A stretch of DNA of 64,000 nt from Agaricus subrufescens. Lineage: Eukaryota; Basidiomycota; Agaricomycetes; Agaricales; Agaricaceae. The notes beneath the pieces were generated by a model. The model did no database searches, was not told where the DNA came from, and saw nothing but the letters and a program-made list of their open reading frames with translations. Positions 1 through 64,000 of this stretch are shown here, in pieces (position 1 is the stretch's first letter; each line of letters starts with the position of its first letter). The translations under genes and the position numbers were made by a program. Location of the stretch: contig CM057057.1 in NCBI GenBank assembly GCA_029945375.1, positions 4,402,001 to 4,466,000 of the forward strand, in the 5' to 3' direction.

Positions 1-628
1 CAACCCATCCAAACTCCCGATGGCCGCATTGTCCGCGGCCGTGTTTACCCTTGGGGTGTGGTCGAGGTTGATAACGAGGAACACTGTGACTTTGTCAAGC
101 TCCGTCAAATGCTCGTTAGAACCTACATGGAGGAATTGCGCGAATACACCAATGATGTTCTCTACGAAAACTGGAGGACAGAGAAGCTCCTCAGCATGGG
201 AGTTCTCCAAGACTCCTCTGTGTTCAAGGAGATCAAGTACGTATAACTTAATGTGTGGCCCGAAATGGCTCTGATACTGTGATTTTTTTTTTAGCCCAGC
301 TGCTAGGCTACAGGAGGAGCGTGTAATGCATGAAGCCAAGCTTGCTAAGATGGAGGCTGAAATGAAGATGGTCTTCTCGCAGAAGGTCCAGGAGAAGGAG
401 TCCAAGCTCAAACAGTCGGAGGAAGAGCTCTATGCTCGTCACAAAGATATGAGGGACACTTTGGAGAAGCAGCGCAATGAACTCGAGGACAAGAAGCGAA
501 GACTCGAAAGCGGTCGGCCACTGACGCCCGAAAAGGGATCTGTGAGTTTGTTTGGAGAAGCTTTTCATGGCTCTGGCTCACCCATTGCCCAACAGACCCA
601 AAGGAAGAAGGGCTTCCTTCGCACGTAA
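1..628 (+). CDS. septin, C-terminal part (5' end outside window)
   Basis: This is the 3' portion of a septin gene, a GTP-binding filament protein that forms rings and collars at septa and hyphal tips. Exons are 1-236, 295-541 and 596-628; the reading frame is open at base 1, so the gene starts upstream. Visible are the end of the septin-unique element ([18 protein letters not shown]) and a charged C-terminal coiled coil rich in K/E/Q (from about 295 onward), ending KKGFLRT. The G-domain motifs lie outside the window. The intron at 237-294 restores the family sequence [14 protein letters not shown]. The last intron (542-595, 54 nt) is in frame, so an unspliced form 18 residues longer is possible. 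I cannot tell which septin paralogue (Cdc3, Cdc11 or Cdc12 class) it is. Confidence 0.93.
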
Positions 629-981
629 AAAGATTGGTGCCGAGAAATACTACCTTTTGTTCTGTTCTTTGCCTTGGACCTCTAATGTCGACATCAGGTG
701 TGCACAGGTTTCGCGGGGCCATTTTGTCTTCATTGTATATCATTGGCTACATTATCTTTTGACCCGTTTATCTTGATTCCTCGCGAACATTCAACACGCT
801 CTTTTTACTATGGATATCCCGCGCTTTAGTACCCTTATTCGAGATATTTTCTTTTTTGTTACTGGAGTTGTCTAGTTGGTTGTCCTAGTGATGACAATAT
901 ACCATGGTTTGTACCGCAGTGGAGCCCCAACAGACGTACACAAACCGATTATCTCAGCTGTCTTCCTCCTCCATCGCTCCT
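629..981. other. intergenic, septin 3' side / MTR10 promoter
   Basis: Spacer of about 350 bases between two tandem + strand genes. It holds the septin 3' UTR and the MTR10 promoter. An in-frame ATG at 904 could extend MTR10 by 26 residues (Gln/Ser-rich, not family-like). I see no other gene or repeat. Confidence 0.5.
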
Positions 982-3900
982 ATGGCTGATGTCCAGCCTC
1001 TGCTGTCTGCTCTCCAAGTCTTCAACGGCGCACCCGACAAGGCCTCCCTAGAAGGAGCAAACAACTGGCTCCAGGACTTTCAGCATTCTGTAAATCATCT
1101 CTCGCCTTGGACAAAACCCGACCAATCCCTGACCCAGTCCCAACGCGCTCTCTCTGTCCTAGCCTGAGGCATGGGCGACCTGCAATGTCCTCCTCCTCTC
1201 ACCTGATGCTCCGGCCCCAGCAAAGCTTTTTGCCGCCCAGACTTTTCGAACAAAGGTGGGTTTCTTATCGTTTTTTGCGTTCTCTGTGCTCACCGCTGAT
1301 GATGATCGCTTGATCTTCATTCAAACAAAATGAATAGGTTACATATGATCTCCATCAAGTCGGCTCTGAAAATCAGCTCGCTTTGAGAGATACACTGTTC
1401 ACGGCCCTGCAATCATATCATGCTGGCCCGCGCACCATCATTGTGCAGTTGTGTTTAGCTGTGGCGGGCCTAGCGCTCCAGCTTCCTGCATGGGAGAATC
1501 CGGTGCAATCGATGATACAGGCGTTTGGGAGTAATCCTGCGACTGTGCCTGTTCTGCTGCAGTTTTTGACGGTCTTGCCTGAGGAAGTGAATACGAATAC
1601 GAGGATCCCTGTGACCGTGAGTATTGGAGCGAGTTCGGGCTGCAATCGATCAGGCGCCTATCTAATGCTCATAAACTAGGACGAGGAATTCAATGAAAGA
1701 GTCCCAAGGCTGTTGACGCAAAATGCGCACAAGGTGCTCGAAACATTATCGATGTATATCAAAGCTACTGGTACGTTTTTTGAGTCCGATCACCTAAAGA
1801 GTCGTTTCATTGCTCAAATTGGTTGATTTCCAGGAGTTACGCCTGTCATCCAAAGAGAGGTTTTTACTTGTTTACGGAATTGGTTGATTGCGGGAGAAAT
1901 ACCTCCAGCGGATTTACTCAATACTCCTCTCTTCCCATTTGCCTTTGAGGCGCTGGGCAGTGATGAGTTGTTTGACTCGGCCATCGACGTTCTGTGTGAA
2001 CTGATTCACGAGACCCAAGAGATTGAAGACAATATCTATGTCATTCGCGTCCTTCTACCTCGAGTCATTGATCTCCATTCAAGATTAGAAACGGATAAGG
2101 ATGACGCAGATAAGATTCGAGGGTTTACTCGCCTGTTCTCGGAGGCGGGAGAGACGTATAGGATGTTACTTGTCGATGATCCGGATAGTTGGTATCCACT
2201 GGTCGACGCCATAGGAAAATGCTCCGCGTACCCTGATCTCGACATTGTTCCCATCACATTCCCCTTCTGGATGCGTTTGGCTCAGATTCTTGGAAAGAGG
2301 GCGACTATACCGCCTTACCTTATCCGTGGATATGAGACGTTGATGGCTGTCATCATCAAACATCTGCACTTTCCGGTGGATACATCAACGCTTACAAGTC
2401 AAGAAGTGGAAACTTTCCGATCATTCCGCCATGTTATGGGCGATACTCTGAAGGATTGTTGTCTGGTTCTTCGGACGGAACAGTGTTTACTTGCGGCATA
2501 TCAGCTCATCAGTGCTGCTCTTTTGAAAGGACCTAACGGTGTCACCTGGCAGGAGATCGAGGCTCCTCTATTTTCGATGCGCTCGATGGGTGCTGAAATC
2601 AAACCAGATGATCAAGTTGCTGTGCCGAAGATCTTGGACCTTATACCTCAACTGCCCAGTCATCCTCGTGTTCGATATGCGGCGTTGTTGATCATTGCGC
2701 GTTACACGGAGTGGATCAATTTCCATCCAAATTACATTCAACCACAGTTGCAGTATATCTCGGCTGGGTTTAATGATAGTGATGCGGAAGTTAATGCCGC
2801 TGCCGGTCAGGCTTTGAAGTTTTTATGCCAAGATTGCAAGGCAGTGAGTTATAATAGTGTTGCGCTCTGACACGGTTTTTTGACGAAATGTTATAGCACC
2901 TTGCAGATTTCCTGCCGACTCTCCATACTTTCCTCAAATCTACTGGGCCGAAATTAATACAGGATGACCGACGCCAGGTCTATGAGGCTATTGGTCATGT
3001 TATCTCAGCTATGCCAATTGAATCAGCAACTCAGTCTTTGCGAACATTTTCACTGGATTTGTTGTCTTCGATTCATGATACTACGAACAAGGCGAACCCG
3101 ACAAAAGAGGAAATTGATCAAGCGAGCAGTAGGTCTTTTGTTTCGTTAGGAATAGAATGGCGAGGCTTATGAATGTCCAGACGCACTCGAAAACTTGGAG
3201 GTTATGCTCTATATCATCCGGAGCTTCGGCGATGATTTGCCCGAAGCCTGTCAGGCTAGCTGCCTTGAAGCTTGGACTGTGTTTGAAAACTTCCTTTTGA
3301 AGTTCGGGTCGGATTATGAACTTGCGGAACGAGTAACACGGGTGCTCAGACATGGAATCGTACTGTACGGGAGAGCGGGTCTCCCTGTCGCTCCTTCCGT
3401 CATCGAGAGAATGTCACAAGGCTACAGTGCGACTGGAATATCCTGTTACATCTGGATCGGTGGGAAAATCACTTCAAGGTATGGAGACGAGAAGCAGAAC
3501 GTGGGGCTGCGAACAGCAATACGCGGAATGTATGAAGCTGCAGCGAATAAAACTGTCACGCTCCTGTCGCTTCGACAACCAAAAGAGATGCCTGATGGTT
3601 AGTACCGTCGATTTATTTGATCGTGAGGTATGATACTGATTGTGTGCAGTTGTTCAAGACTTTGTGCAGTTACTTTTACAATTGGTGGAACTCACTCCTG
3701 AAATTTTTTTCGACCAAAACATTTTCCCATCTGTCTTCGGCGCATCTCTAGCTGGGTTGACAGTTATTCATGATGATACTGTTTTTGCCACGCTAGACCT
3801 TTTCCGTATCATTGTCACACACGATTGTTTGAGGGATGAGGTTGCACAGCCGGAATATACCAAGTGGGCAACCTTGATCCGTGGAGTGGTGTGCAATCAG

Positions 3901-4259
3901 GGGTATCAGCTAACGGGGTATCTGCTGAGTGGGATGATTGGAGATTTCCCGGAGGATGCCATTCAGAACGTGGTGTCTATCTTCCGAGTGATAACTACGC
4001 TGTTTCCAGAGGAAATGCTTCAATGGCTGTCGGGGGTTTTAGGGGAGCTGCCGGCGACGTCTGCACCCAACCAGGCGAAGAGCCAGTTTTTAATGGATCT
4101 TACGGAGTATGTGATTTTATCCCTGACCACTTTCAGTTGAGTTGATCAAACTTTTTTAGTGCTGTTAACTCCAGAAATTATGACAAGGTCAAGTACTCCA
4201 TCCTGACCTTCAATAGGGTGACGAGGAAAGTTCGCGATAGAAGACGCTTAGCGGTGTAG
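982..4259 (+). CDS. MTR10: importin-beta family nuclear import receptor (Mtr10 / transportin-3)
   Basis: Karyopherin that carries SR-type and mRNA-binding proteins into the nucleus in a RanGTP-dependent way. Nine exons: 982-1089, 1163-1255, 1338-1616, 1680-1770, 1834-2843, 2897-3128, 3181-3597, 3650-4106, 4160-4259, giving about 928 residues, the usual length for this family. The N-terminus (LLSALQVFNGAPDKASLEGA, then NNWLQDFQHSPEAW) is the typical first HEAT helix pair, and AKLFAAQTFRTKVTYDLHQV is the importin-beta N-terminal signature. The remainder is a helical HEAT solenoid, and the end (NSRNYDKVKYSILTFNR then an Arg-rich tail) matches the Mtr10/TNPO3 C-terminus. Each splice joins in frame. 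The start at 982 (MADVQPLL) is preferred over the upstream in-frame ATG at 904. LSC1 follows 383 bp downstream on the same strand. Confidence 0.93.
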
Positions 4260-4642
4260 ATTTTCGGAATATGGGGGTTTTGGCACAGTACATCTATTAA
4301 TGAGCAAGGTAATTTTTTGTTTTTCTGTTTCGTGAAGGAAGATCGAGCTGCTGTCTATGTTGTCGGGTGTTGTGTCGGATTATAGGGGTGAAGACAGTTT
4401 TATGTAGGGTAGTTAGTTATATCCAGCCGCTTGGCGTGTAAGTTGGTAGGTCCGTCAATGAGAAACTGTTTCCGTTATGAAATGGTGTGAGATGGATGCA
4501 AGATTGGGACTGCGGAGCTGGGAGCATTGCGGGATTTGCGGGACTTTTCCTCGGTAGGCTTAATGCGAAAACGCGACAAACATCGTTAAACATCCTTCCA
4601 TCTCTACCCTTTCTCTCTCCAATTCCGACTGTCTTTTCGACA
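4260..4642. other. intergenic, MTR10 3' side / LSC1 promoter
   Basis: Spacer between MTR10 and LSC1 on the + strand. It contains T-rich stretches just after the MTR10 stop and a pyrimidine-rich tract (about 4597-4635) immediately before the LSC1 ATG, as is common near fungal transcription starts. No coding potential was seen. Confidence 0.4.
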
Positions 4643-6175
4643 ATGATGTTGAGTCATGCTAGTCGGTCTTTGCTAACTACTGGTGCGCCTTTTCAAGTCC
4701 AGCCTGTTCCCAAAAGTTTTGATGATTTGTTATATGTCTGTACCCTGAATAGGGCGCCGAGCCTTTACTCAGTCGGCCGCGAGAAGAAGCTATGAAGATA
4801 CCATTAGTAATTTGCTAATACACAAGAATACCAGAGTTCTTTGCCAGGGGTTGACTGGGAAAACTGTGAGCTCCAAACACGCGTTTGTTGAAAGACCCGT
4901 CCACTTACGGAGCGTTCCGGTCTGCTCTTATGGTGAAATGTAGGGAACTTTCCATGCCAAAGAAGCTTTAGAATACGGAACCAATATGGTTGGAGGTGTC
5001 TCACCGAAGAAGGCTGGTCAGACGCACCTTGGACTACCGATTTTCGGGTCCGTTCGTGAAGTACGTTCCGACGGTTCGGGTATTTTTGTGTGGCTGGGAT
5101 ACTCATGACTATTGGTTTGGTTTTATGGTTTTGACAGGCTGTGCAACAAGTTAAACCTGATGCTTCTATCCTTTATGTTCCACCTCCGACTGCTGGTGAC
5201 GCGATTATTGAAGCTATTGAAAATGAAATTGGGTTGATTGTGTGTATTACGGAGGGTATTCCTCAAGCCGATGAGATCCGAGTGCGTCATTTTAGGAGTT
5301 GTGTTTTTCTTTTGATTTTGGGAGAGGGCTGAGTTTTTTGGGGTTTTTGTTAGGTTATGAATGCACTCAAAAGCCAGTCAAAGTCGAGGTTGGTTGGTCC
5401 AAATTGTCCCGGAGGTTCGTTGTGAACGTTGTATACACTATCGGGTGCTATTACTGAAAACTGCGTATCTGTTTTCGATAGTGATCAACCCTCTTGGATG
5501 CAAAATGGGTATTCAACCTGGACACGTCCACAGACCTGGAAAGATTGGTGATTACAGTTCTTTGATACAATTTTGAGTCTGAACGTTACTCAATATGCTT
5601 GTCACTCATAGGAATTGTATCCCGCTCTGGTACCTTGACATATGAGGCTGTGGCTCAAACGACTGATGTCGGCCTTGGTCAATCTTTGTGCATCGGTATT
5701 GGTGGTGACCCCTTCCCTGGTACCCAGCATATAGATGTCGTGAAAGTGTTCCTCGAAGACCCTAACACAGAAGGTACCTACTCGAATACCACGTTTTAAA
5801 CGTGTGCTAAACTGATGACCGCCTATAGGTATCGTGCTCATTGGTGAAATCGGCGGTTCCATGGAGGAAGAAGCTGCTGAGTACATTGAACAATTCAATA
5901 AGAAGTTGGCGAAACCGAAACCCATTGTTGGCTTCATTGCTGGTCGTACTGCACCCCCTGGACGCCGTATGGGACATGCAGGTGCTATCATTGCTGGTGG
6001 AAAGGGTGGTGCATCGGACAAAGTCAAGGCACTCGAACGGGCTGGTGTGATAGTCACCGACAGTCCTGCTAAAATTGGACAGGAAATGTTGAAGGTGAGC
6101 GATCAAATCGTCAGATAACAAGAATGACTGTTGACTTTCTGTGAATAGGCTATGAAAGCTGCAGGATTAGCCTAG
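4643..6175 (+). CDS. LSC1: succinyl-CoA ligase (ADP/GDP-forming) alpha subunit, mitochondrial
   Basis: TCA-cycle enzyme subunit in the mitochondrial matrix; with the beta subunit it converts succinyl-CoA to succinate with substrate-level phosphorylation. Nine exons: 4643-4682, 4753-4865, 4944-5060, 5138-5281, 5354-5414, 5482-5547, 5612-5773, 5829-6094, 6149-6175, giving 331 residues. The first 30 or so residues ([11 protein letters not shown], then [15 protein letters not shown]) form an Arg/Ser-rich mitochondrial targeting peptide. The CoA-binding Rossmann region ([31 protein letters not shown]), the GPNCPGVINP motif and the phosphohistidine loop ([16 protein letters not shown]) are all present. 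The first intron acceptor at 4752 was chosen because it alone keeps the frame and gives a sensible presequence. No defect was seen. Confidence 0.96.
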
Positions 6176-6297
6176 GAAATTCTTCTTAATTGTTAGATAC
6201 TAGACCACCTTGTTTGGTGCCCACTGCCATGCGAGTCCTCCAAGTGTGGCTGGGTATTACATAATAGCCAGTCTTATCTTCTCCCTTTTGGATTCGG

Positions 6298-7236
6298 ATG
6301 TCTTCCCCAAACTTCAATGCGGCTGCTGCGTATCTGTCGACGGCTTCGTCCCTCACCAAAGTCTCCAACACTGTTAAGCTTGAGGTTGCTAGCCGCTCGT
6401 CCCAATTGATATCATTGGACCTGACTAGACGTTTTGTTTCAACACGCTTGGATTTGAAAAACGCATAGCTTTATGGATTGTTTAAATATGTCACAACGGG
6501 ACCGAAACCTACGGCATCTCGACCGTCCATTTTTGACATGACAGGACGCGCGAAATGGGATGCTTGGAATACGGCTGGACTGAAGTATATTGACGCTCAG
6601 GAAGCAGAAACGCGTTATCTCCAACTGGCCAAGGAGCTTGGTTGGGACGAAACGAAGACTGACTCATCTGTAAATGATGTTTCAGAGAATTTGAGGAAGG
6701 ACAAGGGGAAGACGAGGGAAGGTGGCGAGGGCGATGACGATATTTGGGACTCAGAGGACTCGGACGAGGATTCGGTGACGAATAGTAAGAATAGAAGGGA
6801 AGGACTTGGGTTGACGGTGAGCACTATGGCTGGTGCTAAAGAAGCTAGCGAGAAGACATTGCATGGTTTTGCAGTCGACAATGATGTGAGAGGATTAGAG
6901 GAATTATTGACTATCGTGCCAGTTTCGAATTTGAATGAAATGGACGAGTATGTGAGTGTAAAATTACGGCGGTTATACGTTGGTCGAATCGTTGAGATTG
7001 TTTCACAAAAGGGATATACTCCGTTGCATCTGGCAGCAGATAGAGGTCATATAGACGTAGTGAAGTTGCTTCTAAGCAAAGGAGTCGACAAATCGATCAA
7101 GGCAAGTAGTGTCTTTAGCCTCAATGCAGACTTCAGCAATGACATTGTTTTTACACAGGATCCAGACGATATGACTGCACTAGAACTGGCGCGTGTAGTA
7201 GGGAACGAGGATATAATCTCAGCTCTTTCCGAATAG
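6298..7236 (+). CDS. acyl-CoA-binding protein with ankyrin repeats (ACBD6-like)
   Basis: Binds long-chain acyl-CoA through an N-terminal ACB domain; the ankyrin part probably mediates protein contacts. Exons 6298-6384, 6469-6951, 7012-7101, 7159-7236 give 245 residues. The ACB domain (about residues 4-90) shows FNAAAAYLSTASSLTKVSN, LYGLFKYVTTGPKP and GRAKWDAWNTAGL, including the conserved Tyr, Lys and Trp positions that contact acyl-CoA. An acidic linker (DDDIWDSEDSDED) follows, then two ankyrin repeats (GYTPLHLAADRGHIDVVKLL and DMTALELARVVGNEDIISAL). The last intron (7102-7158) starts with GCAAGT, so it is a GC-AG intron; leaving it unspliced keeps the frame but breaks the ankyrin repeat. 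The gene lies 122 bp after LSC1 and converges on the bS16m gene. Confidence 0.9.
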
Positions 7237-7434
7237 TTTAATTAAAATATGCATGAACATAATAATGTAACATTACAATTGAGTTGCTTGAGCTGATCTG
7301 CGCGTTACCCTCCTTTACCATATCCTTCGTCTGCCCGGCTCTAAGTCCCATCTGAATATGAGAATCAAGCAAAAGTATAGTGGGAGGGTAAGCAAGCTAA
7401 TTTGCCTTCTAGTCATTTGGCGGTGGTCGGTCTA

Positions 7435-7863
7435 TTATGACTGAGTAGTTGAAGTGGATTGAGTGTTCGTAGTGGGTTTACTCGACTTCATGGGTGGCTT
7501 TTTCGCAGGTATCGCGTTTTGCGTAGTAGCGGGATGATGAGGTGACCCAGGCTTCAGAATACCACCCTAAACAGACCAGTAAGAAAACGATATTCACTGC
7601 TAATAGAATAAAATATAACAAACCATTTCAAGTAGCCGTACCACCGACGGCGAAGGCACAGCACCAACACCCAACCAATATCTTATCCTATCTACACTCC
7701 ATTCCAAAGATTTTTTCGCTCCAGGCCCTTCGACACGATGTTTGTAGACACCGAGAAGTTCGGCAGGTTTTGCATTACGAGCTTTACGATGGTCGATGGC
7801 GACGAGATGGAGAACGCGGTTGTTGCGGAAGCCATGCATGGCAAACCGGAGTCGGATAGCCAT
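7435..7863 (-). CDS. MRPS16: mitochondrial small-subunit ribosomal protein bS16m
   Basis: Component of the mitochondrial 37S/28S ribosomal small subunit, homologous to bacterial S16. Exon 1 is 7863-7624 and exon 2 is 7566-7435, giving 123 residues. The N-terminus MAIRLRFAMHGFRNNRVLHL and the core LLGVYKHRV, DRIRYWLGVGAVPS and SVVRLLEMGGIL match the S16 fold (beta strand, then the RxxYWLxxGAxPS signature). The tail (about 40 residues, Thr/Ser/Pro/Lys-rich) is a low-complexity fungal extension. The splice joins LLEM to GGIL, as expected for S16. The short N-terminus has no separate presequence; bS16 proteins often start directly at M-(V/A)-IR. Confidence 0.93.
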
Positions 7864-8129
7864 GTTGTGCAGGGGTTGTACAGCTCAAAAGTCGGGACGC
7901 GCGAAACGAAATTGAATTTCACGGAATTCGTGTGCACGTGACAACGCATCCCTGTAACAGTTCTTCATTTCGAACTCGACTCTTTATCGACATGGAGTAG
8001 TGTTCTATACATGTGTTGTACAGTATAATACCTTCCAACAGGCCATCTTGCCCCTGCGAAAGAGAAAGAAGAAGAAAGATTGTCGCAGTTGCAAGTTTTA
8101 TTTTATTTTTTGGATGAGGATCGAATGAA

Positions 8130-8721
8130 CTACGACTCGTCAGGACCTGAACTTCCGGGAATCAACTGCAGAATCGTCGAGAAAAAAAAGGTCCAAGGAG
8201 AGAGGAATAAACAAACGATGGAACTACGCGTCAGCAGACCGAATACAGTTGTAGATCAAGAACATAGACGCACCATACAGATGTTATTCCCGTTGAGTAG
8301 CGTTTGCGCCAGCTTCGTCTCTTTTTTTCCCTCAGGCGTTATCTCACTAATTGGTACAAGTCGCATTGATCAAGTAGAAGAGACAGCAGGTCAGAATGTT
8401 AAAAGAAAATGCGGGAGTGCGACGCCACTATCAACTGGTAGAACGATGACTTACTACTCAATGACATCCTCTAATACCATATCTGTAAAAAGAGATAGAC
8501 ATCAGACATCCACCGGGATCTATATTATTGTTTTCTGGGTTTGCTCACTAACGAAATCATCAAAGCCAAGCAACGTCCCAGAAAACTCGCGATCATTCTT
8601 CATAATGACCCAAATCTTTGAACCAATACATCTGTCAATTAATTCTGAGATCCGTTTAGTTTCAAGTCCTTCGTTACAATCAAGCGAGGCACGAACCAAG
8701 TGGTAGAATTTGCGAGGCCAT
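8130..8721 (-). CDS. LSM5: U6 snRNA-associated Sm-like protein LSm5
   Basis: Subunit of the heptameric LSm2-8 ring on U6 snRNA (nuclear splicing) and the LSm1-7 ring (cytoplasmic mRNA decay). Five small exons on the minus strand: 8721-8697, 8644-8549, 8482-8455, 8346-8274, 8165-8130, giving 85 residues. The Sm1 motif is visible ([20 protein letters not shown] then [19 protein letters not shown]), followed by [12 protein letters not shown] and the Sm2 motif ([13 protein letters not shown]). The protein ends GPDES. Introns make up more than half of the gene, which is why no single open frame reveals it. A 208-codon open frame on the opposite strand is antisense to it and is not a gene. Confidence 0.95.
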
Positions 8722-9149
8722 TAGAAATGGTGATTGTAGCAATAAGCATGCAGCGCTCAGTCAAGTTGTATTGTTATGTAAACAGATCTGATGTACATGT
8801 TTTGGGATCAACAATGTGGGAGTTAAAAATTATGCAGTCCTATCTGTAGCACATCAAACCCATGAACCTTCCGACACAAATGGAACAAAAAAGGGGGGAA
8901 CTGGCAAGGAGAGTAAAATAACAAAAGGAACGGCTGGTAACAAGGGGTGGCTTAAACGCTTGTAAAAAAAATTGAAGGCGTTCATTGAGAGATGAAAAAG
9001 AATAACACACAAACTAATCACCATAGACCATGAAGTATGAAACGGTAAGGCGTAGACAAGGTAGGGATAACATCATGAAACATGGATCATAGGCGATAGC
9101 ATAGCAAGCAATATTATCACACGGCCTAGCGCCGGAAGGAATGGCCCGT
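8722..9149. other. intergenic, LSM5 promoter / SRP1 3' side
   Basis: Spacer of about 430 bases between two minus-strand genes: SRP1 3' UTR on the right, LSM5 promoter on the left. It is A-rich with several AATAA-like runs (for example near 8885-8935 and 8965-9003). No open frame or repeat of note. Confidence 0.4.
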
Positions 9150-11032
9150 CTACTGGCCGAAACTGAATCCACCTTGAGGAGCACTCACATCCGAGTGGAA
9201 CTATTGAAGAGACCATCAGATCTCTTGCGACAACACAATGCAGACAAAGAATGACTTACAGCAAAAGCACCACTAGCATCGACAGTAGGGGCGCTGATGT
9301 TAGTATCAACCTCTTCCTCATCAGGGAAGTATTTGTCCATGATATTGAACGCCTTTTTATAGATTTCCAAATTATCATGCTGTTGAAGGTTGTGAATGGT
9401 CACCATTCCACCGGCCTCTTCGACGAATAGGGCATATTGGTTGACAGCGCCAGGGCCAGCAGCCAACTTGTCCATTTCGCCAACCTTTAAGATGTTGTCC
9501 AAACCATCAAGAGCAACCTGGATGATCTTGTTATCCATCATCGTCAACAAGTCGCAAAGAGGTTTGATGCATCCTTGCGAGACAAGATAACGAATTTGAG
9601 AGGGTTCCTGCAAACCTCCAGACGTTGCGTTAGAGATGGCCCAGCATGCCTCTTTTCTAGTCTTGAAGTCGGCATTCGAGAGTATATTGATAAGCGGAGG
9701 AATGATATTTGCGTCAATAACGGACTGGATTTGAGGGGGAGATCCGGCCGTAACGTTAGAGATAGTCCAACACGCCTCTTTTCTGATACCATCCTTGGGC
9801 GACGAAAGGAGTGAGAGAAGGGCGGGAAGAGCACCGGAGGCGATGACGACTTGTGTCTGGAGATCGTCGCCGGTGACAATGTTGCCAACAGAACGGAGTG
9901 CGGGGGTCTGAACAGCGGTAGACTGATGCATCAGGAGGTCAACAAGACGCCTGCAAACACCTGATTCAATAACAGCTTGGATCTTGTCATTCGATCCATC
10001 TGAGAGGTAGGAGATAGCCCAGCAAGCATCGATAAGAATTTCATCGTCAAGAGAGTAGATAAGCTTCGTCAAAACTGTAAGAGCGGGAGAGATCTAAGAA
10101 AGTTAATGTTAGAAATATAGTTGAGCTAATAACTGCGAAGGGCTTACTAGCTCCCAATCAGGCTGAGGAGACTTTCCACGACAGAAGTTGCTTAAAGTCC
10201 AGGTAGCATTCCTCAACATGCTGAGTTTGTGTTGTTCGCTCAGTAAAGCCAAGAGTGGCCTCAGAGCGCCAGTCTGAAGAACATAATCTCGGCAATGAGG
10301 GCTATCACCCGCAATGTTACCCAATGCCCACACAGCTTGTTCACGGACATCGAGGACAGGTGAAGACAGGAGATTGATAAATTCGGGAACCGCCCCTGCA
10401 TTGATAACAACCTGGGTATGCTCGGCAGTTCCAGATGCAATGTTGGTCAAAGCCCACGCTGATTCGAACTGAGCAGGTTGAGAACCAGGAGACAACTTGC
10501 ACGTATAGTCAGCGGCATACCTGTAACATAGAGTGTCCAGTCCTCAAAAATTCCACGAAACGTGGGACGACACCACATTCAATGACGCGCTCAATCGGAG
10601 GATTTTTCTCTTTCGAAAGTAACTTGCGAAACTTGGTGGTCGCGTCGAGTTGACGCTCAGGATCATCGGAGAAGACACCAGCGATCATCTCCTCTGCAAG
10701 CTAGAAGGCATACCTAAGTCAAGTCCAATCACAAAAAAGAAAAAAAGGACAAGTACAGGAGGATCCCAGACACCACCACTAATTTCGTCGTCCGAGTCGC
10801 CGCCTGTAGCAGGAAGAAAATTACGCCTTTTGGAGATGTTCTCTTCACGCTTCTGACGTCTAATCTCAACCTGCTGCTCCTCTCGGCGACGCCTGAGCTC
10901 ATCCGTCTTGAGGCCTGATTTTCCCTTGTAGGCTGTTCGAGCGCGCGTATGAGCATTAATCTTGATTAGCGTGAACCGCGACAAACCTTCTCTCCTAGCC
11001 TTCATCGTGCGTGACTCTGAAGCAGGATCCAT
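9150..11032 (-). CDS. SRP1: importin subunit alpha (karyopherin alpha)
   Basis: Adaptor that binds classical nuclear localisation signals in the cytoplasm and links cargo to importin beta. Six exons: 11032-10987, 10932-10757, 10700-10521, 10468-10148, 10093-9260, 9200-9150, giving 535 residues, the usual length. The N-terminal IBB domain is seen ([20 protein letters not shown] then [17 protein letters not shown], residues about 16-52). About ten armadillo repeats follow, with the NLS-groove Trp/Asn ladder: [46 protein letters not shown]. The protein ends GGFSFGQ. Splicing out 10986-10933 brings the IBB into the family consensus. RPN2 lies 291 bp away on the same strand. Confidence 0.96.
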
Positions 11033-11323
11033 TGGTAATAGAGACTGTATCGCAAAAAATGTGGGACGAAGAAGTTGGGGTGGACGTCAAAAAGAAAGAG
11101 AAGGAAGCAGTTTTGCGTTACTAGACCTCCCCAGCATCTACGTGACACAAAAGGCGTGACTCATATCACTTGTCACGCGATAAGTTGATTAGGCTTATGT
11201 AAGCGGCTTGCAATTACTTGCACCAGACGATCAGGAATGGGTAAAGTGGATTGAAATTATAGTGATGATGCATCTACTCTACAGAACTGTTTGATTGGAA
11301 AAAATAGACGGGACAACATCGCC

Positions 11324-14300
11324 TTATGAATCATCTTCGAAAGGGTACTAAAGAATCCGGCATCAATATAATAAGCCTTCTGGAAAAGCAAGTTACTCAC
11401 TTCAAACGAGGTGGGACACTCGGTCTCCGGTGCATTCTCATCCAAAGAAATGTGGGGGCCTGTAGGGCCAGGCTGTGAGGTAACCACATTACCATTCGGA
11501 ACGCCCGAAGTAGCGGCTGGAGCAGCGGGCACTGGAGGTGGCTCGAATTCAATAAATTCTGCTTCTGCATCGGGCCTGAGATCCGTCAATAATATAATCC
11601 CTCCACCACCTGCATATTTTTCTGCTGAAGGGGCTTTGTTACCGGCCTTCACACCAGGTATGGAAGCAGCACCTCTGGGAGTCGACGAGACAGGCCGTAC
11701 AGGTTGATAACGACTGCTAGTCGGGAACGATATGTAGTCCAACTGTGCAGGCGTTACACGTGAGAAGTTTGGTCTGAATTCTTGAACTGGTTCGCTTTTT
11801 TTCTTGTTAGAAGTAGGTGGCGTAGCCGGGACTTTGGGTTCATCAATCAAGTTGGACAGTGATCGATTGATGGGAGAAACGTCGCCATCCCTTGGTGACG
11901 CGGCATCTTCAGCCTTCATCTCGACATCATTTTCAACAGCCTTGGCTTCTTGCTTATCATCCTGGCTCAATTTAGCAACAAAGCGATGGCATCAAAAGGT
12001 TGACTTACGAGTTCCATAGCCTCGCCTTCAGCAGCAGCTTTCTTCTTTTCCCTAGCTTTCGCTCTTGCTGTTGTCGACAGTACTGCCGTAGCAGCCTTTG
12101 TGATCGTTTCCTTCTTAGGTGGCTTCGTTGATGCAGGATACGCGAATAAGCTTGGCTTAGCATTTGAGATGTACTCAAACTTGGGTGCCTGTGATATCGG
12201 AAGTTGTGGTCAGATAGTCTTCGACCAGCAGGTAAACAGACATTACCTTCAGGTCTCCATTTAGACCGATAATACCCGTCGGGGTGAAGGACAGACATGC
12301 AGAAAGCGCCAAAGGATACCAATACCAGAACTGGCAGAACAGAACCATACCAACAATAGCACTGGTGTTTGAGCTACCGGCTCGGCTCTGCAAGCTGATA
12401 GTGACATTACGACCCCCAGCGTCAATGAAACCTTGGCCGATCGCAGCGCCAAAGCGTGCCATGGGATCTTCGTGTTTGTCACTGATTATCTTCTGGTATC
12501 GATTGCGAGTCGTTGTGAAAGACGGCGATGAGACCTCAGACTGTTCAACAAGGATCATACCAAGAGCAATGAATGCGCCTTGGCGAACGAAATCGACACT
12601 GTCTCTTGTCATCGGTTCCAGAATTTCTACGGCATCTTGGAGACCTGTTCCCGCACAAGCAATACCCAAGGCGAGGGTGGCGCCACATCGAACGTGAGCA
12701 TTATAACTCTCGCTCAACAGCTGGACTATCCTTGGCACTTGGCCAGGATTTTTGAATAGCAAGAATGCTAGAGATGTAACTGCTGCACGTCTGACATCGT
12801 CGGACACATCAGATACAGCAATATGTAACAGTTGGCGGACTGCATTGTTGTTGGAGGTACCAGCGTAGGCCAGGGCAAGAGTGTAGACGCCTCCATATCT
12901 GAGAATAGGATCCTAACAAAACACTTAATATCAATGACGCAGTTCACTCCGAGAAAATTCACCTTTTCGGCCAACAAAGTCTTGATGATGCTGTCCGCTT
13001 CCTCCTGACGCCCATAGTAAACGAAGGCAATGCCCATGGCAAGACCGCGAATGATTTTCTCGTGCTGCGTCTCGTGAGCATATTGTAACATCTCATCAAC
13101 GGGATCCGTGGCAGCAGTGCCCAACATGACGAGGCCCATTCCATATCCGGATGCCTCGCCGGCCACAGCTGAATCGTTAAACAAGACGCGTTTTAGGTCT
13201 TCAAAAGCTTCCAGACTCTTCGAGCCCATGCCAGCCACACCCAAGCCAAGGGCTGCACCATGTTGAACGACTTCGTTGTTAGAATCCCGGAGAGTCTGGC
13301 GGAGATAGTTCGTTACATCGCTCCCGCACCCTGCGTTGATGAGACCAAGAGCGTACAGAGCGCCACCCTCAGAGTAGCTAGCACCCTGAATGTTACTCTC
13401 GTTGTTTGTAGGCAGATAGGGAGTAAGTATAGTCAAACCCTGCTCGAAATAGCCTTTGTGGATGACACCCAGACCCGCTGTTGCGGAAAACTTAGACCAA
13501 TTATTGGCCAGTCCGAGCCACTCTAAGTTCTCGCGAAGGAAGACGTCTGACGTCGTTCCAGCATGCATAAAGGCGTTTTGGAGGGTCAAAGCAACGTGGT
13601 ATACCGACGAACGGGGGTCGAGAGCGTCCTGAAAGATCAGAGTAAGTATATTTATATATAGACAACAAAGAGCTTAAGATTGAGCTTACCTTTGAACCTT
13701 TGAGAATGAGAAGATCGGTCTGATTATTTCGTTTGAGGAATTCAAGATATAGTTTCACGGATTCCTTCCCGCTTAAAATAGCACGAAGTTTGTCATAGAC
13801 TTCTTTTGTTTTCTAGACAATCATAGTTAGAAAATCATCCCAGAGCATCTCATGAGGGAGGGAGGGAGGAAACATACCAAATCACCCTCCGGTAGCTCGG
13901 TACGAATACTCTCTAGATAATCCTGAGAACCTCCTTCTACCAAATCGAAAGCCAACTGATACGCCAGAAGCTCTTCTTTTTCCACCAGCGAGGATAGAAG
14001 AGGAACCGTTAAAGACACATCGCTCAAGGCTACAAGCAGCCTCGTTAGCGCGTGGACGTGCGCAGAGCCTTCACCGACGGTTAATTGAGGGAACAGAGGG
14101 AACAAAAACCTCAGAACGTGATCGCGGTACGAAAGAGAGAAGCCGGTATCCAAAGCAGCTTCCATTGCGTAGGCGAGTAGGGAGACATCATTTGTCTGTT
14201 TGTAAATTGCGGAAACGATGTCCAATCTGCGAGATTCGAGCGCGATACCAATAGCCTAAAATTGTAACCATAAAATATTGTTTCTGATTTTATAATGAGG

Positions 14301-14930
14301 CAACCTACTTGCTTGAACTCGCCCTCAGAAATACATCGTTTGAAGATGCCTTCAATAATCAACTGCAGGCGCGAGTCTATCTTTTCCTTACTTGACCCAG
14401 ATTGTTCCTCAGACCGGAGCTGAATATATCGGTCAATTGCCTTGGCTAAGCTAAAGTTAGCGTACGCTTCTAGGACGAAGTCGGTGAGATAAAACGCACA
14501 GACAATAGTTTCGACATATTCCTCAGATCCAGGCATACGAGACTCTTCATTGAATGTATTTCCAGCCCCAAGAGCAAATGAGAGGGCATCATCGTATTCC
14601 CCAAGGTAGTAGTAGACTTTACTAGCCAATAACGCTGCTTGGTCGCGAGCATCCTTTGGAAGGTCGTCACCTTCATAAAGGGATTCACTGTGATTTAGAA
14701 TATAAATATTTGGTGGGCAATGAATGAAAGGGTCAGAATACGGACATCAGCGCGATATGGTCAGATATCTCGGCCCAGAACTGGGGAACGAGGGGATTGA
14801 GAGCTTTGAGGGCATGGCGCTTGAAGACAATGTCGGGTTCTTGTAGCAGGGCGAGAACGCCACCAGCAGAGGATTGCTGTCGAACCATGGATTGGGGAGG
14901 AGAGAAATGATCAATTAACACTTCGAGCAT
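11324..14930 (-). CDS. RPN2: 26S proteasome regulatory subunit RPN2 (PSMD1)
   Basis: Largest scaffold subunit of the proteasome base; holds Rpn13 and contacts the ATPase ring. Ten exons: 14930-14746, 14687-14500, 14445-14309, 14255-13878, 13812-13690, 13628-12963, 12912-12247, 12188-12009, 11961-11401, 11347-11324, giving about 1035 residues. N-terminal helices (VLALLQEPDIVFKRHALKAL) lead into proteasome/cyclosome repeats such as GAALGLGVAGMGS, YGGVYTLALAYAGT and GATLALGIACAGT, then KFEYISNAKPSLFAYP and the acidic C-terminus YPFEDDS, the expected Rpn13-binding type tail. The first ATG (14930) is used here; the in-frame ATG at 14888 (MVRQQSSAGG) fits the family start equally well. The first intron has an unusual GTCCGT donor. 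It is divergent from COX13, with 111 bp between start codons. Confidence 0.95.
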
Positions 14931-15041
14931 GACGCGTCCTCCTCCCCGTCCAAATCAGGCAACGCCCTCTGAAATCAACAGAGGCAAACAGTGGCTCTCC
15001 GAAATAACCCTGGCAGAGCGCAAGGTCTACCCATCGTCGCC

Positions 15042-15681
15042 ATGTCTATGCTCGCCCGAACCGCCCTCCGCACCGCCATTCGTTCTGCCCCCCGCCGCTC
15101 CCGTGGCTTTGCTCAGGCTGTCACGGAGGCAGAAAGCCCTGCCATTAAAGCCTATCTCCAGGAAGAGAGCGCCCTCACCCACCATGCTATCGGTGAGCAA
15201 TTTGGACGTGTTCACCCTTCTTGCGCGGTTCTGAATCAACGCTTTCCACGATGTAGAGACCTCCGACATGTGGAGAAAAATTAGGTTAGTTGGAGTTATG
15301 TGGCTCTCGCTCGGGGACTCATCACTCACTTTTCACCTCAATTCTCAGCTACTTTGTTTGTCTTCCGGGTGGTGAGTCTTCTCAATCCGTACATCATTGT
15401 GATGTTATTTATTCTCTTCTTTTAGTCGCTGTTTGTCTCGCATGGGTATACAACACCGAAACTGAACACGCTGCTCACATCGAACACATCAAACACGAGA
15501 ACGGCGGTGTACTCCCCGAAACTCCGGCCTATGATTTCCTCAACAAGAGAGTCAAGCCTTTCCCTTGGGGAATGAACTGCCTCTTCTATAACCCTGAGGT
15601 ATGGTGTTGCTGTCGTCCACGTGCTTGCATTGTCTCATTGGCATATTTCAGGTGAATAAGAACATGGAGACAGAAGAGTAA
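15042..15681 (+). CDS. COX13: cytochrome c oxidase subunit VIa (COX6A/Cox13)
   Basis: Small nuclear-encoded subunit of respiratory complex IV in the inner mitochondrial membrane, thought to modulate oxidase activity and dimerisation. Five exons: 15042-15192, 15257-15284, 15349-15371, 15426-15598, 15652-15681, giving 134 residues; two exons are only 28 and 23 nt. The first 25 residues (MSMLARTALRTAIRSAPRRS) are a clear mitochondrial presequence. The conserved core follows: ETSDMWRKISYFVCLPGVAV, one membrane helix, then the matrix/intermembrane segment ending KRVKPFPWGMNCLFYNPEVN. This matches Cox13 KPFPWG...LF.NP. It shares a short divergent promoter with RPN2. Confidence 0.95.
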
Positions 15682-17306
15682 ACATGGTTATCCCTAGGTC
15701 GTTACGTGCATGAACCTACCCTTGTTCGCCCTACTCAATTTAGAGCATATCCATATTGTTCCATATTCCGGACCTGATTTCTGGTCCGCTTAGAATCATC
15801 AATTTGAATTCAAACCCCACACCTGGAGCTAGTAACTAAAAAGGCATGCATTCACCGACGATCATCGCGACCATCGCAACCAAGCGACAAAAGATTTGTG
15901 CTCATTGATTGCAACATACGGAGAAGCATACATTGAGGATGGGTTAACACTTGGACCCGGCAGACCTACCTTTGATGAACTCTCGGCTGACTCTACCTTG
16001 TGATGAGGTGCTCGTGCTTGATGACATCCAATTGAAGCTATTGATTCAACATGGACACCTGTGTTTTTACTTGCAGCTGTTGTCCTAGTTTTATGAAAGA
16101 CCGCGAGGTTTACTTCACTTGAGATTTGTTTCAAACGACATCCCAAATCCTAGTTGCATATTATCAAGTGATCCACCTACGGATAATGCTCCCGGTGAAA
16201 AAGTGCTCCATTCGGGTGCTGAACATTTCCATATCAAATTATTTTGGAGCGCTTTCGCGAAGATTAATCCAACTTCGCATCAGGCACTGGCGCCGGTCCA
16301 TTTCTGACATAACAATCATTCAGGCCTTTCAAATTTTTTCCTTTATACGCCCTTTAGAGCAATTTACACATGTCAGGATGGTGGTTCAGAGATGTAGCAT
16401 TTGCGCTGGGAAAACGCTGTTCGGTGTCTTATTAACGACTTCGGAGTCGAAGAGGGATGGGAAATGCATGTATTAAACACTAAAATTGTGTTTCGCATGT
16501 ATTGCTTTCGCGCAGACATTTACAGTGAGGTTCCCTCGTTGCTCACAAAGAGACTATACAACAGCCTCTATCTAAAAATGGGATGTTAGAAGGGAAAAAT
16601 CAATATCTACAGACGCACTCGAAGAGGATCTGACGCGCGTATATTATACTCATTTGAGAGGTCGCACATCCTTGACGCGATAATGGTCTCTACCATTCTC
16701 AGCATGATGTAGGCCGTCGAATTGAAACAATGTCATTTTGTTATAGACGACACCACATCGCGACAACCATCGTCTGGAGTATCATCATTTCGTATCATTT
16801 TCGGTGTCGGATAACCAGCTCATGCATGAACTTGATCTCGGAGCGCTTTTGCTACAAAAGATAAAGTTCCAGACCGACCGAGACGTCTCTCACCTGTCAT
16901 CCACCTAATCTGAACTTATAATTTTCTCCATCGGGTCGTCCGCTCCCAGCCGTCATCATGTCCCTGATCCATGTTTTTTAATAAATCAGAGTGCGCCATC
17001 ATATCAGAACGCTTGGAAGCGGTGCCCCGCAGTGACGCTCCCGAGCGCTATTAATTTCCACTCTTTTTTTTTTTACTCCGTTAAGAGTCGGTGTTTGATT
17101 ATTCGTATCAACGAAGGTGGTGCTCCACGAAATAACTTTAACAGGGGCACAAAAACACATAGATAGTGTCTAGTAATAGCGTATAACAAGCTCTGAAAGC
17201 CGAAAGAGCGCACTGTCCGGTCCATCAATAAGATTAGTTAATTACAGATGGAATGAAGATAAACGTTTGAGATGACGCATATGAAGTCGAAGTGGGCGTC
17301 GTCGAA
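15682..17306. other. gene-poor spacer
   Basis: About 1.6 kb without a supportable gene. Open frames here are short (under 120 codons), lack family resemblance, and mostly begin at non-ATG codons. The longest minus-strand frame (15862-16146) starts at TTG. There is a poly-T run near 17064-17074. I see no terminal inverted repeats or transposase fragments. It may hold UTRs of COX13 and the GPI-protein gene, or a non-coding transcript. Confidence 0.4.
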
Positions 17307-18050
17307 TTATATTGTGATGACAGCACCAAGCATTGCGCTGCCCACAACCGACACTAGACCAACTATCACTGGCATTGACAGTCCAGATAGATGTGCGCCA
17401 GTAGCAGCGTTAGTGTTGGTAGCACCACCCGCAGCACTAGTAATACTGGAAAAGCCAGCACCTGCAGCGCTAGTGGCCTTGGAAAGATCGGAGGTCGCAA
17501 TAGTGTAGACGGAGCCAAAGGCGGAGGTAGCGACACCTGCCCCGGATTCGGCGATGGTCAAAGCCTCACCACCGACACTCGTTACAATTGTGAATGCATG
17601 CCCGCCAGCCGCTGTTGAAAAGTCGGATTAGCTGTGGCATTGAAATGATGATAGAATGCGTACAGGTAACCGAAGTGAAAACATTGCCGGCCGCACTGGT
17701 GATGCGGGACCCGACACTTTCTGCGGCACTGGTTACATCAGAGCCGACGCTTGCGAGAGCAGAGGTTGCATCGGAGAAGATAGAGGCACCTGAAGATTTG
17801 ATTTAGAGAATTGGAGATTGAGAAGAAGAAATAGATTACGTACCATTGCCAGTGATGAAAGAGGCAGCTGCCGAAGTAAGGTCGTCGATAGCTAAGACGC
17901 GTAAATTGGAGATTTTCGGCGTTGAGGGGAATCAAACGTACGATCTTGGCGGGCCTCCACGGGGGCAGGTGTGGGTATGGGCTCCGGCGCAGCGTTGGCC
18001 ACGAATGCTGCAGAGGCAAAGAGGGCGGCGGTGAAGAGCTTGAAATGCAT
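17307..18050 (-). CDS. secreted Ser/Ala/Thr-rich GPI-anchored protein
   Basis: Predicted cell-surface protein of unknown function. Exons on the minus strand: 18050-17942, 17891-17844, 17789-17664, 17611-17307, giving 195 residues. It begins with a clear signal peptide (MHFKLFTAALFASAAFVANA, cleavage near APEP) and a Pro-rich stretch. A low-complexity body follows, with TSAA, SVGS and AGNVFTSV-type motifs. It ends in a 25-residue hydrophobic tail (LSMPVIVGLVSVVGSAMLGA) preceded by small residues (TGAHLSG), typical of a GPI-attachment signal. No catalytic domain is recognised. The start is set by the signal peptide. It lies head to head with RPE1, 171 bp between start codons. Confidence 0.82.
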
Positions 18051-18221
18051 GGGAGAAGGAGAGGCGGGAAGGAAGGACTGAAAAAAAAGAGAAAATGGAG
18101 TGTTTAAATACCAGCACCAACCTGTGCGGAGTAGGTTGCGAAGGTAATGCTGCGTTCTTACGTAAGTGGCAGGGACGACATATTAATATCGCCGCAATCC
18201 GCCTTTGAGTTCAACTCTGAA
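18051..18221. promoter_or_regulatory. shared divergent promoter, GPI protein / RPE1
   Basis: The 171 bp between the two start codons must hold both promoters. On the minus strand a TATA-like TATTTAAA lies at about 18103-18110, some 55 nt before the GPI-protein ATG, followed by a CT-rich tract (18055-18095) typical of strongly expressed fungal genes. No TATA box was seen toward RPE1. Confidence 0.4.
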
Positions 18222-19323
18222 ATGCCGCGCGCGATCATAGCCCCCTCTGTTTTAGCCTCAGATTTCGGTCAGCTTACTGCGGAATGCAAACGGATGATGA
18301 AGAACGGCGCCGAATGGCTGCACATGGGTCCGTCGCTCTCCCTCTCTTTCTCGAGCCCGTCCTCACGCTTCCTGTCACCCAGATGTCATGGATGGGTGAT
18401 TCTTCTTGATTCCTGGTCATGTTTATCTCTATTCAATACCCATCTTTGCAGACACTTCGTACCGAACATCACGATGGGTTCGTCGTCTCTTATCGATCCT
18501 TCTCGCAGCACTCCAACACCGCTTTCGCTTATCAGGTGCACCCATACTATCCTGCGTTAAGAAGGGTGCCCCAGACATCTTCATGGACTGCCATATGATG
18601 GTCTCGGAACCTGAGAAAGTGCGTGCCGCAGTCGCCTCCTCAATTATACCGAGCTTCTGACCTGTCCACCAGTGGGTGAACGATGTCGCAGACGCCGGAG
18701 GCGCTCTCTACTGCTTCCATTACGAAGCCACCTGTGTGTACTTCCCTTCCTCCTGTATGATCCCGACTTCTGACGTCTGTGATCCCAGCCGATCCCATAT
18801 CCCTCATCCACACAATACACCAGCGCGGGATGCGAGCCGGAATCGCCATTTCCCCCGACACACCATCCACCGCAATCACAGACGAGATCGGGACTGCCGT
18901 TGACATGCTCCTCGTCATGACCGTCTACCCAGGTATAGCGCACCCACAAATTTCCTTTGCCGGTGAATCTTCTAACGGCTATTTTTAGGTCTCGGCGGGC
19001 AGAAATTCATGGATCGGTGTGTGCCCAAAGTGGCTCAGCTCCGGGCCCGATTTCCCGATAAGGACATTGAGGTCGATGGCGGTGTCAGCCCCAAAACTAT
19101 CGGCGTCTGCGCAGAGGCGGGTAAGCGCAGCCCCCCCTACCTGAACCCAGACCTGTGCTGAATACATTTTGCAGGTAGCAACGTGATTGTAGCAGGCACC
19201 GCCATCTTCGGCGCAGACAACCCAGAGCAGGTTATCGCCACACTCAAGTCCGCAGTCAACACTGCCCAAGCGAAACTAACCGCAAGAGGGCCAACTGGTA
19301 CGAGCGGAAAATCAATAGACTGA
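18222..19323 (+). CDS. RPE1: ribulose-phosphate 3-epimerase
   Basis: Pentose-phosphate pathway enzyme interconverting ribulose-5-phosphate and xylulose-5-phosphate in the cytosol; a TIM-barrel, metal-dependent. Eight exons: 18222-18327, 18383-18395, 18452-18477, 18536-18618, 18673-18733, 18789-18932, 18989-19120, 19175-19323, giving 237 residues. Motifs in order: IIAPSVLASDFGQL; HMDVMDGHFVPNITMG (metal-binding His/Asp); DCHMMV; FHYEAT; LLVMTVYPGLGGQKFM; EVDGGV; VIVAGTAIFG. All catalytic positions appear intact. The second exon is only 13 nt, yet it carries the catalytic DVMDG core together with its neighbours. Most homologues have Glu or Asn where this one has Tyr in MTVYPG. Confidence 0.95.
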
Positions 19324-19632
19324 CTTTGTGTGTGTAATCAACTTTTCCCTCAGCCGCTCCGATTGTAAATTCACCGCCTCGTACTTAGCAACAGCCTTCC
19401 TCCTCCCACGCGAAACAAACAACAAAGCATTGAGAATAAACTAGATTAAATGCGGATGCCGGGGTGGATTGAGTGGGTGAATCATTAGTTCCATGGACTC
19501 GACTACTCTGAATAGCAACGCGTAATTACTGTAACTTTTGATACACAAATCGTGAAATAAATCGTGATAGCAGATTCAAGTTAATCGTGTCATAAACAAC
19601 GAGAGAAAAAAGGAAATAGATATCCGCGCTAC
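19324..19632. other. intergenic between convergent genes
   Basis: About 310 bases between the RPE1 stop and the stop of the glycosyltransferase gene. AATAAA-like signals occur (near 19555-19562). It holds only the two 3' UTRs as far as I can see. Confidence 0.4.
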
Positions 19633-22084
19633 CTACCATACCAACCACTCTCCATACATGTTCGGTCTCTCTCCTCGAATATACGACTCGAAAGTCCGCT
19701 TAAATACCGTTGACCAATCCAAATCCCGCCTGTCATGCTCAATCCCTTCATCTTCATACATAGTAGTATTATGATTATCTTGATCTAGATTGTCGCGAGC
19801 TGCCTTTTCTCCCTTTCGAAACTTTGGCCCAAGGTCCGGCCAATTCTGTATGGGATCCAAAGGTTTCCACCTGCAAAGAGCACAATGAGTGAGGAGGATC
19901 ATAACACTGGGAAAGTAAACCTACCAGAAATTATGATAATGATACGAGAATGCGCCTCTGAAAAATCCTTCAAAACCAAGCGCTTGTGGGGCAGCACTTT
20001 GTGCTATCGGAGTATTGAAGAAATTCTCAAAGCTACAGGCAGAACACCATCAGCAAAAGTCGACCACCAAAAGAAAAAAACATCTTGACTCACCTCGAGA
20101 AAAACGGTTGGGGAGGCCTCATCAACTGGTAACCCTCCGTATTCAACCAAGCCGAATCGAACAACGCATCCGGCAATCTCAACAATAAATCTTTCAAATA
20201 CGCCTCGTCCAAGTACGTGCCGATCGTCATCGGATGAAAATCAAGATTATTCTTCAAAGCCGTCTTGAACAAAAACTTGCCCAGGGCGGAGTCCTTGTTT
20301 AACTTGAGGACAGCGGTATTGTATCTCTCCAATCGAGACCAACGATACGCAAAGGCTCCCTTCCATCCCCATAACTCTTCCCAATCGCGAAGAAATATCG
20401 TGTCGGCATCGAGATAAATACCACCATAACGATGACACAGAATAAAACGAGCCATATCAGATAGGATGACGGAGAGCTTGTCATAAGAAGAAGCAGACTT
20501 CGACCCTGTTCGGTCAATCAAACCGCCGTTGCCTTGCGTATCCGTGTTGTTTCCGCCCGACCTCCACGAAAAAGCCTTCTTCTTGAGCACATTAATCACT
20601 TTACCTCCAGAGTTGAACAAATCCTTTGAACGCCATTCATCTCTTAATTCTTCAATACCATCCAACTCCCGTGTGGTATTCCACATCTTGAACTCTATGA
20701 CATCACGAAACCTCTGGTGCAAAAATGGCGACGCCCAAGGATTTGAAGCCAGCTCTTCATACATATCCTTCAACGCATTTGGATTAGGAACTGAAGCAGC
20801 AGGTCCTGGATTAATCCACATCCAGAATTTCGGTCGGCACCCCGCATCATCTGGCCAATGTTTCGAGTTTAATCCCGTATTCTGAGTGAAAAGGAAGCTC
20901 AAAAGCGCTAGATACGGTTTGTCCGTGAAAGGACCTGCCCAGAACATGTGAAAGATTTTTGGGTTTTCGGGATCACAGGACTGTGGGAGGCTAGCATAGG
21001 GTCTATACTGAACGGGTTTCCGGAGCTGGATGGGAGGTGTCTCGAGATCTGCATTCCTACGCCTGGCAAGTCCTGAATCTGAACCCGAGTTGCCCTGCCG
21101 TCGAGAGTTAGCCGGTTCGTCATCCAAGGAGTCCTCCAAATCGCGATGGGCGTGTTCATGCAAGGTCGTGTTATCTGCCTGCTCGACATAAATATATTTC
21201 CAATCGTCCAACTTCCCTCTTCGTAGCCGCTTGCCATTATCCAAACCCGCGCCAACACGCAATACTTCCAGACAATCCCTAACAAACTGCATTCTCTTAT
21301 AAGATGAATCATAGAGTAGAAAATACAGATACCACGCACCTTTTGCTTCGAAAAATTACAATGTTCCATTACAATATCCAGGTCGGCAATACTGCCAGGT
21401 ATAGGTCGAGGAGGGTATGCGACATCAGGAAATTGGCTCTGAATATCAAGATATATCCGTTCTGGCCCATTCCCATACGTGGTCGTAACATATTCAGATG
21501 CCGGTTGAGTCAAGGGTGAAGAAATTTGTGTCTTTCTCGGAGGAAGTGAAGGATTTACTGGAACGTCTTTCAACTGAATCTGTTCAGGAACTAGATACAG
21601 ATATTTGTATCAGCTCCAACCCCTAAATGTGGTGAAAAAAAGGAACAAACGCACTGGCTCGCCGACTCGGATAATGACCACTAGCAATCTCCCACTGCCA
21701 AATTCTCTGCAAATCTTCACGTCTGAACACCAACGTGCGAGTATCTTTCATGAGCGGCCATGACTTGTCATGTATCCCAAAACGTCTCGCCAAAGCAAAA
21801 ATAAAGAACACAGCCAAAATGGCAAAAAACGCCAAGATGGTGCGCCCACGCCGTTTCCCAAACCGTCTCGTGGCGTAGTCATGTACTTTTCGAGTATTCA
21901 AAACGAAAATCCGGAGCGGGCGCACACAGAGGAAGGAGAGGGGGAGAGTACATCTTAGCCACCACGGTGCAAGATGTGGATGTCGGGCGAGTTTCTCCCG
22001 CACCGCAGAAGAACCATTGGCATAGACAGGTAAGGAATTTGAACGACCCCGCTGGGACTCTTCGGAGAAATATGAGGAGGACAT
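19633..22084 (-). CDS. DXD-motif glycosyltransferase (GT32/Och1-like), type II membrane protein
   Basis: Probable Golgi glycosyltransferase. Exons: 22084-21655, 21590-21340, 21286-20094, 20032-19925, 19870-19633, giving 739 residues. A single N-terminal membrane anchor (about residues 80-102, ILAFFAILAVFFIFALARRF) follows a basic cytosolic tail, as in type II Golgi enzymes. The sugar-binding region contains KIFHMFWAGPF, then SDMARFILCHRYGGIYLDAD with the DXD-type metal/nucleotide-sugar motif (YLDAD), as in the Gly_transf_sug family of GT32. The C-terminal part ends YHYHNFWWKPLDP and a charged tail. The acceptor and donor sugars cannot be deduced from sequence. A variable disordered insert (about residues 230-330) separates the anchor from the catalytic region. 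Confidence 0.86.
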
Positions 22085-22314
22085 GCAGGCCCGAGTCCGA
22101 TGGGTAGCACGTCTGCGGCAGGTCGATGTCCAAATATAAGAGAAAGAATCAAGGACTTATGAGCTCTGGTAGCCACCTTTGCACTTAGGAGGGCGTGGGA
22201 AGGATGCACATGGTCAGTGATGGAATAATCAAACAAATTCAATGAATTGAATGTAATAGTAGCTATTTTACACCGTACATCTGTGAACACCGCCCGTCTA
22301 AACTATCGCCACGT

Positions 22315-24488
22315 TTATAGAGAACCGAGAGGCTGGAGCTCGAGGTCCGCGGGGTCCGTTGGCACAGTCAGGATACGGAGCGTGTTGGTGTGACCGAGAC
22401 CACCTTTCCAGCCCTGAATTGCGATGATACTCACGCCAGGTTGGATGATTCCGAGCGCCAGGCCGTTGCGAAGGCCAAACCGAATGCGGTTGTCAACATC
22501 AGTCTGCCATTGATGGGTCTGGACACCTCTGGGTTCAGGATACCAGAATGGATAACAACCGCGGTGCAAGTGGATTTGTCTCGCAGTCTGTTCATTACGG
22601 GTCACTACGTTCCAGATGTTTCATATATCTTTCTGCGAAGTAAAATCCTGAAAACCTACCAGTGATGATCGGAATCTTGGGGCGATACTTGGAAACAAGA
22701 GCAGCGGTCTGCCCACTTGTTGATAGAACAAGTAGTGCTTTGGCGTCCTGTTCAGCCGCAGCCGCAACAGCTGCGATAGCGACAGTCTCTGCAGTTTCTG
22801 TCGGCCGGACCTGTACAGCACGGAGGTCGTCGTACAGAGGCGGGTAGCAAATAGCAGATTCCGCAAGCAAGCAAGTCTCCGCCATCATAAGAACTGAAGT
22901 TTCATTAGAAGGGATCATATCTTCGGTTAACATACATACCAGATTGGATGGGATATGCTCCTTTAGCAGTCTCTCCCGACAACATGACGCAATCGGCACC
23001 ATCGAGGACAGCATTTGCAACGTCACTGACTTCCGCACGAGTAGGGCGAGGGTTGTACTATACTCCATGAGGCCACATATACCAATGATAGGTGGATTTG
23101 CTTACTGTCATCGATTCCAGCATCTGGGTGGCCACAATCACAGGCTTCCCAACAATGTTGCACTTCGCGATCATCATCTTTTGAGCAAGGAACACCTGGC
23201 TGGCTGGAATTTCAATCCCTAGATCACCACGAGCCACCATGACACCGTCGGTCTCCTTTAAGATTTCATCAAAGTTTGCGACACCCTGCTCGTTTTCAAT
23301 TTTGACGATGATCTTGATGTTTGCACCATCGGGGCCGAGAACCTCACGGATTTGTCTAACATCTTCACCATGGCGGATAAAGGACGCAAATATCATATCA
23401 ACCCCATTGCGGACTCCGAACTGAAGGTCAGCCTTGTCTTTCTCAGAAAGGGCTGGAAGGTCGACCTCCGTTTTGGGCAGATTGACACCCTTGTGAGACG
23501 AGATAGTTCCATTATTGAGCGCACGAACGCGGAGGTTCATGCCATCAATAGAGAGAATAAGAAGTGATAGAATGCCTGGAAAACATTGAGGAAATGGGTA
23601 ATTACCGGTTGAATCAAATGCTCACCATCGTCAACGTAAATCAGTTTGCCAGGCGCTGTGACTTTCGGAAGATTGGCCTATGCAATTTGAGTATCTATAA
23701 TGACGTTCGGAAAAAGCTTCACTCACGTAGTCGACAAACATAACCTGATTGTCGGATATCCCCGTGTACTTGGTATCCGTAGAAACGATAAACTCATCGC
23801 CTGCCTTGATGGGATACTGAGGAAGACATGAGCGGGAGATATGATTAAATTCGATTACAACATACGTCATTGCCATCCCTGGTTTTGCCGGTACGAATTT
23901 CGGGACCTTTCTATTGGAATCTCGCATATCAGAGGGTTGTTAACGGAAGATAAGAAATCGCTTACGGTATCCAAAGCGATAGCCACGGGACGCCCGTGTG
24001 GGTCGTCTGGAGTGAAAATACACAAACGCTAAGCGAACCGGTATGCAAGGGAAAAATGAAATTCACTTTTGATCATTTGCCTAGTGTTGTCAATAACACT
24101 TTGATGGTACTCATAGGAGCCGTGCGAGAAATTCATACGGACTAGAGCAAGACATGAGTTGAACGAGGAAAGGTGGGTCTGATTATGAAGTGAACACAGA
24201 CCGATGTTTACACCAGCGCGGCGAAGCTCAGAAAGTTTTTCGACGTTGTTAACCTTGGGGCCTACAGGAGATGAACGGGCGCGTCGTTGAAAAAGAGCGC
24301 ATGAACGCACCAATCGTCGCGATGATAGCCGTCTATCAGATTGTTCAGTGGAGAGCAGAAAATTGTATCTCGATAGATGGACTGACCTTGCGAAGATACT
24401 TAGTGGCCTCAGTCGAGACAACGGCTTCAGAGACGTTGAGAGTGGTGTTCCACTCGATCTGAGAACGGATACCATCAACGGGATACAT
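22315..24488 (-). CDS. PYK1: pyruvate kinase
   Basis: Last step of glycolysis: phosphoenolpyruvate plus ADP to pyruvate plus ATP, in the cytosol. Twelve exons: 24488-24387, 24332-24311, 24261-24202, 24141-24067, 24006-23966, 23910-23866, 23816-23727, 23677-23626, 23575-23106, 23057-22940, 22893-22660, 22604-22315, giving 532 residues. Visible motifs: [63 protein letters not shown] (active-site loop), [35 protein letters not shown]. Exon 2 is only 22 nt. The 5' half is split into many short exons while exon 9 carries most of the barrel. All catalytic residues look intact. Confidence 0.97.
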
Positions 24489-24541
24489 GATAGTGGATGG
24501 AGTGGATGGGGGTAGGGATGTGGAACTGGAATAGAGGAATC

Positions 24542-24549
24542 TTATATAG
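24542..24549 (-). promoter_or_regulatory. TATA box of pyruvate kinase gene
   Basis: On the minus strand the sequence reads CTATATAAG about 55-60 nt before the start codon, followed by a C/T-rich leader (ccctacccccatcc). This combination is usual for highly expressed glycolytic genes in fungi. Confidence 0.55.
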
Positions 24550-26574
24550 TGGAGCTATCGAAGTGGAATGATGTCGGCGATAACATTTTTTGCCCAAATT
24601 TTTCTTTCAAAATCGCCACTTTCTCCCCTAACATACCTGCGTCATGTAATACATGCTGCCATATCATCTCTGTCTCGTAATTGTCTCGTAACAGTTACCC
24701 CAAAGTGTCCCACTTTGACTCCGACGGCCGCCACATAGCCCACTGCCACCCAACAGCAATTCAACTACTTTCCGTTCTCGTTCTGATGTAGATACACTCA
24801 TTCAACCAACCATCACCTGTTTATCGCCCGCCTTTGCTTGGGCTAGCCTTGGGTCCACTCGTCGATGATATGCGTAACACCGCAATGAACGTTTTCATTA
24901 TCGCTCATAAACGTGCATCCGAGGCCAACAGAATCTCAACCGAACATGCCGCCATTACAGATGTCACCAACAATAATACTCGAATGAACCGAGCGTTTAT
25001 GAGCCGGGTATTCTCCGAGCGTGCCGCATAGTGTTTGTCTATCTCCCCCCTTGTCTCGTAAATGGCGATATCATTGTCGTGATATCGTCGTGATCAAGGT
25101 ATGCAGCGGCCCCAATTAAGGCACAAAGGGGCTCGAGGGTCCAGAAATAAACAGCCCCTGGATCCTGATTATCTCCCTACTTATCGGTGTTAGAACCACA
25201 GAACAAATTATGGATCACAGAGAAACACAACTCGGAGCTCTTGGTTACTAGGTCTGATATACATATGCGGTCAGCGGACTAAATATAAAGTAGTCCTGCA
25301 TCGAAGGAAAAACAAAGCTCAGATTGGAAATGAAAGCAACCCTAGAACTTTTTCTCCCAAGATTTTGGCGGAAAAAAATAATTAATTTGTGTGTACCAGT
25401 TCGGCTACGTAACCCAGGACGTAACCTGTACAGCATTGCTTCCATTTTCGTACTGTTCAATGTGCCACCAAAACTCTGGGCTTCGGAATCGTGCCGAACA
25501 AGGTGTTTTTGTCCTCTTGTTGGTTTCTGTCTCGCCTGAGTTGCAACTATCCGAGGCTCCCTCTTCACGTGTGGCGCACGGTATGGTTTCATGTGCCAGA
25601 TAGATCTATCTACCAGGCGGGTTTAGTGTATCCAGGCTTTCTTGTATCGGGTTTGGGTACGAGAGGCCTTGCTTATAGGATCAGGCCGTTTGATGTAACC
25701 ATCTGGACGTCCTGTGGGTCGGGCGAACTCAAATCATTAAAGTATTGGTGAGATACTGCTCATCCCGCTTCTGACCGTGCTCTTTGTGTAGTTTCGGAGG
25801 AAGCCGTTCAGCATCTTCGTCGGAATTCTGAGTCGTTTTCATTGGCTTCTCCATGGGTATCTTGTCTTTGACACATGTCCCTACAATCCAGCTTTGAAAG
25901 ATATTTGTTCTCCCTCCCAGTCCACAACACGTTGATGGAGACGTCTCACCGTTCGAAACCACGAACCTGCGATACTGGCTCGTTACTCGATAGGATAGGA
26001 GGACCTGGTGGGGCCTTGGGTTAGTTGGCATGAGATATTTCGCTTTAGTTGTTTAGCAGGACGGCCGCATTTTCTCGCGTTCATGATTAGATGCTATAAA
26101 ACAGCCTAGCGCTATCGGATCAGGTAGTTATCTGTCATCCTATCTTTCAGATTTTTATTCCTTAGCACAGGCATGCCATGGAAGTATCCCATTTATTTGT
26201 GGAGAAGACGATCAAAACACGAAGGAGAAACGATCGACAATTAAATTTATTTTATTTTATATTGTCTTTTGAGTTTCGATACCTGTTCTCAGGCGACTTG
26301 TGCAAATCTCCGGGAACACACTCCATCACTTAGAACTAGTGACCATTGGTGTGGAATTGCAAAAGAAATATTTCTCCGACACTAAAGACGTGCGACCTTT
26401 CAACGATTGTTTTCGATACCATATTTTTACAGTAGTAAAACATCAGTGTTTCCAACTGTAGAAGATATGATCCTTGAATTAACAATACAACATTAGAGAG
26501 AACCAAAAAAGAATAACTGAAACTAAGAAACAGCGACAGGGGACCTTCCAACAGTGACAAACGCCATAAATCCA
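24550..26574. other. gene-poor spacer between PYK1 and MCM3
   Basis: About 2 kb with no gene I can support. The only frame of note (24834-25031, 65 codons, TTG start; first ATG at 24870) has no recognised similarity. It contains an 11-nt inverted repeat (24903-24913 and 24994-25004). Two near-identical short elements (TCGTGATATCGTCGTGAT) sit near 25075-25095. The rest holds the PYK1 upstream region and the MCM3 3' UTR, with AT-rich runs near 26240-26270. Confidence 0.35.
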
Positions 26575-29305
<2,731 letters not shown>

Positions 29306-29920
29306 GATTAGGAATGGGTAAAGGACTCGAGGGCCGAACGGGGTGCAAGTCTTTGAAGTCACGTAGCTCGTGTACTCATTAACGCGTCAACAACCACAAT
29401 GAGACACAAATCGATACAAGCAGACACTAAGCTGCATTTTACTCTGTCAATCTCAGAGAAATCTGCGTTTTCTGGAATGTGCAACCCCTAGAGTAAGGGA
29501 CTCCAGTCTCCGAATCACCCACGCGCCACCCGAGTTCCATAAGTACTGTTCGTTGCCACTTTCATGTCTTCTAATACACCTTAAGTATTTCCCTCACGCA
29601 AGATCAGCTGGCGGAATAGGTCACATTGCCATCGGATACAAACCGGGTCACTAGTAAATGGAGCAAATTATGAGAGTGGAAAAGTCCTACAGAAAGATGG
29701 AGCATATCAATCCTAGGATAGTCCGGAGATGGTATCATGCCCAAGTGAAGAATACATGTCATAAAGTAAATATAAAGAAAGTCGACGTTTGTCGAGCCAT
29801 CAACCAGTTCGGCTCATTCATACATTTCGTTGATGATACCTAAGACCAAAGAAACAGCCATAAGAAACCGTAATTCGAAACCTGCAAAAATAATTTACAA
29901 ACCTACTTCCACTTCGCTCA
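29306..29920. other. intergenic, MCM3 promoter / repeat-protein 3' side
   Basis: About 615 bases containing the MCM3 upstream region (with an ACGCGT element at 29380-29385, the core of the MluI cell-cycle box that controls G1/S genes in yeasts) and the 3' side of the repeat-protein gene. No supportable coding sequence. Confidence 0.4.
29380..29385. promoter_or_regulatory. MluI cell-cycle box-like site upstream of MCM3
   Basis: The palindrome ACGCGT lies 75-80 bp upstream of the MCM3 start codon. In yeasts this core is bound by MBF (Mbp1/Swi6) and drives G1/S transcription of replication genes, including MCM genes. Whether MBF acts here is inferred from the position and target class only; a six-base match can arise by chance. 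Confidence 0.4.
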
Positions 29921-30351
29921 CTAATCTACGTTTTCAACCGCTTCATTTTGGGTGCGTCTCCAATCCACGTTCCCGCGGACACCGACCTGGTATCCCTGTG
30001 GCTCTACGTAGGCGTCGGTATCAGACCGCCTCCAGTCAACGTTACCGCGAGCTTCGGCTTCTGACCGCCTCGGATTCCGCTTGCCGCGTTCATCGACTTC
30101 TCGTTGCCAATTGTTATTACTACTGCCTCTTCGCCAGTCAACGTTGCCTCTTCCATTCCCTCTTCTCCAGTCAACATTTCCCCTCCGCCAGTCAACGTTG
30201 CCGGCATGTGTGGGGTCAGGAACAGCTTCAGCGACCTTGAGAGGGACAACTCAGCTAATGATCGAATGCATGACACTTAGAATAGCTGACGTACCGGGAA
30301 AGCGGACACCGAAGCGGCAACAAATAAAGACAGTAAGACAGCAAGGCGCAT
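29921..30351 (-). CDS. small secreted repeat protein, GNVDWRR repeats (putative Kex2-processed peptide precursor)
   Basis: No known family recognised. Exon 1 is 30351-30295 and exon 2 is 30235-29921 (59-nt intron, GTACGT donor, CAAG acceptor), giving 123 residues. Residues 1-18 form a strong signal peptide (MRLAVLLSLFVAASVSA). The mature part carries five exact copies of GNVDWRR at residues 31-37, 38-44, 49-55, 83-89 and 107-113, and ends in a partial copy (ENVD). Every copy ends in Arg-Arg, a Kex2-type site; four are also preceded by Arg. The spacers contain further basic sites (GKR, PRR) and EA dipeptides (SEAEAR). The copies use different Arg, Asn and Asp codons, so the peptide rather than the DNA is conserved. 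This matches the plan of kexin-processed repeat proteins (yeast alpha-factor, fungal KEPs). No maturation genes (UstY/DUF3328) lie nearby. The acceptor choice is the weakest point of the model. Confidence 0.72.
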
Positions 30352-31449
30352 ATCGAAGGCGATGCCCTAGGAGGAAAGGCAGTATAAAGTGAGAGAATCG
30401 GGTTTGGGAGGGAAAGGGTGCAGAATTTGTTAGCATTTATGTACCCGCAAGTTTGGCAAAATCGGCATAAATGAGGATAATCGTAGAAAGGATGTTTACC
30501 CAGCTATCCGTATGAGGTATCTGGAGTACCATGTTACCCGGGTCCACGTGAAACACATTCATCTCTCGTTACAACGGGATAGATCTAAGGTCGGGAAGGT
30601 TGGTACGTGATTGCAAGAATCGCAAATCAGTTTATTGACTATTAAGAAGCTCGCTTTCGTTAAGCATACCTGTTGGTACAGCGTTCAAAAGCATCGCTTA
30701 CCTTTCGTTAAAAATCCAGTCTGTCATGGGACTATGGCCCTTAAATCACTATTGAATTCATGGGACAAACAAACGCGGGTGCGCTTCTCTGGTGCCTCTT
30801 ACCGGTCATTCGTTTCCATTCACACTTGATTTGCATTTTGCCTTTTTAACTTCCTAATCATGCGTGCTACTCCGGTTTGCAAGTGCGATGGTTTTTTAGA
30901 AATTTGGAAGAACGGCAAGGGATCCAAGCCACGACATCATTGGAAGATCATACTGTCATTTTCCGTGATCTGGGATACTGACAGATGGAGTCCGACGATT
31001 TAACGAACCGAAATTGTGCCGAGTCATCTTTTTTGACCAGAATGATGTAATTTTTGCTGGGAGAAATTTGATCAGATGCACAGATCCGACGTTTTGAACT
31101 GGAAGCTCACCTTAGAAAGCCTGATCGAGAAAGACCCGCCAGCTACGATATGGAGAGCAGATATAGGGTAAATGCCATACCTTTTCAGTCAGCGGTCTTC
31201 ACGAAGCTGACCGTAAGGGGTTCACTCGATACGATACGAAACTACGGGAGAGAATCTTCAATGGCCGGCTGGAAGCTATAAGGAAGTTGATCTTAGGTGA
31301 GAATTGAGAGCTTCAAGATATCGGTCACGAAAATTGGGACAAAAACATTACGCTGACACACTGCCAGGTTTTGATAATCAGGTGTACCAACTTGTGGATA
31401 TGGCGTCAACATTATGCTTTTATAATGATACAACACAGTAAAACGAAGT
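30352..31449. other. intergenic, repeat-protein promoter / PRP17 3' side
   Basis: About 1.1 kb. The right end is the 3' UTR of PRP17. Near the left end a TATA-like TTTATA (minus strand, about 30381-30386) and a CT-rich leader precede the repeat-protein ATG. One small ATG-started frame (30860-31003, 47 codons) is present but has no support. No repeats stand out. Confidence 0.35.
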
Positions 31450-33519
31450 CTAGTCCTGTTCAAAACGATGTCAATATAAGTCTAGACGAACGACAGGGAT
31501 GGACTTACCCATAGCTTGATTAGACCATCCCATGAACCCGTGATAACTTTTGACTGTATAAAAACATGAGTATATTGCAAGTGTAGAATAGTCAACGGAC
31601 TTACTGTCTCGTGTGGAAGCCACTCATGCGCGATTACCACCTTGGAATGAGCTTTCAGTCGCGATTTGATTCGGCCCGTCTTCCAATCCCAGAAAACGAC
31701 ATTGCCTTCACCATCGCCACTGCTAATCCACTTGCCATCAGGAGAGAAACCAACTTGACAAGCGTACCCGGCGACGGAGTGACCGGCGAAACGCTTTTTG
31801 CGGTTTTGACGAAAGTTGTCTGTACTGTATATAAGGATTTGATTGTCGAGTGATTGCGCAGCGAAGTATTTCTCTGAAACATAACAAGTGAGCATGCGTG
31901 GATCAAAACAACTCTTAATGAGTGCTTACTAGAGGGATGAAGCGTCACAGATGGCATTGAATGCATGTAAGGCTCAGCGATATACTTGATGACGACTGGA
32001 ATATCAAAATCCCAAGCACGGATCGTCTTGTCATCGGAAGTCGTTACAAATCGTCGGTTCTCATCTACGAATGTAATCGTGTTCACGGGCCCGAGATGTT
32101 GATCGTATTCCTGAATGATCTCGCCAGAGTTTATATCGTACTAATTTGGCAAGTGTAAAGCGACGTCGAGTAGGAGTTACTAGAGAACATACCTGTATGA
32201 TTTTCTTATCCGACATTCCGGCAAGGAAAATATGCTGCTTGTCTTCATCAGGATGGAATTTCACTACATAAGGAATTTTGCCATTGCTGAATCGTTTCAG
32301 ACACTGTCCAGTCTCTGTATCCCATAACTTCATCTGGCGATCATAACCACATGAAAGAAAACGTCGACCATCATTGGAGAAGCAGATGTCCTTGACGGCC
32401 TTAACATGACCATGGAATGTTCGTAGGCAGTTGCCGTGGGTGTAAATATCCCAAAGCTGAGGTCAACGCGTGAGCAGCTTGGTTACATGTCAGATTATGT
32501 TGCACGTACTTTGATTTTTGTATCCATAGAGCCACTAATGAACATATGTCCTGTTTCTGGAAATGTCCGGATGACAGAGACACCTTGATTGTGGCCGGTC
32601 CAGGTATGTATACATGTTTTAGGAATGAAGCATTCTTGAGAGCCAGATTCGTGTAGTAGGTTGGGTGCCTCTGCAAGAGGAGGAGACATGTATGTCCTGC
32701 CTTGATAATCTGTCATAGATGTCCCGTGGAACACTGAAGTTTCCTGGCCAACAGCGCCCTTCTTGGGCTTCGCCTTTTTGACGGTGTACTCGATCTCCTC
32801 TTCCTCCTCTTCCTCTTCCTCGTCGCCAGCAGTGACTCCAGCTAGGAAGTCAACTTGATTGTCCTCGCCTTTCCAAGAGGCCCAAGGACCAACATAGGCA
32901 CCTTCACCTTCAACAACGTCGAGGTCTCCTTTGTTCTCCCGTTTTCGTTTGAGCTTTTTTCTGTCACCTCTTGTTGCTCTCAGGGTGTCTATTGTCCGGA
33001 AGTTGTTGGCCTTGGCTTCGTCCATTGACCCGACAAAGGCGGGGGCGTTGGGATCCACCGATGGATTTGCCGAGTATCCGAGGATGGAATGCGTGAGGTG
33101 TTGTGCACGGAATGCGTGGTCGGACATGGCCTGTTCTTCTACATGACCGGCCAATGCATTTTGGTTGATGAAGCGGTTTCGGTCTCCGAATGGGTTTTCT
33201 GGGCCTTGGAGAGGCAGTATCATGTCTTGATATGGTATGTTCACGTTCATCTGAGTATCTGTCGGCCGCGTCACGAGAGATGTCATCTTCAGAGGGTCCT
33301 ATAGACGTATGAATATCACTGGACGGCCTGAAAGAGAAGGAAAGAACTGACCTCTGCGAGGACATGGGGTGCAGCATCTGCTTTCGCGGGCTGGGATTCT
33401 GTCGGTTCCTCAACGCGAGGCTTTTTGTTGCCAGCGAGCGATGCAATTCCAAAGGCATCTTTAGCGACGGATGCGGCGAGCTCCGCGTCGTCTGAGGAAT
33501 AGTCGAGGGCGAGGGACAT
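31450..33519 (-). CDS. PRP17: pre-mRNA-processing factor 17 (CDC40), WD40 protein
   Basis: Spliceosome protein needed for the second catalytic step of splicing. Seven exons: 33519-33352, 33298-32510, 32456-32193, 32140-31930, 31873-31605, 31553-31509, 31455-31450, giving 583 residues (human CDC40 is 579). The N-terminal part contains NPFGDRNRF, an acidic E-rich tract and the conserved [10 protein letters not shown]. Seven WD repeats follow, for example [60 protein letters not shown] and [16 protein letters not shown]. The protein ends [10 protein letters not shown]. The last exon is only 6 nt (Asp codon plus stop). It is head to head with the MYB gene, 124 bp between start codons. Confidence 0.95.
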
Positions 33520-33643
33520 GGGTGGCCAGAATGTCTGGAGAGTGACTCTGTGACACGGGGCTCGGCGATGTGACGGCGGTGCGGTGCGAGAGCAGGGCAG
33601 TTGCAGCTGGGCTCGGTCATGATTTTGTAATTCGTCCACACCC

Positions 33644-36159
33644 ATGACGGAGAGAAACATCGGTCGGCCGTGGACAGACCACGAAGGTATGCCGCCCTCT
33701 GCCCCCAGCTCCCCGTCTCACGCCCTCCCCAGACCAGCTGCTCAAGGATGCTGTGGCCAAGCATGGAGAGCATGACAATTGGAAGGCCATTGCCCTCTGT
33801 ATTCCCGGCCGGACTAACAAGGCCTGCAGAAAGGTCCCCCCTTCCCTGACACCGCAGATGCAATTCTCTAACGCAACCTCTAGCGCTGGCTGCACTCGCT
33901 TTCTCCTGACCTCAAGAAAACAGCCTGGACCCCCGAGGAGGACAAGCTGCTTATGGATCTCCACGACCAGCATGGTGCCAAGTGGTCCACCATAGCTCGT
34001 TCTATACCGGGGAGGACCGACGATGCATGCTCGAAACGCTATAGAGAGGCGCTAGACCCGAGCCTCAAGAAGGACGAGTGGACACCTGAAGAGGACGCAA
34101 AACTCCTCCAAGTCTTCGACCGTATAGGAGGGAAGTGGGGCCAGATTGGCCAGGAGATGCAACGCAGTGGACTCGGCTGCAGGAACAGGTGATTATTTCA
34201 GAGGCAATTGTAGCGGACTGAAGTCATAATATCCTCGCAGATGGAGACTACTGGAGAGGAAAAAGCAAGCGGCAAACAAAAGGGCGGGAGCTCAGGTCGT
34301 TACCTCCAGCAGTGCCCCCGCTACCACTACCAAGGATTCCTCCAGTTCATCATCGGTGGTGCCACCAAATGACCGAACCCTAACTCCTCCAGAGAAAAAC
34401 AGAACCCCGTCATCATCATCTAAGAGCTCACCCGCGCCATCTTCGACTCGAGTGGCTCTACCAGTAGAAGAAGGCCCTGTCACCGAGACCCAAACATCAA
34501 ACTCAAGTCGTTCGCAATCTGATTCCGTCGTTGATATGTGGCCGGCGCCATATTATTCTCTCGAATCGTACCACCTACCAGGATCTTCCTTAAGCCCATC
34601 CCATTCTTTTCGGATCCCCTCTCCCCAACTAGCTCCCGTCTCACCTAATATTGCACCGTTTCACTTCTCATCTTCGTCCCTCAGTACAGCTCTTTCCGCT
34701 CCTCCGCAACTTCCGCGACCTTTACCGCCAGTGTCAAACGAACCACCCTTGATGTCTTTGGAACTGGATGATGATCTTTTTTCCTCGATGGATCATACTC
34801 AGGGAACCGACCAACTTCTTGAGAATGACGATAGTTTAATGTCGCTGGACGACCCACTGCTGTCAGTCCCAACCGAGGCACTTCCTTCGTCTATGGAACA
34901 ATTTACCACTGCCCTACTGCCCCCTGTCTTCACTCCCCCTCTCCTACAACATTCAATCCCGTTACATCCACAACATCCATCCATTCCATTTTCACCGGCA
35001 TCACATTCCAACGACATACCTATACCAATGGACCGAATCCAGGTTCCCGATATTTGGAAGTCCCCGGGCCCTTTTGTTGATTTTCTTGCTCCGCTCCTTG
35101 AGCACTCGCCCCAATCTTCCAGGGATAATAACTTACAAATGGATGCTAACTTCGATGATTTTTCATCTACGTCGTCCACTCCTTGTTTGTTTTCGTCGTC
35201 ACTTTCAGCAACATCCAGCCCGAATGTTTCTTCGCCTGTCGATCTTCCTTGCAGCGAACAGCCGGGAAATTCTACAGGTTCCTTACTTTTTTCGACTTCC
35301 AGGGAACCGATGCGTTCTTTTCCGCCTGGAAGAAATCGGCGGCCAATCCCCAGTAAGAAGCTGCTGAAGACTGGCACCCCTATGAGACTTTCATCATCTC
35401 TTCCATTGACTGCAGAGTATGTCCCATATCCTCTTTGTCAAAACTTTGAGCCTCATTTTGTTACAGTCCCTCCATCAAACCGTACGCGTGTGGTACAGAA
35501 GCGTGTTGGCCGCCTGGTGCTACTACCAGCCGTTCCTGTTTCACGACGTCAAAAGAACTTTTTGATCACAATAAAGCCGAACACTCCGACGAGCCGTATA
35601 CCGAAAAACCCTACCGCTGTGCACTTGCAGGCTGTGGCAAATCTTGGAAGGTGTGTTTGTAAACAACTCAACCGAGTTGACCAGGCTAAAAATAGCAAAA
35701 TCACTTGGGCAGTCAATTAACGGTCTTCAGTATCATCTTCAAATGTTCGTCCCGCTCAGCCCAATCAAGAGACTTTTTTCTAATTCCGCCGTTCCTCCCC
35801 GTTATTACAGATCTACTGCCCATTTCCGGACAGCGTTATCATCTAGGTTCTCTACTCAATCCCTTAATGAGGAGGCCGGCTCTGGAACCGAGCCCGAGGT
35901 AGACGAGAACGAACGAGAGTTCGTTTGTCCCATTACCAACTGCTTCAAGGCGTATAAACATTCAAGCGGCCTAAGATACCACATGAAACATGTCCGTCAA
36001 TTCTTTTAGCGCGCAACTGTGTTAACGGTACTGATTTGCCGCTAGGGACATCCCCAGAACCTACCTGCACAGCTTTTGGAAGTACCCCCTACTCTGGCAC
36101 GTCAGATTCCGCTAAAGGCTCGGCGGATGCGGCGGAAAGCACGTTCTGAAGAATTATAA
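33644..36159 (+). CDS. transcription factor with three MYB repeats and C-terminal C2H2 zinc fingers
   Basis: Nuclear DNA-binding protein. Eight exons: 33644-33686, 33733-33833, 33884-34188, 34241-35416, 35467-35650, 35713-35744, 35811-35991, 36046-36159, giving about 711 residues. The N-terminus has three MYB repeats with spaced Trp residues: PWTDHEDQLL...NWKAIALCIPGR, AWTPEEDKLL...KWSTIARSIPGR and EWTPEEDAKL...KWGQIGQEM. A 380-residue Ser/Pro-rich region follows. The end holds zinc-finger-like units: YACGTEACW (near 548), YRCALAGCGKSWKSINGLQY (591-610) and FVCPITNCFKAYK...GLRYHMKHGH (651-676), resembling the split fingers of Sfp1-like factors. One large exon spans the last MYB repeat and the disordered region, so the fusion is continuous. 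The donor after exon 2 (GTCCCC) is weak. Targets are unknown. Confidence 0.83.
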
Positions 36160-36979
36160 CCCCCGGATTCGATCGATACCGCGCTCACCACACTCTGGTC
36201 AGTTACACTCAGGCTATTGTTCGGCCACGGTTACAATTATTGTTATCATATCGTCTTTCCTTGGCTGGTGCCCCTGTCGATTTCCTATGGTTCCTGGTGT
36301 TTCAGTTATGAAGCAAGGCCGAGAATCCATATTTCCGTTTGGATTTTAATTATTGTATTCCAACTTTGCCCGGATATCAATTGCGCGTTCGGAGCCAAGT
36401 GGCATTGTTTTGTGCATTTGTGATGGACAGCACAGTACATCGGACCTCAGTACTGTGCATGGGGTCATAATTATAATGTGCTGGTTTTTCCCGTTTCCCG
36501 ACGACCGTGCCCTCCGATCAACAGGGAACCGTATCCGATTCATGTGGATACATATATCCATCCGTCTCCACACTCCTCCGCCACACCGGTGCTCAGACTA
36601 TAGGCTGTGCACGTATCGCCTCAATCTCGCGCCCACGTTGACATTAGCCACCCTTGTCAGCATCACATCATTATTCGGTCATTCTTTGATCGGGTGTCAA
36701 TTTGTGATACCGAGCAACTGTTCCTATAATGTCGTACCACGCTAGCCTCAAGTTTCGAGTCTCGGCGCAAAATTCCTATTGGTTCAAGATGACTCATGGA
36801 CTCGGGAATTTTGTTATTGTGTTACAAGATTGTCTTCTAGTCGGTTAACCTATTTTTGTGCCTCTTCCCTCTCTGTATTTATTTATCCTCACCATTCCAT
36901 TCATCATCTTGAATCGGTGTTGGATATAACTCACGAGTTTGTTTGCTTTGTTTGTCTCCATGCTTTTTTTTTTATCCTC

Positions 36980-37011
<32 letters not shown>

Positions 37012-37658
37012 GTTTTCGGCTTTTTGCTATATCCGCCAATGATTCTATTGATTTCCAAGTCATGTAATATATATATCAACTCTACTCTTCATACCCACAA
37101 TTCGGGACTAACTTACTGATTATTTTTGGATTGCATCGTAAATACGTTTTCTTCGAATGAGCGGTCGGCATTATCAGCGAATGTATTAGACTGGTGTATA
37201 AATACAACTTCGAGATCCATTCAAATTCTACAAAATGGACGACAAAAGCTGTCTCATGTCGCTGTGCTGTCGTAAAGAACTCTTGGCCATGTACGTGAAG
37301 AAGTAGCGAATTTGACTATCTGGTTCGGGTATTCAAGGACTGTCACAATTTGATAGGACGAATTTCTACGGTTGCTTTCTAGTCTTGTTGTTTCTTGAAT
37401 GCGCGATTCCATTGCTCACATTACCTGGATACCAGAATGTTTTTTGTTTGGAATGACTGTAGAATTAACTCGACGACAAATACTACCGTGACAAGAAAGG
37501 GAGGAAATCCGAGTCGGCCAGAAGTAATGACCAATGTGATTGCGGCTGCAAATACCAAAGCAGAGAGATCAGAAGCGATTGTATGTGGCTAGGTGTTATG
37601 TGAATGCAAAATTAATTATCAGGTATAAATGGGCCAGTCCTCTGGCCCCAATTATGAA
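36160..37658. other. intergenic between MYB gene and SGT2
   Basis: About 1.5 kb between convergent genes. It contains a (CTTT)n microsatellite near 36979-37011, a T-run just before it (36965-36973), and AT-rich sequence. Short frames here (72-130 codons, e.g. 36353-36745) start at non-ATG codons or have no family resemblance. Probably 3' UTRs plus spacer. Confidence 0.4.
36979..37011. repeat. (CTTT)n microsatellite
   Basis: About eight uninterrupted tetranucleotide units (ctttctttcttt...) on the + strand, preceded by a T-run. It lies in a non-coding spacer. Confidence 0.9.
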
Positions 37659-38916
37659 TTAATGCTTATCAGGTGCTCCGCCCGCATCCGCACCTCCACC
37701 CGCACCGGCACCCGCGCCGCCGCCGAATGCACCCCCAAGTTGCGAAGCCCTGATACTAGGCATTAGATACAAATGGCAAGTAGCTGTTCAGACATACATG
37801 TCTCTAAGTTCTGGGTTTGTCATTAGTTCTTGCATCGAAGGTAGATTGCCGGATTGTACTCTGTCCATCTGGGAAAAAAATCAGAAGAGGGACTATAAGG
37901 GCTTTTAGTATGCATTACCATGCCGGCCAGTGCAGGATTCTGCATCAGCCGTTCAAGTCCACCATTAGCAGCCATTTGCTGAGCCATCTGCATAACTTGA
38001 GGATTGTTCATGAGGCTTGCAAAGTCCATGCCTCCGCCTCCACCTCCACCCAAGTTCCTGAACATGTCCGCTAAACCACCGCCTGTCCCAGCACCAGCAC
38101 CAGCACCCGCACCCGCATTATCTGCCTCTCTCGAAGATACACTATCACCAGAGGAAACCTTGGCCTTTGCATTCGCGAGGCCGGATTTGAGACCGCTGTT
38201 ATTAGGATCGACTCCCAAACCACGTTCAAAGGCGGCAACGGCGGCCTTGAAGTCTCCGAGAGAGTACTGAGCATGTCTGTGAATAACAGAATGAAGGTGA
38301 AGTAGTGCGCAGTTTGAATATGATTTATACCTACCCTAAACGATGATAAGCTTTAGAGAAGGAGGCATCAACTTTGATGGCAGCATTTGCGTCGCCGATA
38401 GCGGAGAGATGGTCGCCTTTACTCGAATACGCCGCAGCACGATTAGAATAAAACACGGGATTCGTGCCGTCGAGTGCAATAGCCTTGTTATACATTTCTA
38501 TTGCCTCGTCGTATTTTTTACTCGACATGAGGGCGTTTCCTTCTTGCTTCATCTTGTCTGCCTTGGCCTTGTCTTCCGCCGTAGGAGCCTTCGAGGCCGA
38601 TGTATCTGCAGGCTGCGAGCGGGAGCCCACTTTTTCTCGAGTTTTCATATACACATCGAAGATGCTCTGCAACGTGGTGGGCTTTACGGAGAGCTTCTCT
38701 ACTTGCTCTTGATTCGAAGGATCGACGCCGAAGGCCTCGCCGATGCACTGGACTGGGTACAGACAGATTAGATAAGTGTTGAATAAGGCACGGCTGAGGC
38801 GGCGTACTGGCTACTTCCAGACTCTCCTGGTCGTCTGATTTTATGGTCCCATCGTTGATGGACTGGTTGAGAAAGTCGATGATGGAGAGGACGAGGCGTT
38901 GCTGTTTTTCCGACAT
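37659..38916 (-). CDS. SGT2: small glutamine-rich TPR co-chaperone Sgt2 (SGTA)
   Basis: Co-chaperone that hands tail-anchored proteins to the GET pathway in the cytosol and contacts Hsp70/Hsp90. Exons: 38916-38808, 38752-38335, 38276-37919, 37868-37798, 37749-37659, giving 348 residues. The N-terminal dimerisation helix pair (VLSIIDFLNQSINDGTI...ESLEVAIQCIGEAFGVD) is followed by three TPR motifs, e.g. ADKMKQEGNALMSSKKYDEA, NPVFYSNRAAAYSSKGDHLS and AYHRLGHAQYSLGDFKAAVA. The C-terminal Gln/Met-rich client-binding part has NNPQVMQMAQQMAANGG and MTNPELRDM, set in Gly/Ala repeats. Start codons of SGT2 and PRP19 are only 88 bp apart, head to head. Confidence 0.95.
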
Positions 38917-39004
38917 GGATGGGTAGAGAGGGAGCGCAAACAAGCGACAACAAGGGAGTGACGCGAACACAAAGCAGCGCAAAGCCGTCGCGTCGTCCCC
39001 AACC

Positions 39005-40634
39005 ATGGTTTTCTGCGCAATTTCTGGCGAGCCTCCCCAGGACCCTGTCGTCTCTGTCAAGTCTGGCCATGTCTACGAGCGCAGACTCATCACAAAATAC
39101 ATCACCGAAAACGGCACAGACCCCATCACCGGCGACAAGCTCGAGGAGTCCGACCTCATAGAACTCAAGGCTTGTCAGTGCCCTTCTCCTCTTTCCGGTT
39201 TATAGCATGCTTACACGTTTAAACAGCTCCCAAAACAGCGCCACCTCGTCCACCCACCCACACCTCCATTCCCGCCCTCCTGCACACCTTGCAAAACGAA
39301 TACGACGCTATTGTCCTTGAGATTTTCTCTACGAGGCAAAAATACAACTCCCTCCGTCAAGAGTTGAGCTATTCCTTGTATGCCCAAGATGCAGCAACCC
39401 GCGTCGTTGCGCGACTAATCCGCGAGCGTGATGCCGCCCGAGAGTCAGTCATAATTTTTTCTTTTGTTGACATTGAACAGTGCACTGATATTACTCACTA
39501 ATCAGGGCGCTGACCAACGTTCAAGCATCAATGGGAATTACACCTTCTGCTGGTGCAGAAAATGGCGACGTTGACATGGTAGAAGGCGAGAGTACGGAGG
39601 GTCTCCCGGCCCCCGTTGTCGCCAAAATCGACGAAACTCATGCTTCTTTGTCTGCCGCTCGCAAGAAGCGCAAACCCCCAACTGGATATGCTACTGCTGC
39701 CGACGTCAAGTCCTATGCCGCCAAGCACACCATCCCATCCCTTCATTCTGCCTCTCCGGCCGGTATCACCTCTCTCGCGGTTTCTCGTCTAAATCCCTCG
39801 CAGTTCCTCACTGGTGGTAATGACAAGATTGTTCAATTCTACGACCGGAGTACAGACAAGGTCCTTGCTTCCCTCAAAGGCCACAGCAAGAAGATCAACC
39901 ATGTCGCGCTTCGTGAACGTGAGGGCGAGCAGACGCTACTCCTCTCTGCTGGTGCGGATAAAATTGCCAAAATTTGGTCCCAGGACACCGCGTCTGGAGA
40001 GTACATCGCCAATTATACTCTCAGAACTCACAAGGGTGAAATATCCGGTCTAGCTGTCCATCCAACTTCGACACTCGCGATTTACTCTTCCCTGGACAAG
40101 ACTTACTCTGTTCACGATTTAACCACTTTCTCCCAGGTCTTCCGCTCAGCACCATCGGAAGAGGCATTCACCTCTCTTGCCGTTCATCCGGATGGCACTC
40201 TCATAGCTATCGGTACACCAGCCTCTACCATTCAAATCTACGATATCCGCACTTGTGCAATCGCTGCCACACTTACTCCGAGCGAGGGTGCACCTTTCAC
40301 TGTCAACACTCTCGCCTTTTCCGAGAACGGATATCACATGCTTGCCCCCGATTCACTCTCGTCGGTGTCCATATGGGACTTGCGCAAGACAAGGAGTACA
40401 CACAGTATTCCTCTCGGTGACGACTTTAAAGTGACCAATGTTACCTATGACCACAGCGCACAATTCTTAGGTGTGGCGGGTAATAATGGCGCAAGGGTCT
40501 TTGCGCACAAGTCTTGGGATGAATTGGTGCGTGTGGAAGAAGGTAGTAGTATCTCTGAGCTTGCATTCGGTGAGCAAGGCAAGGAAATCTGGACTGCAAC
40601 CGGAAGGGAGATCAGAATTTGGGGGTCTGAATAG
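39005..40634 (+). CDS. PRP19: pre-mRNA-processing factor 19, U-box E3 ligase
   Basis: Core subunit of the NineTeen complex, with ubiquitin-ligase and scaffold roles in the activated spliceosome and in DNA repair. Exons 39005-39173, 39227-39443 and 39506-40634 give 504 residues. The U-box fills residues 1-70 (MVFCAISGEPPQDPVVS, GHVYERRLITKYI, DPITGDKLEESDLIELK). It is followed by the Prp19 coiled-coil region (HTLQNEYDAIVLEIFSTRQ, LYAQDAATRVVARLIRERDA) for tetramer formation. The C-terminal WD40 propeller has SRLNPSQFLTGGNDKIVQFY, LKGHSKKINHVAL, GEISGLAVHPTSTLAIYSS and ends REIRIWGSE. Start, length and domain order agree with the family. Confidence 0.97.
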
Positions 40635-41049
40635 TAGGGTTATTTCAATGTTGTTTATGTCTGTACCAAACCTGCTGGTGTGCTTTTACGAGTCATCATT
40701 GCTTGAGAATCATTCCGATTATGAAAGGGGTTGATGATACGTATGTCACTTTCTACCTGAAAATGTGTCGCATTGTGTTCGTGGTTAAGGTACATGAGAG
40801 GGTATCGTATCATAAAACAGAAGAAATAATGATATGAACAGGTGATGGTGGCACGCCTACTGCGTTACTCAAATTCCAGAATGAGCGTCATTGTGTTACA
40901 ACATGTAAGGTGAATCAAAAAAAAAAAAAACAAGAACAAAAACAAATGGACTTGTTACAGCTTAAATTTTTTTTGCAGCTGTTGAGGAATGATGCTAGCA
41001 TCACCGCGCAAAACAAAAAGAGAATGATGGAAGAGAAGAAAGTCTGTGT
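40635..41049. other. intergenic, PRP19 / OPT 3' ends
   Basis: About 415 bases between the stops of two convergent genes, with an A-rich run at 40918-40931 and a T-run at 40968-40974. I see nothing else. Confidence 0.4.
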
Positions 41050-43810
41050 CTATGACCATGAACTAGGTCCAACAGTCGAGCCGGGCGGAATCGCCTTAAA
41101 CGGGATTCCAGCAGCATCAGCGGTTTTCTGCCAGACACTAAAGAAAAGAAGATTGTCAGAACACCATATCTAAGTGATTGTACGAAGAAAAACACTCACG
41201 TGTTACCCCACCAGTCAAGCTGGATACCGCCCTTCGGAAGTCCCAACGCGAAGAACATTAGAAGGACAGCGAACGCCACGCCAGAATCCAGAGCAGCAGA
41301 CAAGATATAATTATATCTCATCCACCACCTGAAGTGGTACTTCCTGATCACATAATTGAAGAGCAAGCCGACAAGCGTCCACGAGATATAGTTGATGCCG
41401 GATGCGGGTGGTATAGCGCCAAGGCCAGCGAAGAAAATCGGGATGTTGACGTAACGCCAGAAGGAAAGTGGGAAGCGGCGGGCCAGTAAGTAGAATGGGA
41501 TGGGTAGGAAGGCACCGATGATGAAGAAGTAGAGGAGGGAGTCGTACTGTGCGCCGGGGCTGAACATCCTTCGGGGACCAATAGCACCCCAAATTAATGA
41601 GGAAGTAGCGAAGGTATTGGTTCCTGGGCAGATAAAGCCGGCCTTTTGTTTAGGAGAACACAAGTCCTCGATATTTTCGAGCATCCAATCTTGCACCGCC
41701 GTAACGACGAAACAGCTTATGCCAGCAGCCACCAGTTGGATAGTGAACATGGTGCGAGGGGGAATCTTCATGTAATGGCCGAGCTTTAGATCACCAACAA
41801 AACCGATAGCTTGATGAGTACTAATGAAGGCGACTGTCTTGAAAAGAACGTTCGCAATTGGACGGCCAGGAAGAATGTACCCTCCAACAAGTTCGTGGAA
41901 GACTTGGGAGGACACTTGTTGATTGGTAATGGCCATGAGCATAGCCAAGGGGATTGCGAGAACAGCACCGATGATGACTCCGACCAGAACAGCCCATGCG
42001 GGCATCTGTGTTGGGAAGACTTCGACGCCAACGCACAAGAGGACGAATGTTATGACACCGACGACACCGTACCACCACAATGGAACTTCGGGGTATGCCA
42101 ACATGAGACGAGAATGGATGTCACGTTCATCTCTGAGGGTGTTCTTGAAACGCTTCACGATATCTTTGCGGAACCAGAGGAAGGTGTGCACAAAGACGGC
42201 AGGAAGCGAAGCGAAAGCGGCGGCATAGGCCATCGCCAAAGTGGTGGACACGAATATAGGGGAGTATTTCGAATACAATTCGGGGTCGAAGATACCATCT
42301 TTGACAACAGCCAGCGGGTTGTAGGGAGCACCAGTGTTGTCCCAAGATCTGAATGAGGAGATAGGGAAAAAGGCGCAGTCGAAGGTATTGGTGACTGTAA
42401 AAAGTGTTATGAGTTATTGAACTTTGGTAAGATCCGTATGCCGACGTACAATACCAGATTGGACAGATGATCCAGAAACAGATTATGAAAGCAATACCCG
42501 TGTTCAGCTCAGACCACCACTAGGAAACAAAAGTTAGAACTTTGGATTAAACCACAACGTAGAAAGAAAACGTACAGGTGTAACGAGGGGATTACCGAAA
42601 AAGGCAATCATACTCCAGTCAAAAGTCAGGATGCTCATTCCCAAACCACTGTTGACACCAAACAACGCGTTCACGACAGGATTGTTTGGGACAATCCAGC
42701 AAATCCAGCTGAACATACTCAGGCCGGTGAAAAGATATCCAGGAATCCAATAGTAGGCAAAGCTTGCTATGAACGCAAAAAGGAAGAAGCGTTCACGGCT
42801 TATGTGGCCAGAATCGGATTGACCGTAATTCTTGTGCAACGTATTGAAAAGAGCTGAGTTGACCAATGCTCCGGGCCATATCATGCTCGACGGCCAGACG
42901 ACAAATTGGCGAAGGAAACCGGCAAATGAATAGCCTATAAGTTGCGAGGAGAGGATAATCATGATCGAATATCCGAAGGTGACCTGCTGTCCGTAGAAGA
43001 CGCGTTGAGTGAGAACTATATCAGTCGCGTAGGCACCGCCGAAAACGACGTTTCCCATGACAGTGATGCAGACATGTTCCTTGATGTTGAAAGGACCGGG
43101 ATTCAACGACCACTTGTAACCAAAAGTGTTGAACCGTGTAGTTGGTAGGATGCGTTCGAGTAGTTTGCCGAAAGGAAGAGACACCAACTGAATTACAATG
43201 CCGGTGATGAAGACAGTTGGATCTGAATCGTGATGTTATTTTAAGAAACCAGTGCGATGTTTGGTAGGCTTACAGCGCAAAGATAAAATCTGGTTTGCTC
43301 CTGAGATGAAAATTGTTACAAAAAGACCAATGAACCACCTTGATATTTGATTAGTCCGGAACTCGAGTGAGGAAACAAAAGAAGACAAACATTCGGAAAG
43401 TGTTCACCGGCATGGATGGATCATCAATGCTGGAGACAGATGCACGAACTTCAGGATATGGTGATTCGCTGACATTGATTGAGCATAGCATATAAAACTG
43501 AAAGTGCGAGAACTTACTCATCAAACTCAATAGCTGTGGAATTTCTGGATCCTGGTCTCTCTGAGTCAAAACGGGAATCCGTATCGTAATCAGAGTGTCT
43601 GTCATAAGCGTAAATCTTCTTGGCTTGCGCATCCGTTGCCACCGAAAATGTAGAGGAAGGATACGATTTTGTGAGGTCAAGATTGGGGTCGTTAAGATGC
43701 TCCATGAGGAAGTCAACGTCCTCTGGTACGTCTGGTAGTCGCCTGCTGCGGGGAGCCATCATTTCGATGGGCTCAACCGGGCTAGGGAAGCTATGTTTCT
43801 GTTCCTCCAT
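41050..43810 (-). CDS. OPT-family oligopeptide transporter
   Basis: Proton-coupled uptake of small peptides, glutathione or metal chelates across the plasma membrane. Seven exons: 43810-43518, 43468-43391, 43338-43274, 43222-42576, 42519-42450, 42394-41200, 41137-41050, giving 811 residues. It has a soluble acidic N-terminus (PEDVDFLMEHLNDPNLDLTK), then 12-16 hydrophobic segments. Family signatures are present: SLNPGPFNIKEH, DWSMIAFFGNPLVTP, the HYMKIPPRTMF motif, and LGLPKGGIQLDWWGN near the end. These match the OPT (not YSL) clade of fungi. Substrate cannot be deduced. It diverges from the TauD-like gene across 874 bp. Confidence 0.93.
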
Positions 43811-44684
43811 GGCGATGTTTGGCCTACGGGAATGGATGTAGGGGAGGAGCCGCTCGGGAGAGAGGGAGAGACGGGGTATAATCAGCTAAGAATTCGGCAT
43901 GGGCCCTTTATGAAGCCTGAGCGTGGAAGGAGCCGTAACAATTTGATTGATCGTCCATTCTATAGAAAACTCAGTCGGCGGCCAGAAGGGAACTGAGAAC
44001 CGAAAGCGGCCTGGACGAACAATTAGACAATAGTTTTAAAGATATCAGCATGCGGGAGACAATTGATGATGCGGTGCCACAACAAAAACACAGGAGCCGC
44101 ATAAGTGCCACCGCCGAAGAACAGGAGGTGAGCAAAGGCTTCTTTTGAAGCTTGTTCAACACAGAGTTCGTACTGGACTTCAGCGCTCGATTTTGGAGAG
44201 TTATCCGCTGGAAATCGTATCGCTGGAGCCAGCCCGTCATACCGGGTCGAGGTCAGGGTGGGAGCGAAAGCGGGAGATGGAATGATGGGCACAGGTCCTT
44301 TTTGTTTTCCTCATCAGTCACCTGCCCTCGCTTTTTGTCTTTCTCCCGATCCGATCTCCTCCCTCCACACGCTGTCTCGCTGATATGCAATGACGATTTT
44401 CTCCTCGAGGCGCTCGCCTTCTATACCCGCCGTATTGCGCGAGAGTGTCCGGGCTCTCCTATCCTTGTGCGCTGTCTACTCTGTGCAAGTTGAACCTCGC
44501 CAGGGTATTTTTGGAACGGCTGTAGCGGCATCTGATTTAGCAGCACATGATTTAAGTATGGCTTATTCCTGCGTGCTTTAGCGCTGAAATGGCGAAGCTC
44601 ATTCTCACAAATGCTCCATGAGAGGATATTTAATGATACAGTCATTAGCCCGGTTAATTTCTCACCGCTGCCACGTATCAGTAA
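43811..44684. promoter_or_regulatory. divergent intergenic region, OPT / TauD-like gene
   Basis: About 870 bases holding the upstream regions of both flanking genes. A GATA-type element occurs near 44040 (agatatcag). I saw no CACGTG palindrome. A minus-strand frame (44023-44292, 89 codons, begins ATG) is open but resembles no known family; it could lie in the OPT 5' leader. Confidence 0.35.
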
Positions 44685-46107
44685 ATGGCGACAACTACTA
44701 CAACTGTTACGGATGTGGCGTCGGACGCTCCGACTTTACGACTGAGATCCCCCAACGGAACGGACGCCAAGGCAGGCGAAGAGTATCGTTATGCTCACCT
44801 TTTACCTCACTTCTCTGCCGACCGTTACCCTCCTTTGACGCCGTTCGACCACGTTGATCCTGGGTTGCGGGCTCTGAACCTACCGAACCCTCGCGCTTTT
44901 CTTGATCAGGCCTCTAGCGTCTCTGAACTGACCCCTAACATCGGTACAGAAGTCACTGGTGTCAATCTTGCTACTCTCGATGCTTCGGGCCGTGACCAAG
45001 TAGCACTGGAGGTACTTAATCTCTGCTCTAGCTACCGCTACATTGGTGATCACACGCTTTTTTCACACAGGTTGCAAGGCGAGGTCTAATGGTATTCAGA
45101 GACCAACAAGACTTTATTGATCGTGGCCCCGACTTTTACCTTGAGTGGGGCAGGCACTTTGGCCGGTACATAGGTTCTCCTCTGTCAAATACGGACATGG
45201 ATATCTGACATCTTTGTCTATGTGAAAAGATTACACATTCACCCTACCTCGGGTCATCCTGCCGGATATCCAGAAGTCCACCTGGTCTACCGGTACGTGA
45301 CCCATGGTCCGTCCCGCCGAAGTCGCCTTTCTTGATGACTTCTTTATACGCTCAGAGATGCCAACACGACATTTAACTTTGAGATCGAAGCGAGCATTAC
45401 CACCTTGAGCTGGCACTCGGATGTGTCTTATGAATTGCAACCGCCTGGTTTGACAACCTTTTTCCTTCTTTCATCTCCCGATACCGGCGGCGACACCCTG
45501 TTCACTTCCCAAGTGGCAACGCTTAGTCGTTTCTCGCCTCAATTTATTGCATTCCTCCGAACGCTTAAAGCCGTCCATTCTGGAATCGAACAAGCAGACT
45601 TTTCTCGTTCTGGTAAACGTGGTGCCACTGTGCGGCGTGAACCAGTGGAACACGTTCATCCAGTTGTCAGAAGACACCCGGTCACCGGTGCGGAGGCTCT
45701 ATATGTCAATCGTCAGTTCACTCGTAGAATTGTTGGATTGAAACGTGAAGAGTCCGGTATGTAACAAACTGTATTCATGTTGTTTCCCTGAATTCCGGAT
45801 CTAATACAATAACTTACAATCATTGATTATAGATGCGATCTTGAAATTCTTATTTGACCACATCGATAAGAGTGCTGACAACCAAGCTCGTGTCAAGTGG
45901 CGTCCCAACACCGTTGTTTTGTGGGACAATAGGGTCACCGCTCACGTATGTATCAAATAGCCAAAGATCCTTCTATACTAATACTGTCTTTACCAGAGTG
46001 CCGTCGTAGACTTTAAAGAAACGGGAGAACGCCGCCACGGAGCCCGTATTACCCCTCAGGCTGAGCGCCCCATTCCCGCTGCCGATAACCTTGATCTCAG
46101 CGCGTGA
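44685..46107 (+). CDS. TauD/TfdA-family Fe(II)/2-oxoglutarate dioxygenase
   Basis: Predicted alpha-ketoglutarate-dependent dioxygenase of the sulfonate/taurine class (yeast Jlp1 type), releasing sulfite from sulfonates; substrate inferred only from family. Six exons: 44685-45011,45071-45165,45230-45292,45356-45756,45833-45945,45997-46107, giving 369 residues. The family core is clear: ELTPNIGTEVTGVNL, VARRGLMVFRDQQDF, LHIHPTSGHPAGYPEVHLVY. The iron-binding HxD is in LSWHSDVSYELQPPG; the distal His is in LWDNRVTAHSAVVDF; the 2-oxoglutarate Arg follows in ERRHGARIT. All three iron ligands are present. No membrane or secretion signal is seen, so it is probably cytosolic. Confidence 0.92.
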
Positions 46108-46722
46108 ATAATTATAATCTATGTACGAGTATTTCCAAATAAAAAAAAAGAACTGTGTGAGATAAAGTTTGACTCCATCTTTACGCCACCCCTTGTCATC
46201 CAATTGCGCAATCTATCACGCCACTTGCGTCGACCAGAAGAACATGTGATAACTATCGTCTCCTAACATTCTCTTCACCGAAGTTATGTCTATGTGTATT
46301 CAAACGTTTGCGATGTGCCGCGGTAGGCTGTGAGTGTCCTTTTTATGGTTCTTTACGGCTCTTTTTTTATTCAGTGATGACGTCAGTGCCAACGATATGG
46401 ATTAACCGCGCGACCACGAAAGTCAGCGATTCGATTTTCCAGGATTGGATTGACCAACATGAAGGCTCTTTTGATAACTTGTCATCTCAGCATGCCCCCC
46501 TGCAAGAAACGACTCAGGCTGTAACCGAAAAATGGTGTCATGAATAATTAATACGAGAACGTGACAACGCAGGCGTGCTGTTCGAAAGCTATTAAATAAC
46601 AATTGGGGGGGAAAAGATATTGGTGAAGCAGAACAAGGAAAAGCTAAGTAATACGAGAGAGCGAAAAAGACATGCTTCTTCTTGAAAATACATATTATGA
46701 AGACAACAGTCTAATTACTGAA
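46108..46722. other. intergenic between convergent genes
   Basis: About 615 bases between the TauD-like stop and the F-box gene stop. It has a poly-A run at 46139-46149. One plus-strand frame (46308-46547, 79 codons, ATG start) shows no resemblance to anything I know. Otherwise empty. Confidence 0.4.
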
Positions 46723-47976
46723 CTAGTACGATGGTGGAGGGGAATGGAAAAATTGGTTCATGGTAGTGACCGGGCCTGAGAAGTACCATGACCGGATATT
46801 TGGAAACGCTGGTAACAGATTGTGATAAGGAGGGTCGTACACTTCGACTTGGCTTAGGATATGATGGGGTGGCGAGAGCTTAATCCACAAGTCTTTTAAC
46901 GAGGGAGCTACCTGGACCAAGAAGAGCACACGCCGCAACGCTTCCGCGGACATGAATGAGTTTCGGATGCTCAAATGGGTGAGATGGCAAAGGGACCGTT
47001 GCATGAAAGCAACAAAGTCGGCGGTGGGAAAGACATCACCGTGGATGTGAATATAATCCAGCTCCTTGAGATTGGGTGCGGTCAATATGCGAGTGAGATG
47101 GTCATTGAAAACGTCCATTTCTCTAAAGTCGAGAGTCAAGGAGCTGAGGCGGGGAGAAATGATCGGCTGGAGGTCGTAACCATCTTGGCTTGAGTGAGCG
47201 ATATTGTGAAATACGCATTCCTCTATCTTGGGAGCTGAGCGAAGGATTTGGATGCAATCCTTCAGAGAGACTTCCGTCGTTGTCATTTTGACAACATTCG
47301 ACCACAATATGGTGAGTTGATCAAGTGCTATCTCGCGAATTTCTACCCGCTGTAGATGACCGGCATGTTGGAAGAGATCTATGCGAAAGAGCTCCTCGTC
47401 CTCGTCCTCGCCCTCGAAAGGAAGATCACGGGGGACGACGGTGAGTGTCGTGAGGTTGTTGAACCCAGGGTCCTGGAGGGCAATGGGAGGGAGGAGGAGG
47501 CAGTCAGGTGGTAGGCGAGTTCTGAATGTTATACAACGGGAATTGTGCTCAAAGACCGGGGCGAGCAGTATACTGGCCTTGTGATTATGAGTGGCGTGCC
47601 ATGTTTTCCTTTCGTCGCTAGAGCAGTCTATTTCGATCGTGAGGGAAAGACCCCCAGAGCGGTTGAGCCATCCACGTAGAAGAGAAGATTGGACAGCTGC
47701 TTTGTGGGGCACAGCAACCAAGTACACCGAGCTCCAGAGCTCTGGGTCAGTTATAGCAATTTCACGCCAGAAGCGGCAAACAGCTGCGAGAGTGAAGGGA
47801 GTTGTCATGGAGGAAGCGGGCCATTCCATAGACTCATCCCCATGTTGGTCGAGTACGAGCTTCTCGAAAGGGGATTCCGTCAAGGAGGCTTGGAAAATCC
47901 GGCAAATGATCTCGGGGGGAAGGGCGAACATAATTTGCTGGAGGGAAACAGGATGGATGGGGGTGAATGAATTCAT
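46723..47976 (-). CDS. F-box-like protein, intronless
   Basis: Likely substrate adaptor of an SCF ubiquitin ligase. It is a single exon of 417 residues. Start chosen at 47976 (MNSFTPIHPVSLQQ), the first in-frame ATG; upstream codons are open but only GTG-initiated. The F-box core lies near residues 15-65: FALPPEIICRIFQASL, then TLAAVCRFWREIAITDPELW. The rest shows irregular leucine-rich stretches such as PNLKELDYIHIHG and CHLTHLSIRNSFMSAEALRR. Such proteins are a large, rapidly changing family in Agaricomycetes. Lack of introns is unusual beside its neighbours. The target is unknown. Confidence 0.87.
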   Translation of the reverse strand: MNSFTPIHPVSLQQIMFALPPEIICRIFQASLTESPFEKLVLDQHGDESMEWPASSMTTPFTLAAVCRFWREIAITDPELWSSVYLVAVPHKAAVQSSLLRGWLNRSGGLSLTIEIDCSSDERKTWHATHNHKASILLAPVFEHNSRCITFRTRLPPDCLLLPPIALQDPGFNNLTTLTVVPRDLPFEGEDEDEELFRIDLFQHAGHLQRVEIREIALDQLTILWSNVVKMTTTEVSLKDCIQILRSAPKIEECVFHNIAHSSQDGYDLQPIISPRLSSLTLDFREMDVFNDHLTRILTAPNLKELDYIHIHGDVFPTADFVAFMQRSLCHLTHLSIRNSFMSAEALRRVLFLVQVAPSLKDLWIKLSPPHHILSQVEVYDPPYHNLLPAFPNIRSWYFSGPVTTMNQFFHSPPPSY

Positions 47977-48473
47977 GATTGTTAGATTCCGCTTCGAGTG
48001 GCGCGTCGAGTAATGCTGGTGGGGCACTCAGGTATGGCGACTACAGTGAGCACAGAGAGACGAGGAGCAGCAGTTTAGAAACTCGATAGAGCGGGGTTGG
48101 AAGGAGACGAAGAGATATGCGATAGGTCTGTTGGAGAGGAAGACCTTGGACGAGGGTTCTTGGAGGTATAGCTGTGGACTGAGGGCTGTTTATATAGCGA
48201 TAGGGGACGCATGTCAGCGGGCATTTTTGCGGTGGTCCTGGCAGGAGAAAGGCATCGGATGGCCCTGGTTCACAAGGCGCAAGTATTTCCATTTGTCGCT
48301 TCGGCCACGGTGGGCACGATGGGTGATGGCGATCTGATAAGTTGTATGAGTTCATAAGCTAGAGCCGACCTGTCCACGGAAGAGACTGATTGTGGATCAC
48401 AGAACGGAATCAGGCCGGCGCTCCGAACCACGTTTCCGGCGTTTAAGCTGGTCGCCGAGCCTGGCCTGATGCG
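47977..48473. promoter_or_regulatory. divergent promoter region, F-box gene / ALG10
   Basis: About 500 bases between two start codons. On the minus strand a TATATAAAC sequence (about 48188-48196) is a TATA-box candidate for the F-box gene, some 210 nt upstream of its ATG. A GGCGATC-type GC-rich segment precedes ALG10. No other gene seen. Confidence 0.35.
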
Positions 48474-50431
48474 ATGGCGGCGTCTGTTCCCGACTTGGCA
48501 AGCTATCTCTCCCCGCTCGCTCCCGTCCATCGCGAAATGTCCACCGCCCACCTGGTCTTCTGCGCCGCAGCAGTCATCGTTCTCAAGGAACTCAATGCAG
48601 TCGTCTACGCGCCATACATGGTATGCTACGTGCCACATTTTATTAATATTCTCGCTCACTCGATTTTGCCTGTCTCTAGGACGAGCCATTTCACATTCCA
48701 CAGGCTCAGGCATACTGTCGCGGCGATTTTACAACCTGGGACCCGAAAATCACCACTCCTCCTGGACTGTGAGTATTTCACCCGCACCACGTCATTCCCC
48801 GTGGCTTCTTGCCTGCAGCTTGCATGCCCATTTGCTCCCCAACTACATTACACCCTCCCTCCGTTGTCACAATGAACTGCTTTACTGAAACGATGTGCAT
48901 TAGCTACATCATGTCCATATTGCTGAAACAAGTTTTCCTATTCAAGTGCAATACGTCTATGCTCCGTTTAACCACACTCCTGTCTTTACTTGCTCTACCT
49001 CTCGCGTTATCGCGTCTCATCTGCTATCACAAGCGAGCGAGAACGCCTGCGTCGATCATGCAACCAGTTCCTGAAGCTACTGTGCTTGCAACCTTCCCCA
49101 TAGTCTGGTTTTTTGGTTTTTTATACTACACGGACGTTCCGAGCACATTATTTGTGGTTCTAACAACCGTTTTCGCCATGCAAGAGCGGCATTGGTTAGC
49201 CGCAATGGTGGGTTCTTCATCTTGGCGATTCTGTTGCATATCGAGTGAAGGGTTCTAGTTAGGATTGATCAGCTGCACCTTCAGACAGAATAATATCGTC
49301 TGGGTAATGTACGCGTTTGCTGTGAGCCAGCTCGCGTATCTACACTCTAGGCGCGTAGCCCGGAATCCTCCTCCCGCGATACTGCATGATCCTCCAGCTC
49401 TACAAGCCTCTGTGGGTGAGCGATTGCTTCAAATGGCTCTTCGCACCGACGAAGCTTAATCGGACGGTTTAGCCGATATGTTTCGATCCATATGGAGCCT
49501 TTCGGGCGTCATCTCGGAATTATCTTCATCCTTTGGACCATATATGCTCGTTCTTCTTGCGTTCGGTGGCTTTATATTCTGGAATGGAGGAATTGTGCTT
49601 GGTACGTGCACCATTTTGTCGGGGATCGAGGCTTGCAGGTGGAAGATTAATGGTTAATTACTAGGAGATAAGTCGAACCACACTCCAGTTCTCCACATTC
49701 CGCAGTTGTACTATTTTGTTACATCGGCAACCTTTTTTGGATGGCCTGTGCTTCTGGACGGGTTCCAAGGCGTCCAGATGCTGACTAGTGATGTTTGGAA
49801 GCGCATGTTCGGTGATAAAATGTTTGTGTCCATTCCAGATCTCTCGCCAGGTGTTTTACTCAACTGCCTTGTACAGACGTGTCTCAATAACTGTTACCGT
49901 TTTGGGTATCATGGGCATCACCGTTAAACTTTTCACGCAAGCTCTATGTTTACCCCGGAATGACAATGATTTGCTGATGCACTAACGTTTCTAGGATTCA
50001 TCATCCTTTCCTGCTAGCTGATAACAGACATTACACGTTCTACATATGGAGAAGAATATACATGTTTCACCCCCTGGTACCATATCTCCTTCTACCCGTG
50101 TACCTTACTTGCGCGTGGGCATGGTTCGTGCGTGTTGGTACGTTGTTCCTAGTCCACAAACCCCTGGATATGGACTGATCGACATCCAGGCCGTAGTCAG
50201 ACGCTTCTGCAGACGCTTCTGATACCCGTCCTGACCGTTCCCACTCTTCTTCCAACGCCGCTACTGGAACCTCGTTATTTTTTGATACCGTATATACTAC
50301 TCCGGGCGCAGATACCGGATGTTTCTAGGCGAACACTGATGGTGGAAGGGGTCTGGTATGCTCTCATTAACGGAGCAACGATGGGTGTCTTCTTATATTA
50401 CCCCAGAGGCGATGTACGATTCATGTGGTAG
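48474..50431 (+). CDS. ALG10: alpha-1,2-glucosyltransferase ALG10 (Die2 family)
   Basis: ER membrane enzyme adding the third, terminal glucose to the dolichol-linked oligosaccharide for N-glycosylation. Nine exons: 48474-48620, 48680-48768, 48904-49207, 49259-49415, 49473-49601, 49665-49792, 49851-49936, 49995-50137, 50190-50431, giving 474 residues. Signatures: [33 protein letters not shown] (catalytic Asp/His region), [32 protein letters not shown] and [13 protein letters not shown]. Many hydrophobic helices are visible. The seventh intron begins GCAAGC (GC-AG type), needed to keep frame; the sixth uses a GTTTGG donor and is the least certain border. The third exon is preceded by a 135-nt intron, the longest in this gene. 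Confidence 0.92.
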
Positions 50432-50662
50432 ACTACCGGGTCCGTCGAGACTCGAGAGTGTAGAGCGCCGGGTCTGGTGATAGGAAATGCGGGTCACGGG
50501 ACTGTCAACAGACGCAAACAACGCGACGTGAAGTGGGAACGGGATTTTACGAAATTGAATACTTGAACATTGAACGCGAGAGCCGGCCTCGACGCTGCTG
50601 CGCTTCATAGACGCCAGACACTACACGCGGCGACCGTGCACGACCCCCATCAGACGTTTCCC

Positions 50663-52714
50663 ATGCCGGGTGTACTAGCAGTCCACAGCCCAAAGACCAA
50701 GCCGGTCACCAGAAGGGCCTCCATCAGACAGTCTCTCAACCTTGCCTCCGTTAGCAGAGCCTTTGCGGACGTCATAAACAAGGACAAGGATATTAAAGAC
50801 CCCGAAAAGCCACCAAAGAAGGCCAAAGGTTCTCGTCACCTCAGCGCCGAGGAGCTTCAAACCAAACCTGCCGCTCCCCGCGCGTCTATGGCTGATCAGA
50901 GGTCTTCATCTCAGGCCACTAACAGGACGGCTACTCCAGAATCAAAGGGCAGTACTCGCGGGCGAGTATCGAAGAGCAAAACTCCTCCGGTCGAACCGCC
51001 TCCTAGACCTGAGTCAGCTGGTCTCATGCCCAAGCCAGGCGTCACCACTAGAGCTGCTGCTCGTCGGGCAAAGACACAGTCTATAACTGCCTCATCGCTG
51101 CCCAAGTATCGTCCTAAGTCTGCCGCTTCTGAGACCGCTAAACCTCCCTCACCGGTAAATGTCCGTGCTGGCACTCGCCGTCGGTTTAGTGGCTCTGATG
51201 AGGACGACAAGGCGGACAAGCATAAATCTAGTACCCCGACTACCGTTTCCTCCTCAGACAAGGGTGTTCGACCGATAAGCCCTCTGCCGCAGCGGGCCGC
51301 ATTGAAAGCATTAAACACAACTTCATCCTCCACGCCCCCGACACCCACCAAGATTTCCACGGGTGCCCCTGGTTCTTGCCGGGGCTCCCCAACACGGCCT
51401 ACCAAGACATCTAAAACTTCTGCGTCTGCTTCTGCGGTTTCTCGTTCTTCTCCGACGTCTGCGAACCCTCATCCATCCTCATGCTCATCATCCATCTCTA
51501 CTACCCCACAGACCCCGAAAGCACCAGTTGCTAAAGCTAGCCTTCGTCATAAAGTACATGATAAATCACAAAGATCCTCCCCATCTCCGACACCTACTGC
51601 TCGTCATACCCGGTCACAGTCCAAGTCGATTGGTGCATCTACCAGGAACATGTCCCGCATTTCGGGACGTGTTAACGAGGATGAAGATCAGGCCGAATTG
51701 GAAGACGTCGAACTTCTTCTTGCACCTGTCGCAAGAATAAGTGCTGCGACACCTGCGATGCCCAGGATTCAGAAATCACGATCTCGTAAACCCCCTGCAT
51801 TGCAGCCCAAAACACCAGTTCGTACAGCTGGCCAACCACCAGATCGATCGAACATGTCATACCTATCCCCAGTGCCCCCTGGTGACGGAGGATCCAATCA
51901 ATTACGAGTTCCTCAATCGGTCGCAACTGGTCGTAGCTTTGGTCGGAGTTCCATCATGTCCTGGGAACAATTAGCGTCCGAGGCGTCGAAGAATCTAGGA
52001 GAAGATGAACTTGGCAAGATGCTTAATGACATACCGGCGCCTTTCTCCGCCGCGACATCTCCCGTACTCAGTCCAATGTTGGATATTCCAGAGAGCCCCT
52101 CCCTGAGCGCGTTTGACTCTCCGGGTGGATATGGATCAATTTCTCAGGTCTTATTACCAGACGTAACGCCTTCACCTGCCGTTCACCGATACAGTCTACC
52201 TCCATCTGAAACTGATACAACCAATTCACCGGTTGTTACACTCCTCCGCCTCCAACTTGCGCAAGCCGAAAGCATGGCAAAGGAGCGGTTGATGCAGATG
52301 CAAGCAATGGAAGAGGAGATCCACTATATGAAAGAGAACCACATGAAACAAATGAAAGAAGAAACTTCGAAGTACGTGGCCCGCCTCGAGGTAACAGAGC
52401 GTCGTGGAGAGGAAAGGGCAGCGTACGCTGCATCTTTGGAAGATCAGCTCAGACATGCAGTAGCCAAGCGAGAACGGGCGATAGAAGAGGCGAAGAGAGA
52501 GAGTGAAGAGGCCGTTAGGAAGTCCTACGACCTCAAGAGAAGACGAGAGAGGGCTTTGCTTGAAGCAAAGGTTGCAGCGGGTCTGAGTGCCTCGAATTGG
52601 TCAAACGTTAAAGATCTGACACAGGTTGAACTTGACGCTGTACAAGGTGATCGTGCTATGTTATCTATTCTTTTGATGGAGCTCGACAGACTGGGCCGGG
52701 TAATTTCGATGTGA
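50663..52714 (+). CDS. uncharacterised disordered protein with C-terminal coiled coil, intronless
   Basis: Not recognised. A single exon of 683 residues starting at the first in-frame ATG (MPGVLAVHSPK); an in-frame stop lies just upstream at about 50564. The first 430 residues are low-complexity Ser/Pro/Thr/Lys/Arg with many SP and TP dipeptides (e.g. SSSTPPTPTKISTGAPGS, RSSPSPTPTARH) suited to CDK or MAPK phosphorylation. Around 440-470 is a short more ordered motif (SIMSWEQLASEASKNLGEDE). From about 530 to 650 a long charged coiled coil is seen (LRLQLAQAESMAKERLMQMQ, RHAVAKRERAIEEAKRESEE). It ends SILLMELDRLGRVISM. The composition suggests a cytoskeletal or mitotic scaffold, which is inference only. 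It lies between ALG10 and KNL1. Confidence 0.85.
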   Translation: MPGVLAVHSPKTKPVTRRASIRQSLNLASVSRAFADVINKDKDIKDPEKPPKKAKGSRHLSAEELQTKPAAPRASMADQRSSSQATNRTATPESKGSTRGRVSKSKTPPVEPPPRPESAGLMPKPGVTTRAAARRAKTQSITASSLPKYRPKSAASETAKPPSPVNVRAGTRRRFSGSDEDDKADKHKSSTPTTVSSSDKGVRPISPLPQRAALKALNTTSSSTPPTPTKISTGAPGSCRGSPTRPTKTSKTSASASAVSRSSPTSANPHPSSCSSSISTTPQTPKAPVAKASLRHKVHDKSQRSSPSPTPTARHTRSQSKSIGASTRNMSRISGRVNEDEDQAELEDVELLLAPVARISAATPAMPRIQKSRSRKPPALQPKTPVRTAGQPPDRSNMSYLSPVPPGDGGSNQLRVPQSVATGRSFGRSSIMSWEQLASEASKNLGEDELGKMLNDIPAPFSAATSPVLSPMLDIPESPSLSAFDSPGGYGSISQVLLPDVTPSPAVHRYSLPPSETDTTNSPVVTLLRLQLAQAESMAKERLMQMQAMEEEIHYMKENHMKQMKEETSKYVARLEVTERRGEERAAYAASLEDQLRHAVAKRERAIEEAKRESEEAVRKSYDLKRRRERALLEAKVAAGLSASNWSNVKDLTQVELDAVQGDRAMLSILLMELDRLGRVISM

Positions 52715-53359
52715 ATCATTAATCACGAGTGTAAGTTGATGATGTTAACTAGGATTTGAACAATTAATCTAATCATTCCAAAGCAGTTAAAACTATTTTC
52801 GTTCGTAATCATTCTATTACACAGCCTTGAATTGTATCATATCTTTCACTCTCATAACGTTTGATGCTGGATATGTATTTCGTTCTTTTTTTTCGATGTG
52901 CGCAACATTTCTAAGTAGTACTCTTGTTTTCTGGCCATTTATTTACGAAATCCTCATGATCCATGAATCTTTAAGGAATTATACCATTGTTTCGAGTATC
53001 TTGCAAGGAACCCGTAATAAAACGTACATCGACTCATCGTCATTGTTACGGTCTCCTGGGTTAAGTCACGAAACAGGGCATATCCAGAAATTCATCGTCA
53101 ATACCACTCTTATACCACTCAGCTTGACTTACAACCTTCACACGTATTTGTTAGTTTGGCTACTATTCCACGCCATAATCAATAATGCAATAAGTATACA
53201 ACATCCCATACAATATCCTATGTGACATAACTAGATCGTTGAAATAAACAGTTCTTCTAAGGCTTGGGTACGACAACTGCTTGACATCCTTCGAAAACCA
53301 TAAGCCGGACATGAAAATCCCAACATTTCGTCAAAACTCACATAAATCGGGCAATAATT
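52715..53359. other. AT-rich intergenic, convergent gene ends
   Basis: About 645 bases between the coiled-coil gene and the KNL1 stop, noticeably AT-rich. A hydrophobic open frame (52827-53225, TTG start) has no family resemblance and its bias fits AT-rich 3' UTR sequence. Probably non-coding. Confidence 0.4.
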
Positions 53360-56300
53360 TCATTGATTGTAAACCTCTTCGGCTTCGATACAGGCGTCCA
53401 AAAGGCAGGCGTAATTTTCTGCTGCGGTTGCTTGGCTGAGGCGCTCCGATACGGCTTTTGCGATTGTGGATTGCCTGGATAAAGGAGGGTTATAAGTTAC
53501 GCATACATGGGTCCTCCAATATGTTCGCTTACTCTACAGGTCCATAGCCGACAGTAAGATCAGATGTCAGAAGACTGACGGACATGGGCCATTTGGAAAA
53601 GACGTCGGGGGTAAAGTTGAAGGTCACAAAGACTTTAGCTTTCTTTGATGGGATCATTACTTTGGCCTTCACTTTAAATCCGGGCATGCCGTCCACATCT
53701 ATGGGTAGGAACTCGATCGGATATTTGATGGAAACTAGCCTGAGCTGCGCGCGTAGTTGAGAGCAACATGACCAATATCCGCACAGCATTTGCAGAATCT
53801 GATGCGTAGTTAATATGGAACTCATGGAAAAAGCATGGGAACGGACCATTTTGCATGATTTAGGATTTGAGCGATGTACCAACATTTTCGCCGCTTGAAG
53901 AGTAATGTTGGTGAATTGAGGGAAGTCATCTCTGGATGCTATCGCATCAGCGACAGGACTTATCTCCACGTTTGAAGTTAGAGGAAGATAGCGGTTGCAA
54001 GGTATTGAGACTTTGTATTGAGAGGCATAGATATATTCGAATAGACTTTCGTCAACTCGCGTAACACGGAATCGATGGAAGTTTTCAAGGGCCTCGAGTT
54101 CACCTATGTGTAACCTGAGTTTTGTCTGATGGGGAACAATAGAAGCACAAACCTCGCAGTCTGAAAACCTCTGTGCGTGTGCTATTCTCCTTCAGTTCAA
54201 GGAAATGTTGCGCTTTGGCATAGGCATCCGCCTCTTCCTGTTTGCTAACGGTAATCTCTTGCAGTCGACCCCGTAGGTAATTAAGTTGCTCAGTTTGCTC
54301 TGATAACTCTGCACGCAACGCTACCACTTCAAAGCTGAGCCCACTGTCAGTACAATGACGCCATAGCATAGTAAATGCTCACTTTTGTTCCGCGATAGAA
54401 TCCTTCAAATCATTGAGATAGTTCTGATCGCTAGCCTCGATTTCCGCTACTTCCGCTTGCTCGTGCTCGAGTTCCTGCAAAAGTTCATCGTACTCCTTCT
54501 CCAACGCCGACACAAGTTCTTCACCAGACTTCATAAGGGGTTCCAAGCTTTTGGCATCCTAAAAAATCAGTCAAGGGGCGTCTGGTATAAAGCATAAACC
54601 GGCTCACAGACTGAAGATCCTTGAATGTTTGCTCTGCGGTTTCGTATAGTCCCTCTATCCATTTGAGCTTCCAATCGTACCAGTCAGATTTTGCTTGGCC
54701 TCTGGCATTAGTCCGAATGAAGTTCAATTGGTGCTATACGCAACGGTCAAATGAGCAACCATACCCAGAATTTATAGATCGCACGCACCAGCAGCTCAGC
54801 TTGACCCTCTTCATCTGCACGCATATATTCAACAAACAACTCCGGAGTGACCTTTGCAGCCTCCTCCTCAGCCTGGGCAAAGTCGGCTTTACTCCTAGCC
54901 ATCCAACCTTCCAGATCTTTTGAAACTTTCGTAAACAAACTTAATTGAGGAACATCGATCCCCATCGCGGGATAATATTCCGAGAGGGGAATATCTGCTG
55001 GGTTGCGAGATGTACGAGAGCCGGAGTGGGGATAAACAGAGCGTCGGGGAGTTGTCAGTTCATCCATAAATTTAATGCCAGTCATTGAAAAGAATTGCTC
55101 AATAGATATCGAGGGCTAATAATAATACCTTGTCAGGTTCGAGTCATCAACACGAAAAGAAGGCTCACGAAATCTTCCGCAGGCGGAGTCTGCGGCGGTT
55201 CAGCACCTGATTTACTCGTGGTCTCTGGGAGGTCGTTCCCTTCCTCCCTATCACCAGTCGTAGGCGGCGTCCACCCAAGAGGTATTGTCGCAGGTTTCGA
55301 TGAGACATCAGGGACCGGGACGGACGCAGCATCAGGATCATTTATAGGTGGCGACACCGGTTCTTGCCTGGCCTCGTCGAGCTGAGATTCTTCAGCTGGT
55401 AGCACTATTTTGGGCACTGCGGGGGCGGGAACATTTCTATCAAAACTCGCCGAGTCCGCTGGCTGCACGGATCCCAAACTAAGACGTCCTCGATGAGAAG
55501 TTTCTTGATGAGAGGAAGGCGTAGGAGTCAGACTTCTGCCACGACCATCTGTTGGTACAGACAAAACATTCCCAAGGCTCTTTCTTTGTGCAAAATAGCC
55601 GGATTGTCGTTTTGGGGGTGCAGGTAATGCGTTTGTGTTTTTTCGGGAGTTATTCTTTCCAGGAGATGGAGCTGTTCTTTTGTTTGGTGAGGGAGCTACA
55701 GTCGACCCAGGTCCGAGACTTCGTCGTTTGGCTGGACTCGAGCGCGCAGAATCAGGGGCACCATCCTGCATGACGGAGAAGCGTCGTTTATTGGTTGAGC
55801 CATTCACTGGAGTTGATGGAGCGGATAGTTTTTTGGGGGAGGGTTTCGTCACTGGAGGAGCAAATGCAGCAGAAAACGAGGGTTTAGGCTTGGGTTTGAC
55901 AGGCGAGATGGGTCTAGCCGGCGACTTTGGAGGTTGAGTCGCCGCGGAATTTGGGGCTGACGAAGGAGGAACGAGTTTGAATACCGGAGATCTTGGGAGT
56001 TGCTCTGTTCCAGTTGCCACAGTCGTTAAAGGAGGATTCAAAAATTGTTGACGGAAGTTAGTTTCATTTGTCAGAGGCTGGAATACCGGAGGCCTCGGTG
56101 CCTCAACACGTTCAGATTCAGGTGTTTCCGGGAAATCAGGTAAATCATCGGGTAACTCAGGCGTAAGCTTGTCGTTCTGTATTGGCGGAGCAGTTGATTG
56201 TCGCGGGGTCGACGAAGACAGGGGTACAATAGATCCATAGACTCCTGATTCGTCCATCATCGAGTCCTGAAAGCCAAGACTAATCCCAGAGATTCTGCCA

Positions 56301-57612
56301 AGGCTAAGGCGACCGACGACCTTGCTAACATTGAGGGTTTCATTGCCTTCCTCAGGGTCTCCATTTGAGTCGTCATCCGAACTTGAGAATGAATCGGCGT
56401 GACTCGCGAAATTCCCCCCGGCGGTGGTAATGTCCATATCCTCTGCTGTGTCTTCTGTACGTTCTCCCAGAGAATCTCTGGCGCGCATAAGCCGAGCCAT
56501 GGCATCATTTAAATCCATCCCCTGTTGGCTGTCTGCAACCTGGATATCATCTTCAGACGATGCTTCTGGTTCGTGAGGCATGTCACCAGAATGTGTGACC
56601 TGGCGCAGGGCGAGCCATACAGGATCTTCCGTCGCAGGATTAAGGGATTGACCCATGGGAACGGTAAATTCCATTCCCTCCTGACTGTTTTCAACCTCTG
56701 ATTGTGCTTGCGAATCACCTTCAAGCATCGATTGAGTTTGGTCACCGTCACGGTCATCATCGTCATCGCCGTCGTCGTCGTCGGAAGGTATTGCGTCATC
56801 TGAGGGGAACACAATTGAATCTCGTACCCGTATTGGTGCGAAAGGCTGTCGCCCCGATAGAGACCGCCTGTTAGCTAAATTTCCCCGCAGTGCCTGGGTC
56901 ACTTCCATGTCCTCATTTCCATCTAAATCCATCTCCTCTTCCATCAGGGCAGAACCCTCCCCACTGTTCAAAAAGGCTCCAGGATTGGCCGAAGTCATAT
57001 CCATGTCTTCACTTCCTGCTATAGAGAAACGCGCTGAGCTCTGTCGATTGCTTCGAGGATAGTCGTTTTCATTGGAAAGAGTTGGCGGGCCAGCTTCTGG
57101 AGAAGAAGACGGAATAGGTGATGATTGAGGAGAGCCAGTGCTGTTGGTATTATCGGGGTTGGGCGTTTGGAAAAGGCGCACTTGTGCATGCTCAGCAAAG
57201 CTGACTCTGCGACCAAGAGATTTGCGAGAAGCATTATCATGTAAGCGAGCCCGGTAGTCAAGAGTGAGATCCATTGATTCTGTGACATTGCTATCGTCCT
57301 GCAGCGACGACTGCGAATTTGAGGGCTGCGAAGACTGCTGGTACTGTTCCTCCGTATTGATTATTGAAGTTGCCTTCAAAATGCTTTTCCTTGGAACCTA
57401 AGCATAGCTGCTGAGGAACAAATGATTGAGTAGCAAAGATAACGAGTTCCTACAAGAGATCTGCGAGCTTTTGCGAGAATGCTCAAACGTTCCCCAGGGA
57501 CTATGCTGTGTGCTCGTCGCTTACTAGCTGGAGCAGCGAGAGCTTTCTGGTTTTGTGTTGGTGCGGCAATTGAACGTCGCCGCTTTGAAGTATCGTCCTT
57601 GGTGACAGCCAT
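53360..57612 (-). CDS. kinetochore scaffold Spc105/Spc7/KNL1
   Basis: Outer-kinetochore scaffold of the KMN network; recruits Bub1/Bub3 and protein phosphatase 1. Nine exons: 57612-57454, 57397-55169, 55115-54789, 54733-54608, 54558-54383, 54334-54153, 54103-53880, 53798-53533, 53474-53360, about 1267 residues. Both PP1 docking motifs are present: SILK (residues 58-61, RKSILK) and RVSF (117-120, GRRVSFAEH). MELT-like Bub3 sites recur: MDLT (near 95), MDMT, MEVT, MEFT, MDIT. The middle is disordered and acidic. The C-terminal Spc7 domain starts ISIEQFFSMTGIKFMDELTT, then a long coiled coil (QELEHEQAEVAEIEASDQNY) and a terminal RWD-like region (FKVKAKVMIPSKK). Gene layout and motif order fit Spc7/KNL1 closely. 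Confidence 0.93.
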
Positions 57613-57777
57613 GGTAGAGACAAGAAGATAACGAGACGCGACTAACGCGCTGCAATTCAAAATTCACGTGATCGCATTCGGTTTGCTTGATGCACGTGAA
57701 GATCATCTGACTTTCAGCTGCCTCGCGTTTCCTTCGCGGTTCATATATTGCGACCACAGTTCTCTCACTGATCTCCG
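57613..57777. promoter_or_regulatory. shared divergent promoter, KNL1 / kinesin-6
   Basis: Only 165 bp separate the two start codons. It contains two CACGTG palindromes (57665-57670 and 57693-57698) spaced 22 bp apart. No clear TATA box. Two mitotic genes sharing this short region suggests joint cell-cycle control. Confidence 0.5.
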
Positions 57778-60700
57778 ATGGCTAATACGACTACCGGAAA
57801 GGTTACACGAGCGTCCGTGCGCAGTAAGGCTGGAGCTACTATACCACCTGCTTCTGCTCCAACCAAGATCACACGAACAGCGAGCAAGCCCCCATCGGGG
57901 ACCTCGTCCGTACCCGCGGCGACAAAACGTACCACGGCTACGAGGAAACCGCTCAGCAGCCGCGATAACTCGATCAACTCCTTAGATAATGCCTCTAAGC
58001 CGAAATCGAAGCCAGTCTCGACACGCAGGCCTGCGAAAGCCGAGGTCATGCCAATTCCGGATCGTGAACCTATCATGGTACAGTGTTCGCACTTCCCATG
58101 GAAGATCGTTATTCACAAGTATTGTGTAGGCTTATCTTCGAATTCGACCACATCGTGGTGATGAGGCGATGACTTCCACGCCTTACTTGACTCCCCTTTC
58201 TGATACAACTGTTGAAATGACGGAACCTCAGGACAACGCGACGTCTAATAAAGCCTGGTTCCGCACCTCTGCAATTGCTGGATCCTCCCTCTATACTTTT
58301 TCTCACATCTTTCGGCCAGAAACGACACAATCAGACTTTTTCACAAAGACCACACTCCCCCTCGTCCAAGACGCCCTTCAAGGGCAAAATGGACTATTAT
58401 TCACATATGGCGTTACCAACTCTGGTAAAACGTATACTGTTCAGGGAGGCAATACACCAGGCTCGGCTGGAATAATACCGAGGACCCTCGACGTAATCTT
58501 TAATAGCATTGATGGGCTGCAAGGTGACGGTAAAGTGAGCGCAGCATATCTGACACTGTCATCAGAGTGTTTACTTTTTGAGCAATAGTATCGCCCCGTA
58601 CGTCTATATGGCATTGAGCCATCTGACTCAAACGACACGAACCTTCCTCGACCTTCCACCGAACCTGGCCTCGCTGAAGTTATCGGCCAGTTGGACTCGG
58701 ACACCAGTACCGAAGTCGACTCGGGTATTGATTCAACGGTCGTCAAAGTGGACCGAAACTATGAATACACCGTCTGGATTTCTTATGTTGAAGTCTACAA
58801 TGAAAAGGTATACGACTTGCTTGACTCAATCAAAGATGATACTAGCCGGAAACCCACTTCACTATCGCCCACAGACCCAAAGCTGCTTTTGACCCGAAAA
58901 GCACTTTCTCTCCGACCCTCTCCCGCCTCTGATAATGAGGAAGCCGAATTTCACGGTAAATATATCGCTGGGCTTCGTCAGTTCCGTGTTACAAGTGCAG
59001 CCCAAGCCAAGTCAATCGTAAAGCTTGGTCAACTACATCGTCGAGTGTTTGGAACCTTAGCCAACCACCAAAGCAGCCGAAGTCACGGGATGGTGATCAT
59101 CAAAATTGTTAGAGGACATAAAGGAGAGAGAAATGTAAGTGGGCCTGATAGTACGAGGCTATAAGTTATTGAACAATCGTTACAGGATCCAAGTTCCCTT
59201 CAAGTATCGCGTCTCACACTTGTTGACCTCGCGGGCTCAGAACGTACAAAACACACACATACTACAGGCGAACGACTGAAAGAGGCTGGCAATATCAATA
59301 AATCATTAATGGTCCTGGGCCAATGTATGGAAGTGATGCGCTCAAATCAGAAGAAACTTGCCTCTAGTCTGGCGCTTGAGGGTTTTGGTAAAGAGGGTCG
59401 AATGGACACTCGAGATGTCCGTAAAGCGTTACCTGTCATCCCGTTCCGCCATAGCAAACTTACAGAGTGTCTCATGGACTATTTCTGTGGAGAAGGTCGG
59501 GCGGTAGGTTAAGTTCCTTTTCCATGACGAATTGCTCAAATGTTCTTTTTTATAGGTCATGATTGTGAATGTCAATCCATATGATACAGGCTACGACGAA
59601 AACTCTCATGTGATGAAGTTTTCTGCTCTGGCAAGAGAAGTATATATAGCAAATGCCCCCGCCCCAGTGCAAAAAGTGCCCTCAACAGGTCCAGGGAAAT
59701 CCCTCGTGCAGAAGATCAAAGAAATGAATCCTGTGGCAGGCAAAGGTTCAGATGTCAGCCTTAATCCGTTCCGACGAAAGGTTACTATTACAATGGGAAA
59801 GAAGAATGAGGCCGTATTAGAGGTACTAGAAGGTACTTACATCAGTCATCTGCTTGAACACCTTATTTATAATCCTACCAGAGGATGAATCTAAAGAAGA
59901 GATGGATGACAATGATGAGCCTCTCGACCCCCTTATTGACGCCCTATTCGACGAGGTAGAAAGCCTCAGAATGCAGGTAAGTCATATACGAGATGGATGT
60001 GCGGCTACATTGGCTTATATTACCACCTAGCTATTTGATGCGGAAATGAGATGTGCAATCATAGAAGCAGAGACGCGCGAGGAAGTTATGCGAGAGATGG
60101 AAGAACGTATGAGGACGATGGAGGAGAAATACTCGCGTCGCCTCATGAGCCAGGTAAAAAAAAAGAAAGTCTCAGTTTATTGAATGTCAGACTGACCCTA
60201 TACCCTACAGCTGGAACAGAACGAGCTTAAGACTGATGCAAAAATTGATTTGTTACATAAAGCGGGTTTGTTTGGTAGCCCGATGAAACTGCCGCGACAT
60301 TCCATACCAACTTTTTCGGATGAGGAGGAAGATGAGGAGGCAGCAGACGTCGAGATGAGCCTGGTACGTTCTCAGCTCCGCATAGTTTTATTGCCTCCGT
60401 CTTATCGATCATCTGCAGCTTGAGGATGATGAAAGGTATGAGGATGAAGAAATGTCCCTCGCATCTCCGCTAGCTGGAAGACCTTTTATCAAACATAGCC
60501 CATTAAAAAACGAGAGCAGGTATTCCAAGGTAGCGAACTATCCTGAGCAGGATGACGCCGCTATGAGCGATTTGACGGAGACTGAGACTGAAAAAGAAAC
60601 TGAAACGCTTGGGGTCATTGAAGACGAGACAGAAGACGAAGACGAAGACGACTACGTAGATGATGGTGGTGACGATGACTATGAAGATGAAGACTATGAA

Positions 60701-61202
60701 GATCGACGACCCAAAAAACCGTCGTCTAAATCGACTGGTCGAAAGTCGTCCTCATCAACGGCAAGCAATAAGGCTTCCGCCTCTAGTCGAAGCTCGCGCA
60801 GCTCGAACCAACCCCGCGGTTTGAGCATCGAACAAAATTTGGAAGACCTATCTATCAGGGAAAGTACCGAACAAGATCAAGAAGACTCAGTTATTATTAT
60901 CCCAAGAAAATCAAGCCAAGTGAAGAGAATTGTGATCAGCTCGGATGATGACGCGGCAGAATCTCCCGTAGATGACGACGAAGATGATGCGCCCCCAATT
61001 CCTGTGGTCAAGAAAAAAAGGTGAGCCCTCTACTCCACCCGGCACTTATATTCCAGTCGTGCAATATTGACCTCGCTCCAGACAACTTGGTAAAAAACCT
61101 GTCATGACTGTCGATAACATTGAGAGAGTGACCTGGGAAATAGAGAAGAAAGTAGCCAGACCGCAGGGCAATCGTCCGATCCGGAGATTAACAGGGAATT
61201 AA
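57778..61202 (+). CDS. kinesin-6 family motor (MKLP/KIF20-KIF23 type)
   Basis: Microtubule motor of the spindle midzone, needed for anaphase and cytokinesis in the family. Ten exons: 57778-58077,58130-58534,58589-59134,59186-59503,59556-59832,59882-59976,60031-60153,60211-60363,60419-61020,61082-61202, about 979 residues. The motor domain (about 100-580) shows AYLRIRP, the kinesin-6 type P-loop YGVTNSGKTYT (near 194; N replaces the usual G), switch I NHQSSRSH, switch II LVDLAGSERTKH and NINKSLMVLG. Insertions in the motor, typical of kinesin-6, are seen (SLSPTDPKLLLTRKALSLRP). A coiled coil follows (EMRCAIIEAETREEVMREME) and an acidic, Ser-rich tail with EDEDEDDYVDDGGDDDYEDE. It ends VTWEIEKK...RPIRRLTGN. 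Confidence 0.94.
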
Positions 61203-61436
61203 TTACTGTTACGATCTAACTATATTTTGCACATTGAACGATAAACTTCCCACATATGTCATCCAGTTACTCAGTGAGAGTCATCAAGCTGTCCGTAACA
61301 CCAAACTTGACTAGCTCCTAAGCTCTGGCGCAGTGACGCATCATGACACAGGCCAAATAAGGATATACAACACGAGCGCGTCTCTTCTGATGTAGAGATA
61401 CAACTAGTGGTTGACTTGACTTCAACTGAATCCCCC

Positions 61437-62754
61437 ATGCCCAAAATCGGCACAGCAAAGTCTTCTGAAGACGATATGTCCGCAGTAACCCATGTTCTCA
61501 AAGCTACTGTTACACAGACTGGGAAGTCCAGGAGGACTGTTGCGACAGCGGCTATTATGGCTGCAGGTACTGCGGGCACTTCGAATCGCGTCACTGAAAA
61601 GACAAAAAAGGATAAAACTTCCGCAGCGAGATCTCAGGCTAAAGGTGCCAAAGGTGTAGAGACTGTCCATGTGAATAAGGAGGCTATGCAAGCAAGCGTC
61701 GAGACTCTTGAAGAACGAACTATGCACAAGTCGTGGTATGACGTTCTAAGCCCAGAATTTGCAAAGCCTTACTTCAAAAAGGTTTGTACATCTCATTCTC
61801 TGCGGACTCATTTCGGCTCACCCACCGCATTGTTGTTTGTCTAGCTGAAGCATTTTTTGATAGATGAAAGTACTGCGAACACCGTCTATCCCCCAAGTAA
61901 TGATTGAATAGATTCTACTGCTACGAATGTCTAGGCTCATCTGATCGCAGTGGAACAGATATATTCTTGGTCGAGACTCACTCCACTCGAGCGTGTCAAA
62001 GTTGTAATACTGGGGCAGGTCAGTCACGTCGTTCCTTCTACTATCTCAAACAAGTTCTAGAACTCGTATCACACCAGGATCCCTATCACGACGTTGGGCA
62101 AGCCCATGGTAAGTTTCAGGAACTTTAATCTTGAGTAGAGTATCAGCTCAGAAAGTTTTATGATAGGTCTCTCATTCTCCGTACTTCCTCCGACAAAACC
62201 ACCTGGTTCATTGAAGAACATCTACAAACAGCTCAGTCAAGACGTCACTGGTTTCACGGTGCCGACTTCAGGGTAAGTAGAATCACGACTCACTGCTGGC
62301 AAAGAGTGAATTCAGGTCTATTCCGGTAGCGATCTAAGCCGTGTTGCTGAACTCGGAGTTCTGTGGCTGAACACAAGCTTGACCGTCCGAGCCCATAAGG
62401 CTGGCTCCCATTCTAAAAAGGGTTGGGAAACATTTACCGCAGAAGTGCTCCGTCAAGTCCTGGCGAGGAAGAATCATCCGGGTGTTGTCTTCATGGCGTG
62501 GGGTCTCCCTGCTCAGAAAACGTGCGATTCCATTAGAATCGACCAGGTCAGTCTTCCACTCAGAGAGTTAATGAAGTGTAACACTCTTTCCCATCACTCA
62601 GGACAAACATCTTGTTCTCAAGTCGGCTCATCCATCTCCTCTATCCGCACATAGAGGCTTCCTCGGGAACGGGCATTTCAGGAAAGCTAATGAATGGTTG
62701 GAAGAAAACCATGGGGCAGGATCTGGAATTAACTGGAACGTGCTGAGTGCTTAA
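61437..62754 (+). CDS. UNG1: uracil-DNA glycosylase (family 1, UNG)
   Basis: Base-excision repair enzyme that removes uracil from DNA in nucleus and mitochondria. Seven exons: 61437-61781, 61845-61896, 61951-62018, 62078-62108, 62167-62272, 62330-62546, 62602-62754, giving 323 residues. Catalytic motifs are intact: [20 protein letters not shown] (water-activating Asp in GQDPYH), [35 protein letters not shown] and the minor-groove loop [13 protein letters not shown]. The N-terminal 90 residues are Thr/Ala/Lys-rich, possibly a targeting region. The frame is open upstream to 61407 without an ATG, so an extra 5' exon cannot be excluded. It starts 234 bp after the kinesin-6 stop, same strand. Confidence 0.94.
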
Positions 62755-64000
62755 ACTCGTTGACACACTAGTAAAACATACTATACCCGAGATAGATATT
62801 TCTTAAACTCTCATATATTTTCTTTTTCGGCCTTCCTTTCCTCCCTTTTTTGCGTTGAATCGATCATGGCAGGTAGGTAGACTATTAAGGAACGTGGCTC
62901 CTGCATGAAACAAGCTCACTTTGTTAGACAATCTAACATAGTTGGATGGATTGAACGAGCCACAGAAAGGCGTTACTGCGTGCCCTGTTCTTGTCACCTC
63001 TCATTTGGCCGAGACATCTATTGTTTGTCAGGAATCAAGAACCTGTAACTGGGCGATGCGTCCACGAACTAGTTCACAAGCACACGAGAGGACCCCGTAC
63101 TTACTGACTGAGCATCATTTGGCCCACCTAAACAGAAGGAAAGTCTCCTCTTCGGTGCACAACACTACCCTTAGTACATTCGGAGATTCGAGTTAAGTAG
63201 TAGATCTCGGTAGATCAAACTAGTAACACTTGGCGTGGATTGCATGATTCTAGTCCCTGATGGATCGACGATCGACAAAGTCCTAAATGTCATAACTTGT
63301 ATCATGTCTGCCACAAGGTATAGCGCCAACAGAGATACCCGTTCAAGCTTACGCACGTAGTAGCAGGTAATTCCGCTTGCGACTCCTATGCCAGTGAGCA
63401 AGCCAAGGGCCATTGGTTCACTTATTATGCTTGTTTGCACGGGCCTCGAAGCCACGATCAAGTACGATAAAATAAGAGACGACCTGTCGACTAATTCATA
63501 GTGCTTTTAACTGCGGCGTATATAGCCGTGCTGTCGTTTTTCTACCCCTGATGGCCAAGTACAGCCTAAGTGCAACCTGCACATCATGGAGAGTCGAACC
63601 CGTACATCCGGCAGGGAAAGCTCGCTGAATTGGCGTGCACTGAAAGTTGGCATACTGTCCAGGGTTTATCAAAGAAACGTGATCACAGTGAGGCAGGTTG
63701 GAAAGACTTAAACTTACAATTACCCATTCAGGACACAATTTCAATTACATGCCATCAGCCCGGCCGGGATACGTCTTACGATAAGATATGGTTCCTACTC
63801 CTGACCTCCGGCACCTAACCAGTAAAGACTATGATTTGATATATGAACCTTCCGGCAAGTACTAGTTCTAGCATTGGGAAAGGATGGCTGACTTCGTGGC
63901 AAACACGTAGAAGACACATTTCTCCTCCTAGATGCGCTCGAATCGGATGCCGAAGGCCTGAGAGCCTCGAGGCCTTTGCTTTGCTTGGAAATTGGGTAAG
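62755..64000. other. gene-poor end of window
   Basis: About 1.25 kb after UNG. No gene could be supported. The small minus-strand ATG frame listed separately is the best candidate. Other frames (62942-63196, 63570-63818) start with non-ATG codons or lack resemblance. A T/C-rich tract lies at 62815-62850. A tRNA-like GAGTCGAACC at 63590-63599 does not fold into a tRNA. Confidence 0.35.
63171..63413 (-). CDS. possible small membrane-protein ORF
   Basis: An ATG-started frame of 80 codons whose first 20 residues (MALGLLTGIGVASGITCYYV) form a plausible membrane helix followed by basic RK. A GTAAGC donor-like site occurs soon after (near 63351), so it could instead be the first exon of a spliced gene. 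I recognise no family, and it could be chance. Confidence 0.2.
   Translation of the reverse strand: MALGLLTGIGVASGITCYYVRKLERVSLLALYLVADMIQVMTFRTLSIVDPSGTRIMQSTPSVTSLIYRDLLLNSNLRMY

Follow-up and report, generated by a model that had tools for sequence, protein, structure and literature searches.

The window analyzed here, a 64,000-nt stretch of the 44.65-Mb, 44-contig genome of Agaricus subrufescens, carries on its minus strand a two-exon gene that very probably encodes a KEX2-processed repeat protein (KEP) of the basidiomycete “-DW” kind. The gene extends from an ATG at 30351 to a TAG at 29921, and its 372-nt coding sequence yields a precursor of 123 amino acids that is laid out as MRLAVLLSLFVAASVSA, then FPVAEAVPDPTHA, five GNVDWRR units with spacers, and a terminal ENVD. 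Features of the gene are given below in window coordinates, as read from the sequence; P0001 to P0009 denote similar proteins that are described further on.

30295..30351, minus strand: exon 1, encoding the putative signal peptide plus FP
30301..30351, minus strand: putative signal peptide MRLAVLLSLFVAASVSA, assigned by eye; P0001, P0004, P0008, and P0009 have similar N-termini
30236..30294, minus strand: intron of 59 bp, GTACGT...CTCAAG; P0001 and P0002 imply the same junction
29921..30235, minus strand: exon 2, encoding all repeats and ending in the TAG stop
30203..30300, minus strand: pro-region FPVAEAVPDPTHA, split by the intron, with five in-register X-Pro/X-Ala dipeptides that form a putative DPAP/Ste13-like ladder
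30182..30202, minus strand: GNVDWRR copy 1, residues 31–37
30161..30181, minus strand: GNVDWRR copy 2, residues 38–44
30128..30148, minus strand: GNVDWRR copy 3, residues 49–55, preceded by a single Arg
30047..30064, minus strand: spacer SEAEAR, residues 77–82, identical in P0001
30026..30046, minus strand: GNVDWRR copy 4, residues 83–89, preceded by a single Arg
29954..29974, minus strand: GNVDWRR copy 5, residues 107–113, preceded by a single Arg
29924..29935, minus strand: terminal ENVD, which in P0001 is matched in the alignment by one more GNSDW copy

The gene model with an intron at 30294–30236, as proposed in the original prediction, holds: the intron has GT...AG borders, and its removal leaves an open frame of 123 residues. 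Without splicing, the first frame ends at a TAA, the intron's sixth codon. P0001 seemingly reads through the intron and P0002 seemingly starts inside it, and the two join the window protein at one and the same residue, a comparison made at the level of the proteins. The frame stop and the shared junction thus back the 59-bp intron indirectly. The N-terminus looks signal-like by eye, with M-R followed by LAVLLSLFVAASV and S-V-S-A.

The five exact GNVDWRR copies at residues 31, 38, 49, 83, and 107 are found where they had been predicted, as are the Arg codon pairs listed for them and the ENVD remnant with which the protein ends. The units are not due to chance: when the mature part was shuffled 20,000 times, a 7-mer occurred twice in one shuffle, and none was repeated in the other 19,999. 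Between the five copies, 8 of the 21 nucleotide columns vary, which takes at least 11 changes, and every one of these is silent, in keeping with the earlier suggestion that the peptide is under selection. Silent sites make up about 21% of all sites, and the naive probability of a divergence that is exclusively silent is 4e-8 if the changes are treated as independent. Such divergence fits old duplications that selection on the peptide would have preserved, more than it fits a recent expansion.

These data also bear on the idea that the gene is decaying or nonfunctional, an old KEP whose open frame has survived by chance. The last copy is reduced to the ENVD remnant, which has neither the Trp nor a cut site, and NNNWQR and NPRR may represent units that have degenerated. 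However, five copies are perfect and differ silently only, the frame is open and has plausible splice sites, and similar proteins exist elsewhere, and we regard decay as very improbable.

The original prediction called for a search for GNVDWRR-like repeats in other Agaricomycetes, and this search was successful. A collection of 5.8 billion proteins was searched with E limits set to 1, 10, and 10, which yielded one, five, and nine matches, respectively; the nine-match result was obtained by scoring the 7,989 candidates that shared most words, so there are at least nine similar proteins, the weakest of which is P0009 (E = 0.049). Relatives are few, and several are short or seemingly incomplete. 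The two from named species, Pluteus cervinus (P0004) and Pholiota molesta (P0008), both belong to the Agaricales. GNxDW or GSxDW cores occur in P0001–P0004, P0008, and P0009, and other xxxDW cores in P0005–P0007. P0001, a metagenome protein, has GNSDWRR and NPDWRR units, the identical SEAEAR spacer, and a retained VDERG; P0003 is a fragment closely resembling its end, and since these two look closely related, counts over the relatives are not independent. P0002 carries ten GNSDW cores with RR or KR. The cores of P0005–P0007 include GPDW, ASADW, ATVDW, ATFDW, and AADW, among others, and P0005 has both ADW and VDW endings. P0008 has GSSDW, TEDW, TTDW, and ATDW; P0009 has GSKDW plus a single GNSDW. 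The Pluteus protein (BDN72DRAFT_890582, annotated as a hypothetical protein) resembles the window protein in its signal-like start, its pro-region, and its four GNSDW cores followed by RR or KR, and differs in being 75 residues long, in having tandem units without spacers, and in having Ser for Val. A spacer of the SE(x)EAR type (SEAEAR, SENEAR, or SEDVEAR) recurs between cores in the window protein, P0001, P0005, P0007, and P0008, and may itself be a released peptide.

Outside these proteins, a two-sequence alignment query of viral contigs gave 11 pattern-matching stretches and a query of prokaryote genomes with P0001 gave 292 stretches, with no relative among them, as expected of a fungal gene. 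No Pfam family was found at E ≤ 1 in the precursor or in the three of its nine relatives that were scanned (P0002, P0004, and P0008). Within the genome, searches for paralogs with the window protein, P0001, and P0005 led to this locus alone, P0005 reaching it with E values of just 5 and 8; since exons are read singly in such a search, the counts are lower bounds, and diverged paralogs could escape. The degenerate pattern N-x-D-W-R-R-G occurs at three sites genome-wide, all of them at this locus (reversed control, 0), and a Lentinula-type repeat query, run with no positive control, had no match.

The cores are closely tied to candidate kexin sites. The window protein has seven dibasic sites, and RR follows each of its five identical cores. 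There are 49 DW motifs in the window protein and its relatives: RR comes next in 35 and KR in 7, and different residues or the protein end in the other 7. For the 28 GNxDW cores, the following pair is RR in 22, KR in 5, and ER in 1, and the preceding residue is Arg in 24 (single or closing a dibasic pair), Ala in 3, and Leu in 1. An exchange of RR for KR behind the core is what a kexin site would allow. The core is thus retained in relatives that swap RR for KR.

A single Arg preceded by Gly, Ala, or Val is not a canonical cleavage site of Kex2, which speaks against cutting at such positions. When processing of nine proteins was simulated with dibasic and single-Arg cuts followed by Kex1 and DPAP trimming, 31 of the 42 DW-ended products were pentapeptides, namely GNVDW, GNSDW, DGPDW, TGPDW, ASADW, ATVDW, ATFDW, GSSDW, and PTEDW. 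With dibasic cuts alone, the simulation gave 14 pentapeptides among 41 DW-ended products, and for the window protein the number fell to one of five, versus four of five with single-Arg cuts. The pentapeptide reading therefore depends on cutting at single Arg residues, which has been observed in a Pichia yeast host (PMC9769878).

Products left by dibasic cuts alone are relevant to a different view, in which the precursor would function uncut or as such long pieces, for example as a surface or cell-wall repeat protein like Rep1 of Ustilago. The peptides that Kex2 processing yields from the Rep1 precursor become attached to hyphae (PMC6339444), and dibasic-only digestion of the window protein does leave long pieces, such as SDTDAYVEPQGYQVGVRGNVDW. 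However, spacers differ among the relatives while the core and its cut sites stay, the SEAEAR spacer kept in P0001 being the exception, and the core is just five residues long. We consider a function of this kind decidedly unlikely and favor release of the short core.

A further element of the precursor lies upstream of the first copy. The pro-region can be read as a ladder of dipeptides with Ala or Pro in second place: FP-VA-EA-VP-DP in the window protein, LP-VA-EP-AP-VA in the Pluteus protein, and IA-EP-AA-VA in P0002. When the window protein is taken together with the eight relatives that have a pro-region (all but P0003), and with stretch ends chosen by hand, Ala or Pro occupies 34 of 46 second places versus 12 of 51 first places. 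For the first eight mature residues, Ala/Pro was distributed in as one-sided a manner in none of 100,000 permutations, and the same was true of a set of six members that are less closely related. With the first ten mature residues of the window protein alone, 785 of 100,000 permutations were as one-sided. These permutations start from a guessed signal cleavage site and involve members that share ancestry, and the resulting numbers are not strict probabilities. The ladder ends exactly at a pentapeptide in P0002, P0005, P0006, and P0007, leaves THAGNVDW in the window protein and GEDL in the Pluteus protein, and stops short of the core in P0001 (where it breaks after one dipeptide), P0008, and P0009.

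SEAEAR had been likened to the EAEA spacers that are trimmed by Ste13. Counted from the preceding RR, this spacer reads SE-AE-AR, without any in-register X-Ala or X-Pro dipeptide, and it was rejected as a Ste13 spacer because of its register. Among the seven post-dibasic fragments of the window protein, an X-Ala/X-Pro start is found in NP only. The putative Ste13-like element is the pro-region ladder FP-VA-EA-VP-DP instead of SEAEAR.

Candidates for the processing enzymes are present in the genome. A kexin P-domain is found on contig C4 (C4:1204855), with an upstream exon on the same strand whose best PDB match is Kexin. By eye, this kexin locus (C4:1201000-1208500) seemingly adjoins an MCM-like open frame (locus positions 1576–2268); an MCM-like neighbor is found at the precursor gene as well, which is probably a coincidence. 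For one carboxypeptidase exon on contig C2, chosen by eye from 10 loci out of 44 exon-level S10 matches, KEX1 was the only PDB match (E = 1.8e-5). Some serine carboxypeptidase loci come in pairs with equal or nearly equal scores (C8:184k/390k, C1:1618k/C2:621k, and C1:2196k/C2:4355k), and these may reflect segments duplicated recently or parts of a second haplotype that were left in the assembly. A DPP-IV-family peptidase locus lies on contig C5, which does not imply identity with Ste13 itself. A Kex2/Kex1-type precursor, as originally proposed, remains the best reading in view of the core kept in relatives, the RR/KR swap, and these candidate enzymes.

The definition of KEPs goes back to Le Marquer et al. 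in 2019 (PMC6339444), and a survey by Umemura followed in 2020 (PMC7329392). The window protein has five identical cores, each followed by RR, where the definition asks for at least three repeats between KR, RR, or KK sites. The identical core of five residues is shorter than the repeat units of at least eight residues set in the Umemura survey (PMC7329392), a limit that we take to be a search setting and not a trait of the class; fragments of two or more residues were accepted in the Le Marquer survey (PMC6339444). The latter describes a conserved XSDW motif in Basidiomycota, in one ectomycorrhizal fungus and in saprotrophs (PMC6339444). Like those proteins, the window protein is a repeat precursor, putatively secreted, with a -DW core; unlike them, it has Val in place of Ser, and so ends its core in V-D-W, whereas relatives built on the same plan carry GNSDW, with S-D-W.

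Released peptides of this kind have been detected by LC–MS/MS. Vogt et al. (2022) found SGTGEASAADW from Lentinula edodes KEP 2599 and MSGVAADW and SGVAADW from Pleurotus KEPs 1091723/1439342, and the -AADW end shared by these fruiting-body peptides was noted (PMC9769878); the -AADW peptides are also cited by a review. These are likewise Trp-ended -DW peptides from Kex2-type precursors, with products that were measured there and are predicted here, but they are longer, at 7 to 11 residues. In the Pleurotus precursors, Ste13 dipeptides come directly behind dibasic sites; the dipeptides of the window protein are in its pro-region. In the same study, six kep deletions in Coprinopsis gave no phenotype and the synthetic peptides tested were not antibacterial (PMC9769878). 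Since the XSDW motif and the -AADW peptides are published, the gene is a new member of an already described class, whose -DW ending, too, is already in print. In the literature searched, the only papers matching GNVDW itself are by title on Vibrio, and searches with DWRR, DWKR, and longer forms gave no fungal-peptide title among the matches listed.

With a putative signal peptide, repeats, candidate Kex2 sites, and a ladder of X-Ala/X-Pro dipeptides, the precursor is similar to those of alpha-factor, which could point to a mating signal perceived by a Ste2-type receptor; similar basidiomycete KEPs have been noted (PMC6339444). Several observations speak against this. No match to STE2 (PF02116) was found in the genome, a weak test as its controls were silent, and dipeptides do not follow the internal Kex2 sites, NP being the sole exception. 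Known alpha pheromones exceed five residues in length. In basidiomycetes, the mating pheromones belong to the prenylated a-type (PMC9769878). An alpha-pheromone-like role is thus very unlikely. The precursor is not one of the classical basidiomycete lipopeptide pheromones either, as had been predicted from the lack of a CaaX motif: it ends in ENVD and has no Cys, which excludes that class.

It had also been suggested that GNVDW is a RiPP core or is cyclized, meaning that the released peptide would be modified, as in dikaritins, by UstYa-type (DUF3328) enzymes. The plan of the precursor is the same as that of dikaritin precursors, and DUF3328 genes lie near 22% of surveyed KEP genes (PMC7329392). 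No match to PF11807 was found genome-wide, in a scan with silent controls and in which introns can hide genes, and no DUF3328/UstYa domain was found in the 30 Pfam-scanned open reading frames of the window; weak as this test is, the core moreover has no Tyr, unlike the cores of ustiloxin type (EDYXI; PMC6339444). We found no support for the suggestion and consider it highly improbable; a linear peptide is preferred.

The window has 115 stop-to-stop open reading frames of at least 110 residues, of which 30 were scanned against Pfam, with a family at E = 0.001 in 22 of the 30. The following genes were recognized by their Pfam matches.

11260-14746: RPN2
22598-24541: pyruvate kinase
26610-29386: MCM helicase subunit, directly downstream of the precursor gene
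39489-40631: Prp19-like WD40 protein, with a score under the curated cutoff of the model
41199-43235, minus strand: OPT oligopeptide transporter
53532-54191: Knl1
58589-59161: kinesin

The OPT gene is the best of 26 exon-level OPT matches in the genome (about seven loci in our own grouping); it lies 11 kb from the precursor gene, with other genes in between, and was noticed after the fact. Elsewhere in the genome, Peroxidase_2 (peroxygenase type) gave 70 exon-level matches that are partly clustered, notably on contigs C3 and C4, and the one such locus tested matches solved aromatic peroxygenases (best PDB match 2yor).

Taken as a processing model, the signal peptide would take the precursor into the secretory pathway, where kexin would cut after RR and probably also after the single Arg in front of the later cores. 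Kex1 would then remove the basic residues from the core ends, and a Ste13-like dipeptidyl aminopeptidase would strip the X-Ala/X-Pro pro-region. Linear GNVDW would thereby be set free in several copies, and N-terminally extended forms, for instance SEAEARGNVDW, may accompany it. From what has been published on related peptides, we guess that the most likely site of action of GNVDW is extracellular, where it would serve in signaling between hyphae or in encounters with other organisms.

Qsp1 of Cryptococcus neoformans offers an analogy at the level of description: it too is a secreted basidiomycete peptide made from a propeptide, although Pqp1 is the protease that matures it and Opt1 imports it before it acts (PMC7537855). 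That import and the position of the strongest OPT match could point to oligopeptide uptake, for which the OPT neighbor is only a lead. Extending the analogy, the -DW KEPs of Agaricales might form one family that yields a linear xxxDW pentapeptide, released by a dibasic cut behind the core, a single-Arg cut in front of it, and the X-Ala/X-Pro ladder for the first copy; this pentapeptide could be a conserved mushroom signal imported by OPT transporters, a proposal that we consider unlikely as a whole.

KEPs occur widely among mushrooms. From this locus and its relatives, a minimal product that lends itself to testing can be named, GNVDW/GNSDW, together with a concrete model for its processing. 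With a five-residue core that falls below the eight-residue limit of one KEP survey (PMC7329392), similar genes may be undercounted.
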